From: Spiroplasma endosymbiont of Labia minor
GTDB taxonomy: Bacteria; Bacillota_I; Bacilli_A; Mycoplasmatales; Mycoplasmataceae
Assembly: GCF_964019845.1 (NCBI RefSeq)
Contig: NZ_OZ026465.1
Coordinates: forward strand, 496,001 to 560,000
Direction: 5' to 3'
Length of the DNA: 64,000 bases
A program made the translations under genes and the position numbers. Below are positions 1-64,000 of the stretch, piece after piece (the first letter of the stretch is position 1; each line of letters opens with the position of its first letter). Under the pieces are notes generated by a model. That model had not been told where the DNA came from, made no database searches, and worked only from the letters and a program-made list of their open reading frames with translations.

Positions 1-77
1 AAAATCAACAATGTCAAAATAATTTGATACAGTTAATGATGTAATACTCATAAAAATATTAGGAGCGTTTTTAAAAA
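1..77. other. Left edge, no assignable gene
   Basis: This short stretch precedes nadD. It contains AGGAG at 61-65, a plausible ribosome binding site 12 bases before the nadD ATG. Short + strand readings run into stops at 36 or 44 and could be the tail of an upstream gene, but nothing in them is recognisable. Confidence 0.4.
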
Positions 78-1190
78 ATGAAAAATAAAAAAAGAATTGC
101 TATTTTTGGTGGGTCTTTTGATCCAGTACATACAGATCATATTAATATAGCCATTGCCTGTCATGACAAATTGAATTTTGATGAAGTTTGAATGACACCA
201 TCTTGGGTAAATCCATTTAAACAAATTAATGTTTCGTCATCCGTAAAAGACAGATTAACAATGTTACAAATTGCAACTAAAAATATTTCTTTTATTAAAA
301 TAAATGAATATGAAGTTCATAATCAGAATGTTAGTTTCACATATGAAACTGTGAAGTACATGATTGCAAATTTTCCAAATTATGATTTTGAATTTATTAT
401 GGGTTCTGATCAATTAGATAATTTTGAATTATGAAATAATTTTGAAGACTTAATCAAAATTATTAAATTTAATGTTTTCCAAAGAACTGAGATTTATAAT
501 GAAAAAATAGTAAAAAAATATAATCTAAAAGTTTTTACATTTAACAATAATAATATTTCTTCAACAGATATTCGTAATTTAAGAAAAATAAATTTGCAAA
601 TACCAGAAATTAATGATTATATAAATAATAATTTATTATATATTGAAGAAAGAGTTAAATCGAAAATGGATAATGATAGATTTATTCATTGTTTAAATGT
701 GGGACAATACGCAAAAAGGTTAGCAATTATTAATGGTGTAGATCCAAATAAAGCATTTATAGCCGGAACGTTGCATGATATTGCAAAAAGATGAGAAAAA
801 AGCTTAGCAGAATTATATTTAAAAAAATATTTACCTGTCATTTTAAAAGAACCAGAACAAATATGACATTCTTATGTTGGATATTTGCATTTGCAAAAAG
901 ATTGACTTATTAATGATCAAGAAATTTTATTAGCTGTATTGAAACATACAGTTGCAGCAGCTGAAATGTCAACATTAGATATGATTGTTTTTGTTGCAGA
1001 TAAAATATCTTATGAAAGAAATTATCCTGGTGTAAATGAATTAAGAACTATTGCAAATGAAAATTTAGAAAAATCATTTAAAATGATTCTAAAAGCACAA
1101 TATGATAATGCGATAAAAAAACATGGTGAAAATAAAATTGGGGCATTAATTAAAGAATCATACAATTTTTGAATTGGAGAAAAAAAATAA
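78..1190 (+). CDS. nadD: Fused nicotinate-nucleotide adenylyltransferase / YqeK HD-domain hydrolase
   Basis: A two-domain cytosolic protein of 370 residues. The N-terminal half is NadD, which joins nicotinate mononucleotide and ATP to make deamido-NAD. It shows the nucleotidyltransferase motif GGSFDPVH (11-18) and the second motif ISSTDIR (160-166). The C-terminal half is an HD-domain protein like YqeK (His near 204, HD at 233-234), a family known to hydrolyse Ap4A. Separate adjacent nadD and yqeK genes are the Firmicutes norm; the fusion is common in mollicutes. Trp codons are mostly TGA. The stop overlaps the next ATG by one base (TAATG), so mtnN is probably translationally coupled. Confidence 0.93.
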
Positions 1191-1861
1191 TGTTTATTAT
1201 AGTCGCTATGTATGATGAGGTTAAATATTATCTTGAAAATAATAATTTTGAACTTATTCAAAATGAACCATTTAAAATTTTTAAGCATAAAAATAATTTT
1301 GTGGCAATATCTGGAATAGGTCTAGTCAATGCAACAATAGCAACTACTTTAATTTGCGAAAATTATTTAAACGATGATCAAATTTTAATTAATATAGGTT
1401 TAGCTGGTTCGATTGAAGATAATTTTGACATTCTTGATTTAGTATTGATTGAAAATTCAACTTTTTCATTTGCGAATGCAACGGGTTTTGGATATGAAAA
1501 GGGACAAATTCCAAAAGAAGAAAAATTTTTTGCAAATTTTAATAATGAATTTGTAAAACAGAAAATGAACAAAATTAAATTTGGTAATTTAGCATCTTCT
1601 GATATATTTATAAGTGATTATAATTCAGCAAAAGAGAATTTTTTGGGCTTTCCAATAAAGATAGATCTACTTGATATGGAAGCAAATGCAATCGCCTTTA
1701 CATGTTATAAATTTAAGAAAAAATTAATATCACTAAAAATAGTATCAGATATTTTAAAAGTTAAGATAGATAATGAAAGTCAGTTTAAAAACATATTAGA
1801 ATTAGGATCAAAAAAAATAGAAATGGTTTTAACTGATTTTGAAAATATTTTAAATTATTAA
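1190..1861 (+). CDS. mtnN: 5'-methylthioadenosine/S-adenosylhomocysteine nucleosidase
   Basis: Cleaves adenine from MTA and SAH, the by-products of S-adenosylmethionine use. It has 223 residues, the usual family size. Family motifs are visible: SGIGLVNA near the N-terminus, ATGFGY in the middle, DMEANAIA (carrying the substrate-binding Met-Glu pair) and a VSD segment near the C-terminus matching the catalytic Asp position. The ATG overlaps the nadD stop and GGAGA lies just upstream inside nadD, so this start is well supported. It forms a two-gene operon with nadD-yqeK. Confidence 0.9.
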   Translation: MFIIVAMYDEVKYYLENNNFELIQNEPFKIFKHKNNFVAISGIGLVNATIATTLICENYLNDDQILINIGLAGSIEDNFDILDLVLIENSTFSFANATGFGYEKGQIPKEEKFFANFNNEFVKQKMNKIKFGNLASSDIFISDYNSAKENFLGFPIKIDLLDMEANAIAFTCYKFKKKLISLKIVSDILKVKIDNESQFKNILELGSKKIEMVLTDFENILNY

Positions 1862-1993
1862 TTTAAAATATTTATAGATATTTATAAAAAGCGTACAATA
1901 TCTTTGAAAGTTCAACATATAAAATTAATTTAATTAATTTTATAAAATTTAGCTAAAATATTTAAATAAAGTCTTGATGAAACAGAGGAAAAT

Positions 1994-4690
1994 ATGAAAA
2001 GAAAAATAGATTATTCTGCAGAAGCGAAATTTAGAGAAGAATACATACTTAAAGTTTCAAAAGCAACAGATAATGAATTACTAGAAATGACAGATTGCGA
2101 TAAATTTGGTCATGATGAACAAGAACATTTATTTAAAATTAAAAAATTTGGTGTAAACAAAATGATAGAAGAAAAAGAAAATTGATTTAAAAATATATTA
2201 GAATCATATTTTGGATCTTTTAATATTTTACTTTGAGCAATTGCAGTTTTTGAATTAATTATTTTCTTTGTTAATGGTAGAAAAAATATAGATATTATTT
2301 CATTTTCATTTGTTATTTTTATGATTTTATTGGCTGGAACCTCAGATTTAATTCAAGATGTGCGTGCAAATAAAATTTCCAATAATTTGAAAATGAAAGT
2401 AAACAATAAAATTAGAATTATACACGGTAATATTGATAATATTTCTGCAATGAATCAACATTTAATTGATGTAAATTCAACTATTATTGATGAAAATCAA
2501 ATTACAATAGGAGATTTAGTTTTTATAAAACCAGGTGATGTAATTCCTGTTGACATGAAAATTTTATTTTCTGAAAATTTATATATAAATCAATCATCAC
2601 TTACAGGTGAATCATCTGAAATTGAAAAAAATACTAGTTATAACGATTCATTTAAATCTATTTATGATTTGCAAAATATTTGTTTTGCCCAATCATCTGT
2701 ATCAAGAGGATTTGGTCTTGGCATTGTAATTAATATAGGAGAGAATAACTATTACAATTTAATTGTCAAATCAGCAAATGTTAAGCCAGAAAAATCTTAT
2801 GAAATTGGTTTAAAAAAAGTTATAAAGATTCTTATTTGATTTATTTTGATTTGAACACCAATGATTTTCTTGGTTTCTTTTTTAATTCAATGATTAAGAA
2901 ATGGCAATATAGATTTATGAACTAATTCAGTGGTTTTTGCAATTTCAGTTGCAGTTGCAATAACACCAGAATCATTGCCAACCATTTTAGCTGCCAATTT
3001 GCAACGTGGTGTTAGCGATATGGCAAAAAATAAAGTAGTTATAAAAGATATGTCTTCAATACAAACATTAGGAGAAGTCAATATTTTATTTACAGATAAA
3101 ACAGGAACTTTGACAGAAGATGAAATGAGTTTAATTGCGTATATAAATGCGGACTTTAAAATAGATGATGAAATCTTAAAATATGCAAGTATCAATGCTT
3201 ATTATCAAATTAATTCATCAAGTAAAATTGATGAAATAATTATTAATTCAATTGATATTAAAGAAAATAGATTAACTTATACAAAAATAGATGAACTGAC
3301 ATTTGACTATGAAAGAAAGATGGTTTCTCTATTAGTTAAAAATAATGAAACAAATAAAAATATCCAAATAACCAAGGGAAGTTACAATGAAATTTTAAAG
3401 CGATCAAAATTTATAATTAAAAATGGTAAAGCAATAGATTTAACTTCAGATTTAGTAAATGAAATAGAACAATTTGTTCAAAAAAAATCATCAGAGGGCG
3501 GAAGAATTATTTTGGTGGCTTTACAAAATGAAATTGAAGATAAAATTTTAGAAGATAATTTAACGATAATTGGTTATTTAATTTTTTCAGATACTATAAA
3601 GCAATCAGCTAAAAATGTTATTAAATTAATTTATGATTATGGTATAGATTTGAAAATTTTAACAGGTGATTTATTAAACAACAGTAAAAAAATTGCAAGT
3701 CAATTACAATTGCATAATACTAATGGTATTGATAATGAAGATATTGAAAAAATGAATATTGAAGAATTGGCAGCTTCTATAAATCAAAATACCATTTTTG
3801 CTAAATTAACTCCATTAGAAAAGGGCAGAATAATAGAAGCTGCCAAAAAAAATGGCTCAGTAACTGCATTTATCGGAGATGGCACAAATGATATTATTGC
3901 AATGACAAATTCATCTGTTGGGATATCTGTAAATAACGGTTCATCACTTGCAAAAAAATATGCAGATATAATTTTATTAGAATCAGATTTAGAAGTGCTT
4001 GAAAAAACTTTTGTTAGAGGCAGAATTATTTTTGCAAATGCAATGAAGTATATGAAAATAGCAATTGCTTCAAATTTTGGTCTTTTACTTTCTATTTTAA
4101 TTGGTGTAATATGATTAAATTTTTCACCAATGTCACCACTTCAGCTATTGATCCAAAATTTAATGTATGATTTTACAAATTTAATCTTTATAATAGATAA
4201 GGTTGATCCAGTAACTACTGCATCTCCAATAAAATGACGAACTAGAACTTTTATACCATTTGGAGCCTGAAATGGTATTTTAATGACAATAAGTTCAACT
4301 TTAAATTTTTTGTTTTTAATGTTTATCTTAAATTTTAAAAACCATTTAGCTGGACTTGATGAAAATTCAAATAGTATTTTTATTGATCAATTTAGAACTT
4401 CATTTTTTTTGGAAAGTCTAATTACGCATTTTGTTTTTGCATTAATTTATCGAACAGAAACTATTTCATTTTTCAAATCAAATCCACCAATGTCTATTTA
4501 TCTATTTATTATTGTCTTTATTGCTTTTGGTTTTGCCATTGTTTATATACCATATGTTAATTCAACACTTGGTTTTGAAGGATTACCTGGAATTTGATAT
4601 GTTTATATGTTAGGTTCTACGATATTTATTTGAGTAATTGGCGAATTAAATAAAATTGCATACAAGAAAGTATTTAAAACACTTTATTAA
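1994..4690 (+). CDS. mgtA: Magnesium-translocating-type P-type ATPase
   Basis: An integral membrane cation pump of 898 residues. It has the actuator TGES motif (near 204), the phosphorylation site DKTGTLT with Asp at about 368, and the hinge motif GDGTND near 628. The membrane segment ITPESLPTI and the C-terminal LLIQNLMYD resemble the MgtA/MgtB (P3B) group rather than Ca2+ pumps, so Mg2+ import is the likely role; the ion is inferred from family only. Hydrophobic segments flank the cytosolic domains as expected. Many Trp are TGA. A GAGGA ribosome site lies just before the ATG. The upstream gap of 132 bases shows no recognisable M-box. A hairpin terminator follows. Confidence 0.85.
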
Positions 4691-4710
4691 CAAAATAATA
4701 ATTTAAACTT

Positions 4711-4740
4711 ATCTAAAAATAATTATTTTGTTTTTAGATA
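4711..4740 (+). terminator. Hairpin after mgtA
   Basis: A perfect 9-bp inverted repeat (ATCTAAAAA at 4711-4719 and TTTTTAGAT at 4731-4739) with an 11-base loop lies between mgtA and udk. The right arm supplies the T-rich tract. It probably ends the mgtA transcript. Confidence 0.6.
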
Positions 4741-4764
4741 TATGTGACAAAAGGAGTTTTAACA

Positions 4765-5385
4765 GTGAAACAAACATATCTAATTTTAATTGCTGGTGGT
4801 ACAGCATCTGGTAAAACTACAGTTGCAGAAAAAATTGCCAAAGATTTATTGCAAAATAAATCAGTTTGCTATTTAGCGATGGATAATTATTACAAAGAAT
4901 TTAAAAATTTATCAGATGATGAAAGAAAAAAAATAAATTATGATCATCCAAATTCATATGATTTAACATTATTAGAAAATCATTTGAATATTTTAAAAAA
5001 TGGTGGTGAGATTGAAATGCCAATCTATGATTACACAAATAATTGTCGCACAGATAAAACTATTAAAATTGCAAAAAGTGAAGTATATATATTAGATGGT
5101 ATTTTAGCATTACATGTAGAAACCATTAGAAATTTAGCTGATTTAAAGTTATTTATTAAAACACCAGATGATATTCGTTTTATTAGAAGATTTGAGCGTG
5201 ATTTTACAGAAAGACACCGTTCTCAAACTTCTATAATTGAGCAATATTTAAATACTGTTAGACCAATGCACATTCATTTTGTTGAACCTAGTATTGATTT
5301 TGCAGATATTATTATTCCATATTTAAATGGAAATGATATTGCAATAGATTTAATTGCCACAAAAGTAAAATCTTGAATAAAATAA
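4765..5385 (+). CDS. udk: Uridine kinase
   Basis: Phosphorylates uridine and cytidine in pyrimidine salvage. It has 206 residues, normal for the family. The P-loop GGTASGKTT is at 11-19, followed by DNYYKE, the YDHPNSYD segment, PIYDYTNN and ILDGILAL, all typical of Udk. I chose the GTG at 4765 because AAGGAG (4751-4756) is spaced correctly before it; an in-frame GTG at 4744 lies upstream of that ribosome site and has none of its own. Confidence 0.9.
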
Positions 5386-5444
5386 GGCATTGCAAAATGA
5401 ATTAATATTGTTTATATTATCATATGAGTAGATGAGGAATAAGT

Positions 5445-7406
5445 ATGAGTGAAAATAATAAAGATTTAGTCTATAATGAAGACTCCATTGAAGTTTTAGA
5501 AGGTTTAGATGCTGTTAGAAAAAGACCTGGAATGTATATTGGTTCAACAGATGTTAAAGGTTTACATCATTTAGTTTGAGAAATTGTTGACAATGCTATT
5601 GATGAAGTTTTAGCGGGTTATGCTACTGAAGTTAATGTTACTTTAGAAAAAAATGGTTCAATTACAGTTAAAGATAATGGTCGTGGTGTACCGATTGGTC
5701 AGTATAAAGATACAAATAAATCAACACCAGAAATAATTTTTTCAATTCTACATGCTGGAGGTAAATTTGGAGGATCTGGTTATAAAACTTCTGGAGGATT
5801 ACATGGTGTTGGTTCTTCTGTTGTTAATGCTTTGTCATCTAAATTCAAGGTTCAAATCGCTCGCGAAGGTAAATTAATGGAAATTAAATTTTACAATGGG
5901 GGAAAAATTAAAGATACCCTTCATCAAATTGGTTTATCTAAAAAAACTGGTACAATTGTTAATTTCTTACCAGATGAATCCATATTTTCATCAACAAAAT
6001 TTAGTTTTACAACTATTTCAGAACGTTTAAAAGAATCAGCATTATTAAATTCAGGTATGAAAATAACATTGGAAGATACTCGCTCTGATAAAAAAGTTGA
6101 ATATTTATTTGAAGATGGCCTAAAAGAATTTATTTTAGAATTATCAGAAGGTCAAAAAAAAATTACAAGTCCAATAACTTTTAAAGGTATTCAAGAAAGA
6201 ATTGAAGTTGAAATTTCAATGTCATATACAACTGAATTTAATGAAACAGTTTTAGGTTTTGCAAATAATGTAAAAACAATTGATGGTGGTTCACATATTG
6301 TTGGTTTTAAAGCCGGAATTTTGAAAGCATTAAATGATTATGGCAAAACAAATAATATTATTAAAGAAAAAGATCGTAAATTAGAATCATCAGATATTAA
6401 AGAAGGTTTAATTGCCATTGTGACAGTTAAAATACCAGAGGATTTAATACAATATGAGGGTCAAACAAAAAGCAAATTAGGTACATCAGAGGCAAGATAT
6501 GTAACTGAAGCTATTTCATATGAAAACTTTAATTTTTGATTACAAGAAAATAAATTATTGGCAATTTCAATTATTGAAAAAGCCTTGCTTGCTAGAAAAG
6601 CTAGAGAAGAAGCAAGAAAAGCAAGACAGCAAATTCGTGAATCAAAAGGTAAAAATAAGGGTAAAAATATGTTAGGTAAACTTACCCCAGCACAAGGAAA
6701 AACTAAATTAAACAACGAACTATTTTTAGTTGAAGGTGATTCTGCTGGTGGATCTGCAAAATCAGGGCGTGATCGTACTTTTCAAGCTATTTTACCATTA
6801 AGGGGAAAAGTGATTAACGCAGAAAAAACCAAAATCTTTGATTTATTAAAAAATGAAGAAATTAATACAATTATTAATGCAATCGGTTCTGGATTAGGGT
6901 CTGAATTTGATTTGTCAGAATCAAATTATGGAAAAATAATTATTATGACAGATGCCGACACTGATGGTGCACATATTCAAACTTTGCTTTTAACCTTCTT
7001 TTTTAGGTATATGAAAGAATTGATAGTTAATAAATATATCTATATTGCAATGCCTCCTTTATATAAATTAACCTTAAAAAATAAGAAAACCGATATGCGT
7101 TATGTTTGAGATGAAGATGAGTTGGCACAAATATTTAAAAAAACAAGTTCAAAAAATTATGATATTCAACGTTATAAAGGACTGGGTGAAATGAATTCAG
7201 AACAATTATGAGAAACAACTATGGATCCTGCAAAAAGAAAATTGATTCAAGTAAGTATTGATGATGCTTTAATTGCTGAAAAAACTTTTCGTATTTTAAT
7301 GGGTGATAATGCAGAACAAAGAAAAAATTGAATTGAAGAAAATGTTAAATTCACATTAGAAGATGGCGATATTAATTTAGTTTTTAATGAAGGACACGTA
7401 GATTAA
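5445..7406 (+). CDS. parE: DNA topoisomerase IV subunit B
   Basis: The ATPase subunit of topoisomerase IV, which decatenates daughter chromosomes. It has 653 residues. The GHKL ATPase part shows [16 protein letters not shown] and GGLHGVG; the TOPRIM part shows [18 protein letters not shown] and the metal-binding DTDGAH. GGTH-like and GQTKSKLG segments and the [10 protein letters not shown]-terminus agree with ParE/GyrB. I prefer ParE because parC follows after one gene and because the FKNGG/NVK segments resemble Firmicutes ParE. GAGGA is upstream of the ATG. Confidence 0.93.
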
Positions 7407-7411
7407 TTATT

Positions 7412-8362
7412 ATGATAAATGTAATAAATGAAGATGCATATAAAATTCTCAGTGAAAACATGGATTTGTATAATAAAAATTCAAAAAAAATTTATCGATT
7501 TCCCATTTTTGATACCAGAACGATAATTTATAGTAGAGAAGGTCATATTTTAAATGTAAATAGTATAAATGCAAATGAACTTATTCATAATGCAATTTTA
7601 AATGTTTCAAATCAACAAAATTCACTCTCAATTAATTTAAATTCTCAAGATGATATTAATTGATTTAACAACACTATCTTAAATATGAATAAAAATCAGG
7701 AGAATATATTAAAGATTTTGAAAGAATATACTAAACCAGAAGCAGGATTATTTATTTATGATGAAACATCAGATAAATACTATATTAATAAAAAAACCGG
7801 TTCTTTACTTTTAAAATCAAAAGAAATTTCAAAATCTATTAATATTATTAAATGAAATTCATTTAAAATATTTAAATTGTTAAGAAATTTATATAATTAT
7901 TCTGATTTTAAAAAAGATTTAGATGGTTTAAACAGTGAAAAAATTATTAATCAAATTTCAGAGGCTGTTAAAAATGTTAAAAAAAATTATCGTCTATTAT
8001 TTAAAATTGAAAGTTTTCCAAAATGACATGTTGAATTACACATTGAACCAGATGAAATAATGCTTATGCTAGATTTAACATCAAATATTGAAGGTTCAAG
8101 TTCTGATTTATCAATTACAAGTTCAACAGATATATTACATGCAGATATAAAAGACATTGAAAAGTTAAAAGATGTTTACCAATTAGTAAAAATTATTGAT
8201 CACACAAATGAAATATTGGTAGCTTGCGCGAGACGCATTTTATCGCAATCAGATCCAAGATGATATATACAAAATACAAGAAATAATAATTGATATTTAA
8301 CAGAAATAGGCAAAGATATGTTAAAAATGATTAATATTGAAGGATATTTAAAACAATATTAG
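7412..8362 (+). CDS. Unknown protein between parE and parC
   Basis: I do not recognise this 316-residue protein. It starts 5 bases after the parE stop and ends 22 bases before parC, so it is very likely cotranscribed and coupled to both topoisomerase IV subunits. It looks soluble: there is no signal peptide or membrane segment, and the middle is Lys/Asn-rich. Around residue 217 there is a Ser/Thr-rich stretch ([14 protein letters not shown]). Trp codons are TGA. The strict embedding suggests a role tied to chromosome segregation or simply shared expression; this is inference. Confidence 0.75.
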
Positions 8363-8384
8363 AACAAAAAGGAATTATAATAGT

Positions 8385-10964
8385 ATGTCAAATCAAGATA
8401 AAAATAACGAAATTATTAATGAAGAAATAATTCATTACCCACTAGAAGAATTGATGGGTAATCGTTTTGGTCGTTATGCCAAATATATAATTCAAGAACG
8501 TGCATTACCCGATGTTCGTGATGGGTTGAAACCCGTTCAAAGAAGAATTCTTTTTGCTATGAATGTTTTAAATATTACTTCAACTAAAGCTCATAAAAAA
8601 TCAGCTCGTATTGTTGGTGAAGTTATTGGTAAATACCATCCACATGGTGATACTTCTGTTTATGATGCGCTTGTTCGTATGTCACAATGATGAAAATTAG
8701 GTGAACCATTAATTGATATGCAAGGAAATAATGGTTCAATTGATGGTGATGGTGCAGCTGCCATGCGTTATACAGAAATTCGTTTAACAAAAATTGCTGA
8801 TTTATTATTGATGGACATAGAAAAAAATACTGTGCAATTTGCACCCAATTTTGATGATTCTGAAAAAGAACCAACTGTATTACCTGCATATTTTCCAAAT
8901 ATTTTAGTTAATGGTGCAAGTGGTATAGCTGCAGGATATGCTACAAATATGCCACCACATAATTTAGGTGAAATTATTGATGCTACAATAGCTTTTATTA
9001 AAAATCCAAAGATAAAATTTAATGAAATTCTAAAAATCATTAAAGGACCAGATTTTCCAACTGGTGGAATCATTCGTGGAAATGAAGGAATTAATAGTGC
9101 GCTTGCTACTGGTCGTGGCAAAATTATTTTACAATCAAAATTACACATTAAAAATCATAATATCATTATTGATGAAATTCCATATGAAGTTATTAAACAA
9201 GATTTAGTAAGAAAAATAGGCGATGTTGTTGATGCAAATCCAAATTTAAAAATTAAAGAAGTTCGCGACGAAACAGATAGAACCGGTTTAAGAATTGTGA
9301 TTGAATTAGCAAATGATGCAGATATTGATATTGCGAGAAAATTCTTATTAAAAAATACACCAATGCAAATTTCTTACAATTACAATAATGTTGTAATTGT
9401 AAATAAACAACCAAAACAAATCGGCGTGAAAGAAATTTTAAAAGCATATGTAAAACATTATGAAAAAGTATTTACAAATCGTTCACAATTTGAACTTGAT
9501 AAAGCAACAAAAAGAAAAACCATTATTGATGGTTTAATTAAAGCAATTTCTATTTTAGATCAGGTAATTTTGATAATTCGTAATTCTAAAAATAGAACAG
9601 ACGCAATTCAAAATTTAATTAGTCAGTTTGATTTTTTACAAATTCAAGCAGAAGCAATTGTTGATTTGAGATTGTATAGACTAACATCAACAGACATTGT
9701 TTTGTTGCAAGAAGAAAAAAGTGAATTAGAAACTTTAATTGAAAAATTACAAAAAATTATTTCAAATAAAAATATTTTGGATAATGAAATAATTTTAAAT
9801 TTGGAAAAAGTAAAAAGAGAATTTGCAACAGCTAGAAAAACTGTTGTTGATTCAACTGTTGAAAATCTTGATGTCAAATTAGAAAAAACAATTGTTGAGA
9901 AAAATTATTTATTATATGTATCACAAGATGGTTATATGAAAGCAATAGATCCAGCAACTGTTGGTAAAAATTCATTTGATGATTTTAAACGTAAACCAGG
10001 AGATATTTGAATTTCTGCTGTTGAAGTATCTACACTAGATTATTTATTAATGATTTGTTCAAATGGTACTTATTATTCAATTCCAATTTATAAAATTCAG
10101 CCATCAAAATGAAAAGATATTGGAATGCATATAAATAAAATAGCTACGATGTCAGGTAATGATAAAATTTTAGCTGCAATTATTGTAAAAAAATTTGAAA
10201 ATGCAAAACAAGAAATTTTATTGTCAACAAAAAATGGAATGATTAAAAGAGTTCCTATCTATGAACTTGAAACTAAAATGTATTCAAAATCATTTAGAAT
10301 TATGAAGTTGCAAGATGATGATAAAATAGTATCTGCATCATTAGTTACAAGTAAAACCAAATTTGTAATTATGGTAACTCAACAAGGTTACGTTGTTAGA
10401 TATAATATTTCAGAAATTCCATCAATTGGTGTTAATGCAAAAGGAGTAAAATCTACAACTGCAAAAGATGATTTTGTTATTGCTGGTAAAGCTTTTGAAT
10501 CAGGTAATGTTTTATATATTACAAACAAAGGAAACATTAAAAAAGTCAAATTGGAATTAGTGCCATTAATGGCAAGACCAAAACGTGGTGTAAGATTATA
10601 TCCACAAAATAAACGCAAAGATGAATTAGTTACTCATTTATTTAATGCCAGAGAAATAGATAAAATTAATGTTTTAAATGAAGCAGATGAATTATTACAA
10701 TATCGAGTTTCGAAATTTAGATTTGCAACCTTTGAAGAAACTAATTCAGATTTAGATATTGGATTAATTACAGATGCAACTTTAGAAAAACAATTTATTG
10801 TGCAAAATAATGATACACCAGTAAAAGCAATTCCTTCTATACAAATATCTAAACCTGAAATTAAATCTATAACTAAAACAAATATTGAAAATACTACACC
10901 TGATAAAAAAGTGGAAAACGAAGATACAGAAGAACTTCAATTGAATATTGACGATATATTATAA
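8385..10964 (+). CDS. parC: DNA topoisomerase IV subunit A
   Basis: The DNA-cleaving subunit of topoisomerase IV, 859 residues. The winged-helix region holds VQRRILFAM and [11 protein letters not shown]; the catalytic Tyr is in AAMRYTE at about residue 129. The quinolone-determining positions read Thr and Asp in GDTSVYD. GAP-like beta-pinwheel repeats follow in the C-terminal half, and the extreme C-terminus is acidic ([14 protein letters not shown]). AAAAGGA precedes the ATG. Partner of parE in the same operon. Confidence 0.95.
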
Positions 10965-10996
10965 TAATTTCAAATAAATATTTTTTGGGGGGCAAT

Positions 10997-13198
10997 ATGA
11001 AAATAAAGGGAAGAATCTCAAAATTTTTATATACAAATGATTCTGGTTGAGGAGTTTTGTTATTTAAAGATGCCAAATCAGATAGTATAACTTATAAAGT
11101 TACTGGAATAGTTCTTAATTTAAAACCAAAAATAATTTATGAATTGGAAGGTGATTTTGAAACTGATTCAAAATATGGTAGAAGTTTTAAAATGACAGAA
11201 TATAAAATTGCTGAAATAAATTCAAAACAAGATATCATCAATTTTTTTTCCTCATCAATATTTCCATCAATTGGAAAGTCTACAGCTGAAATTATTTTTA
11301 ATAATTTTGGTATTGATGCTAGAAAAATTTTAAAAAAAGATCCGGCAAAAATTTATGAAATTGAACAAATATCAGAAGAAAAAGCAAAAATAATTTTTAG
11401 TGTTATTTCTGAAAATAATGAAAATAATTTTATTGAAGAAAAATTTATGAATCAAAAATTAAATATTCAAATATTATCAAATATTAGAAAAATTATAAAT
11501 GATGATACAAAAATTTTGGATATATTGCAAAATGATTTTTATTTATTTGCGATAAAAAATAAATTAAGAAATTTTGAAGAGATCGATAAAATAGCAATTG
11601 AATTTGGTACTGATCAAAATGGCAAAGAAAGAATTTCTGCTTGAGCAAATTATTTTACAAATAATTATTTGATTAAAACAGGTGACACATATATAAAATT
11701 TGAAGCATTAATAAAAAAATTATCTTTAAAATTTAATAATATTGAAAATTTAAGTGGCAATTTAATTTATGCAAAAGAAAAAAATATTTTATTTTTTAAA
11801 AATCAGAAAGTTTATACAAACGAAAGTTATAACGATGAATTGATTATTGCAAGAAGACTTGTAGAATTAAATACTAAAAGTAGTATGGATGAAAATAAAA
11901 TTAATGAATTGATTACTGAAATTGAAAATGAAATAAGCATAGAATTAAAAATTAATAATTTTGCATATAGTGAAAATCAAAAAGAAGTTTTGTTTAAATT
12001 TATTAGTAATGATTTTTCAATTGTAACTGGTGGACCTGGAACTGGTAAAACTACAGTAATTAATGGTATTACAAAATTATTTCGAAAATATTATCATTCA
12101 AGTGATATAAAATTAGCAGCGCCAACAGGTAGAGCTAAAAGCAAAATGAATGAATCAACAAATATAGAAGCATTCACAATACATAAATTGTTAGGTTTTA
12201 AAAGTTTAGATCAAGAACCATTATACAATTCTGAAAATAAATTGAATTGTGATTTGTTAATTATTGATGAAGTTAGTATGATTGATAATTCTTTGTTCTC
12301 TCAATTGCTTTCATCACTTGGAAAGATAAAAAAATTTGTTTTGGTAGGAGATGTAAATCAACTTCCATCAGTTAATTATGGTGATGTTTTAAATAATATA
12401 ATTGAGGCAAAAAGATTTGAAACTACAATTTTGGAAAAAGTTTTTCGTCAAGAAAATGGTAATGGTATAGCAGATTTAGCACATTTAATATCAATAGCAA
12501 ATAAAGAAGCGACAAATTTTTCAGATGTTTTTGCTATGAAAAATGTTGAATTTATTTTTGAAAATAATGTAAATAACTATGAAGAAAATATAATTAAAAA
12601 ATATTCATCATTTTTTAATGGAACAATTTGAAATGCAAACGTGCAAATAATTTGTCCAATGTATGGTGGAGAAATAGGAATAGTTGTTATTAATAATTTA
12701 ATTCAAAAAATTTTTAATTCAAATACACAAAAAAATAAACCAAAAGTTTTTTCAAATAATAAATTTAACTATTATGAAAATGATCGCATAATGTTTACAA
12801 AGAATGAATATGATTTAGGTTTATCAAATGGAGATGTCGGTTACATAAAAGAAATGAATATAATTAATGACAAAAAAATTTTAAATGCAAAAACTATTTT
12901 CAATGATAAAGAAATTGAATTAAAACAATCAAATTTTAATGATGTAGATTTAAGTTATGCATGTTCCGTTCACAAAACACAAGGATCAGAATTTGATTAT
13001 GTAATATTGGTGTTAGATCCAGATTTTTATCCAGTATTTTTAACTAAAAAATTAATTTATACTGCAGTAACAAGAGCAAAAAAAGAATTAGTAATAATTA
13101 CAGATAAGAAAGTTTTTGAAAATTCAATAACAGAAGAAACAGTTAAACGCAATACTACATTAGTTAATCGTTTAGAAGAATTTATTGCTAAAATATAA
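10997..13198 (+). CDS. recD2: RecD2-type ATP-dependent DNA helicase
   Basis: A superfamily 1B 5'-3' helicase of 733 residues, close to the RecD2 family length. The N-terminal OB/helix-hairpin region is followed by Walker A GGPGTGKTT (345-353), APTGRAK, the Walker B segment LLIIDEVSM, LVGDVNQLPSV (motif III) and VFRQ (motif IV). The C-terminal 2A region has SVHKTQGSEFD and YTAVTRAKK. Mollicutes lack RecBC, so this is the stand-alone form implicated in repair and mismatch processing. The start codon follows a run of six G (10987-10992) that can serve as the ribosome site, striking in this AT-rich genome. Confidence 0.92.
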
Positions 13199-13235
13199 TT
13201 GTTGTTTTTAATATTTTATAAAGGGGTGTAAAAAA

Positions 13236-13856
13236 ATGGAATTAAATAAATCTTTCAAATCTTCAACGTTTACATTTATAAAATATCTTATGACAGTTGG
13301 GGGTATTTTCTTTTTATCGGCGCCCTTAATAGCTTTTTTATTTATGATTGATAAAATTTCTTTAACAAAAAATACTGCTCTAGCAATAATTTTATTATTA
13401 GAATTATTTTCAATTATTTTTATTGGTGTTTTTACATTTTTTAGAATTTACTTGCATATAAAAACTAATTTTAAATATAATTTGAAAGAAAAAAAATATT
13501 TAATTTTATCATTTTCTTTTATGTGATTATCATTTATATTATCATTTATATTATCATTGCTTTTATTGCATTTAAATGTAAATCATATTTTATTTTATGT
13601 GATATATGCATTCATTTTTATTATACAAGTCATTTCATCTATTTTTGAATCTTTAACTAGAGTGCATGAAATGATTGCAATAAACCAAATGACTAATTCA
13701 ATTAAAAATGTCAAAAAGAATTCAGTTAATAATGAAAATTCAGAAAAACAAATAAAAAAAAATATTGATAAGTCTAAAATAACGACTAAAATTATAGAGA
13801 AGGGTAAAAATGATAATCCCTTTTTGCAAGAGAAAGAAGAAATAGATAATGATTAA
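13236..13856 (+). CDS. Four-helix membrane protein with charged tail
   Basis: A 206-residue protein of unknown function. Four hydrophobic segments can be seen (about 15-38, 48-70, 85-108 and 112-135), then a strongly basic, Asn/Lys-rich cytosolic tail of about 70 residues ending in acidic residues. An AAGGGG ribosome site precedes the ATG. Its last 8 bases overlap the start of the following oxidoreductase gene, so the two are coupled. Confidence 0.7.
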
Positions 13857-14835
13857 ACTTGGCACAATAGGTACAAGCTGAATTACAGAAGAATTCATAA
13901 GATCTGCAAAATTAAATCAAGATATTAAAATTACAGCTGTTTATTCTCGTGATAAACAAAAAGCAATTGATTTAATTAAAAAAACAGAATTATCAAGTGC
14001 AAGAAGTTTTAGTGATTTTTCCGAAATGCTTTCTCAAATTGATGCTATATACATAGCATCACCTAATGGTCTTCATTATAGCCAGGCAAAATTCTTTTTA
14101 AGTCAACAAAAGCATGTATTTTTAGAAAAAAGTATGACTTTTAAATTAGAAGAAATAATTGAGCTTCGTAAAATAGCAGAATTCAACGATGTTATTTTAA
14201 TGGAAGCCTATAAAGTTATCCATTTGCCACAATATAAATTTTTATCGAATATGGTTAATCATAGTTTACCTTTTTTAGCAAATTTTCAAATGAACCAGTA
14301 TTCATCAAAAATGCCACTAGTTAAACAAGGAATTTATCCACCGGTCTTTGATCCAAATTTAGGTAAAGGTTCAACATATGATATTTTAGTATATCCAGTT
14401 GAATTGGCTATTGCATTGTTTGGCAAAGTTATTGAAGTAAAATCTCTTGCACAAAAATTACCAAATGGTGTTGATTTAACAAATATTGTCTTATTAAAAC
14501 ATGAAAATGGAATTTTAACAAATATAAGTTGTTCAAAAGCTGCTTATGGTCGATATTTTTCTGAAATTTATTCAGACAAACAAACTTTATCATTTAAAAA
14601 TTGTACACAATTAAACGAAATAGAATTATATGAATTAGAAAAAGATGACGTGAAAACTTTATTTAAATGTAAAAAAGATGAACAAGATGCCTTTGCGTAT
14701 GAAACGCAAATGTTTATTGATTTAATCTTAAATCAAAATACAAAAATGAAAAATTTTTTATTAGATATTAGTCAAGAAACAATTAGAGTATTAAATTTAA
14801 TTGAAATAAATCAAGAAAAAATAGGAGAATACTAA
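13849..14835 (+). CDS. Gfo/Idh/MocA-family oxidoreductase
   Basis: An NAD(P)-dependent dehydrogenase-like protein of 328 residues. The N-terminal Rossmann part begins MIKLGTIGTSW, has the strand YIASPNGLHYSQA and then FLEKSM, matching the Gfo/Idh/MocA pattern (usually EKP with the catalytic Lys). The C-terminal part is the alpha/beta sheet domain. The substrate cannot be told from sequence. Neighbouring deoC starts 1 base after its stop, with GGAG inside this gene, so a role in sugar or deoxyribose metabolism is plausible but inferred. Confidence 0.8.
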
Positions 14836-14836
14836 A

Positions 14837-15499
14837 ATGAAACTAAATAAATATATTGATCACACATTATTAAAAGCCGATGCAACAAGAGAACAAATAA
14901 AAATTTTATGTGAAGAGGCGATTAAATATGATTTTGCCACTGTTTGTTTGAATTCTTGCAATATTTCTTTTGCAAAAGAAATATTAAAAAATTCAACTGT
15001 TGGAATTACAACTGTTGTTGGTTTTCCACTTGGTGCAAATTTGACAGAAGTTAAAGTTGAAGAAATTAGACAAGCCGAAATTCATGGTGCAACTGAATTT
15101 GATTTTGTCATGAATATTGGTTTTTTTAAATCTGGTTTATATGATGAAATATTAAAAGAGTTCATTATATTACGTGCATCAACTAAAAAAATAATTAAAG
15201 TAATTATTGAAACTTGCTTATTGACAGATGAAGAAATAATAAAAGCATGTCAATTAGCTGTTGATGCTAAACTTGATTTTGTAAAAACGTCAACTGGGTT
15301 TTCAACAGCTGGTGCTACTGTTGAAAATGTAAAATTAATGAAATCAGTTGTTAAAGATAAAGCTAAAATTAAAGCAGCGGGTGGAATCAAAAATATTGAT
15401 GATGCAAAAAAAATGATTGATGCAGGCGCAGATCGCTTAGGAACTTCTGGTGGAGTTACAATAATTAATGGAGAAAAAATTGCTGATAATCAATATTAG
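14837..15499 (+). CDS. deoC: Deoxyribose-phosphate aldolase
   Basis: Splits 2-deoxyribose 5-phosphate into glyceraldehyde 3-phosphate and acetaldehyde, feeding DNA-derived sugar into glycolysis. It has 220 residues, the normal length. Visible are the N-terminal IDHTLLK, the VVGFPLG strand, IIETCLLT and the Schiff-base segment VKTSTGFS with the catalytic Lys, then KAAGGIK. A GGAGAA ribosome site precedes the ATG. Follows the oxidoreductase in a tight operon. Confidence 0.95.
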   Translation: MKLNKYIDHTLLKADATREQIKILCEEAIKYDFATVCLNSCNISFAKEILKNSTVGITTVVGFPLGANLTEVKVEEIRQAEIHGATEFDFVMNIGFFKSGLYDEILKEFIILRASTKKIIKVIIETCLLTDEEIIKACQLAVDAKLDFVKTSTGFSTAGATVENVKLMKSVVKDKAKIKAAGGIKNIDDAKKMIDAGADRLGTSGGVTIINGEKIADNQY

Positions 15500-15515
15500 A
15501 CAATTAAACTAATTT

Positions 15516-16376
15516 ATGACAAAAAAGAATAATATAAATAATCGAGCGAAAAAAAATGATTATGAAAATATTTTAAATAACACAAAAGGAGAACCTAGAA
15601 CTTTGGGTTTGCGTTTTTTGTTTCGTATTATAATTATTTTACTTTTAACTATATTTTTAATTTGAGATTTTTATAGGCAATACACAGAGCCTTTAGATAG
15701 ATTTAAACCATTAGAGCATTGAGAAAGAATGGAAGTATATTATTCGTATTGAACAACCCAAACAAATTACATAGTTCTTGTATATTTTATCTGAACTTTA
15801 ATACAACGTTATGTTTTGCAAAAAGAAATAAATGTCATTGTTTTAATTGGAATTACAACATACATTACAACAACAATGTTTATTTTCTGAATAGGTGTAA
15901 TTTCAGCCGAAAATTCCTCAAATTATACTTATTTAGATTGATTATCAACAATAATTTTGCATCTTTGTGTACCAGTTTTATTCATTATTGTTTTTTCTTT
16001 ATATTGTGGTGTGGATCGAATTTTTTATAAAAATTATTCTAGAAAGTGATTATGAAAATTTATTTTATATCCAACAATTTATTTAGCATTAATCTTACTA
16101 AGAGGAGAGTTAAAACTTCATTATTTACCATTCGATGATTTAAATTTAGATGGTGTATCAGATGACGTGAAAAATGCTTTAAAATGGGCTAGATATTATC
16201 CATACAATTTTTTAGATTATCATAATGGAAATTGATTAAAATTTATGGCAGGCTGCATTTTAGTGACTGCATCTATTTTTGGTTTTCAATATTTATATGT
16301 GACTATTTCAAATGCTAAATTTTATCGTAATTATTACTGAAACTTCATTAAAAAAAATAATCTAAAAAACAATTAA
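15516..16376 (+). CDS. Polytopic membrane protein of unknown function
   Basis: A 286-residue protein rich in aromatic residues and with about six hydrophobic segments after a basic N-terminus of 40 residues. Its layout (an early YYSYWTTQTNY segment, then later YYPYNFLDYHNGNW before the final helix) recalls the Pr6Pr group of bacterial membrane proteins, but that is a weak match by eye. Numerous Trp are TGA. It sits 16 bases after deoC, so it may be in the same transcript. Confidence 0.7.
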
Positions 16377-16462
16377 TACAAAAAAACAGCTGAATAAAAG
16401 TCTTTCTTTAACTTTAGGTTTTATGATATCATTATTTTGTTGAAAAGGAGAAAAATTAAATA

Positions 16463-17413
16463 ATGAAAAAAAATAAAGTTGTTTTAGTTGGATGTGGTGC
16501 TGTTGGTACTTCATTTCTATACGCGGCAATTAATCAAGGCTTAGCATCAGAATATGTTTTAATTGACGTTTTCCCAGATGCTGCAGAAGGCAATGCGATA
16601 GATTTAGCAGATACAATGGCTGTTTTACCAACAACATTCACATCTATAAAAGCAGGAACATATGCGGATTGTTCCGATGCTGAAGTTGTTGTTGTAACAG
16701 CTGGTAGACCACAAAAACCAGGAGAGACACGTATTGAAATGGTTTCTGATAACGCAAAAATTATGAAAGAAATCGCAATTCAAATTAAAGATTCAGGCTT
16801 TAATGGAATTTCAATTATCGCATCAAATCCAGTTGATGTTTTAACAACTATTTATCAAGAAGTGACAGGTTTTAATGAACATAAAGTTATAGGTTCGGGA
16901 ACTACTTTAGATTCTGCAAGACTAAGAAGACTATTGGCAGAAAAATTGGAAGTAGCACCAACAGATGTTGATGCTTATTTAATTGGTGAACACGGGGATT
17001 CATCAGTTCCAGTTTGATCGAAAACTACTGTAATGGGAAAAGCAGTTAAAGATTATTTAGATGAAGAAAAAATTAGTCAAGCAGATTTAGACAAAATTTG
17101 AAAAGATGCTGTTAATATGGCCTATGTTATTATAGAAAAAAAACGCGCAACATTTTATGGAATTGGTGTTTGTTTGGCAAGATTAATGAGTGCGGTGCTT
17201 AGAAATGAGCGTCAAATTTTTATGATCGGGGCTAAATTAAACGATCAATATAATCATAAAGGCTTTTATACAGGTGTACCTGCATTAATTTCTGCAAATG
17301 GTTGAGAATACATTTTAGAATGAAATTTATCAACAAATGAGCAAGCAGGTTTTGATAAATCATCTAGTGTATTAAAAGATGTTGTGGAACAAGCGAGAAA
17401 AGCGATTGCATAA
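16463..17413 (+). CDS. ldh: L-lactate dehydrogenase
   Basis: Converts pyruvate and NADH to lactate and NAD+, the usual fermentation end step in glycolytic mollicutes. It has 316 residues. The Rossmann motif is VLVGCGAVG (7-15), the cofactor Asp lies at the end of YVLIDV, ITAGRPQKPGETR-like substrate loop residues follow (here TAGRPQKPGET), and the catalytic His is in IGEHGDSS. GSGTTLDSARLR is also typical of LDH rather than malate dehydrogenase. AAAGGAG (16444-16450) precedes the ATG. Followed by a strong hairpin terminator. Confidence 0.95.
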
Positions 17414-17456
17414 ATACTAATTTTTAGTAAGACAATTAAGAAGTGTTTTATTATCT

Positions 17457-17487
17457 AAAATTACAATCAATATGATTGTAATTTTTT
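17457..17487 (+). terminator. Rho-independent terminator after ldh
   Basis: A stem of 13 bp (left arm ending TTACAATCA at 17461-17469, right arm TGATTGTAA from 17473) with an ATA loop is followed by a run of six T. Confidence 0.85.
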
Positions 17488-17523
17488 ATTTTGAAATTAA
17501 CATTTTTCAATCTTGAATGATTT

Positions 17524-17553
17524 AAATAATCAAATTAATTTGATTATTTTTTT
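17524..17553. terminator. Second palindromic hairpin downstream of ldh
   Basis: AAATAATCAAATT (17524-17536) is followed at once by its exact reverse complement and then by a T tract. It lies only 36 bases after the ldh terminator. It may be a back-up terminator; no gene lies between the two. Confidence 0.5.
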
Positions 17554-17666
17554 AAGATAAGTTTTATGTAAATGATAGTGATGGCAAAAAGAGGATAACG
17601 GTATGGAACTGTATCTATCTGACGAACATTTATGATATAATATAACTGCGATGTTGGAGGGATGAT
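17554..17666 (+). promoter_or_regulatory. Upstream region with -10 box
   Basis: A perfect TATAAT at 17636-17641 lies 26 bases before the ATG at 17667, giving a short leader with ribosome site GGAGGGAT. No good -35 box is seen. The stretch 17580-17626 is less AT-rich than its surroundings but shows no convincing coding frame or RNA fold. Confidence 0.5.
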
Positions 17667-18566
17667 ATGCCAAATACTCTAATTTCAACAGATGTTAATT
17701 TACCTAAATTAATTCGCTATCGAATTAATGAATTAATAAAAATGAAATTAACTCCTTCAACTATAAATTTAATGATTAAAGATATTTTATTAAATAATGA
17801 TTTTAAGCACAATGTTGTAAAATATATAAATATAATATTAGAGAAAGAATTTAGTAATATAAACAAAATTCAAAAAATAAGTAAACAAAATAAATCTAAT
17901 TACATAACTGGTAATGTTCACAAAAATCAGAGAATAGATAATTTATTAAATTTACAAAAAATCTTTCTATCAAGTACAAATAATAAAAATGATGATCAAA
18001 AAAAAGAAAGTAAAACATTAAATTTTGAAGAACTGAGAAAAGCTCATCAAGCAAAAACAAACAATTTAAATACAAAAGAAACTCTTAAGACAACTGAACA
18101 GATATTAATAAATGATAAAAATAATGATAATAAAACTAAAGTTGATTTAATTAAATTGTTTAATGAAGCTAGAAAACCAAATAAATTATCAAATAGAATA
18201 TCAGATACAAATACAGATAAAAAAATAATGCTAAAAACAAAATCAGGTTTTACAAAAGCAAAAATAATTAAAAAAATTGCTGATAGTTTATCAAATGATA
18301 ATAATTTAACTAATGGAATTGATTGTCAAGTGCAAAAAGAAAAATCATTAAAAAAAGCAAAAGAGTCTAATTTAGATTGAAATCAAAAAAAATTAATAAA
18401 TACAATATTTAGATATGGTAGACAAATGGAAATCATTGATATTTTGAATGTAAATATAAAAATTGAATCAAACAATCGAGATTTAGAAACATTAAATTAT
18501 TCAGATGATGATATTAAATCTATGCCAGATTTAGAAATAAACAATGATAATGATGGCGAAAAATAA
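17667..18566 (+). CDS. Unknown Lys/Asn-rich, mostly disordered protein
   Basis: A 299-residue protein that I do not recognise. The first 65 residues look helical (LPKLIRYRINELIKMKLT), followed by a long low-complexity Lys/Asn/Thr region and an acidic C-terminus (NDNDGEK). There is no membrane segment or signal peptide. Residues around 170-182 contain LFNEARKPNKLS, which resembles a segment of the unrelated unknown protein at 30219-31061. The gene stands alone, with its own promoter box and the GGAGGGAT ribosome site. One Trp is TGA, near residue 239. Confidence 0.7.
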
Positions 18567-18704
18567 CATATAAAATAAATTGATAAACAATGATTTTAGC
18601 AATAAATCAAAATAATAAGTATTATTCGTTATTTTTTTAATAAATTCTATTCAATTTATTAAAAAAAATGTTAAAAAAAAATTCTTTTGCTAAATAAACT
18701 AGTA

Positions 18705-18710
18705 TATAAT
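18705..18710 (+). promoter_or_regulatory. -10 box for rpsU
   Basis: TATAAT 25 bases before the rpsU start codon, preceded by a T-rich stretch that could act as a weak -35 region. Confidence 0.5.
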
Positions 18711-18734
18711 TACTTACGAATTGGAGTTGAAAAA

Positions 18735-18899
18735 ATGGCTAGTGTTACTCTGCATGAGGGAGAACCAATTGAAAAGGCGTTGAAACGTTTCCAAAAAGTA
18801 GCTTCAGTTAATAAAGCTGAAGTTAGAAAACGCGAATATCACTTAAGTAAAAAAGAGAAACGCATTTATAAACAAAAACAAAACCGCAGATTTGGTTAA
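18735..18899 (+). CDS. rpsU: 30S ribosomal protein S21
   Basis: A small basic ribosomal protein of 54 residues that binds near the anti-Shine-Dalgarno region of 16S rRNA. The sequence has the family pattern: PIEKALKRFQK, then KREY and a Lys/Arg-rich C-terminus ending NRRFG. An upstream in-frame ATG exists at 18687, but the ATG at 18735 follows TTGGAG at normal spacing and gives the family length. Its stop lies inside a hairpin terminator. Confidence 0.93.
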   Translation: MASVTLHEGEPIEKALKRFQKVASVNKAEVRKREYHLSKKEKRIYKQKQNRRFG

Positions 18900-18921
18900 T
18901 ACCAAATCTTTTTATTTTTTT
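18888..18921 (+). terminator. Rho-independent terminator of rpsU
   Basis: AGATTTGGT (18888-18896), loop TAAT, ACCAAATCT (18901-18909), then a T-rich tract. The left arm overlaps the last codons and the stop of rpsU. Confidence 0.85.
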
Positions 18922-18923
18922 GA

Positions 18924-18929
18924 TATAAT
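18924..18929 (+). promoter_or_regulatory. -10 box directly after the rpsU terminator
   Basis: TATAAT 27 bases before the ATG at 18956. It abuts the T tract of the preceding terminator, so the next gene has its own promoter. Confidence 0.55.
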
Positions 18930-18955
18930 CAAATTATGTAACGGAGAATTATACT

Positions 18956-19369
18956 ATGGCAGTTAAAGAAAAATCTAAAACAACAGGAAAAACAACAATT
19001 AAAAAATCAAATAATTTAAAAGAAGTTGTAAAACCAAAATTTGATGATCAAAATAATCAACCAGTACCCTTAAAAGATAGATATAAAATGGAAAAACGAG
19101 ATGCTGGAACTGGCATGAAAAAACCGGATCTTAAATATCCAGAAAGAAAATATACTCAAATTATTTCTTTAAATAAAAAAAATAAAGATACAGCAATCAG
19201 CAGAATCACTGATGATTCAAAAAGGACTTTAGAAATTAGAAAAAAAGTATCTGGTTATGGTGTTGATTATTCACCAGAAGCAATTAAAGTACAACGAAAT
19301 ATTGATTTAACTCCATTGAAACAAAAAAAAGGATCAAAAATCTCTAGTACTTCAAAAAACAAAAAATAA
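18956..19369 (+). CDS. Unknown basic, probably disordered protein
   Basis: A 137-residue, strongly basic protein (Lys-rich ends, KKGSKISSTSKNKK at the C-terminus) without Trp, Cys or hydrophobic segments. It is not recognised. Composition suggests a nucleic-acid or ribosome contact, but this is inference. A CGGAGAA ribosome site precedes the ATG. It is monocistronic between its own promoter box and a strong terminator. Confidence 0.7.
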   Translation: MAVKEKSKTTGKTTIKKSNNLKEVVKPKFDDQNNQPVPLKDRYKMEKRDAGTGMKKPDLKYPERKYTQIISLNKKNKDTAISRITDDSKRTLEIRKKVSGYGVDYSPEAIKVQRNIDLTPLKQKKGSKISSTSKNKK

Positions 19370-19381
19370 ATAATATTATTG

Positions 19382-19431
19382 ATAATTCATAAATACCCAT
19401 TAATAAGGTATTTATGAATTATTTTTTTTAT
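19382..19431 (+). terminator. Strong rho-independent terminator
   Basis: A 16-bp stem (ATAATTCATAAATACC at 19382-19397 pairs with 19407-19422), 9-base loop, then a run of T. Confidence 0.85.
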
Positions 19432-19478
19432 TTTTAAGTCATTTTTTTCATTTAATTTATATTATTTTTTGAGGTGAA

Positions 19479-20051
19479 ATGATGAGATACTGTATAACTG
19501 GAATAATTTTAGAAATAAATGATGAAATTATAATAATAAAAAATGGACATGTTGGTGAACAATTTAAACTGATAATAGAAAAAAATGTAGCTTTGAATTA
19601 TCAAATAAATGATGAAATTACATTGTATATTTATGATTTTCAATCTCAATTTGAAATAACATCATTTACATTTAATAGTTCAGTAATAAGAAATATTTTT
19701 GAACTATTGATTAATATAAAATCAATAGGAATTTTAACTGCTAAATCAATAATTAATTCTATAGAAATAGATAAATTTTTAAATATAATAAAGACTCATA
19801 ATTTTGATGAACTTTTAAAATACAAATTTATTAATAAATCTTCAGTTATTGTCATAATAAAAGAACTAAATATTAAATTATTTTGCAAAAAATATAAGAA
19901 AAAACAAGAAGAAATTATTGAAACTTTACAGAAATTGGGTTTTTCAAAAAATTCTATTTATCGTGTTATAGATCAATTAGATTCTAATTTACCATTTGAA
20001 AATTTAATTGAACAAACTTTGAAAGGTTTAAGTAATAATGAAACAGATTAA
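19479..20051 (+). CDS. ruvA: Holliday junction branch migration protein RuvA
   Basis: A 190-residue protein of the size and position expected for RuvA, which binds four-way DNA junctions and loads RuvB. The N-terminal OB-like domain begins MRYCITGIILEINDEIIII; a helix-hairpin-helix-like stretch follows (LLINIKSIGILTAKSII), and the C-terminal domain III-like segment has LQKLGFSKNSIYRVIDQL. It is highly divergent and would be uncertain alone, but ruvB overlaps its 3' end. GAGGTG lies before two tandem ATGs at 19479 and 19482; either may be used. Confidence 0.8.
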   Translation: MMRYCITGIILEINDEIIIIKNGHVGEQFKLIIEKNVALNYQINDEITLYIYDFQSQFEITSFTFNSSVIRNIFELLINIKSIGILTAKSIINSIEIDKFLNIIKTHNFDELLKYKFINKSSVIVIIKELNIKLFCKKYKKKQEEIIETLQKLGFSKNSIYRVIDQLDSNLPFENLIEQTLKGLSNNETD

Positions 20052-20987
20052 AATCAATAATAATGATAGGCCAGAAAATTGAAAAGATTTCTTTGGTCAA
20101 ACAAAGATTATAAATAATTTAAAGGTGATTATAGAGTCTTCAATTAAAGAAAATAAACAAATCGACCACATATTGATTCATGGTGGTTCTGGAATGGGTA
20201 AAACATCTTTAGCCATATTAATTTCAAAAGTTGCAAATAAAAAAATTCATATTTTAAATGTGTCTGCACTTCAAAAACCTTCTGATTTAATAGCTGTTCT
20301 TACAACAATAAAGGAAGGTGAATTTATTTTTATAGATGAAATTAATGCAGTCGAAAAAGAATTAATTGAAACGTTATATCCAGTTTTAGAAGATGGATAC
20401 ATTAACTTAATTATAGGAAAAGAGTACAATTCCAAAATTGTACACGTAAAATTGCCATCATTTACAATGATTACAGCCAGTACAGAAATAACAAAGATAG
20501 CAAAACCATTTTTAAATCGTTTCCCGATTCATGTTCAATTAGAACCATATAATATTGAAAATATTACTTGTATAATTCAAAATAAAGCATATAAAACAGA
20601 AATTAATATCAACCCTAATGAATGTTCATATTTAGCGTTATATGCGCGTAAAACACCTAGAATTGCAATTAGTTTAATGAATCGCCTTTTTGATTATTTT
20701 GTTGTTAAAAAAATTAGTGATTTTTCAAAAAATAGCATTGACGTTGTATTGAATAATTTAGATATTCATAAATTTGGGCTTACAAATATTGATATGAATT
20801 ATTTAAATTTGTTAATGAAAAGACAACCGTTAGGATTAGAAACATTATCTCAAATTATGAATTTGCCATTTGCAACAATTTCAAATAATATTGAGCATTC
20901 CTAATTCAAGAGGGATTAATAATCAGAAGTTTCAGAGGAAGAACTTTAACAGAGAAGGGGACTTTACTTTTACAAGAGGGTAGTTAG
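20038..20987 (+). pseudogene. ruvB: Holliday junction helicase RuvB, one-base frameshift near the 3' end
   Basis: The AAA+ motor of RuvAB. The main frame (20038-20904, 288 residues) has FFGQ, Walker A GGSGMGKTS, Walker B FIFIDEIN and the winged-helix domain, then stops at TAA 20902. The missing C-terminus is intact in another frame from about 20898 to the TAG at 20985: FLIQEGLIIRSFRGRTLTEK is the standard RuvB ending. A single missing base around 20893-20898 (GAGCATTCC where GAGCCATTCC would fit) explains it. A real mutation, a sequence error or recoding are possible. The segment usually carrying the arginine finger reads TASTEI, without Arg. The start overlaps ruvA by 14 bases. Confidence 0.85.
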
Positions 20988-21053
20988 TTATCTTATTTTG
21001 CAATTAAAATGTAAGTTTTTGTTATAAAATAAATTCAAGAAGAGGTGATATTT

Positions 21054-21557
21054 ATGGAAAATAAAATTTATAATTTGAAAGAAAACACTCTTGGTAAAAT
21101 AGAATTTAAAGATAATGCTTTTTTTGCAAAAGTCAAAATCATTATTAATAATAAAATAATTGATAAGAATTTTATTTACTCTTCTTTAACTAATGGCGTA
21201 GAGATATTTTCTAACTTCATCTTGAATGCCTTAAAAAGTTTGATGAATAATTCTGAATTACATGATTTTAATAAACATATATCCCAATGACTATTAAAAA
21301 AATGAGGTAATTCAGATATAAGTTCAATACGCAGAAAAGTTGAAGGTATTTATAGCGAAAGTTGAAAAAATAATGTTTCAAACGAAGAATGAATTAATAG
21401 ATCAGAAAAATCATTGTATTTTACAATGGCCTATATTGCTTTATTTTATAATAATGGTTTTTTAATAACTGAAAATAAAACAATAGAAATTACAGTTTCG
21501 ATGATCAAAAATATGATTGCAGTAAATTCATGAGAAGATGGAAAGTTTAAAGAGTAA
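21054..21557 (+). CDS. Unknown soluble protein
   Basis: A 167-residue protein, not recognised. The first half is beta-like (GKIEFKDNAFFAKVKIIINN); the second half is helical with five Trp encoded by TGA. There is no signal peptide. AGAGGTGAT gives a clear ribosome site before ATG 21054, and a TATAAAAT box lies upstream. Its end overlaps possible early starts of the next lipoprotein gene, so the two are likely cotranscribed. Confidence 0.7.
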
Positions 21558-21567
21558 GTTTAAAATT

Positions 21568-23142
21568 ATGAGAAAAATTTTGTCTTTTTTAATATTTGTT
21601 CTACCAATAAATACAATGGTATTAAATGTTGTATCTTGTGGTGAAAATAACGATGCTACTTTAGAAATTGATAATAATTTAGATTATTTAAATGCATTTA
21701 AATTAGCATTTGGAAATTATAAAACTAATTTAATAGACAATAATCCTTCAGAAATAGATTTAACCTCTGATTCTGTTGATATGAGCAATGATGGTTATTT
21801 TTCAGTTATTCAAAATTTTTGTGATGACAATAGCTCATATATTTGTACATACACTGGTAAAAAAATCACAAATGATGAATTTAGAAATGGTAGCAGTAGT
21901 TCAACTGATTTTACTTCAAATCAAATTAGCAATATTCAATTTGCACTAGATGAAATTGCAAAAAAAATAAATCTGGCAACGAGTAATGAAACAAATTATC
22001 AATATGATTTTTCAAATTATTTATTAACAGAAGATTATTCAAATTTAAAATATTTTCTTTTTGGAATTCAAAGTCCAAGTAATAATGATATTTATGAAGT
22101 AAAAATAATTGGTCAACATTCAAATGAAATTAAAAATAATAAAAATATTTCACAAGAATTGCAAACAAATTCAATGATTGAAAATAATTTTGAAAATTTA
22201 GGTGTAAGTGATTTTATAAAATCACTTTCAAAAACATCAACAAATAATTTATTTTCAACAAAAAATGTAATGAATTTTTCTTCATTAGGCTTTTATTCTG
22301 CTTTATTTAATGAAAACCTATCTAATAATGATGCGACATTAAATTTGCAATATAATTTAGCATTTAATAATTTTGATACAGAAAATAATATGAAGTTGTA
22401 TAATTATAATTTGCAAAATATTATAAATGAATTTGTTAATTTTGTACAAGAAAATTATTTATTTAATTCTAGTGCCACTCAAAATGATTTTATAAATTAT
22501 TCAAATGAAATTTTAAATAATTTTGGATTATCAATTTCTGTCAAAGCAATAAATAGTAGTAAATTAAAAAGTAATCTTAGCGATAATTTTACAATTTCTA
22601 TTCAAAATTTAACTAATAATTTTTCTTTTGAAAAGGAAATTAAAATTACAAAATTTATTGATGAGACGAATGAAGAAGAAAATATAAATTCAATGATTTT
22701 ACTTTTAAACGAAAAATATAAAATAGATTCATATAATTTGGGTATTAGCTATGAAGAATACTTAAAAAATAATGATATGCTAATTACTAAATTAAGTACA
22801 TTATTAAATGATTTTTTCCCAAGAGAAATTTATACTGTGTCAATAAGCTTATTAAATGATGATATTGAGCCAAATCAAATATCTCAATTTAAATTGAACA
22901 TAAAAAATAATATTAATAATATTGAATTTAATAAAGAAATAAATTTTTCATTAAATTCATTACAGGAAATTAAAAATTCTATGTTAGAAAACATCATTAA
23001 TACATTTAAATTATATTTTGTTAAAAATAATGATATAAATTTCACAATGAACGACGAAAAAATACTAGTATCCAACGTAGTTTTAGAATTTAAAAATAAA
23101 GAATTTTTTAAATTTTTTAAATTGAATGAAGTAGGTGAATAA
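21568..23142 (+). CDS. Lipoprotein of unknown function
   Basis: A 524-residue secreted lipoprotein. The signal peptide MRKILSFLIFVLPINTMVL leads to the lipobox VVSC, so the mature protein would be anchored on the outer face of the membrane. The mature part is Asn/Ser/Asp-rich and mostly beta/helix mixed with no recognised domain. I chose ATG 21568 because it starts the signal peptide; ATG 21538 would add ten charged residues. Next gene is another lipoprotein 1 base away, so they may work together at the cell surface. Confidence 0.8.
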   Translation: MRKILSFLIFVLPINTMVLNVVSCGENNDATLEIDNNLDYLNAFKLAFGNYKTNLIDNNPSEIDLTSDSVDMSNDGYFSVIQNFCDDNSSYICTYTGKKITNDEFRNGSSSSTDFTSNQISNIQFALDEIAKKINLATSNETNYQYDFSNYLLTEDYSNLKYFLFGIQSPSNNDIYEVKIIGQHSNEIKNNKNISQELQTNSMIENNFENLGVSDFIKSLSKTSTNNLFSTKNVMNFSSLGFYSALFNENLSNNDATLNLQYNLAFNNFDTENNMKLYNYNLQNIINEFVNFVQENYLFNSSATQNDFINYSNEILNNFGLSISVKAINSSKLKSNLSDNFTISIQNLTNNFSFEKEIKITKFIDETNEEENINSMILLLNEKYKIDSYNLGISYEEYLKNNDMLITKLSTLLNDFFPREIYTVSISLLNDDIEPNQISQFKLNIKNNINNIEFNKEINFSLNSLQEIKNSMLENIINTFKLYFVKNNDINFTMNDEKILVSNVVLEFKNKEFFKFFKLNEVGE

Positions 23143-23143
23143 T

Positions 23144-23953
23144 ATGAAAAAAATTATTGTTTCTTTTTTAACTATATTTTTTAGTATTCAAAATCTTTTC
23201 ATAAGTGCATGTACTGTAAGAAATATTCCATCTTTACCGGCTAACGCAACAAGTAACGACATAAAAATACTTTTTAAAAATTCACCATATTTATTAGAAC
23301 CAGTTTATTTTTGGTATTTAAAAAATATAAATGGTGAATGAATTCATACAGATTTTAAAAATGATTTAGGGACATACAAAATATTGGATGGACAAATTTC
23401 TCTCTCAGAATATAATAATTTGTCATTTGAATCTAAAGATTTTTTTGATAAATTTGCAATATCTTATAAAGCTGAAAAGCAAAGTGGGGACATAATTTAT
23501 GATTTTATTGATTCTAGTATTAGGGTTGAAAATAGCTTTGTAAAAAAAATAGAATATTTAGATATCGGCAATATAAAACCAAGTGTAAATATTAGTTCAA
23601 CATTAGCATTAACTATTTTTAATAGTTATAATGTTTCTGGTAAAATGCTTCTAAGTTACACAATGAATCAAGATGATTATTATACTTTTGAAAATAACAA
23701 ATTAGATCAATTAATAAACTCTCAAATTCAAGATAATAAAATAACCATAATTGAAAATACTAATCCGGATGAAAATTATAAATACTGTGTAATTAATTCA
23801 AACATCAATGATTTTGAATTAATACTTAAAGAACAATTTTCAAAATTAGAAATTAATGATTTGCACTTGAATGTTGATCAAATAAATAAAATTATTTCAA
23901 TAACTAGTATAGATGATTTAAAATTATTTTATAGTTACAAATTTTTAGATTAA
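23144..23953 (+). CDS. Lipoprotein of unknown function
   Basis: A 269-residue lipoprotein. Signal peptide MKKIIVSFLTIFFSIQNLF, lipobox ISAC. The mature part is not recognised. AGGTGAA lies before ATG 23144; an alternative ATG at 23135 would add three residues and overlap the upstream stop. It is the second of a lipoprotein pair and its 3' end overlaps the convergent - strand gene by four bases. Confidence 0.78.
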
Positions 23954-24756
23954 ATATTTCTTTCAATCTCTTTATAAATTAAATTAGCAAGTTTAAGATA
24001 AGATACTGATTCTTCCATTAAATTCAAAAAGATTATAGTATTTTGGATTTTTTTGCTTAATAAAATATTTTTTACTTTACTTAGTGATGCAGTTTGCGAA
24101 ATAATATCTATTAAATTGGCTGAATCATTACTATTAATAAGTTTAATGTCTATTTTTTTATAAATTCTATTTAACATTTCATACGATTCATCAAAAGAGG
24201 GTGAATCATTTTTTATTCATTTAATTTGTTCGATATCTTTATCGTACATTTTATTAATATTTTGATAACTAATAACTTTATCAAGATTTGAGGATATTTT
24301 TTGATAAAAAAGTCACTTCAAATCATCAAGCATTTGTCTTGAAGGGGTTTCATTTGCGCCTATTTTTTTAATTGTTTCACTTGTGAATGTTAATGAATTC
24401 ATTTTTTTTTCTAATAAAGAATATAAAATTATTACACTTGGATTAAGTTTATTTTCATCTTCTGTTAAATCTGTTGATTCATTCATAATATCTTCAACTA
24501 TATTTAAAAAATTATTATTAGAATTCAAAACATTTGTAAAAGAAGAACTCACTCTTATAGAATGCATAATATTTTCAATTTCATCAATAGTATTTGCGTG
24601 ATTTATTTCATTTAAAATTCTTTTTACAGAGCTATTTTGACTGTCAAATATTTCCTTTTGAGGTATATTGAATGCACTTTCTTTATCGTCTAAAGATTTT
24701 TTAAACCAATCAGTAACAATTTTATTCACTATATTTTCATAAGTTTTTAACACCAT
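23950..24756 (-). CDS. Unknown helical protein
   Basis: A 268-residue, predominantly helical soluble protein that I do not recognise; one TGA Trp near residue 148. It is one of few - strand genes in the left half and converges with the lipoprotein gene with a four-base overlap (23950-23953). GAGGG lies about 10 bases before the ATG at 24756. The region to its right holds divergent promoter sequence shared with the next + gene. Confidence 0.68.
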
Positions 24757-24848
24757 GGAAATAACCCTCAATTCTTTATTTAACTTTTCTTATATATGTA
24801 ATATAATATTAATTGCGTGAAATAACAATAGAAAGACGATTGATAATA

Positions 24849-25745
24849 ATGAATCTAGAATCAATTTACAAAAAAGATGGCAAATATTTTTTAAATGAAC
24901 ATCAATATTTTATTGTCTACAAAGATATTTTAAAACAAAATTTAAAAAAAATCTCATTTCCTTGCATAATTTTAGATACAGAATTCATCAATAAATCACA
25001 TTTTTTAAAAGAATTTGAACAGTTAGGTGCTGTAAATCTTAATTCAGATGAAGAAGCAACATATTTAAAAAATATTATTATAACTATTAATTTTTCTTTT
25101 GCAAGAAATTATGAAGATATCTTAAAAAGAGATAATCAAAAAGCAATAAAATCTATTAAAATGGTAAGAAAAAAGAAAATGAATGCATCAATATTTTATG
25201 AACAATACAGAAAATTGATTTATGATTTTATCAATATTGTTAATAAAAAAAATATTAAAACATTGGTTTTTGCGGGAAAGGCAAATGATGAAGCGATTAT
25301 TAATGAATGATTTGAAAAAATAAAATTTAAATTTAAACCTAAAATACTAATAACAAATAGTGTTAAATCGCAAATTAAAGCAGTAGATATATATGACACA
25401 TTGGAGAGTTCATTTGAATTTTCAAATGTAAATAATAACGGTGAACAATTTGTAGATCCTAAAAATTATGGAGTAAATACAAAAAATAATTTACTAAAAA
25501 TAAAATCACAAAAAACATTTTTCGAATATTTTAAAAGCATAACTTCAATAAATTTTGAAGAAGATGAAAAAATTTATGATCTTTGTTGTCAAGCATATTA
25601 TTTTTTTGCAAAAGAAAATTTAAATGAACAAGAATTTAATAAAGGCTCTTTAATAATAAAAAGTATAAATATGCATTGCAAAAATGATGTATTAAAATCG
25701 CTGTTATTGATAAAATTCTTTTGCTTGGCAAAAAAATTATCATAA
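24849..25745 (+). CDS. Unknown protein with a possible DEDD exonuclease-like core
   Basis: A 298-residue protein. Near residue 38 it has IILDTEF, resembling the first motif of DEDD-family 3'-5' exonucleases, and TLVFAGKANDEAII further on could be a second motif strand. A later MHCKNDVLK segment is one residue short of the expected H-x4-D spacing. This is a weak suggestion only. There is no signal peptide. A weak ribosome site lies before the chosen ATG; an upstream in-frame start at 24813 lacks one. One TGA Trp. Transcribed divergently from the preceding gene. Confidence 0.6.
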
Positions 25746-25857
25746 ATTTTAGTAATTAATTAAATTTTATGCATTTTTTAGTAAACCTAAAAGAAAATTT
25801 GTTTTCTTGTAAAGTTTAATATACGATATTTTAAATCAATTGAGAGACTGATTTTAT

Positions 25858-27133
25858 ATGAAAAGATTATTAGAAATATTAGGAACAATTGGAATTACAA
25901 TAACTGGTTCATCATCAGTTGTGTCACGTGTTCATATTTTTTTAAACACTGATAAAATAAATTTAGATTCTATAGATAATTTAGATTCTATTGATGTTTA
26001 CGTTAAAGACAATCATAATGTTACAGAACAAGATGTGACTTACATTATTGAGTATCTACAAACACAAATTGTACAAGTAATAAATACAAGTCAATTAGCA
26101 ACTTCAGATGTTTCGTCTGTTGACTTTACAACAAATACAGCAGATGTTATAAAAACTGGTGATTTTTCTTCAATAAATGCAGTTGAAATATCAATTTCTG
26201 CTACAAGTAATTCGCAATATTTATTTGGATCAAAAAATATTCAATTAATAATTAATTTAGGTTTAGATTTATCAACTTTAAATAATAATATTGAATATCA
26301 AACATCAACATCAAATAATCTAATTTCAATAATTGGAGCTAAACAAAAATGATTTGATTTAAATAAAATTGAATTGAAAGCAATAAATACAAATATAGAC
26401 ATTTCGTGATTTGAAATTGCAAATTTTGATGCATGTAGTGAAAATATATTAGGAAATATAGACATTTTTGCAACACAAACGTATAATGAGCAATTTCAAA
26501 ATATTGCAAAAACTTTAATAGAAACAATCATAAAACAATCAGGTACAATTGATACATCTGTTGGTGGCGGAACTGATATTATAAAGGATGATAATACTTT
26601 TGATGGAATTATTGATGCAATCACTCAACTTTCAACTGGAACTATTCTAGTCGTAACTAATGCTAATTCAATCTACAAATTAACAGATGAAGGCAAAATT
26701 GATACATCTGTTGGTAGTGGAACTGGTAAACTAGAAGATAAAAACTTTTGATAGCACAATCCGATCAATCATTGAACTTTCAACTGGAACTATTCTAGTC
26801 GTAACTAATGCTAATTCAATCTACAAATTAACAGATGAAGGAAAAATAGATACATCTGTTGGTAGTGGAACTGGTAAATTGGAAAATAAAACTTTAGATG
26901 GAGCTGCTTGTTCAATCTTTCAATTTTTTGACAATACAATTTTAGTTGAAACATATGTAGGTTCAATTTACAAATTAACAGATGAAGGAAAAATTGATAC
27001 ATCTGTTGGTTATCGTACTGGTAAATTGGAAAATAAAACTTTAGACGGTTATGTTTATTCAATCGCTCAACTTGCAAATGGAATTATCTTAGCTGGAGTT
27101 TCAAGTAATTCTATTTATAAATTAGTAAATTAA
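25858..27133 (+). pseudogene. Broken propeller-repeat surface protein (family copy 1)
   Basis: The first frame runs 25858-26754 and stops at TAG; the remainder is open in another frame up to TAA 27131-27133. The N-terminus looks like a lipoprotein signal (MKRLLEILGTIGITIT) but ends SSVVSR where related copies have VVSC. A domain of about 190 residues follows, then four units of 49 residues with NANSIYKLTDEGKIDTSVG, resembling delta-60 (DUF5122) beta-propeller repeats. One extra A in the run at 26740-26744 shifts the frame: two nearly identical units are 148 bases apart rather than 147. Related copies lie at 43362-43934 and 47065-48190, both also damaged. Confidence 0.8.
26536..27133 (+). repeat. 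Tandem 147-base coding repeats
   Basis: Four tandem units, each encoding 49 residues of the propeller repeat. The first two full copies (starting at TTCAACTGGA 26631 and 26779) are almost identical over about 100 bases; later units have diverged more. Confidence 0.85.
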
Positions 27134-27146
27134 TTTTATATAAGGC

Positions 27147-27177
27147 AAGTCTTACAAGAAAATGCAAGACTTTTTTA
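27147..27177 (+). terminator. Terminator after the propeller gene
   Basis: AAGTCTT (27147-27153) pairs with AAGACTT (27166-27172), 12-base loop, followed by a T run. Confidence 0.6.
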
Positions 27178-27259
27178 TTGTCACAAATATTAATTTTTGA
27201 ACATCATAACAAACAATGAAAATCAACAATCATGAATAACGACCTTTGAATCGTGAAAA

Positions 27260-27288
27260 TTGTATAATTAATTTTCTTGATGTATAAT
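27260..27288 (+). promoter_or_regulatory. Promoter of the membrane protein gene at 27360
   Basis: TTGTAT (27260-27265) as -35, a 17-base spacer and TATAAT (27283-27288). A second TATAAT lies at 27263-27268. A 13-base element ATGAATAACGACC lies upstream at 27232-27244. Confidence 0.55.
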
Positions 27289-27359
27289 GTAAGAGATAGA
27301 TTATAAATAACTATTTATAGTTTTATTATTCATCAATTTTATCAATGGGGGAGAATGTA

Positions 27360-29045
27360 GTGGAGATTATTAAACCTTTAAAAGCTAATGCAAATGCTAA
27401 ATATTATTTGGCTGCAACTTTTATTATTAGTTTAATTTTTACTTTTTTTGGTATTTCTAATCTTTTAGCGTTAGACTCAATCATATCAAATGGTAAAAGT
27501 TTTTTTGATGAAATACTAAGAATTTCAGGAGCTGCAGAAGGCGTAGATATAACCTCTAATGGATTTAGTAAATTAAGTAACATATTTATTCTTTCTAAAA
27601 TTAATGGAACTATAAATGTTATTTTAACAGTTACAGAAGATAATGCATGAATGATTTCTTATTTAATGTTGACAATTGGATCATTTAATTTAATATACAC
27701 AATAATTATGATGATAAAAATGTCTTCTGGATATAAAATCAAAGGAAATAATGATAAATTGAACATTCATAAACCGTTTGTTTCAATAACTTTGTATATT
27801 GCAATTACTATTACTTTTGGTTTTATAGGATTAATTTATTTTGCTTGAGGTTCTCTAGCACTTATTTCACAATATGAAGCAATTGTTGTTCAATATGGTT
27901 ATACATCTGTTACTGAATTTAAAAATATTGTCTTAGAAGTTAATGCAAATATTTTTTGATTAACTACATCTTTGTTTGGATCACATGATACTACAAATTT
28001 AACAATTAAATATATTGTTCCTTTAATTCCTTTAGCAGTTGTAGTTGTTCTTGGTTTATTTGCTTTTTTCTCATCTATGTTTATTTGAACCAAAATTTCA
28101 TCAGGATTTGATTTGATGTCAAAAAATGTAAACAATAATCAATTAAATAATGCAAATAACAATAGAAATAATAATAATAATAGAAACAACAATAATAATG
28201 ACAATGATTATGATAATGATAGAAATAATTATTATGCTCCAAGAGATAATAATTATTTTAATAGTCAAAATTTTTCTAGTCCGAGTAGTATTGAACCCAT
28301 AAAAAATCAACATATGAGTTTTTCGCCAGTACGAATTTCTGGAAAGCGACCTGAAATAATTAAAAGAAAACCGTTAATAAATACAAATAATGGTTTTGAA
28401 GATTTACTTATTGCAAATCCAACATCTAAATGACAAAAATTTAATAAAGATACTAAAGCTCATGCTGAATTTTTTTATTCAAACACTTTAAGATTATTTG
28501 AATTATCTCAAAATTCTGGTGCTTCTATCTATAAAAAAATGCAGAATTCGTACAATAATTTATTGACAGGAAAATTAGATAAATCTTTACATGATGTTCA
28601 ACAAGGAATTATTGAGTATATTAAATTTTCAACCGATGTTGATAGAAGATTTGTAAATTTACTTGTTCAAACCGCACAAACAACACCAGGAGTTTTTTCG
28701 TACAATTTATCAGCAATAAATGATTTAGCAACTAAGTATGAACAAGCATTGACAGATTGAAATTTATTAGAAGCAGAAGGATCAATTGAACAATTATACG
28801 CAATCGCAATGACGCAAAACCAATTATTAGCAAAAGTAGGATACTGTTTAAAATATAGATTAGCAAATGACTACGCATTTATTAATGATCAATTAAATGT
28901 TGTTACCAGATTAAATGCTGCTAGAGATTCAAGAAATTATAAAGAATATAGAGATATTTGTTCATCAGTTATTTCGATGATGTCTCCTATGAAAATACAA
29001 ATTAAACAATTCATTGCAAATGTATTTAACAGTTTAAAAATATAA
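27360..29045 (+). CDS. Large membrane protein with Asn-rich linker
   Basis: A 561-residue protein of unknown function. The N-terminal 250 residues have four hydrophobic segments (about 13-35, 97-122, 139-163 and 220-244). Then comes a low-complexity linker of about 50 residues made of Asn with Arg, Asp and Tyr, followed by a Pro/Lys stretch and a helical C-terminal domain of about 180 residues that should be cytosolic. GTG 27360 is chosen because GGGGGAG (27347-27353) sits at proper spacing; an ATG at 27345 would precede the ribosome site. The design, a membrane anchor with a flexible linker to a globular domain, suggests scaffold or shape functions, which is inference. Confidence 0.75.
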
Positions 29046-29381
29046 TTTAAATTATAAGATGGCGAAAACAAAGAAAATATCTATGCGCAAAATTATTTGC
29101 AATAGATATTTTTGATTATAATTATTTTATTTGTAAATTTAATTGTAATTTTCTATGTTTTATTAATAAATTTCAGCTAAAATAATGCTTCTTTAAGAAT
29201 TTCATAATTGTTTTATAATATTGTTTAAAAACAAAATATTTACATTATTTAAGTAATTAAAAATGTAATAAATTATAAATATGTTAGAATTATAATGTGT
29301 TAGCAATTTTAAACTATATACATAAAAGACTAAGATAATTCAAACTATCAAATGAAATATCAATTGAAAGGTAAATGTATC
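29046..29381 (+). promoter_or_regulatory. Intergenic region with terminator and -10 box
   Basis: Contains a hairpin (AAATATCTAT 29075-29084 with ATAGATATTT 29102-29111, then T-rich) that should end the upstream gene, and TATAAT at 29291-29296 as the likely -10 for the coaE-like gene, giving a leader of about 80 bases. Nothing else recognisable. Confidence 0.5.
29075..29113 (+). terminator. Hairpin terminator after the membrane protein gene
   Basis: A 10-bp stem with a 17-base loop partly closed by a GC pair; the right arm ends in five T. Confidence 0.6.
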
Positions 29382-30173
29382 ATGATTACTATTGGAATTT
29401 ATGGATTAATGGGTACAGGTAAAACAACTGTTGTCAGTTACTTAGTTACACATCACGGTTTTTTAAAAATTAGAGCAGATGATATTTCAAAAGAAGTACT
29501 TAATTATCCAGAAGTTGAGGATTTTATAAAACGCCATTTCCCACATGCAATAAATGCTTATGGTACTATAGATCGTACTCGTTTAAGAAAATACATATTC
29601 AATTCAAGACGTAATAATATGAAATTAGGGGCAATCATGTGACCATTAATTCGTAATAGAATTATTGAAATCATTGAACTTTCTAATGCAGACAAAATTG
29701 TTATTGAAGCAGCTAATTTACCACTGTTGAAGGTATCATTTGACTATTATATGTATATCATTAACTCCGACTCAAAAATATTGACTAAACGCCTTAAAAG
29801 ACGCGATATTCGTGATGAATTAGAAATAAAACGAATAATGAATTTCCAAAAAGATGTTATATTAAATAATGAAAATAATTTTAAAGAAAGAAGTATTTTA
29901 ATAGATAACAACAGCACTTTAGAAGAATTCTTCAAAAACATTGACAACGCATTGGATGGCATTTATTTGGATTATTTAGCAGAACACCCAGAAAAAAGTA
30001 AAAATAAGGCCTTTGAAATACCAATGCCTTTATTTGAAGAAACAAAAATGCCAAATTTTCTAGAAGAATTACAACCAGATGAATTAGAAAAAGCATTATC
30101 TAAAATAGATAGAAATGCTAAAAAAATAAGAGAAAATAAGAACAAAAATAACAGTAATTCTGCCAATATTTAA
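29382..30173 (+). CDS. coaE: Dephospho-CoA kinase-like protein with C-terminal extension
   Basis: Probably adds the 3'-phosphate in the last step of coenzyme A synthesis. The P-loop reads GLMGTGKTT (7-15), followed by IRADDISKEVL as in CoaE, the WPLIRNRI region matching the usual HP-I-R segment, IEAANLPLL for the DxPLL strand, and a lid helix RLKRRD. CoaE proteins are usually about 200 residues; this one has 263, with an extra charged tail of about 60 residues ending in Lys/Asn. The HP motif and the DxPLLFE motif are degenerate, so another P-loop kinase is possible. AAAGG precedes ATG 29382; an ATG at 29352 is less likely. Confidence 0.7.
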
Positions 30174-30212
30174 AAAGCCAACATTTTATTTATTTATTGG
30201 CTTTTTAAATAT
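30166..30212. terminator. Bidirectional terminator between convergent blocks
   Basis: A 16-bp stem (ATATTTAAAAAGCCAA pairs with TTGGCTTTTTAAATAT) around a 15-base AT loop, with A tract on the left and T tract on the right. It serves the + strand kinase and the - strand gene that converge here. Confidence 0.85.
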
Positions 30213-30218
30213 TACAAA

Positions 30219-31061
30219 TTATTTTTTATTATTTTGTTTTTTTATCGAAGCAGCTTCTTTTAACGCGAAATCCACAGCTTTTTGAATTAATTCCTGAGTT
30301 TGTTCTGCAGTAAAAAGAGGAGCATCTTCATTTTTTTTAGTTGTTTTCATTGTTTCCTTAACTTCCGGTGTTTTTTTTGAAGGTTGTTCTAAAACAACTT
30401 CGTTTTGTTTTTCAGTTTTTTGATTATTTATACTTAATTTTGAAGGTTTTTTAGCCTTTTCTAACAATTCTTTTGTATCGATTTCTTTATAATTTATTTT
30501 CTTTGTTCTTGAAGCAGTGTTATTAAAATTTTTATTTTTACCAGAATCATTAGTCACTATTTTTTCTCCACGTGTTGATCGTGAAGGCGGTATGTATTCA
30601 TCATGAAATCCTTGTTCATCCATAGCTGTTTTTGCACCTTGTATTATAGAACCTAAACCACCACCAGAGAGGGGGGGTTCAGATCCAGCAGGGGAGTTAA
30701 AGTTACCGAGCATTCTATTTCTTAAAGCGGCCATTCTACTTGTTAATTCTGATTCATCTATTTTAGTTAATTCACCATCATTTGATGAATTATTTTTTGA
30801 ATTTGAAGTTTTAATTTTTGCTTTTTCTTCACCTATTCTTTTTTTAGCGTTAGCTAAAATATCTTGCAGAGAACCTTTTTCTGGTTTATTTTTAGCTTCA
30901 GTTGCAGCTATTTCTTCTTCTGTTTGTTTTCCGTGTAATTTACGAACTTTGACTTCTAATTCATTTTGAGCATTCTCCGATGCTTTCATAGGATCCATCA
31001 AATCACATATATGAATAACTTGATGCACAGAACAAAATCTAGGATATAATGGTAACGCCAT
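30219..31061 (-). CDS. Unknown, largely disordered protein
   Basis: A 280-residue protein that I do not recognise. The first 40 residues (MALPLYPRFCSVHQVIHICD) look structured, with two Cys and two His that could bind metal. The remainder is rich in Lys, Glu, Asn and Ser with short helices, and a Gly/Pro patch near residue 131 (GSEPPLSGGGLGS) coded over a run of seven C on this strand. It contains LLEKAKKPSKLS near 200, resembling a segment of the protein at 17667-18566. No TGA Trp. AGAGGAG gives an excellent ribosome site. Confidence 0.75.
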   Translation of the reverse strand: MALPLYPRFCSVHQVIHICDLMDPMKASENAQNELEVKVRKLHGKQTEEEIAATEAKNKPEKGSLQDILANAKKRIGEEKAKIKTSNSKNNSSNDGELTKIDESELTSRMAALRNRMLGNFNSPAGSEPPLSGGGLGSIIQGAKTAMDEQGFHDEYIPPSRSTRGEKIVTNDSGKNKNFNNTASRTKKINYKEIDTKELLEKAKKPSKLSINNQKTEKQNEVVLEQPSKKTPEVKETMKTTKKNEDAPLFTAEQTQELIQKAVDFALKEAASIKKQNNKK

Positions 31062-31132
31062 AATAATTCTCCTCTAAATAAAATTTATATTACTTCTCTA
31101 TAATTATAATTCATTTTATTGATATTTACTAA

Positions 31133-32425
31133 TTATTGTTTATCATTATCTGTTTTTTCTTTTCAAATATTTTTTATATCTTTATTTGATAAATGAGAAC
31201 GATCCAAAAATAAATATTTTTGTTGAGTTGGATTTCTGTCAAAATAACGTTCAATTTTTTTACCAGAAATAATAACTTCAGCACCAAAATTTATATTTAA
31301 AAAATCTATAATGGCCGAATTAGCCGAATTATGAAAAGGGGAGTTAATATCGTTTAAAGACAATTGAATTCTTTTAATTAAAGCTGGTTTTACATTATCT
31401 AATCTAATTCCAATTAATGATATTGTCTCCCCTTTTCAATTTGATAAAAATAACTCATGTATAGCACAAAAAATAATTTCAAAATCATTTGTGGGTTGCT
31501 TTAATGTAATTTGAAATGATTTATGTTTCAAATGTTCTCTTTTATCAAAAATTCCATTATTCTTATTATAATTTCTAAGTATTAATGAAACAGTTTTACC
31601 TTCTAATAATCTCAAACTTGCTCTTTCATGCACTCTGTATGCTAATTCTTTTAACATATCGATTAATTCAAATTCATTATCAGTTGGTTGTTCTAATGTT
31701 AATTCATTACTGATACCATTTAATTCATTATGTTTTAAATTTAATTCAGTTTCTCCAAGTCCGAGTGCTGACATTTTTAACTTATTGCCAATGATATTAC
31801 CAAAATGATTATTGAGTGCTTTTTGATCGATTTTTGCAAGATCACCAATAACATTTACATTAAATTCATCTCTTAAAACAATTTCTGTTGCAATACCTAC
31901 ACCAAATAATTCTCTGATTTTTAATGGTCAGAAAAAAGTAGATATATGTTCTTGTCTTCAAAGCGTTATACCATTAGGTTTATTTTTTGAAACTGCCATT
32001 TTAGCTAATAATTTGTTATCTGATATGCCTATCGAACATGTCATATTAAATTTTTTGAATATTTTATCTTTAATAATTTTTGCAAGTTCCATTACAGATT
32101 CATATTTTTTGTAAATATCTGTTACATCTATATAACATTCATCAATTGATGCTACTTCTATTTTATTTGTAAAATCTTTTGCTATTAAATTAAAAATAGC
32201 TTCACTCATATTAGTGTAGAGTTTAAAATTAGGTTCTTTTAAAATTATATCTGGGCAAATTTTCTTAGCTTTATAAATTGGCATAGCTGATTTAACCCCA
32301 AATTCTCTTGCAACATAATTTGCAGCAGTAATAATTGATCTTCTTGAATCTATAGCAACTGCAAAAGGTTTATTTATTAGTCTAGGGTCAATACTCATTT
32401 CGCATGATGCAAAAAAAGAATCCAT
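31133..32425 (-). CDS. dinB: Y-family DNA polymerase (Pol IV/UmuC-like), 5' end frameshifted
   Basis: An error-prone translesion polymerase. The open frame gives 430 residues beginning MDSFFASCEMS, with the catalytic SIDECYID motif, SIGISDNKLLAK and NKPNGITLW, then the little-finger domain. Normal family members start about 7-12 residues earlier with IxHxDMD. Here the same frame reads VIFLLD before MDSFF but has no ATG. An ATG at 32458-32460 with GAGGA upstream would supply it, but the run of eight A (T8 at 32444-32451 on +) leaves it one base out of frame. Start usage is therefore uncertain. It overlaps the 3' end of tlyA in the same operon. Confidence 0.85.
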
Positions 32426-32449
32426 ATCTAATAAAAAAATTACTTTTTT

Positions 32450-33283
32450 TTATTCAACATCACTATCATCCTCACTAAAATATTTTCAAGCATTATTCAC
32501 AATAGCTATAATTTCATCGTTCATAATCGAATTAGTGTTATTTTTGGTTTTAGTTACCAACATAATGTATTCAATATTTTGTTTTTTATTACCTAATATT
32601 GGAGAAAATGATAATTTCATTACAGAAAAATTATTATTATTTGCATATTTAAAAATCTGATTAATTGCTTTTATGTGCAATTCACTTGAAGTAATTTTTC
32701 CTTTAATTACATCCGCTGCAGTTAATTCAAATTGTGGCTTTATTAATAATACCCCAGAAATATTATCGTCAATAATATTATTTAATGAAGGAAAAATCTT
32801 CTCAAGCGAAATAAAACTAACATCACAACAAAAAAAATCTATCGTATCTTTAAAATCTTCTTTTTTTGTATATCTAAAATTTGTATTTTCCATAGAAATT
32901 ACTTTTGGATTTGTTCGTAAAGATCATTCCAGTTGATTTGTTCCCACATCAAGTGCATAGACTTTTTTTGCGCCAGATTCTAAGCAAACTTGTGTAAAAC
33001 CTCCAGTTGATGAACCAATATCAAGACATACTTTGTTTTTAAGATCAATATTTCAGATATTAACGGCTTTAAATAATTTCTTCCCTGCTCTTGAGACAAA
33101 TTTTCTTTCATTATTGATAATTTTGATTGTAATCTTAGTTTCGTTAAATAGCGTTCCAGGTTTAATAATTTTTTCATTATTTACAAGTACTTTTTTATCT
33201 ATAATTAAAGATCTAGCCTTTGATTTATTTGGTGTAAGTTTTTTTTCAACCAATATATCATCTAATCTTTTTTTGTTATTCAT
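32450..33283 (-). CDS. tlyA: TlyA-type rRNA (2'-O) methyltransferase / hemolysin A family
   Basis: An S4 RNA-binding domain ([19 protein letters not shown], residues 6-24) is joined to an FtsJ-like methyltransferase ([28 protein letters not shown], then LIKPQFE). It has 277 residues. TlyA methylates 16S and 23S rRNA in some bacteria; the older hemolysin label rests on indirect data. The catalytic KDKE-like residues are partly visible. The start overlaps the preceding gene by eight bases and AAGGAT is the ribosome site. It belongs to the xseA-xseB-dxs-tlyA order known from Firmicutes. Confidence 0.9.
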
Positions 33284-34058
33284 CTAGTTTATCCTTATTT
33301 TTAAAATATAGTTGTTGTTCTTCTTGAATTCAATCGGCAATTTTTTGAAAGAATACAAAACCATAGTTCTCTTCTTCGCTGTCTTCAAAATTTTTTAAAT
33401 TTTTTCTCATAGCATTATAAAAATCTTGATTATTAATTTTTTCTTTTTCTTTTTTATAATTTATATATTTTTCATCAATTGTAAAATCTATATTTAAAAG
33501 TGCATTAATATCTTTTGTATCTGGATTTATTTTTTTTGGATTTCAATATTTATCAAAAATTACTTGATTATTGTTTTCATCCCATAACATTGGTCTTAAG
33601 TTGTTGTCTAATTTAACAATTAAATCATCTTTAGAATATAAATAATTATTAATATTATCTGGAATAATTGGTTCTCCATATCCATCAAATTGTATCTTAT
33701 CAAAATTTTCAGTATACAACTTTGGTTTATTATTAATATCTGTTTTTACTTCATTTCCATTTTCGTCAAAAAAATGAATAATATTTAATCTATCTTCATC
33801 GATTGTCTCATCAATAGAATCAACGACAGCTATTGAATCGTCTATCATGCTAGCTTCCAATTGATTCATGGAAAGCATATCCATTATAATATCTTTTGCA
33901 TCATCGACACTTTTACCTCTTAAATGCAAAGCTTTTTTAAGTTTTCTAACATCATTTAAAATTTTTTTTACTTGGTTTGGATCTTGCGTATCAATGCCTT
34001 TAAATTCTCGCAAATCATCTTTAATTTTTTCTAAATAAAAATCTTCATTAAATTCCAC
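33276..34058 (-). CDS. Unknown protein between dxs and tlyA
   Basis: A 260-residue, acidic, soluble protein, not recognised. It is rich in Asp, Asn and Lys, with helical N-terminal part (VKKILNDVRKLKKALHLRG) and repeated NxxP-type loops later. GTG 34058 follows GGAGGGATAAT, which itself overlaps the dxs stop; an ATG at 34060 is in another frame. It overlaps tlyA by eight bases, so the whole run is one coupled operon. Confidence 0.7.
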
Positions 34059-34059
34059 A

Positions 34060-35682
34060 TTATCCCTCCGTTAATTGATCTAATACATCATCATAATATA
34101 AATTATTTTTTTTAAGAATGTCTTTTTTATGACCATTTCCTACAAAAAATGTTTCTATACAGATTGATTTTATCTTTTTATTTATATTTTTTTCTATATT
34201 TGTTGCTAAATTATTTTTTTGAATTACTTGTTCATAAACTATTATTTCTTTATCTTTTATTTCATCTAATAATTTAATGTCAATTGGATTTATAAATCTT
34301 GCATTTATTAAGTCTATTTTTATATTTTTAGCTTTAATTATTTTTTCAAATTCATTAACAGCATCACCATAGCATATTAATATTTTATTATTGCTGTCAA
34401 AAATTACTTTTTCTCATTGTCCAAATTCAAAATCAATATTCAAAAATGAATCTAAATTTAATTTTTCGTTTCTGATGACGTTAATTGAATTATTTTTTTT
34501 TGCAAAATAAAACATTTTTTCTAATTCAAATTTATTTCTTGGTTGCATTATTACAACCTCATTAAATAAATTTACTATAGATAAATCATAAATTCCATGA
34601 TGACTATTTCCAGTATTGTATTGTATTCCTACTTTATCAATAATAAATGTAATGGGTAGTTTATTTCTAATTACATCATGAATGAAAAAATCGTATTCTC
34701 TCTGAAAAAATGTCGAATAAATAGATAAATAGACTTTTTTGTTTTGTGATGATAACGAGGCGGCTAATAAAATTGCATGCTCTTCATTTATACCGACATC
34801 TAAAAAATTTTTATTTGAAATTAAGTCTTGTTGCATGGATGCATATGTCATTCCTGGATTTATTACAAATGTATTTTGATCATTTAGTTCTTCTTTCAGT
34901 AAATTAGAAACAATAATTTGGGAATCATTTTCATTTAATGTTGTATTTGAAATAAAATGATTGCTATCATTTTGATATTTTGAAATTAAACCAAGTGACT
35001 TAATTGTTTTTATATGTAAAACACTTTTTTGATTAGTATTTTTGATTTGTTCAATTATTTTATTTAAAGCTACAATATTATTTCCTTCATTACAAAAATA
35101 ATAATTAAATTTCATTGATTCAAAAAATGTTTTTCAATTTGGAGATTTTAAATAATTTTTACCTATTCCTTCACCATTATCATTTAAAATAATTATAACT
35201 TTATCTTCTTTTTGTGAAATTGAAAACAGGCCTTCAAATGAAATACCGTTTTCGAAAGCCGCATCTCCCACTATCGCAATTAAGTTTTCTTTAAACTTTG
35301 TTATTTGAAATCCATTTAAAAAAGATAGTGCAGTGCTAGAATGACCAGAAGAAAAATAATCAAATTTGTTTTCGAGCATTTCTTGAAAAACAGAAGAGCT
35401 AGTAGATGTATTTAAGCTTTTAATTATATCTCATCCATATGTTAATATTTTATATACATGAGAATTATGACCAGTATCAAATAACATAGCAGTTTTATTT
35501 TGATGAAAATTTTTCATCAAACATAAAGTTAATTCTACCAATCCTAAACTACTTCCAATATGCCCACCTGTTTTGGTTATATTTTCTATCAGGTAATTTC
35601 TAATTTCGCTTGCAATTAAAATTAGTTCATCATCAGATTTTAAATAGAGATCATTTCAATTTAAATTATAATTTTTACTCAT
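34060..35682 (-). CDS. dxs: 1-deoxy-D-xylulose-5-phosphate synthase, divergent and short
   Basis: Makes DXP from pyruvate and glyceraldehyde 3-phosphate, first step of the MEP isoprenoid route. It has 540 residues against 600-640 typically. Recognised segments in order: TGGHIGSSLG, the GHSSTALS motif, VGDAAFENG with ILNDN (thiamine diphosphate binding; the usual GDG is GDA here), the catalytic Glu in FLDVGINEEHA, YSTFFQREYD and IDKVGI. The GADGxTH-like loop reads NTGNSHHG. It is more divergent than its neighbours, so activity is uncertain. ATG overlaps xseB by eight bases. Confidence 0.85.
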
Positions 35683-35887
35683 TTAAAATAATTTCTGTTG
35701 AATTATCTTCTAAAACTTTTTTAACTGTTTGTTTTAAATCAGATAATCTTTCACTTGCTTCTTTTATATTTTTTAATCCAGATTCAAATAACGGAACTGA
35801 ATCTTCCAGTGAAGTACTATCAGACTCTAATTTTTGAATTACCTCATTTATATTTTTAATTAATTCGTCAAAGTTTTTTTTATCCAT
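35675..35887 (-). CDS. xseB: Exonuclease VII small subunit
   Basis: A 70-residue helical protein with the family pattern: FDELIKNINEVIQKLES, then the SLEDSVPLFESGLK segment, which matches the conserved XseB core. It forms a complex with XseA to degrade single-stranded DNA. It starts five bases after the xseA stop and its end overlaps dxs. Confidence 0.9.
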   Translation of the reverse strand: MDKKNFDELIKNINEVIQKLESDSTSLEDSVPLFESGLKNIKEASERLSDLKQTVKKVLEDNSTEIILNE

Positions 35888-35892
35888 AACAT

Positions 35893-37224
35893 TTATTCCT
35901 TATCTATAGTTGCGTTTATTTCGCCATCATTAAATTTTATTTTTATATTTTTAGTATTTAAATTTTTTATTGATCTAATAATATGCTCTTCCCGATTTTT
36001 TATTAACGCATATCCTTTTTGCAACGGTAAAGTAGGATCACTCATTGATAATTTTATTTCTAATTTCTCTAAATAATTTGTAAAAAAAACAATTTTATTA
36101 TTTATATTAGCTTTTATAAAAATTTCATTATTATTAATTTTCCTATCGATATCATTAATTTTATTTAAAATAATTCCTTTCATTAAATTTTTATTTTTTT
36201 CTAGAAATAAATTCATATCATTTTCTTTTTTTAATTCAATTTTTATAAAATCAGATTTTAACTTATTATTTTTTTGTTCATTAATCAGTATTTTTTTATC
36301 AATCAAAAATTTTAATGTCTTTGATAATGTATCTACTTTATTTTTGTAATTATCTACTTTATTTTTTAATTCTTTTATTAATTGTTTTTTATATTCCAAT
36401 AAATTTGTTTTTAATTCTTTAATATTTGGTGTTGATAATTCACCTGCTGCAGTGGGTGTTGCAGCTCTTTTATCTGCTACAAAATCAGTAAGTGTTACAT
36501 CTGGTTCGTGTCCAATTGCTGAAATAATAGGAATATTTGAATTTCTTATTGCTTCAAGAACGATAAGCTCATTAAATGATCATAAATCTTCATAACTTCC
36601 CCCGCCTCTTCCAACAATTAAAATATCCATTTTTGTGGGAAACATATTTGCCTGTTTAATTTTTTTTGCAATATCAAATTGCGCTTGTTCTCCCTGAACT
36701 ACTGTTGGAAAAATAAAAATATTTGCTATTGGATATCTTCTTTGAATTGTGGTTTGAATGTCATGGATCGCTGCACCTGTTTGTGATGTGATAATACCAA
36801 TATTATTTGGAAATTTTGGAATTTCTTTTTTTATAGATTTATCAAATCAGCCTTTTACCATTAATTCTTCTTTTCTTTTATTGAAAATTATTTCAAGTTC
36901 ACCAATTCCATCTAATTGAATTTTGGCTACATCAAAAGTAATTTTACCTGTTGGAAGATAAAAACCAATTTTACCTGTCGCTGTTATTTTCATTCCTGAT
37001 TTGGCATTTATATTTATTAATTGATGAGAGTTAGATTTTCACATTGCACAATTTATAGAACTGTTAATATCTTTCAATGTAAAATAAACATGACCAGATC
37101 TATTAAAAACTAAATTGTCTATTTCTCCTTGAACTGTTATATTAATAAAACTATCATTATCTTCAATTATTCTTTTTAAATTATTATTTAATTCACTAAC
37201 AGACAGCACATATTTATTTTGCAT
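35893..37224 (-). CDS. xseA: Exonuclease VII large subunit
   Basis: The catalytic and DNA-binding subunit, 443 residues. The N-terminal OB-fold ([13 protein letters not shown], then VQGEIDNL and [10 protein letters not shown]) is followed by [14 protein letters not shown], the catalytic-domain segments [12 protein letters not shown] and [26 protein letters not shown], a long coiled coil and the C-terminal PLQKGYALI. All are canonical. ATG 37224 lies six bases after AGAGGTG; a GTG at 37233 overlaps that site and is unlikely. It overlaps the upstream unknown gene by 11 bases. Confidence 0.95.
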
Positions 37225-38686
37225 ATTTGTCACCTCTGTTTTCGTTCAAATAATTTTGACACATCGTATATTTTTCTTTCACATGATCAAATAAGTAGTT
37301 AATTCTTAGCTCAAATAATTTATCTATTTCAAAATTATATATTTTTGAAAAAATAATATTTGCATTATTTTTCAAAAATATATAAGTCTCTTTTATATTC
37401 ATTAGAGATACAGCTGATTTAAAATTAGAAAATTTTTGCTCATCAAAAATTTCATTATTAATTTTTCAATTATTTTTTTGTCCAATAAATTGATCCATAA
37501 AATATTCAAAGTAAGTTGATATTTTTATAATTTCAAATTCGTTATCTAAATTATCTTTTTTTAAGTCTAATTCCAAAGTTGATGGTTTATTTAAAGAAAA
37601 TATTTCCAAATTAAATGAATCTAAATCTATCGTCTCTATTAAATCATCATTTTCATTTTTTAAATTCTTTAAATCAAAAGTTCTATCAATAGAATCGTTA
37701 TTTTTATTCATGTCTATATTAAAATCATTAAAAGAAGATGAATCAAATAAATTAGAATCCTTTTTTTCTTTTTCATTAATAGTTAATTTCGAACTTAAAA
37801 TATTTTTAAATTCTTTTTCATCAATTACATTTTTTGTAATTAACAACGAAAATAAAGTTGCATCTATTTTTTCTAAATAGCCATAAATCAAGATAGATAA
37901 ATTATTAGTATTTAATATTTTTGAATACAAATTTAATAAATTGAAAAATGCAAATTCAAAATATTTCCTTTTATTATTTAAATTTAAAAAAACTAAAAGT
38001 TGATTATTATTAATTTTGTTTACTAAATTATCTATTTTATTTTTTTGTATCTCTAAAAATTCTGAAGAATATTTTTCATCATTTTTATCAAATCATTTTA
38101 TAATTCTCTCATTAAACAAAATATTAAAAAAATAATTATATTGTGTTGATATTTTTTCGTGTTTCGATTCATTTAAATGTTTTAAATGATTTGCATCTAT
38201 AAAAAAATTAATTGATAATTTAGAAAATTGCTTTGTAGAAAAATCAATAAGATATTTTATTTCAGAATTTTTTTTAAGAATAAAAAATCAATAATTATTA
38301 AAGATATCTATAATGTTTGCTTCAAAATTTATATTATTAATTTCATTAAATTCATTTTTTAAATTCTTAACTTCTTCTTCATTACCAAAAATAACAATTT
38401 TGTCATAATTATTTTGCTGAAAATTGTTTAATGAATTTATTCTAAACTTGTTTATATCTAAAAACAATTTCTCATTAATATCAACAATATTTTTATAAAA
38501 AAATGCAAGGCAAGTAATATTTTTAAATAATTTCATTTCTGCGCCAGAAATATTTTCATTAAATTTAAAATTATTTTTATTATATTCATTAAATAAGTTT
38601 AATATAAAATAATAAATTTTTTTTAATCTATCTTTTATAATTTCTTGATATTGATTTTTTAAATCTATTAAATCATTAAAGAACAC
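37214..38686 (-). CDS. Unknown large protein between nusB and xseA
   Basis: A 490-residue soluble protein that I do not recognise, very rich in Asn, Lys, Ile, Phe and Leu. A central acidic, Ser/Asp-rich stretch (about 305-380) separates two helical halves. TGA Trp codons are spread throughout, so it is clearly translated with code 4. It starts with GTG after AGCGAGG. In many Firmicutes folD sits in this slot; this protein has no FolD motif. It overlaps xseA by 11 bases, which argues for coupled expression. Confidence 0.72.
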
Positions 38687-38708
38687 TTTAGAAACCTCGC
38701 TTATTCTT

Positions 38709-39128
38709 TTATAAATTATCTAAACAACCATTAATAAATTTTATATCTTCTCCTGGAATATAAATTCTAGCAATTTCCATTGCTTCATTTGTTGTAATAG
38801 CTCTTGGAATTTCTAACATTAAAATTTCATACGCACCATTAATCAAAATTGCTTTTTTTATTGGATTAATTCTTTCTCATGATCAATCGCCTTTTAATTG
38901 CTTAATAATTTTCTCAACTAGTTCATCAATATTATCTATTAAATTTAACATACTATTTATTTCTATTTCGTTTTTAAAAATTATTTGAAAATTATCAATG
39001 ACTTCTTGTTTTGCGACGTTTTTGTCTATTTTAAGTAAAAAGAATCTATACAAATATTTAATTCTTTGCAAGCGATGCAATCTTGGACTATTTTCTGCAT
39101 TATTATCTATTTTTTCTTTATAATCCAT
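38709..39128 (-). CDS. nusB: Transcription antitermination factor NusB
   Basis: A 139-residue all-helical RNA-binding protein that, with NusE (S10), supports rRNA antitermination. The C-terminal half matches the family: RINPIKKAILINGAYEIL, IPRAITTNEAMEIAR and FINGCLDNL. The N-terminal half is divergent. It lies 22 bases before the unknown gene that leads to xseA, consistent with the Firmicutes nusB-xseA-xseB order. Confidence 0.87.
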
Positions 39129-39182
39129 TCAAAATCTCTTTTCTATTAATGTTGCTTGTCAAAGAATTTTATTATAAATTTC

Positions 39183-40142
39183 TTAGATGTAATTAAATAT
39201 AACCGAAAAGAAATCATCAGTTGCAGAAGTTTTGGCTAATTTAAAATTATGATTATTATTAATTATGGTATTGTTATGTGCACCTTTAATTATTTCCGCT
39301 AAAAAATTTGTGTATTCTTCTTGAACTTCAGAAAAGAATGATTCAAAATTCATTTCAAACATATCTATTAAAGTATATCTTGCTAAACTGTTATCATCAA
39401 AATTCACAAAAGACATTCAGAAATAGTCATTTTTAATAAAATCTTGTATTTGTAAAAAGAATCAATATCTAACTATTTTTCAACTAGAACTATTTGGTTT
39501 TACTTTTAAACTTCCATTATCATCAAATATAGTTGAATAAAATTTTTTTACTAATGCTGTCTGTATATCAATTTTTTTATTTTGACTTGGGTTTAAAAAA
39601 CTATTATTCAAGCCAGAAATATAATTATCATTATCTATTTGAATTAAAGCTTTAGTGGTTAGACTTATTTTATAATATGTATTTTCTAATTCAGCAAAAT
39701 TGAATTTTATATAAAATTCAGTAGTATTTTCATCTTTTGAAATCGTAAATATACTATTTCTTGTATCTACACCTATACCTATTTCATTTACATCTAATAT
39801 TTCTTGATTTACATTAGGTTTTTTAAAAATTTTTATTCTGTCTTCTGTAATATTTTTGCTGTATCATGTTAAATAATCATGAGAATTTTTAAAAGTAACT
39901 GCACCTGCAATTTGCATTAATCTTGATAATTCTTTTCGTACTGAATCTATCGGATTATCTGGGTCAACTGGATTCTCAGCAGTAGTTACACCAAAAGATA
40001 TTTGATTTGTACTTATATTTTTGAGATCGTTTACACTGCTATTAAAAGAAATTTGAGTATTTTTAGCACAAGAAACTGCATATATTGGACTGGCAGTTGC
40101 AATTATACTTAAAGCACCAAAAAAAGCTAATAGTTTTTTCAT
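39183..40142 (-). CDS. Lipoprotein of unknown function
   Basis: A 319-residue lipoprotein. Signal peptide MKKLLAFFGALSIIATASPIY, lipobox AVSC at about 22-25, then a Ser/Asn-rich spacer. The mature part has no recognised domain; several Trp are TGA. ATG 40142 begins the signal peptide, although an ATG at 40160 would add six residues. Divergent to the small + gene at 40213 with an AT-rich shared promoter region between them. Confidence 0.75.
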
Positions 40143-40212
40143 AAAATCACTCATTTCCATTATATTATATAGTATATTTTAAATATAGATTAAAATATTG
40201 AGGTATTTTTTT

Positions 40213-40629
40213 ATGAAAAAAGATAATGATATTAAAACATTATTTCATATGTTAGATAATGAAATTATTGATGTTAATAAAGAACAAATAGAAATTAAGT
40301 GCAATGAAATATTAAATTACTTTTTAAAAATTTATGCAGATAATGATAATAAAATGTTGCTAGATAGAGTTTCAATTAATAAATATCGAACTAAATTTTT
40401 ACAATTATTAAATGAATCTGATATAAATTATCCAATATTACCATCATTTTCAACAGAGAACGGAGATATAATTTGAACTGATTTTATTAAAATATTATTT
40501 CAAATATTAAATGCAATTATAAATGATGTAAATCCACAAACAAGAGGACTTATTTTTAATATTAATAAAATAATTAACAGTCTAAATAAACCCTTAAGAT
40601 TAAGAATAGACAGAATTAATGATAAATAA
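40213..40629 (+). CDS. Unknown small helical protein
   Basis: A 138-residue soluble helical protein with a single TGA Trp, not recognised. TTGAGG lies about 10 bases before the ATG. It is an isolated + strand gene in a - strand region, followed by a bidirectional hairpin that also serves the phosphatase gene. Confidence 0.6.
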
Positions 40630-40659
40630 AAATAAATACAAACATTTGTATTTATTTTT
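40628..40659. terminator. Bidirectional terminator
   Basis: AAAAATAAATACAAA (40628-40642), CA, and its perfect complement (40645-40659). A tract on the left and T tract on the right serve the convergent genes on both sides; the stem overlaps the phosphatase stop. Confidence 0.8.
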
Positions 40660-41185
40660 ATTTATTCGCTTTAATTTCATTTGTCAAAAATTGAGTATAT
40701 GGAAAATAAATTTTAAGCAATTTGGATCATCCGAATAAAGGATTTATTCCTGGATAAATTTCTTTAAATTCTTTCATAGCGAGTTTATATTTTTTTTGAT
40801 TAATATAACCTTTTATTACACAATACATAAAAACGTGAGAGGCAGATCTATTTACTCCCAACATACAATGAACATATACTTTTGCATTTTGAGCTAATTT
40901 TTCATCTATTCAATTTAAAATTCTAATTGTCGTTTCTAAATTAATATTTTTTAATTTTGGTCAATCTTGAAGTCTTGCAAAAGCTATTTTGCCATGTTTT
41001 GCAATAATAAATTCTTCATTTGTAGATAAATTCATATTGTTTCTTTTTTTATATTGTTTTAAAAGTTCTTTTGAACAAACCATAATATAATCAGCATCTG
41101 CTGGAACATTATTTTTATCACCAAGATATAAATTTTTGATAATTCTTGTTGCAGGTTTTTCAGATAAAAAACTAAATATTCCCAT
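40658..41185 (-). CDS. Dual-specificity protein phosphatase-like protein
   Basis: A 175-residue protein with the Cys-phosphatase signature HCMLGVNRS (HCx5R), preceded by the Asp-containing loop typical of dual-specificity phosphatases (ARLQDWPK). The N-terminus carries IIKNLYLGD, which matches the usual start of this fold. It would remove phosphate from Ser/Thr/Tyr residues or another phosphoester; the substrate is unknown. It lies downstream of nfo by 22 bases with only a weak ribosome site. Confidence 0.82.
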
Positions 41186-41207
41186 TAAACAACCGATCGC
41201 TTTCTAA

Positions 41208-42119
41208 TTAATCTTTGATAAAATTTGCAAATTCATCATTAAATTTTTTATTTCGCAACATTTCTATTTCCTGTTTATATATTGAAATTATTTTATTATC
41301 AATATATGGGGTTTCCAAAATTTTTGGAATTCCATATAAACGTTCATTATGTACTATTTTCGACAAAGACTCAAATCCGATTGTACCATAACCAATATTT
41401 TGATGTCTGTCTTTATGTGAACCCTTGCTATTTTTTGAATCGTTTAAATGGATGCATTTTAATTTATCTAAACCAATTTTAGAATCAAATTCTGTTAAAA
41501 CACTATCAAAGTCATTTTTAATGTCATATCCCGCATCATTTAAATGACAAGTATCAAAACAAACACCTATTTTATCTTTAAATATTATTTGATCAATAAC
41601 ATAGGCAATTTCATCAAAATTGATACAAACTTCATTTCCTTTACCTGACATAGTTTCTAAACAAATTATTACATTTTGATTTTCAAGAATAATCTCATTT
41701 AACGATTTTACTAGCGCATTTAAAGAATTTAGTCGATTACCGCCACCTGTACCACCAGGATGTAAAACTAATAATTTGACACCTATATCATCTAGCCTTT
41801 TAATTTCTTGTCTCACTGTTTCTAAAGAACTAATTCTTGTTTGTTCATTTAAAGCATTCGCCAAATTAATTATATAAGGGCCATGAACAACTATTTTATC
41901 TAAATCAAAATTATGAGTTTTAATCATCTGTCTAAAATAAGGAATATTTATTTCATTAGTATTCTTTCTTGCAAATCTTGTAGGTGATCCTGTAAAAAAC
42001 ATAAACGTATCACAATCATAATTTATTGCATTATTAATTGTGCCCTTTAAATAATCATTACGTGAATTCATTTCTAGAAAACATCCTAAACTAAGGTTAC
42101 TATCAACTACCCTTCTCAT
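41208..42119 (-). CDS. nfo: Endonuclease IV (AP endonuclease)
   Basis: A Zn-dependent apurinic-site endonuclease of base excision repair, about 303 residues. Metal ligands are visible in VHGPY, VLHPGG, CLETM, FDTCHLNDAGYD and IHLNDSKN..GSHKDRH, with GYGTIG and ETPY near the end. The start is uncertain. A 21-base tandem duplication spans the ribF/nfo junction and gives two in-frame ATGs (42119 and 42140); a third lies at 42173. I chose 42119 because it needs the fewest extra residues. Confidence 0.88.
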   Translation of the reverse strand: MRRVVDSNLSLGCFLEMNSRNDYLKGTINNAINYDCDTFMFFTGSPTRFARKNTNEINIPYFRQMIKTHNFDLDKIVVHGPYIINLANALNEQTRISSLETVRQEIKRLDDIGVKLLVLHPGGTGGGNRLNSLNALVKSLNEIILENQNVIICLETMSGKGNEVCINFDEIAYVIDQIIFKDKIGVCFDTCHLNDAGYDIKNDFDSVLTEFDSKIGLDKLKCIHLNDSKNSKGSHKDRHQNIGYGTIGFESLSKIVHNERLYGIPKILETPYIDNKIISIYKQEIEMLRNKKFNDEFANFIKD

Positions 42120-42140
42120 ATTATCAACTACCCTTCTCAT
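42099..42140 (-). repeat. 21-base tandem duplication at the ribF/nfo junction
   Basis: Two adjacent copies of a 21-base unit (each beginning ATGAGAAGGGTAGTTGATA on the - strand), differing by one base at the end. Each encodes MRRVVD in the nfo frame. Confidence 0.9.
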
Positions 42141-43020
42141 ATTCTTTGATAAATATCCTGCTATTTTCTTCATCGTCTTTTAATAATTTAGTTAATTCGC
42201 TAATAGACTTTATTTTTACATTTTTTCTTAAGAATTTTATTGGGTACACTATAATTAAATTGTTATATATGTCTTGATCAAAATCAAAAATATTCACTTC
42301 ATACACATATTTATTTATTTCTGAATTTAAGCCCATATAACATCCCATTCCAAAATAATATCTATGATTTACTTTAACTTTACAAACAAAAACTCCTTCA
42401 TTAATAACTAATGGCAAATTAAAATAGATATTTGCAGTTGGAAAACCTATTTTTCTTCCCAATTGTTTTCCATGTGTTACTATCTCAGAAAATGAATAAT
42501 CAAAATGATAATTTTTTCAAATGTTTTTGAAATCATTTTCTTTAACCATTGCATTAATTTTAACAGGCAATTTTGATTCTAAAATAAATGGCTTATTGTC
42601 TAAATTAAGGTCATTTGCAATTAACTGAATGTATGAAAATATATCTTTATTATAAATATTATCAAATAACGTAAAATCATCTGTAATAGATATTGCTTTA
42701 ATATTAAAATCATTAATAAGTTTTAATAAATAGGTATAAATATCTAGTAAAATTGATTCATTTATAGATATTACTAATATATCAATAGGATAATCTTCTA
42801 TTTTTTTATTTAAAACTGAAGAAATGATATTTGAATTATTCATATCTTCTAAGTTTATTAAAATATAGATAGTTTCCAAATTTAATTTTTCTTTTTTTGC
42901 AAGTGCAAAATCTATAAAATAGTCTAAATTAATTAGTAATTGTTCTTTTGTAGTCAACAACAAAATACTTTTTTTATTTGGTATATTCTTTTTTAATAAA
43001 GGGTTATATTTTATTATCAT
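42121..43020 (-). CDS. ribF: Riboflavin kinase (RibF-like) with degenerate FAD synthetase half
   Basis: A 299-residue protein. The C-terminal riboflavin kinase domain is clear: HGKQLGRKIGFPTANI with the substrate-binding PTAN, then GVFVCKV and YEVNIFDF. It makes FMN. The N-terminal 165 residues fit a RibF adenylyltransferase domain in position and size, but the GxFDGxHxGH nucleotide-binding motif is missing, so FAD synthesis is doubtful. The protein ends with a TGA-coded Trp followed by TAA. AAGGAT precedes the ATG. Coupled to nfo. Confidence 0.85.
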
Positions 43021-43060
43021 TATTCAAAATCCTTTTTAAACACTTTAATTATATATTAAA

Positions 43061-43102
43061 AAATCTAAAGTAGTAAATTAATTAATTTACTACTTTAGAT
43101 TT
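43061..43102 (-). terminator. Long perfect palindrome
   Basis: 42 bases, two arms of 19 (left AAATCTAAAGTAGTAAATT) around AATT, with a T tract on the - strand. Terminates the zinc-ribbon gene just upstream and overlaps its last bases. Confidence 0.8.
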
Positions 43103-43337
43103 AAAATACAATTCTAGAAATCATTTTTTTTAAATCACGTTTCTTCATATTTGCAAATAACATTCCACAGTTTGTACATTGATATTTTAAAATAGAATAA
43201 TCAAAATAAATGATCAAATGATTACATTCTGGTAAACGTTTATGAACATAATACAAATCTGTATTAATTCTTCCATCAAGATCTCTTTTGAAAATGACTT
43301 CGTTTAAATAATTTAGACGTTGATTTTTTTTAGTCAT
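43101..43337 (-). CDS. Small zinc-ribbon-like protein
   Basis: A 78-residue protein, basic at both ends, with PECNHL followed by YQCTNCGMLF: Cys-x-His and Cys-x2-Cys could bind one zinc. Not assigned to a named family. AGAGGTGATT precedes the ATG. Followed directly by a long palindromic terminator, so monocistronic. Confidence 0.72.
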   Translation of the reverse strand: MTKKNQRLNYLNEVIFKRDLDGRINTDLYYVHKRLPECNHLIIYFDYSILKYQCTNCGMLFANMKKRDLKKMISRIVF

Positions 43338-43361
43338 AAATAAGAATCACCTCTTATAACC

Positions 43362-43934
43362 TTATTTTATCATAAAAAACGACCTGACTCAATGAGCAGT
43401 ATTTCCAGCAATAAAATCATTTGTTTTAAATCAATCGATGTTAACATTTTTATTAATCATCTTCAACTCAGTTTCATTTAAATTAAATCATCTATTTTTA
43501 GCTTCTATTTCTGTAATTTCAGTATTTGACGTTCAATATTCAATATCATTATCTAAAGTACTCAAATCATAACCAGAATCTGAAGTAGAATAAAAATTAA
43601 CAACAATATTTTTCAAACCTTTTAATAGTTTTGAATCTTCCGTCGCTTTAATTACAACAACAACACCAGATGATAAATCACCTGTTTTAATTTTTGACGT
43701 ATCTAATGTATAATATGTACTTGTAACTGTACTGGTTAAATTATTTATACGTAAAATTTCTGCAATTTACGTTTGAACATATTCAACTAAATTAATTACA
43801 TCTTGTTTTGTAATATTTTTGTTATTTTCATTATCACCATTGCCATCCATAGAAATAACACTGCATGAAATAATTGATGTTGTACTTGATAATGTAAGTC
43901 CAAAAATAGTTAATATACTTAATAAGTTTTTCAT
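43362..43934 (-). pseudogene. Truncated lipoprotein of the propeller family (family copy 3)
   Basis: The intact start MKNLLSILTIFGLTLSS leads to lipobox IISC. The frame stays open except for TAA at 43767-43769, where EYVQT is followed by a stop; the other two copies read EYLQTQ at this point, so CAA has become TAA. The rest of the N-terminal domain is readable (DLSTLDNDIEYW, then NVNIDWF), then the sequence ends without propeller repeats. Confidence 0.8.
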
Positions 43935-44166
43935 ATGTAAAATCTTCTCTTATTTTACTATAGTATATGAGTTGATAGTACATCCTTATTTGTGAAAAGT
44001 CAATGATTTAATTATTTAAACTTGAAGTTGCAAATTAAATTCACAAAAAAAATAATTATAATTTATTAATTTTACCAATAAAAATCAAAAACATATCTAT
44101 AAATAGATATGTTTTTGATTTTTATAATTTAATTTACTCTACTGTAATAGAAAACAAAATTCATCA
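43935..44166. other. Intergenic region, hairpin only
   Basis: AT-rich region upstream of the broken lipoprotein copy. Apart from the hairpin at 44080-44123, nothing recognisable. Confidence 0.4.
44080..44123 (-). terminator. Terminator of the fused ABC transporter gene
   Basis: Two 21-base arms (44080-44100 and 44103-44123) complementary throughout, loop AA, with T-rich flank on the - strand. Confidence 0.85.
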
Positions 44167-45849
44167 TTAATCTTGTCATCTTAATTTAAATGATGGAACA
44201 ATAATTAAAACTACAAGTAATACAATTGATACCATAAGATAAATTACATCTGTAGTATTATATGAATACGGAATACCCATACCATTATTTCCATTTCAAG
44301 CATCCACAAATGGATAAATAGAATATTTAAATGGATTTATTCATGATAGCGCATTCAAAATTGTACTACTTTGGATACTTTCTTTTGGTGAAAAACCTCC
44401 ACTCAAAAATGTAATTGGCATATATAATACATTAATCACAGCGTTATAAGTTGTTGATGATTTGAAAATTGAAGCAAATGTTAAACCAAATGCCATTGCT
44501 AAGGCTAAAATTGGAATAAACAACGCAATTGATTGTCCAATTTCTTTAGGTGCTGAAACTTCAGCTCAACCATATTTTTGCCCATACATAATTCCTGCTC
44601 ACATTAATGATCAAAACAAAGAAACTATAATTAATAGAAAACCAACTGCAAGAATTGAAAATAAAAAGAATATTGGTTTAATATTTGTAGCACCAATTCT
44701 CTTCATTAAAACTGATGATTTAAATTCAATTATTGTTGACGGAATCACAAAGAAGCCTATTCCCAATGCAGCCATTGCGCCATAAGAACCAACAAGTGAA
44801 TGTAAATTTCTAATTGCTGTTTCTTTATCGTTTGCAAGTGCACCACTTGTAAACATATTTCCCATTAAAAATAACATTAAAATTGGAAAGATAAATACAA
44901 AGAATGGCACAGCAACACCTTTAATATAATATTTCATTAACAAACTAATTAAAGGAATATTTTTATTTTTATTTTTTCCTGATGAAATTATTCTGTCAAA
45001 TTTATTTTTATGTTTTGAACGTTTTTCATTTTTTAATGCAGCTTTTTCTTTTTCAACTTGATATTCTGCTTCTAAATCTGCTTTTTTTTCATCATTAAAT
45101 TTTTCTCAAGTATAATTATGAACAGAACCATATTTTTTTACTATATCCTCTACATTACCTGCTTCTCGAATTTCTCCACGATGAATATAGATAAATTTAT
45201 TACATAATTCTTCTATTTCGCTCATCATATGAGTAACTAAGAATAAAGATTTATTTGTTTTGACAACTCTTTCTTTTATGAAATCTAAAATTTGACTTCT
45301 AACTTCAATATCTAAACCTGTAGAAACCTCATCTAAAATAACAATATCTGGGTTATGAATTAAACCAAGTAATATATTTAAACGTTGTTGTTGTCCGCCA
45401 GATAAACTTTGAACATATTTATTTTTAAAACCAAGTAATTGATAAATTCTCAACAATTCAGTTAATTCTTCGTCTGTCATTCTTATTGAAAAAGTTTCTA
45501 AATAATATTTAATCATATCAATTACTGTAATACCAATTGGATATTTTGATTCTTGAAATTGAATTCCTAAAATTAAACCGTTTCTTTTTTCTACAGTTCC
45601 TGATGTTGGTTTTCTAATACCAGCAATAATTTCACTGACAGTTGATTTACCACCACCGTTTGGACCGATAACTCCAATACGATCGCCTTCTTTTATTTCA
45701 AGATTAATATCATGTAAAACAACTTTTTTACCATATTGCTTTTTAATATTTGTTAATCTAATTAACGTATCAGCGCTAAGTCGAGTTGCAACATTTTGTT
45801 TATGTTGATCATTATCGATGATAGTTGAATCGCTTTTATTTTTTAACAA
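44167..45849 (-). CDS. Fused ABC transporter, ATPase plus ABC-2 permease
   Basis: A 560-residue protein joining both halves of an ABC exporter. The ATPase has Walker A GPNGGGKST (62-70), signature LSGGQQQR, Walker B IVILDEVSTGLD and the switch His in LVTHMM. After a charged linker of about 50 residues comes a permease with six hydrophobic segments of ABC-2 type (FLMGNMFTSG, then LPMITFLSGG-like segment). Substrate unknown; it should work as a homodimer. The start is TTG 45849 with AAAGGA before it. A strong promoter and an inverted repeat precede it. Confidence 0.85.
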
Positions 45850-45879
45850 TTTTATAATTCCTTTCTCTATATATTTGAT

Positions 45880-45908
45880 GTTAATTCCATATGTAATAAA
45901 GAATTAAC
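45880..45908 (-). promoter_or_regulatory. Inverted repeat in the ABC gene leader
   Basis: GTTAATTC (45880-45887) and GAATTAAC (45901-45908), 13 bases apart, between the promoter and the TTG start. It may be an operator or an RNA hairpin; a GGAGG lies next to it. Confidence 0.45.
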
Positions 45909-45919
45909 CTCCAAAAAAA

Positions 45920-45947
45920 ATTATACATGCTTTATTAATTAAGTCAA
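45920..45947 (-). promoter_or_regulatory. Promoter of the fused ABC transporter gene
   Basis: On the - strand TTGACT (45942-45947), 16-base spacer, TATAAT (45920-45925): the best promoter seen in the window. Confidence 0.75.
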
Positions 45948-46046
45948 CAATTTATGCATTTTTTTTGCATAAATATTTCAATTTAAAATAAAAATACTAA
46001 ATAAATTATAAATACACGCAATAAAATTGCTAATATTAAAGAAATT

Positions 46047-46069
46047 GAAATAATATTAAATATTATTTC
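46047..46069 (-). terminator. Palindrome at the end of the MBL hydrolase gene
   Basis: GAAATAATATT and AATATTATTTC around one base; overlaps the stop codon. The following T tract is weak. Confidence 0.45.
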
Positions 46070-46728
46070 TCAAATAAGGCTTTTGCTTTAAGATTATCTT
46101 GCGCTTGCTCTAATGTAAAACCACTTTCATTATGTCCGGGGTATATCTTAACAGTGTTATCAAAATTAGCATAAATAAATTCAATTGATTTATCAAATGA
46201 TTCTGTGTTTACTCTTGGAATGTTTTCTCTATAGCCATAACCATTTCTAAATAAAGTATCACCAACAAAAATCATTTTTTCATTTTTAAAAAAATAAAAA
46301 GTTGTTCCTGGTGTATGCCCACCCATTGGGCAAATTACAATATCAAAATTATTAATTTTCATCTCATTTTTAAACATAAATGATTTTACATTACCAATAT
46401 ATTCTCGATTTAATTGTCAATTATTAATTTCATTTCGAATTGCACTAAGATTTATATTTGCATCAAACAATCCTTCTACATCATTAAAATTAATATGAAT
46501 AATTGAATTATATTTTTTGACAAATTTTTCTAATTCATAAATATGATCAAAATGATTATGAGTTATTAAAATGTCAGTAATTATTATATTGTTTTTTGTA
46601 CATCAATCTATTATTTCATCTGCAATCATTGAATCATCAATTAAAATTGCCTCATTATTTTCATTATAAACTAAATATGAATTATAGTCCTTGTTGTTGT
46701 TAATAATATTTTTAAATACTTTTATCAC
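46063..46728 (-). CDS. Metallo-beta-lactamase-fold hydrolase
   Basis: A 221-residue member of the glyoxalase II-like branch. The metal-binding motif is THNHFDHI (HxHxDH), with further ligands in GGHTPG, VGDTLF and YPGHNE. The substrate is unknown; many mollicute homologues are annotated as hydroxyacylglutathione hydrolases without proof. GTG 46728 follows GGAGATAC at good spacing. Monocistronic. Confidence 0.88.
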
Positions 46729-47064
46729 TTTTGTATCTCCTTTTATTTTTTTAATACTACTATAAATTTTACTTAAAAATAATAAAAATTTTTTGATAAT
46801 TCTGAAAATTGTACATTTTTCATAGTTCGAATAATTTTAATCAAATATGAAATTTCAAATAAGTTTTTTTTATTTAATTTTTCACCTTTGTATTTTAAAA
46901 TACAAATTCATTATTAAATAAAAAAACAGATTTTGAATCCTGTATGTAAAATTTCAATTAAAAAATAATCATAATTTAAATAAAATAATATTATCTAAAA
47001 TTAATATTTAATAATAATTAAAATACAAATTTTGCGGAAAATGTAAATTTTTATTTATATAAAA
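46729..47064. other. Intergenic region without recognisable feature
   Basis: 336 bases of very AT-rich sequence between the hydrolase start and the broken lipoprotein copy. It should hold the hydrolase promoter; no gene, RNA or strong repeat was seen. Confidence 0.4.
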
Positions 47065-48190
47065 TTAATTCACTAATTTATAAATTGAGCTATTCATTGT
47101 TCCAGCTAAAAGAGTTTCGTTTGAAAGCTGGGCAATTGATAAAACATCATCTAACGCTTTATCTTCTATTTTGCCAGTTCCATTACCAACATATGTGTCA
47201 ATTGTACCTTCATCTGTTAATTTGTAAATTGAACCATTATCTGTTCCAGCTAAAATGATTCCATTTGCAAGTTCTCAAAACTTTCAATAATTCCATCAAA
47301 AGTTTTATCTTCTAGTTTACCGGTTCCACCACCAACAGATGTGTCAATTTTACCTTCATCTGTTAGTTTACAAATTGACCCTGCATATGTACTTCCTGCA
47401 AAACTTAAAATAGTTCCATTGGCAAGTTGAATCATTGAATTAATACCATATTTAAAAGTTTTATTTTCTACAACACCAGTTTCATTACCAACAGATGTAT
47501 CAATTGTACCTGACTGTTTTATAGTTGTCTTAATTGACACAATTGCTGTATTCTTAAATTGTCCATTATACATTCATGGAGCAAAAATATCTATATTTCC
47601 TAGTGCATTTGCATCTCCTGCTTTGAAATTTATAACTTCAAACCATGAAATATCTACACTTGAATTTATTAATTTTAATTTAGTTTCATTTGAATTAAAT
47701 TATTTTTGTTTTGCTTCATTTTTTGTAATTAATTTTGATCCTTGATATTCAATTTTATTGTTTAAAGTTGATAAATCTAAGCGTTGACCTGAATTAAATA
47801 TTATCTGAACATTTTTTGAACCAAACAAATATTGTGAATCATTTGTGACAGTGACTAATATTTCAATTGTGTTTGTTACAGAAAAATTTCCAGGAACAAT
47901 AATATCTGGAACATTTGTTGTAAAATCAGCAGCTGTAACTACACTTGCCAATTTATTTGTTTGTATTCTTTGCAAAATTTGTGTTTGTAAATATTCTATA
48001 ATATCAGTTACATCTTTTGATGTAACATAACGATTATCGTCTACATAAATATTTATGAAATCTAAATTAACTAGAGAATTTAAATTCATTTTATCGTTTT
48101 TTAAAGAAATAGAAATACACGATACGACCGATGATGCATCAGTTAATGTAATTGCTATTGAACCTAGTACTTGTATAATAACCTTTTCAA
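47065..48190 (-). pseudogene. Degraded propeller-repeat lipoprotein (family copy 2)
   Basis: Three lesions are visible. The signal peptide is in two frames: TTGAAAAGG at 48182-48190 aligns with the start of copy 1 but is one base out of phase with VLGSIAITLTDASSVVSC. A TAA at 47700-47702 replaces the TGA Trp found in copy 1 after EAKQK. A frameshift near 47270 puts the last repeat in another frame, which ends at TAA 47065-47067. The lipobox Cys is kept here. Propeller units with KLTDEGKIDTSVGGGTG follow the N-terminal domain as in copy 1. Confidence 0.85.
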
Positions 48191-48230
48191 ATAAATCATC
48201 TCCAAATTGATTTAAAATATTAAATATTAG

Positions 48231-48262
48231 TTCTTTTAAAAAAACTTGTTTTTTTAAAAGAA
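48231..48262 (-). terminator. Terminator downstream of pgsA
   Basis: Perfect 15-base arms (48231-48245 and 48248-48262) with loop TT; T tract inside the arm. No other gene lies between it and pgsA. Confidence 0.65.
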
Positions 48263-48363
48263 ATTTCTATTTATAATTATTAATTTTCAGTATTTTAAAA
48301 AATAAAAAGATATAAAATTAAAGCTAATTTTGTATCTAAATTAAAAATATTTATCTTGATAAA

Positions 48364-49059
48364 TTAATCATTATCTTTTTTATTCTCCTTACTTATGCTT
48401 ACATCTTCATCAGATTTTAATGACCCCAAAATCACTTTTTTATTTTTATTTATATAATCAAACATTGAAATGATTGCAAACAAAGTTGCCAAATACATTG
48501 GAATTAAAGCTAATTGATTTATTCATCCATATTCATCATATGTTCCCGTTTGATTTCAAGAACCACCAAATGTATGAAAGTTAATAAAAAATAAAATAAA
48601 TAGTCCAACCATTTGAATAGCTGTTCTTCATTTTCCTAAAGGACCAGCACCCATTAGTATATTTTTTGATGATAAAATTTGTCTTAATGCATCTATTGTG
48701 AAATCTCTAATAAAACCTATTAATACCATTCAAATTGGTAATATTTGCATCACTGCAAATATAATAATTACTGAATTATTTAAAATTTTATCTGCAACTG
48801 CATCAGCAAATTTACCAAATGTAGTTGTTTGATTATATTTTCTCGCAACTCAACCATCCAAAAAATCAGTAAATGCAGCAATTCCAAATATAATTGCTGC
48901 TAAAATTCAAGCAATTTTTAAATGGTATGCTCCAATTGAAACTTCACTCGTTCAAATATTTCACTCATTCAAAGCACCATAACCTGAAATTAATAGTAAA
49001 ACTATTACTATCGGAAGTAAAATTAATCTTAAAATAGTAATCCTATTTGCTAAATTCAT
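48364..49059 (-). CDS. pgsA: CDP-diacylglycerol-glycerol-3-phosphate phosphatidyltransferase
   Basis: An integral membrane enzyme that makes phosphatidylglycerol phosphate. It has 231 residues. The CDP-alcohol transferase motif is DGWVARKYNQTT (DGx2AR) continuing to GKFADAVAD (Gx3Dx3D). Hydrophobic segments surround it, and a charged tail follows. GAGGAG precedes the ATG at a spacing of 10. Together with plsY nearby it covers part of phospholipid synthesis. Confidence 0.92.
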
Positions 49060-49117
49060 AAATATGTTTTCTCCTCATATACTAAATTATATCAATTAAC
49101 AATTAATTAAGCCAATA

Positions 49118-50733
49118 TTATTCATTTCTGGAAATAATATAATCATCTGAATAATTTGGTTTCAATTCAGAATCTTTGCTTTTATTTTTAAATCATTTAA
49201 ATTGCCTTTCAAATGGATGCAATTCTCTGACTTTTCAATATAAATCTTTATTTCAATCATTACCAAGTGCTTTTCAATTATATTTATTATTTATTAATTT
49301 AAATTCTGCCAGTTCTTTTTCCATATTTAATGCAACTAAGCCATCAACAATTCATTTTGCTTTATAAGAACCAAATAAAATTTCTCTATTTCTTAAAATT
49401 GACATCCCAATTCCCAATGAAATGAATACTGCAAAGAATATTCATAAAATTCCTCATTGCATTAGAATATACAAAGTATCAGCCGAATTTATATCAATTG
49501 ACCCTATTCCATAAACTATTGACCCTATCCCGTGCAGAGCATATGTAAATGGAACTATATTTGAAACAAAATCAAAGAAACCAAATTGCATAAAGGCTGG
49601 AAATGTACCTCAACCTGATGCTAAATTTAAAACTATATAAACAACGACAATAAATTTACCAACTGTCTCATCTTTTAAAGAAAATCACAGTGAAGAAATT
49701 ATAACAACAAATGTCATTTCTATTGCAAGTAATCATAATCAAAGCAATAAAATTGTTCCAGCACCCATTACTTATCAACCTGTAACTACTACTGTAAGAG
49801 TTAATAAAGTGACTTGTAAAAATCCTATAACCATCATTAAAGTGACTTTACCTAAATGTATTGTATTGCATTTGCTTTTTTAAAACGTTTAGCTCTATCA
49901 TAAATAAGCGTTTGCATTAACGTTCCAATAAACATACCAATTAATAAAAAGAATTCTCCAAGTCCAATACCATACAGCCCATTTTCAATACCTTGAATTT
50001 CAATATTAAAAATTCCGCTGATGTTTTTTGGAGCATCTGTTATTTTAGAAACTATTTCACTTAAAATAGCTGCTAATGTTGATCCAGAAAAATTAGTTTT
50101 TAATCAAGTTTCTAAATTTTGTTTAAATAATTGAACTTGTGCATATTGTGTAATTTCGCCAGCTTCATTTGTAAACAATTTAGTTAGATTTAGATTGCCA
50201 TCTTCACTTGTGTTAAAAAAAGGTACAGCTTTTTCAATTGAATTAACAACCGTTTTATTGTTTAAGGCCATACTAATATATGATGATCCAAAATCATTAG
50301 CAGCTACTTTTTGATTGTCTGTATGTCAATCTATTTCGTGGACGCAATCTCATAAAATTTTATTAATTACTTGTCTATTATTATATAAAGATTCAACTTT
50401 TGTTTTTAAATTACCTAAGTTATTTGATGTATCCAATGAAATTAAGAATTTAAAGATATCAGATTCAACAATATCATGAAAATTTGTAATCATTTTTTAA
50501 CATAACCTGTATCTTTATAAACACCAGTATTTGTTGGGTCTAATTGTGAATTAGTCTCTGAAACATTGCCAAATAAAGAATTTGCAGTTTCAGATGTTGT
50601 ATCTGAAAGAACATATCTATTATCTACTGCAGCTTGTGAATAACACATTTTAGACAATATAAAACATTAAGAGTAATTTCATTAATATACCGAGTGTAGA
50701 TATAATTATTTAATTTTTTCTGTTTTTAACCAT
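49118..50733 (-). pseudogene. Degraded YhgE/Pip-like membrane permease
   Basis: Pieces of one large membrane protein lie in different frames. An N-terminal helix-like piece is interrupted by stops near 50675 and 50710. A Ser/Thr/Asn-rich piece breaks at the A run opposite 50493-50498. A long piece (NFHDIVESD to FKKANAIQ) stops at TAG 49852-49854. The C-terminal piece, with several membrane segments (LGKVTLMMVIGFLQVTLL), has an in-frame TAA at 49772-49774. The layout (one helix, long outer domain, ABC-2-like C-terminal helices) fits YhgE/Pip exporters. Family assignment is moderate, decay is clear. Confidence 0.7.
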
Positions 50734-50761
50734 AATTTAAATATTATATAAATTTTAGAAA

Positions 50762-51010
50762 TTAATTTATATTTTTTAATAATTTCAATTCTTCATGAGC
50801 AATTTTTAATTTAATAGAATCTATTGGATCTTGAAATTTGGGCATTTCTGTTCGCCTGTTATAACATCAAAAATAAATGAACATTCCAAAAAATGGAAAG
50901 ATTAATCAGTATATTATACCTCTACGCTTCATCTTTTCTAATTTTTTTAGTTCTACGTTGTATTCTTCTAGTTGAATACTGTTGATATAATTGATTTTAT
51001 CTTTTTTCAT
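50762..51010 (-). CDS. Small single-helix membrane protein
   Basis: An 82-residue protein: basic helical N-terminus (LKKLEKMKRRG), one membrane segment (IIYWLIFPFFGMFIYFWC) with two TGA Trp, and a charged C-terminus. Not recognised. It overlaps the upstream gene by 14 bases, so it is probably coupled. Confidence 0.65.
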
Positions 51011-51998
51011 TATTGATAACATTCCCTTTCTGATTATCTCTTCTATCTGTTTTTAGTTTTCTAAAACTATTTGTAAAAAATCTTTTAATTGGAGAATATT
51101 GATATTTATTTATATCTAAACTATATAGTAAATGTTCTTCACTGGTGTTTATAGAATTTTTAATTTGATAATCATCATCCATCTCTATTCTTTCAATGAA
51201 TCTACTATTAAATTTATAACTTATTTTTTTTGGTAATTCAAGTTGCCTTGTATCTTTAAATTTATTTTTTGATTCTATGTAACATAAATACAATTCACCT
51301 AATTGAATATAAAAAATATTTAATATATTTTCTAAAGAACCAAAAATCAATTTATATTTATAAACTATTTGTAAAAAATTATAACGTTGATCATCAAAAC
51401 TTTCAATTTCTAAATTTGTATAAATAAAAATTGTTTCGTTTAATTCATGTTTTAATTTTCATAAATCTTTTATAGCAAACTGAAAATCTAATTTATTTGT
51501 AATTACTTTAATATATCATTCAAACCTTTCAATTATTTGCAATGATTTATCACTCAGGTTACAATTTTTTAAATTATTGATCATAGAATTAATTAAATAA
51601 CCAAGTAATTTAAAAAATAATGGTTTAAAAATTGTTGAAAAAATTTGTCCAGGTTTTGCAAATGAAAAATCATCAACTTTATAATTTAACATCACTATTT
51701 CTTTTTTATAAAAATTTATTAATTCATTATAAAAATCTAATCTAATATTCATATCGCAAATCATTCTTGATAAATTTACATAATGGCCATAATAAATTCA
51801 TTTTGAAATTTTTTTAAATTCAATATAAATTTTAGTTTTCATATTTAGTTTTGCAATTGCATACATTTTTCTAATTAGAAAAATATCTATACCTTTAATT
51901 TTATTTTTTGCCTTTTTAAATTTAGCTATTTCACTAAAAAATAATGTTGAAAACAATAAATCAGTATCTATTAATTGATGTAATTTTGTAATAATCAT
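50997..51998 (-). CDS. Unknown helical protein
   Basis: A 333-residue protein, rich in Lys, Ile, Phe and Tyr, with no signal peptide and no clear membrane segment. TGA Trp at several positions. Not recognised. AGAAAG precedes the ATG. Divergent from plsY and cotranscribed with the small membrane protein downstream. Confidence 0.68.
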
Positions 51999-52110
51999 AT
52001 AAAAATTATTCTTTCTAAATAGAAATCAAACTTAACTCTTATTTTTTATTATATATTATTCTTAATATTTATATTTCATTTTAAGGTAAAATATTATCGG
52101 GAGGTTTACT

Positions 52111-52965
52111 ATGCATTATTTAGGAATCATAATTGCATCAGTATTCGGGTATTTAATTGGTTCTATTTCTTTCTCAATTATCATTGTTTTTTTAAAAACT
52201 AAAGGAGATGTTAGATCTCAAGGTTCAAATAACGCTGGCGCAACCAATGCATCTAGAGTAATTGGAAAAAGCTGAGGTCTGTTTATTAGTTTTTTAGACG
52301 CAATAAAAGTTGTAGTCACTGGTTTTTTTGCAGTTGGCTTATCTATGATTAATAATAATTTATTTTCAGATACATCCTATTTTATTCCAATGTTATTTGC
52401 AGTTATTGGACATTGTTTTCCAATATACTATAAATTTAAAGGTGGTAAAGCAGTTTCTACATTTATTGGTTTGATTGTTATGTGTAATTGATTAAACTTT
52501 TTTATTTTTGCATTTGTTTGATGAACATTAATATTTATTTGAAGAAAAGTTTCATTATCTTCAATAACAGCTACTATTGTCATCATTATTTGTGCTTGAA
52601 TTCCTTGAATTTACGGAACAAGTACATTTGATTTAACTTGATTAACATATAGTCAAAATGCATATAGCGATGGCCATGTTTATTTTACGTGAGTGAATCA
52701 TTTGCATAGTCATCAAAGTGTTAATTTTGCACCACATTATTTTGATGGTTATGTAACAATTGCAATTGTAATTACTTTAAGTAGTTTATTATTAATTTTC
52801 AAACATAGACAAAATATAGAGAGATTAATAAATAAAACAGAAAAAGAATTATCATTTAAAAAACATGATCAAAATATTACTAAAAATTTTACACATGAAA
52901 ATGTCACTAAAAAAGAACCACCAACAGATAATACCGAAAACAAACGAAAAGAAAAACCCAGCTAA
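52111..52965 (+). CDS. plsY: Acyl-phosphate:glycerol-3-phosphate acyltransferase
   Basis: A membrane enzyme that makes lysophosphatidate from acyl phosphate and glycerol 3-phosphate. The conserved loops are QGSNNAGATNASR and GHCFPIYYKFKGGKA. It has 284 residues against about 200 in most bacteria; there is an insertion of about 40 residues in the second half (TYSQNAYSDGHVYFTW) and a 50-residue charged C-terminal tail. GGGAGG precedes the ATG. Ends in a strong terminator. Confidence 0.93.
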
Positions 52966-52985
52966 ATTTTATTAGCTGGGTTTTA
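52953..52985. terminator. Bidirectional terminator between plsY and the FtsX-like gene
   Basis: AAAACCCAGCTAA (52953-52965), loop ATTTTA, TTAGCTGGGTTTT (52972-52984). The left arm overlaps the plsY stop. Confidence 0.88.
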
Positions 52986-53004
52986 TTATTTATTGTGAAA
53001 AATA

Positions 53005-56000
53005 TTATTCATCTTCTCGTAATAATGTAGCTGTCATATTTTTGCCCATACGAGAAAATAGTAAAATAAATGAAGCAAAGAAAACCATAGTTGTCAAAAT
53101 AAATGAAATTAAAAATGTTCATCAACCCATATTTAATGGTAATGCTATATTCATTTTCGTGAATAAAATTGATTGCGTAACCTTAATAATTATTCACGTT
53201 ATCAAAGAGCCTAATCCTCATGAAATAAACACAAATGGTGTAAAAATATTTACCGTTGAATTTGCAATTGATCATTTTGTATAACCTTCAACTTTCATTA
53301 AAGTCATAAAACGCTCATATTGATTTACAAATAAATTAGTAATCATTAATATTAACAATACTGCACAAACAACAATTATTGTAATCACAACAATTGACAT
53401 AGAAATAAATACCGCAGTAATTCTATTTATTAAACCTTGTTTTTCAGATAATAAATTTTGTGAAGCAACTATAGTTCCATGACCACCAAAATTTGAAGGC
53501 GCTGTAATTAAATAATTACCCAATTTAATTGGCTGAGAATCAGCATAGTATGTTGTTAAATCAAATGCCTCATCTGCACTAGAATATTTATTTGTAAATC
53601 AATTAAGCGGAGCATTATTAATATCATTATAATAAAAGGTTGATGTTTTAGTTGCATCTTCATTAATAGCATTTTTTACAGCACTGTCAATTAATATTTC
53701 GCCATTTGCATCTGTAACTGTATTTGGATTTATATTAAATTGATTTGCTTTTGAAATATCATAACCGGAAATCAAATTTGCAAATAAATTTGAAGTATAA
53801 AATGTTGGTGTTCCATATATTTCGGCCGTTGCAACTACTTTGTATTTGATTTTTAAATTTTTAAAAGTATCAAATTTGTTTGCATCATTATTAACATTTT
53901 GTGCTGTGATTAAAGCACCCGAATTGGTTAATGATTGCGAATTTAATCACGATATATGTTTATCTAATAGGTTTGCAAGTGATCCATCATTTTCATCATA
54001 AGCATCGGTATAATGCAATGAATATGGTTTAATTTTTAATCAACTATTAACATTTTGATATTTACCTTTTTTTACAGATGCTGGTACTTGACTTGCATCT
54101 GTAATTTCTTCTACATATTGATTTTTTTTGTTATGAGTTAAACCATCTGGTGTTTCATAAGTTGACAAATCAAGCCAATTATTATCATTTGGTAAATATA
54201 AATATAAGTCTTCATATGAATAATAAGGTCTAACAGTTACTTTATATTTACTTACATTATTATCAAAATAAGAATTTGCAAAAGCATATGTGTCTGATTT
54301 AACATCTTGCCCTTCTGAATCATCATTGAAAATATTTTGATACGTAAATCTATTATTTTGCAATTCAAAAGGATTTAATAAATATTTAAATTCTGTTTGA
54401 CTTTCATTACCATCTTTTAAATAATTTTCATTTGCAACATAATTTAAATCTTTTTGATTTGATGTTGCATAATCTTTATCATTATAAACTCAGAATTGTT
54501 TCAATAAAGGTTGATAACCATTATTGGTTTTAAAAGCCGATTGTTGAATCAGTGGTCTTACATCATAATTTAAAGTATCACCAATATAAACTTTGTATTG
54601 TGCAGTAGCTTGTTCATTTGCAACAACCGGAACAGTTAAAGTATTTGTTGTTTCATCATAATAATCTTTAATTGATGAATCATTAACTTGTGATTCTTGT
54701 TCATATGAATTCATTACATGTTGCAATTGGTTTGCAGTTTGTTGTGAAATAAACATTGAATCTGTAGTACCAATTGGATTAATAATTGATTTGGCATTTT
54801 GCATACCAATTGTTGAACTAATTGTATTATTGATATTCGTCGAAAATGACGTTGACAACGATTCTAATTTATCTTGCAATAACATGTAATTTCAACCAAA
54901 AGCAAATTGCGATTGGCGGTTAACAGATTGCATTGCGTAATTTGATACATATGGTGGCATTTGTGTCAAAATAGCTCTAGAAGTACAATCCAATCAAGTT
55001 TGATTTGGATCTGTTGAAGATTGAATACCTAAAATAGTACTTAAAATTGAACAAACACCTTTTGAAATACCGTTATTTACTATTTTTGAAATATTGCTTC
55101 TTTCAACATCAGATGTTAAATAGTTTGTTCTAGATAATCAATTAATCATTCCGGTAATATTTCCAATTGAAAATGCAGAACCAACACCAGAATAAAAGTT
55201 ATTACCAAAAGAATCTGCAATATATGATGCTGTACTTGCTGGGTCTGCAGCCACACGATCAACTGTTCAATCAACCCCATTCAAAATATCTGTTAAATTT
55301 CCACCTGTAGAATTATTTGTATCTGTAAATTGCATTAAAGCAAATCCAGTTGAAGCTTGTGTTGATGCAAAATAGTCTTCAATTTTTTTATATTGACCAT
55401 CACCAACACCATCATCATTAAAATCGTAACCACCTGTTGAATCATATTCATCATTTAAAGCTGTTGGTCCTTGTCATGATGAAATTTGTGCTTTTGATAA
55501 TGGTGAATTATATATTGGCGTTTGATATCCGAATTCATTTTTGTAATTTAAGCCTTTATAAAATGAAGTTGAAATATTTGAAATAATTGATGGAATCATT
55601 AATGAAAAAGTCATTAATAAACTTGATAAGAAAATAACACCAGACATTAATAAGATACGTTTAAATGATGATGAAAAAACTTGCATTTTAAAACGAGTAG
55701 AAAATTTAGCATTTTTCATTCATTTTAATTTAATCATATTAACAAATTTATTATCTTTTCATCTTTCACCAGGTGAAACTATTTGAATGAATGGTTTTCT
55801 CAAAATTGAAAACGCCGATAATAAAGAAATAGCAATTGAAATAAAACCAAATGCAAATAAAGAAACAATAAATGGAATTCAAGAAAAAACAATTTGATTA
55901 TATGCAAAAGAAAAAAAAGAGTTAAAAGCTTCACTAAAGGGCAATTGTAAGAAAATTCCTGCCAATCAACCAATTGGGACAATGAAGATAGTTATTATTA

Positions 56001-58116
56001 GTCCATACGTAATGTATGAAAGTGAAATCATTCAATTTGATGCACCAATAGCTTTCATAATAGCTATTTGTGATGAATTACGTTCAATATTTTTTTTAAC
56101 ACCAATTCAACAAGAAACCATCGTCAAAACAAAGACTATTGCAGTTCCAATATAACACAACATAGTGAAACCATAAATAGCTGTTGGATAAGCAGTTCAA
56201 TTATCACGATAATTTGATGTATTAAATGATTCTGGTGAAACTGTTGAATAATCTCCACCACCAATATTTACATCAAAATTTCTTTGTTGTTCTATTGCAG
56301 CAAAAACAGAAGTTTTTTTATTCATTAAATAAGCTTGATATTTACTTACTTTAATGTCTAAATTATCTGTTAATGTTTTATTATCTGTTAAAAAAACATT
56401 CGAATAACTGTTAATTAAACCATTCATATTATCTAAAATATAACCTCACGCTTGTGGAAGAGCATAAATAATTGCCGATTTATTAACATTAGGAATTGGA
56501 TTATCTTTATCAGCTGCTGGAACAAAACTATACACATCTGTTCCAATACCAGCAATAATTAAAGTAGAATTACCAACATAAATGCTATCCCCTGGCTTCA
56601 ATTTATTTTTTCTGGCATATTGCGGTGAAATCACAATTTCATTTGCAAGTACAGGCATTCTACCACGAATTATATTTATATTTGTTTTGAAAAATGCATC
56701 ATTATTTTGAATTAAAACTACTCTAAATGTTGAATTTGTTTGATGATTTATAGAAAACAATTCATTTCTAACTTCCAAATTAAAACCTGATAAATCTGCA
56801 GCTAGCATTTGATGTAGATTATAAAAATCATCATAAGACACATTATTAAAATTATTACCAGACGATTGATTAAAACTTTCAAAAGAAGATTTAAAAATTA
56901 AAGGTGCTTTTAATTCATCTAAAAAAGATACTTGTCATTTTGTTCAATCAGGATTATTTATATTTCCACAGATAATTACATTTAATTGTCCACGATAGCC
57001 TTTTTGATATATTTCAGATTCATTTGTCAAAACTTGTTCTTGATTTGCAACTACATTAGTTGGATTAAGTGTTGATAAATCAGTTGCATATTGACCAACA
57101 AAATGTGAAATATTTGCTTCTGTTGAAAATTTTCTCCCAGAAATTAATTGATAAATAAACGGGTTATAATTAACTATTGGATCAGCACTGTGAGATGCAT
57201 TTCCATCTCAAACCTGTAATTTAAATGAATTTTTTTCATTATCTGGTAAACCACTTAAATTTTTCAATTCATTATTAAATCAAGTAAAAAAACCAGCAAT
57301 ATCATTATTTTCACCAAAATATTGACCACTATTATAATATGATTCAACAGCAGCTTTTATAAAATAATTAAAATAATTATAAATTCTGTCTCGCAAAAAA
57401 TTACCAATAGAAAAAGAAATAAAATTTAAATATTGTCATGCTTTTGTTGAAGTATCAGACAAATTAATATTATGTTTTTTAACATATTTATAAAATATGC
57501 TATCTTTTAAAATAGAATTATCCATATTGATATTTTTAATTACAATATCATCTAATTTTTTTACAAAAGTTGTTTCATCTCCATCACCAGCTGGATTTCG
57601 CAACGAAAATGGTTTATTTCAAATCACTTCATTTGTAATTGGATTATATTCCACATGCATTAAAGCATCACCAGCTTCACCTGAATCAAAAAAATCCATA
57701 AATGTTTGTGGATCTATCACTAATTCATTAAAAATATCATGATATACACTATCATCACCAAATAGATTGATGTTATACGATGATTTAACACGCGTAACCT
57801 TTAAGTTATCCGCCCTTTCTTTTACATAATCTGGAAATACATCCATAAATGGTGCAAAATATGTTGATGAACTGTTTTCTGCATTTGCAGAATGAACTTG
57901 ATATGAATATGTATAATCAAATTTTTGGTGTGAATTTACATATTGATCAAAATTATTGTTTAATCTTTCTGCTGTACTAACAGATGCTGTTAATAAAATT
58001 GAAGTTATAAATGAAAGTAATAAGATAACTATAAATTGAATTTTATATCTAAACAATGACATGAAGCCTTGTTTAATTAAAAGTCATCTTGAATTTGAGA
58101 ATTTGTTGATTTTCAT
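53005..58116 (-). CDS. Giant FtsX-like ABC transporter permease
   Basis: A 1703-residue membrane protein kept open only with TGA as Trp. A first membrane helix (about 22-46) is followed by a large outer domain of roughly 580 residues. Three helices come at about 640-790 with the FtsX-type segment QIAIMKAIGAS, then another helix (about 815-840), a second outer domain of roughly 700 residues rich in Ser/Thr/Asn, and three C-terminal helices (RITAVFISMSIVVITI onward). This is the doubled MacB/FtsX layout. Its ATPase partner is not adjacent. The upstream region shares a 13-base element with the 27360 gene. GAGGTAACT precedes the ATG. Confidence 0.85.
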
Positions 58117-58618
58117 AGTTACCTCTTTTGTCTCTTTCTTGAAACGCTTAAAAATAATACAATGTTGAAACAAAAAATGCAACTAAATTGATAATTACGT
58201 TGGGTCGTTATTCATAGTTTTTGTTTAATTTAATTTCATAATACATCTGCTAATACAAAGTATTTTATTGTATAACCACAAATTATAAAAATAATAGATA
58301 TGTGTTCTTGTATCTTTGTTAATCAATTTTAAACATAAAGTGTTTTGGTTTTAATCATTATCATTATTTATTGAAATACTAATTTATGACATAGTAAGAT
58401 TTGATTCAAAATATATTATTGTCAATATAAATCATGAATTATTTTTAAATTTTTGCTTAATTGATACACAAAAAAGCAAAAATTTAAAATGTGCAATTAT
58501 AAAACTAATTTTATCTTTCATATTTTAAATGCAAGAACTATTTACATTTTTTTATTTTTCTATAAAGTAATAATGACTGAAAAACAACATTTTAATTTAA
58601 AGGAGGTTTTAAAAAATT
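58117..58618. promoter_or_regulatory. Divergent intergenic region of 502 bases
   Basis: It separates the giant permease from the large lipoprotein. It contains the 13-base element GGTCGTTATTCAT at 58203-58215, a 16-bp hairpin at 58443-58489 and AAAGGAGG at 58600-58607 serving the lipoprotein. No convincing gene was seen. Confidence 0.5.
58443..58489. repeat. Long-armed inverted repeat
   Basis: TTTTAAATTTTTGCTT (58443-58458) and its complement (58474-58489) with a 15-base loop. There is no gene end nearby on either strand, so it is not an obvious terminator. Confidence 0.6.
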
Positions 58619-60868
58619 ATGAGAAAAATTTTATTGATTTTAGGAAGTTTGTCATTAGCAACAACTACAGTTTCAACTACAGCTTGTACTTTCAATGATG
58701 GCATAAAATCTTCAATTAGTAATACAATCAAAGCATATATAAATCAAGCCGGTGTTGCAGCAAGAGCTGGTATTTTAAACGATGCATCACAAGATAAAGT
58801 AGATTCTAATTATGCTTTTCAACATTACAAATCTATGGCTGCAAATGATGTTTTAAGTGATATTGCACAAACAGATAATACTATGGACAAAATTTTTAGA
58901 CAAAATTTTGACACAGATGGTAACAACGCTGATTTTACGCACAATAACGTAGAAACTAATTTAACAAATTGATCAGGTACTGTACCTATCGATAACTCAT
59001 TAGTTGGTACTTTACAACAAGTTCAAATGTTAATTACTCTTTTGGCACAAGGATTTAACCCTTCACTTGCAAGTCAATTAGAATCAATTTTAGGTTCAAG
59101 TTCTTTTTCTGGTACAATTAATTCTCTTGTTAAAACTATCAGTGGTTTTTTAACGCCTGAATTATTAAATGGACTTGCTGATGCTTTTGATGATTCCGCA
59201 TATAAAAATAGAACATATTTAGATTCTGGTAAATACTTAGTAATTGATTTGAGTAATTCATTAGCTTCATTTTGACCAACAGAAGATAAAGGTGACTATC
59301 AAAATATAGGTTTGCCCCCGGCCGGAACAGAAGTTAATGATGATGATGCTACAAAGGCACAAGATAATATTGCCATTGAAATTTTCACATTAATAAACGG
59401 TTTATTTAACGGTGGTGATTTTGATATTACAAGCTTATTGCCGGTTATTTCACCATTAATTAAAATATTAGGTTTAATTTCAAATTACGCATCACAATTT
59501 GATTTAGACCATGTTCCATTTGATTCAAATCATTTGTTTAGTAATACAGACGATAACATCACTGTTATTAACAACATTAATGCTTCAAAATACAATAATA
59601 GTAACGGTACAACAATCATTAATTTGCAAAAATTAATTAAAATGTTAGACATATTTTTAGTGCCAAAAGAAGGTGATTATATTGGTTTTGGGACACAAAA
59701 AATGATTGGAATTTTATTTGGTTCTGATTCAAAAGAATGATCCACAATGATTGATTTACTAACCTTTCCCTCAAAATCATCAATGAGTTATATTGTGCCA
59801 CCATTACTTGATGGTATTGCTGGTTTACTTGTAAGTGGCAATATTAGCATAATCGGAAAATCAATTCGTCTCTCAAGAATTGTTGCTGCAGCTTTAACAG
59901 AGATATTAAAAAAAGTATCACAAGGAGAAGATGTAGCTGGTGTAGTGGCCGCTTTAAGACAAGCATTAAATTTAGTTAGTGGCGATACAGCAGAAATGAT
60001 TAAAGCACTTTGCGAATCTTTAGAAGTCTACAATAACAAAGGTATAAGTTTATGAAATTCATTGTATTCTGGTAATGTGCTAGAAGAGATATTAAATAAA
60101 TTAATTTCGGGAGATTCACCAATAAAAGCATTGTTAAAAAATTTAAAATCAGTTTTGAATTTAAAATTAGATAATATTTTTGATGTTCTAAATTTAAATG
60201 TTCCAATTTTAAATGGATTAAGATATGAATCTATCTCTTCTTTAATAGCTTGATTAGCTACATTATTTGAAGTAAATGGTAAAAATTTTGCAGACTTAGC
60301 TAATTTTACAATTGAACTTGATAAAATAAGACTTATTTTCAAAAAAATAAGTCAAACAGTAACTGAATCAGGAATTGACGTACCAGATTTATTGGATGAT
60401 AATGGAATAACCATCGACAAAAATACTACCTCATTATTTACATATGGATTAATGATGTTGTTAAGACCGAAAGTACCACATGCAGGTATTGCTGGTACTT
60501 TTAAATTATTTGGTTACGATTCTGATGTGAGCACAACTAATTTTACAAGCGATTCTATGTTTGAAGCATTCCAACAATCATACACTGGTGATGGTATGTC
60601 AAAAGTTTGAATTACTATTGGTGATGTTATCAATAAATTAATTGATGGGTCAGGCAGATATGAAAAAGATAATTTCTTAGTTTATTTTGATGATGGTAAT
60701 TTTAAAATCTACGATGAATCATTTAATGTTGCAGATAATATTATGTATATTGATTTCAAAATTAAATATACTGATCCAAAAAATAAACAAGTAAGTAATT
60801 ATAATATTGTTTTACAATCAACAGGCTATGGTGGTAAGTTGCAATTTAAAAAATTTAATAGAATTTAA
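58619..60868 (+). CDS. Large mollicute lipoprotein (possibly MOLPALP-type)
   Basis: A 749-residue lipoprotein. Signal peptide MRKILLILGSLSLATTTV, lipobox TTAC. The start of the mature part (ISNTIKAYINQAGVAARAGI, then DSNYAFQHYKS) recalls the MOLPALP lipoprotein family of mollicutes; this is from memory and moderate. The middle has many amphipathic helices with LLPVISPLIKIL-type repeats, and the C-terminus is beta-rich (DNFLVYFDDGNFKIYDE). AAAGGAGG gives the best ribosome site in the window. It likely sits on the outer face of the membrane. Confidence 0.82.
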
Positions 60869-60900
60869 AAAAATAATTATTGAACATATAAAAATGGAAA

Positions 60901-60943
60901 TTAAAAAAATCATATCTTAGAATAGATATGATTTTTTTAATTA
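60901..60943. terminator. Bidirectional terminator
   Basis: TTAAAAAAATCATATCT (60901-60917), loop TAGAAT, complement at 60924-60940. It serves the lipoprotein and the convergent yneF gene. Confidence 0.85.
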
Positions 60944-60975
60944 CACAAACATTAAAGTTTACATAGAAATAATTT

Positions 60976-61194
60976 TTAATTACCTCTTTTTACTGCATTC
61001 ATAGTTCTTTTAATATCAGCTTCAGATGGTTTTCTTCCCATTGAACGATACATTGCTCTTATTTGATTTTCTGTTATTGGTGGATTGTCACGAAGTTGTT
61101 TTCTAACTATCATTCTTGTTATAAAGAATCCAGCAACTCCCCCAACAATCAAACATACTAAGCCTATAATTAAACCTATTCATCACTCTATCAT
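60976..61194 (-). CDS. yneF: YneF-like (UPF0154) small membrane protein
   Basis: A 72-residue protein with one N-terminal membrane helix (GLIIGLVCLIVGGVAGFFI) and the conserved RDNPPITENQIRAMYRSMGR and KPSEADIKR segments of this family. Function unknown. It lies 40 bases downstream of tkt, as in the Bacillus order ynzC-tkt-yneF. Two adjacent TGA Trp occur at residues 4-5. Confidence 0.88.
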
Positions 61195-61233
61195 AATTTT
61201 AATTCTCCCTTCCAATAATATCTTAAAAAATTA

Positions 61234-63219
61234 TTATTTTTTATAAGTTTGTTTTTTATATTCATCTATTATTTTTTGTGCAATATTTTTTGGTGTAAAT
61301 CCAATATGTTCAATTACTTTTTCTCCTGGACCGGAAAAGCCAAATTCATCTCAACCGATATTAAAACCATAATCTCCACTAAATTTACTTCATCCAAAAG
61401 TAGTTGCCATTTCTAATGTAACTTTAAACGTGCTTTTATCAATAATATTATTTTGATATTCCAATTCTTGTTGTAAAAAAATATTCATTGAAGGCATTGA
61501 AACTATTTTAATTTTCAAATTCATTTCTTCTTCTATTATTTCTTTTGCTTTTAAAGCCAGACTAACTTCAGAACCCGTAGCGATAATTGTTATTTTTGCA
61601 TTTAAACAATCACTTATTAAATAAGCACCTTTTGAAACCGCCTCATAAACATCGGAATGTTCTAATTCTGGTAAATTTTGTCTTGTCAAAATAATTGCCG
61701 ATGGCTTATTTACTTGTTCCAATGCCAACAAATATGATGCATATGTTTCTTGAAAATCTGCCGGTCTAAAAATATTAATATTTGGAATTGAACGTAACAT
61801 TGCCAATTGTTCAACAGGCTCGTGCGTTGGTCCATCTTCACCTACCGCCACTGAATCATGGGTAAAAATGTATAAACAATGAATTTTCATTAATGCTGCA
61901 AGTCTAATTGCTGGTTTCATGTAATCTGAAAAAACAAAGAAACCACCAGCAAATGGTAAAAGACCTTTATGCAAAGCAATACCATTATTTATTGATGCCA
62001 TAGCAAATTCTCTTACACCATACATAATGTTTCTACCACTGCGATTATTTACATCAAAATTTCCATCTAATCCTTTTGCTTTTGTTGAAGCTGTTAAATC
62101 TGCAGAACCACCAATTGTATATTTAATATTTTTAGAAATTATATCTAATACTTGACCAGAAGAAACACGTGTAGCTTGTGGTAATTTTGGAATGATTTTT
62201 CTAAACTCATCTTCATCTAAAATGAAATTTAAATTTTTAGCATCAATTAATTGTTTTGCTAATTCTGGATAATCTAATTTATATTTTTCAAACATCATTT
62301 GCCATTTCAAATATGTATTATGTCCACGATCAGCTACATTTATTTTATAATCATTATAAATATCATTTGGAATTTCAAAATCTGGTAAATTTCAATCATA
62401 GTATTTTTTGGTTGCATCCAAATCATTTCCTAATGGTTCACCATGAACTTTATTTGTGCCTTGATTTGGTGATCCAAGTCCAATAACTGTTTTAATTTCT
62501 ATATAAGTTGGTTTAGACGAATTTTTAGCGCTACTTATGGCATCATAAATTGATTGAATGTCTTCACCATTTTCAACTTTTAAAGTATTTCAATCATTTG
62601 CTTTAAATAATTGTTGCATATTTGTTTTTTGTGCTACATTTACTGGCGCATCAAGTTGGATATCATTTGAATCATGTAAAATAATTAATTTATTTAATTT
62701 ATAATTACCCGCAAAAGAAATTGCCTCTTGTGCTACACCTTCTTGTAAATCACCATCTCCACAAATCACATAAGTAAAATGATCAATAATTTTATAATCT
62801 AATTTATTATAAATTGAACTCAAATGAGATTCTGCCAAAGCCATACCAGTGGCCATTGCGATTCCTTGCCCCAATGGACCTGTCGTTGCATCAACACCTT
62901 CTGTAAATCCATATTCTGGATGTCCTGGAGTTTTTGATTCTACTTGTCTAAATTTTTTAATATCATCAATTGTGACATCAAAGCCAACCAAATGTAACAT
63001 AGAATATAATAATGCTGATCCATGTCCTGCAGATAAAACAAATCTGTCCCTATTAATTCAGTTTGGATTTTCTATATCAATATTTATAAAATTAGTATAT
63101 AAACTATACAGCATCGGAGCAGCACCAAGTACTATTCCTGGATGCCCTGATTTTGCCTTATTAACCATTTCCACACCAAGCATTCTAAGTGCATTAATGC
63201 TCAAAATATTTTTATTCAT
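61234..63219 (-). CDS. tkt: Transketolase
   Basis: A thiamine-diphosphate enzyme of the non-oxidative pentose phosphate pathway, 661 residues. Visible motifs: [24 protein letters not shown], the thiamine binding [10 protein letters not shown], and [13 protein letters not shown] with the catalytic His, then FRPAD and IATGSEV. All as in active enzymes. ATG 63219 gives the family start; GAAGGAG is 14 bases upstream, which is longer than usual, but earlier starts lack a ribosome site. Confidence 0.95.
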
Positions 63220-63314
63220 TAAAGTAATTTCAACTCCTTCGTTTAAATTATAAAGCATTTTATAATTAATAAAGTTGATATTTACTACTTTTAATAATGA
63301 TTTTAATTAAAATA

Positions 63315-63347
63315 AAAACTCAAATATTTTTTAAATACTTGAGTTTT
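63315..63347 (-). terminator. Terminator of ynzC
   Basis: AAAACTCAA (63315-63323) pairs with TTGAGTTTT (63339-63347) through an AT-rich, partly paired interior. Confidence 0.7.
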
Positions 63348-63353
63348 AAAAAT

Positions 63354-63566
63354 TTATGTTTTTTTCTTTGAAGGTATTTTTATTTTATTACCATTTTTGT
63401 CTATAACTGTTATATGTTCTAATTTAGATTCTAGAGATTTTCTTCATGCAGATAAGTATTCCATTCTTAGTTTATGTCTTTCGTGTAATTCTTCGTATGT
63501 CAATTCTCTTTCTTTTGATAATTTTGCAAAAGCATTTATTTTTTTAATAAGCAATTGAAATTCCAT
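63354..63566 (-). CDS. ynzC: YnzC-like DUF896 (UPF0291) protein
   Basis: A 70-residue helical protein: LIKKINAFAKLSKERELTYE, then LRMEYLSAWRKSLESKL and VIDKNGNKIK, matching the DUF896 pattern. In Bacillus the gene neighbours tkt, as here. Function unknown. GAGGGA precedes the ATG. Confidence 0.85.
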
Positions 63567-63597
63567 ATTGTCGTTCCCTCAATTTTAATTCTAATTA

Positions 63598-64000
63598 TTA
63601 TTTTTTAATGATAAATGAATCATTTATCATTTCTGGTAATTTAAAAACTCCTATTTTCTCAGCAATAGCTGGTACATTAATTATTATTTCCAATCCATCA
63701 TATGCTTTAAAATTAATTCATCCTAATCCGGAAATGTGAATATCATAACCTTTATTTTCATCTTCTTTATTAAAACTAAAAACGTGTTTATCAAATGAAA
63801 TTTTACCAGTTAAGTCCTTCAATCTTGGAGCTAATTCATGTCTGTGTTTTCTAAAATAATCATCTGTATTTAAAGCTTTGGTTCTATGCAATGGCATTTG
63901 TCTATTAACTCAAAAATGAAATGATGTTAATTTTTCATTATCGCCTTTTTTGAAAGTAAATCAAGCAACACCTCCATAAAAAATAGTTTGTTCAGGTTTT
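63598..64000 (-). CDS. yqeH: Ribosome biogenesis GTPase YqeH, C-terminal part
   Basis: Only the last 134 residues are in the window; the gene continues beyond the right edge. The segment HRTKALNTDDYFRKHRHELAP is typical of the region after the GTPase domain of YqeH, and IHISGLGWINF is the conserved ending motif. YqeH supports 30S subunit assembly. Two Trp are TGA. Confidence 0.8.

Follow-up and report, generated by a model that had tools for sequence, protein, structure and literature searches.

A one-base frameshift in a propeller gene of a Spiroplasma endosymbiont: a probable recent pseudogene in a family of putative surface lipoproteins

Repetitive propellers disrupted by frameshifts have already been described (Pereira and Lupas, 2022; PMC9218822). 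In these genes similar blades lie near the C-terminal end, an indel falls within the blade array and the remaining blades follow downstream in another frame, and the propeller gene analysed here resembles them on all three counts. The worked examples in that study are, however, WD40 and Kelch propellers, whereas the present gene belongs to a mollicute delta-60/Reg_prop lipoprotein family with a spiralin-like domain. The text of that paper does not mention Spiroplasma or Mollicutes, and a literature search brought up no account of this propeller family in Spiroplasma. A second described system is the A-run switch of mycoplasma lipoprotein genes, which are turned on and off by slippage (vaa, 7 or 8 A; p78, 7 A; PMC2831843). 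As in vaa and p78, a surface-protein gene is frameshifted in an A run, but those runs comprise 7-8 A near the 5' end, while the present one has 5 A, lies two thirds into the gene and is accompanied by further lesions.

By sequence, the nearest families of the gene and its paralogs are spiralin and plasma-type lipoproteins. In several paralogs the signal peptide and part of the N-terminal domain resemble spiralin-type lipoproteins (NF038030, PF05215), although the paralogs score far below the equivalog cut-off and their propeller repeats lie outside the model. The repeats, 49-50 residues long, resemble the delta-60 repeat/DUF5122 (TIGR02608, PF17164) and Reg_prop (PF07494) families in their blade motif, QL-NGTIL-GT---SIYKLTDEGKIDTSVG. 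Unlike curated members of TIGR02608 and PF17164, every paralog tested scores below cut-off (TIGR02608, E 2e-12 to 9e-3), while Reg_prop is above cut-off in three paralogs.

Frame, repeats and leader of the broken gene

The source genome is a single contig of 984,411 bases, and the window, the whole stretch of DNA analysed here, comprises its positions 496001-560000, 64,000 bases in all (GC 24.4%). Translation followed code table 4, in which TGA encodes Trp; together with the GC content and the nearest protein families, this marks the genome as that of a Spiroplasma-type mollicute. Positions below are those of the window unless the contig is named.

25858..26754, + strand: upstream part of the broken gene (298 aa), which encodes the signal peptide, a spiralin-like N domain, the first blade and the beginning of the second
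25858..25929, + strand: lipoprotein-type signal peptide, MKRLLEILGTIGITITGSSSVVSR, with CGT (Arg) at 25927-25929 in the place of the lipobox Cys
26547..27077, + strand: 147-base (49-codon) tandem repeat, the putative propeller blades (Tandem Repeats Finder, self-comparison)
26618..26737, + strand: the earlier of two near-identical direct repeats, sharing 113/120 bases with 26766-26885 at an offset of 148
26738..27133, + strand: downstream part, which is open in the shifted frame and encodes the remainder of blade 2 as well as blades 3 and 4, with its stop at TAA 27131-27133
26740..26744, + strand: A run AAAAA with the one-base frameshift; AAAA at comparable sites

The frame starting at ATG 25858 translates into a lipoprotein-type signal peptide, then a domain some 200 residues long and a single unit resembling a blade; this upstream part was delimited by code-4 translation, a match to LP_plasma and alignment with the paralogs. 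Because TGA is read as Trp in this code, the frame runs through TGA 26749-26751 and ends at TAG 26752-26754. Self-comparison places units 1 and 2 at a distance of 148 bases, and all later units at 147. The A run has five A at the lesion, compared to four at all 16 of the other comparable sites detected, two of which lie in later units of the same gene and 14 in paralogs. Beyond the lesion the shifted frame stays open for 131 codons, for which the chance is about 6e-5 at this base composition. A scan for promoters and terminators gave results near chance.

Some full-length product could still be made if the frameshift were bypassed by ribosomal shifting or by RNA polymerase slippage. The A run lies in an AT-rich genome, and A-tract slippage in Buchnera indeed yields in-frame messages (PMC2831843, PMC5574713). 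Nevertheless, the RNA polymerase of E. coli requires at least 7 T, and more A, for efficient slippage (PMC6260861), a +1 shift would be needed here while the -1 frame is closed, and the shift site is conserved in no paralog; we therefore regard bypass as scarcely credible. A programmed +1 frameshift was also considered and rejected, since each of the 16 other comparable sites keeps the reading frame with A4 and the -1 frame is closed.

Matches to propeller families and propeller folds support the prediction that the repeats form a beta-propeller. The window fragment itself stays below both cut-offs (TIGR02608, E 0.0023; Reg_prop, E 0.11). A single-sequence structure model of the downstream part reached a modest pLDDT of 62.7, and a fold search with this model returned propellers for all of the top 20 PDB matches (best E 1.6e-5). 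Sequence matches in the PDB were confined to 'Bagel' proteins, which the fold search also returned among designed propellers. The model of the N-terminal part (pLDDT 33) was set aside. CIF and other short Pfam matches in the paralog repeats were judged to be chance matches within the propeller repeat.

The leader aligns to positions 1-23 of LP_plasma, and the upstream part scores 25.4 bits against a cut-off of 24. Of 13 paralogs whose leader is readable, 12 keep the lipobox Cys, including the nearest sister copy. The window copy retains the signal peptide of a bacterial lipoprotein but, with Arg in the place of this Cys, lacks the lipid-anchor site.

We next turn to the age of the lesion. A blade HMM built without the window copy gave 82.6, 75.2 and 34.0 bits for the three blades after the lesion, the last of which is the short C-terminal blade. 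Intact copies scored in the same left-out manner reach about 46-92 bits for most full blades and about 17-28 bits for their short last blades, with weaker scores at the C end of copy 615722. Since the blades past the lesion are uneroded, the frameshift appears to be recent. The dN/dS of the N domain is 0.43-0.80 between the window copy and other copies, and 0.44-0.59 between intact pairs; this mild rise does not give relaxed selection statistical support and is not decisive. An earlier note on this DNA had described a propeller protein inactivated by one extra A, with a spacing of 148 instead of 147 bases, downstream units open in the shifted frame, a lipobox Cys changed to Arg, and a recent lesion. 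Our results agree with each of these points: the coordinates and the spacing are as described, A4 is found at every other comparable site, the repeats match propeller families and folds, the open frame to 27133 encodes well-conserved blades that score like intact ones, and CGT occupies a codon that is Cys in 12 of 13 readable leaders.

The truncated product, an N domain with one blade and no anchor, might have been retained as a secreted protein. Its signal peptide is above the LP_plasma cut-off, the dN/dS of the N domain is below 1, and the open paralog 613421 likewise has no Cys. On the other hand, no other copy has this truncated shape, and the dN/dS includes the time before inactivation. 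As the downstream blades are uneroded, the truncation is too young for retention to be judged from it, and we give this explanation almost no credence.

Decay and blade number across the paralog family

A DNA search of the genome yielded 30 matching pieces, which correspond to 15 copies. A plasma-type lipoprotein signal peptide is present in most of them, a weak spiralin-like N domain in several, and the 49-50-residue repeats, with their weak matches to the delta-60, DUF5122 and Reg_prop models, in nearly all. In three copies (609946, 613421 and 663876) the propeller comes without the N domain. Eight copies are open (contig coordinates 247484, 609946, 613421, 615722, 617521, 622443, 626843 and 663876), and the window copy shares 67-69% DNA identity with open copies and 74% with its nearest sister. 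The family loci are both dispersed and clustered, and include contig 246-255 kb, 560-571 kb, 607-630 kb and 661-667 kb (L009, L012-L015). The open paralog at contig 613421-614437 (L013) has no lipobox Cys, and its propeller is offset by half a blade at both ends relative to the others. Seven of the 15 copies, the window copy included, are broken by stops, frameshifts or truncations that differ from copy to copy; the other six are:

47065..48266 (contig 543065-544266), - strand: nearest sister copy, with TAA 47700-47702 and a frameshift near 47250-47304
43362..43949 (contig 539362-539949), - strand: third family copy in the window, with an in-frame TAA after 60 codons; the propeller is gone
contig 253158-254446: broken copy, frameshift in the N domain
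contig 308222-308724: broken copy, stop in the signal peptide and a frameshift
contig 561913-562460: broken copy, frameshift, N part missing
contig 568274-569472: broken copy, stops and a frameshift in the N domain

In the sister copy the start codon is apparently displaced and three blades are left, the Cys is kept, and both comparable A runs are AAAA.

The extra A could also be an error of sequencing or assembly, in which case the gene would be an open one that has four blades and lacks the lipid anchor. Indel errors are typical at short homopolymers, and a conserved gene of the same record, ruvB, lies 5.8 kb away with a one-base frameshift of its own (20038-20904, + strand; frameshift near 20897-20904), by which about the last 25 residues are lost; the C-terminal FLIQEGLIIRSFRGRTLTEKG is encoded in the next frame. 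Among 12 same-family relatives, 11 have a RuvB match that reaches almost to the end of the model, and the twelfth has no good match. Either ruvB was newly lost here or the assembly contains an indel error. For this reason an assembly error at the A run keeps some weight. Against it, the model matches of about 20 conserved genes in the window cover the full length or most of it, and rpoB, rpoC and polC each form one open frame. About 40 kb of conserved genes contain about one frameshift, compared to about 10 lesions in about 7 kb of broken family copies. Moreover, several of the latter are stop substitutions, and neither the Cys change nor the missing blades are homopolymer errors. Hence, we consider an error unlikely, and a recent pseudogene remains our preferred explanation.

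Open and broken copies differ in blade number. Six blade motifs are present in all eight open copies, whereas none of the six broken copies with countable blades has six, their counts being three or four. The window copy has four motifs compared to six in the open paralogs and falls short of the full six-blade ring. We left 613421 out of the statistical comparison, since it has no Cys and differs in the point at which the ring is cut; the contrast of 7/7 open with 0/6 broken copies then gives a Fisher value of about 6e-4, with the copies treated as independent. For copies 253, 568 and 615 the weakest blades were counted by eye in the translations. That every open copy has six blades and every broken one fewer suggests that completeness of the ring is what selection keeps. 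The four-blade form could nevertheless be inherited and not a product of decay, because copies 253 and 568 have the same count as the window copy.

Scans of the contigs of named genomes for relatives of the gene found none. Nine open relatives in two genomes of another genus (G035, G068) have six blades each, again counted by eye from translations, and a relative that is broken by a frame change (L063) has five. The other-genus relatives (L058-L067) carry this propeller on longer proteins, several of which contain a transmembrane stretch and have no lipobox.

Slippage, recombination and the origin of the lesion

As an alternative to a recent lesion, the earlier note had suggested that the A run acts as an on/off switch. 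Slippage between A4 and A5 would then control the full protein. The precedent of vaa and p78 and the conserved downstream frame speak for such phase variation, as does the absence of mutS and mutL, for which the genome gave no match in a search that did detect control genes. Overall, however, this proposal is not supported. A5 is a short and commonplace run: exactly five A occur 269 times on the + strand of the window, which holds 937 A/T runs of at least five. Ten other A/T runs of at least five lie within the gene itself, one of them a T7:

25937..25943, + strand: T7 run, in frame; it is longer than any other homopolymer in the gene and more favorable for slippage than A5

Phase switches are expected in runs of at least seven, usually near the 5' end, while A5 sits at 69% of the gene. 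Furthermore, the other broken copies carry different lesions elsewhere, and none of them is interrupted at this site. Even a product read across the A in frame would have four blades and no lipobox Cys, and so would still be without two blades and the lipid anchor. A phase-variation switch is in our view very improbable.

We conclude that the window copy is quite likely a recent pseudogene in a large, lineage-specific family of surface lipoproteins that evolves by birth and death. It is homologous to the open copies over the N domain and the blades, and carries a frame-breaking lesion relative to them. The ancestral protein would have carried a signal peptide with a lipobox, followed by a spiralin-like domain and a propeller of six delta-60-like blades, presumably displayed on the membrane. 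In the present copy, which has four blades and Arg for the anchor Cys, one A was most likely gained by replication slippage in AAAA, which would suit a genome where MutS and MutL are absent and slippage is left uncorrected; Spiroplasma symbionts evolve fast and without mutS/mutL (PMC8208695). Translation would end four codons beyond the lesion, leaving the N domain and about 1.3 blades, and function would probably be lost. The gene decay is of an ordinary kind, in a family that keeps amplifying and breaking. The single lesion by itself is of minor general importance; what it contributes is a mollicute example, seen together with all of its paralogs, of the amplification and subsequent breakage already known from repetitive propellers.

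The lesion is located between two near-identical stretches, 26618-26737 and 26766-26885, which include an exact run of 67 bases (26627-26693 and 26775-26841). Since recA is intact, these stretches of about 120 bases could in principle recombine, and blade number and frame might vary reversibly by recombination between the near-identical 147/148-base units. A RecA-positive genome without mismatch repair would then keep opening and closing copies and changing their blade counts, and the broken copies would be a reservoir for surface variation. This reading rests on the intact recA and the flanking stretches, and we hold it to be improbable, a recent pseudogene being the explanation that we favor. 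Duplication of a 148-base unit was considered as the cause of the shift as well. It was rejected, because tandem duplication or unequal crossover should leave a full period, while near identity extends over only about 120 bases and stops just short of the A run. The two stretches are shorter than a full unit and look like the result of gene conversion between blades, which seems to fit the repeat geometry better than tandem duplication.
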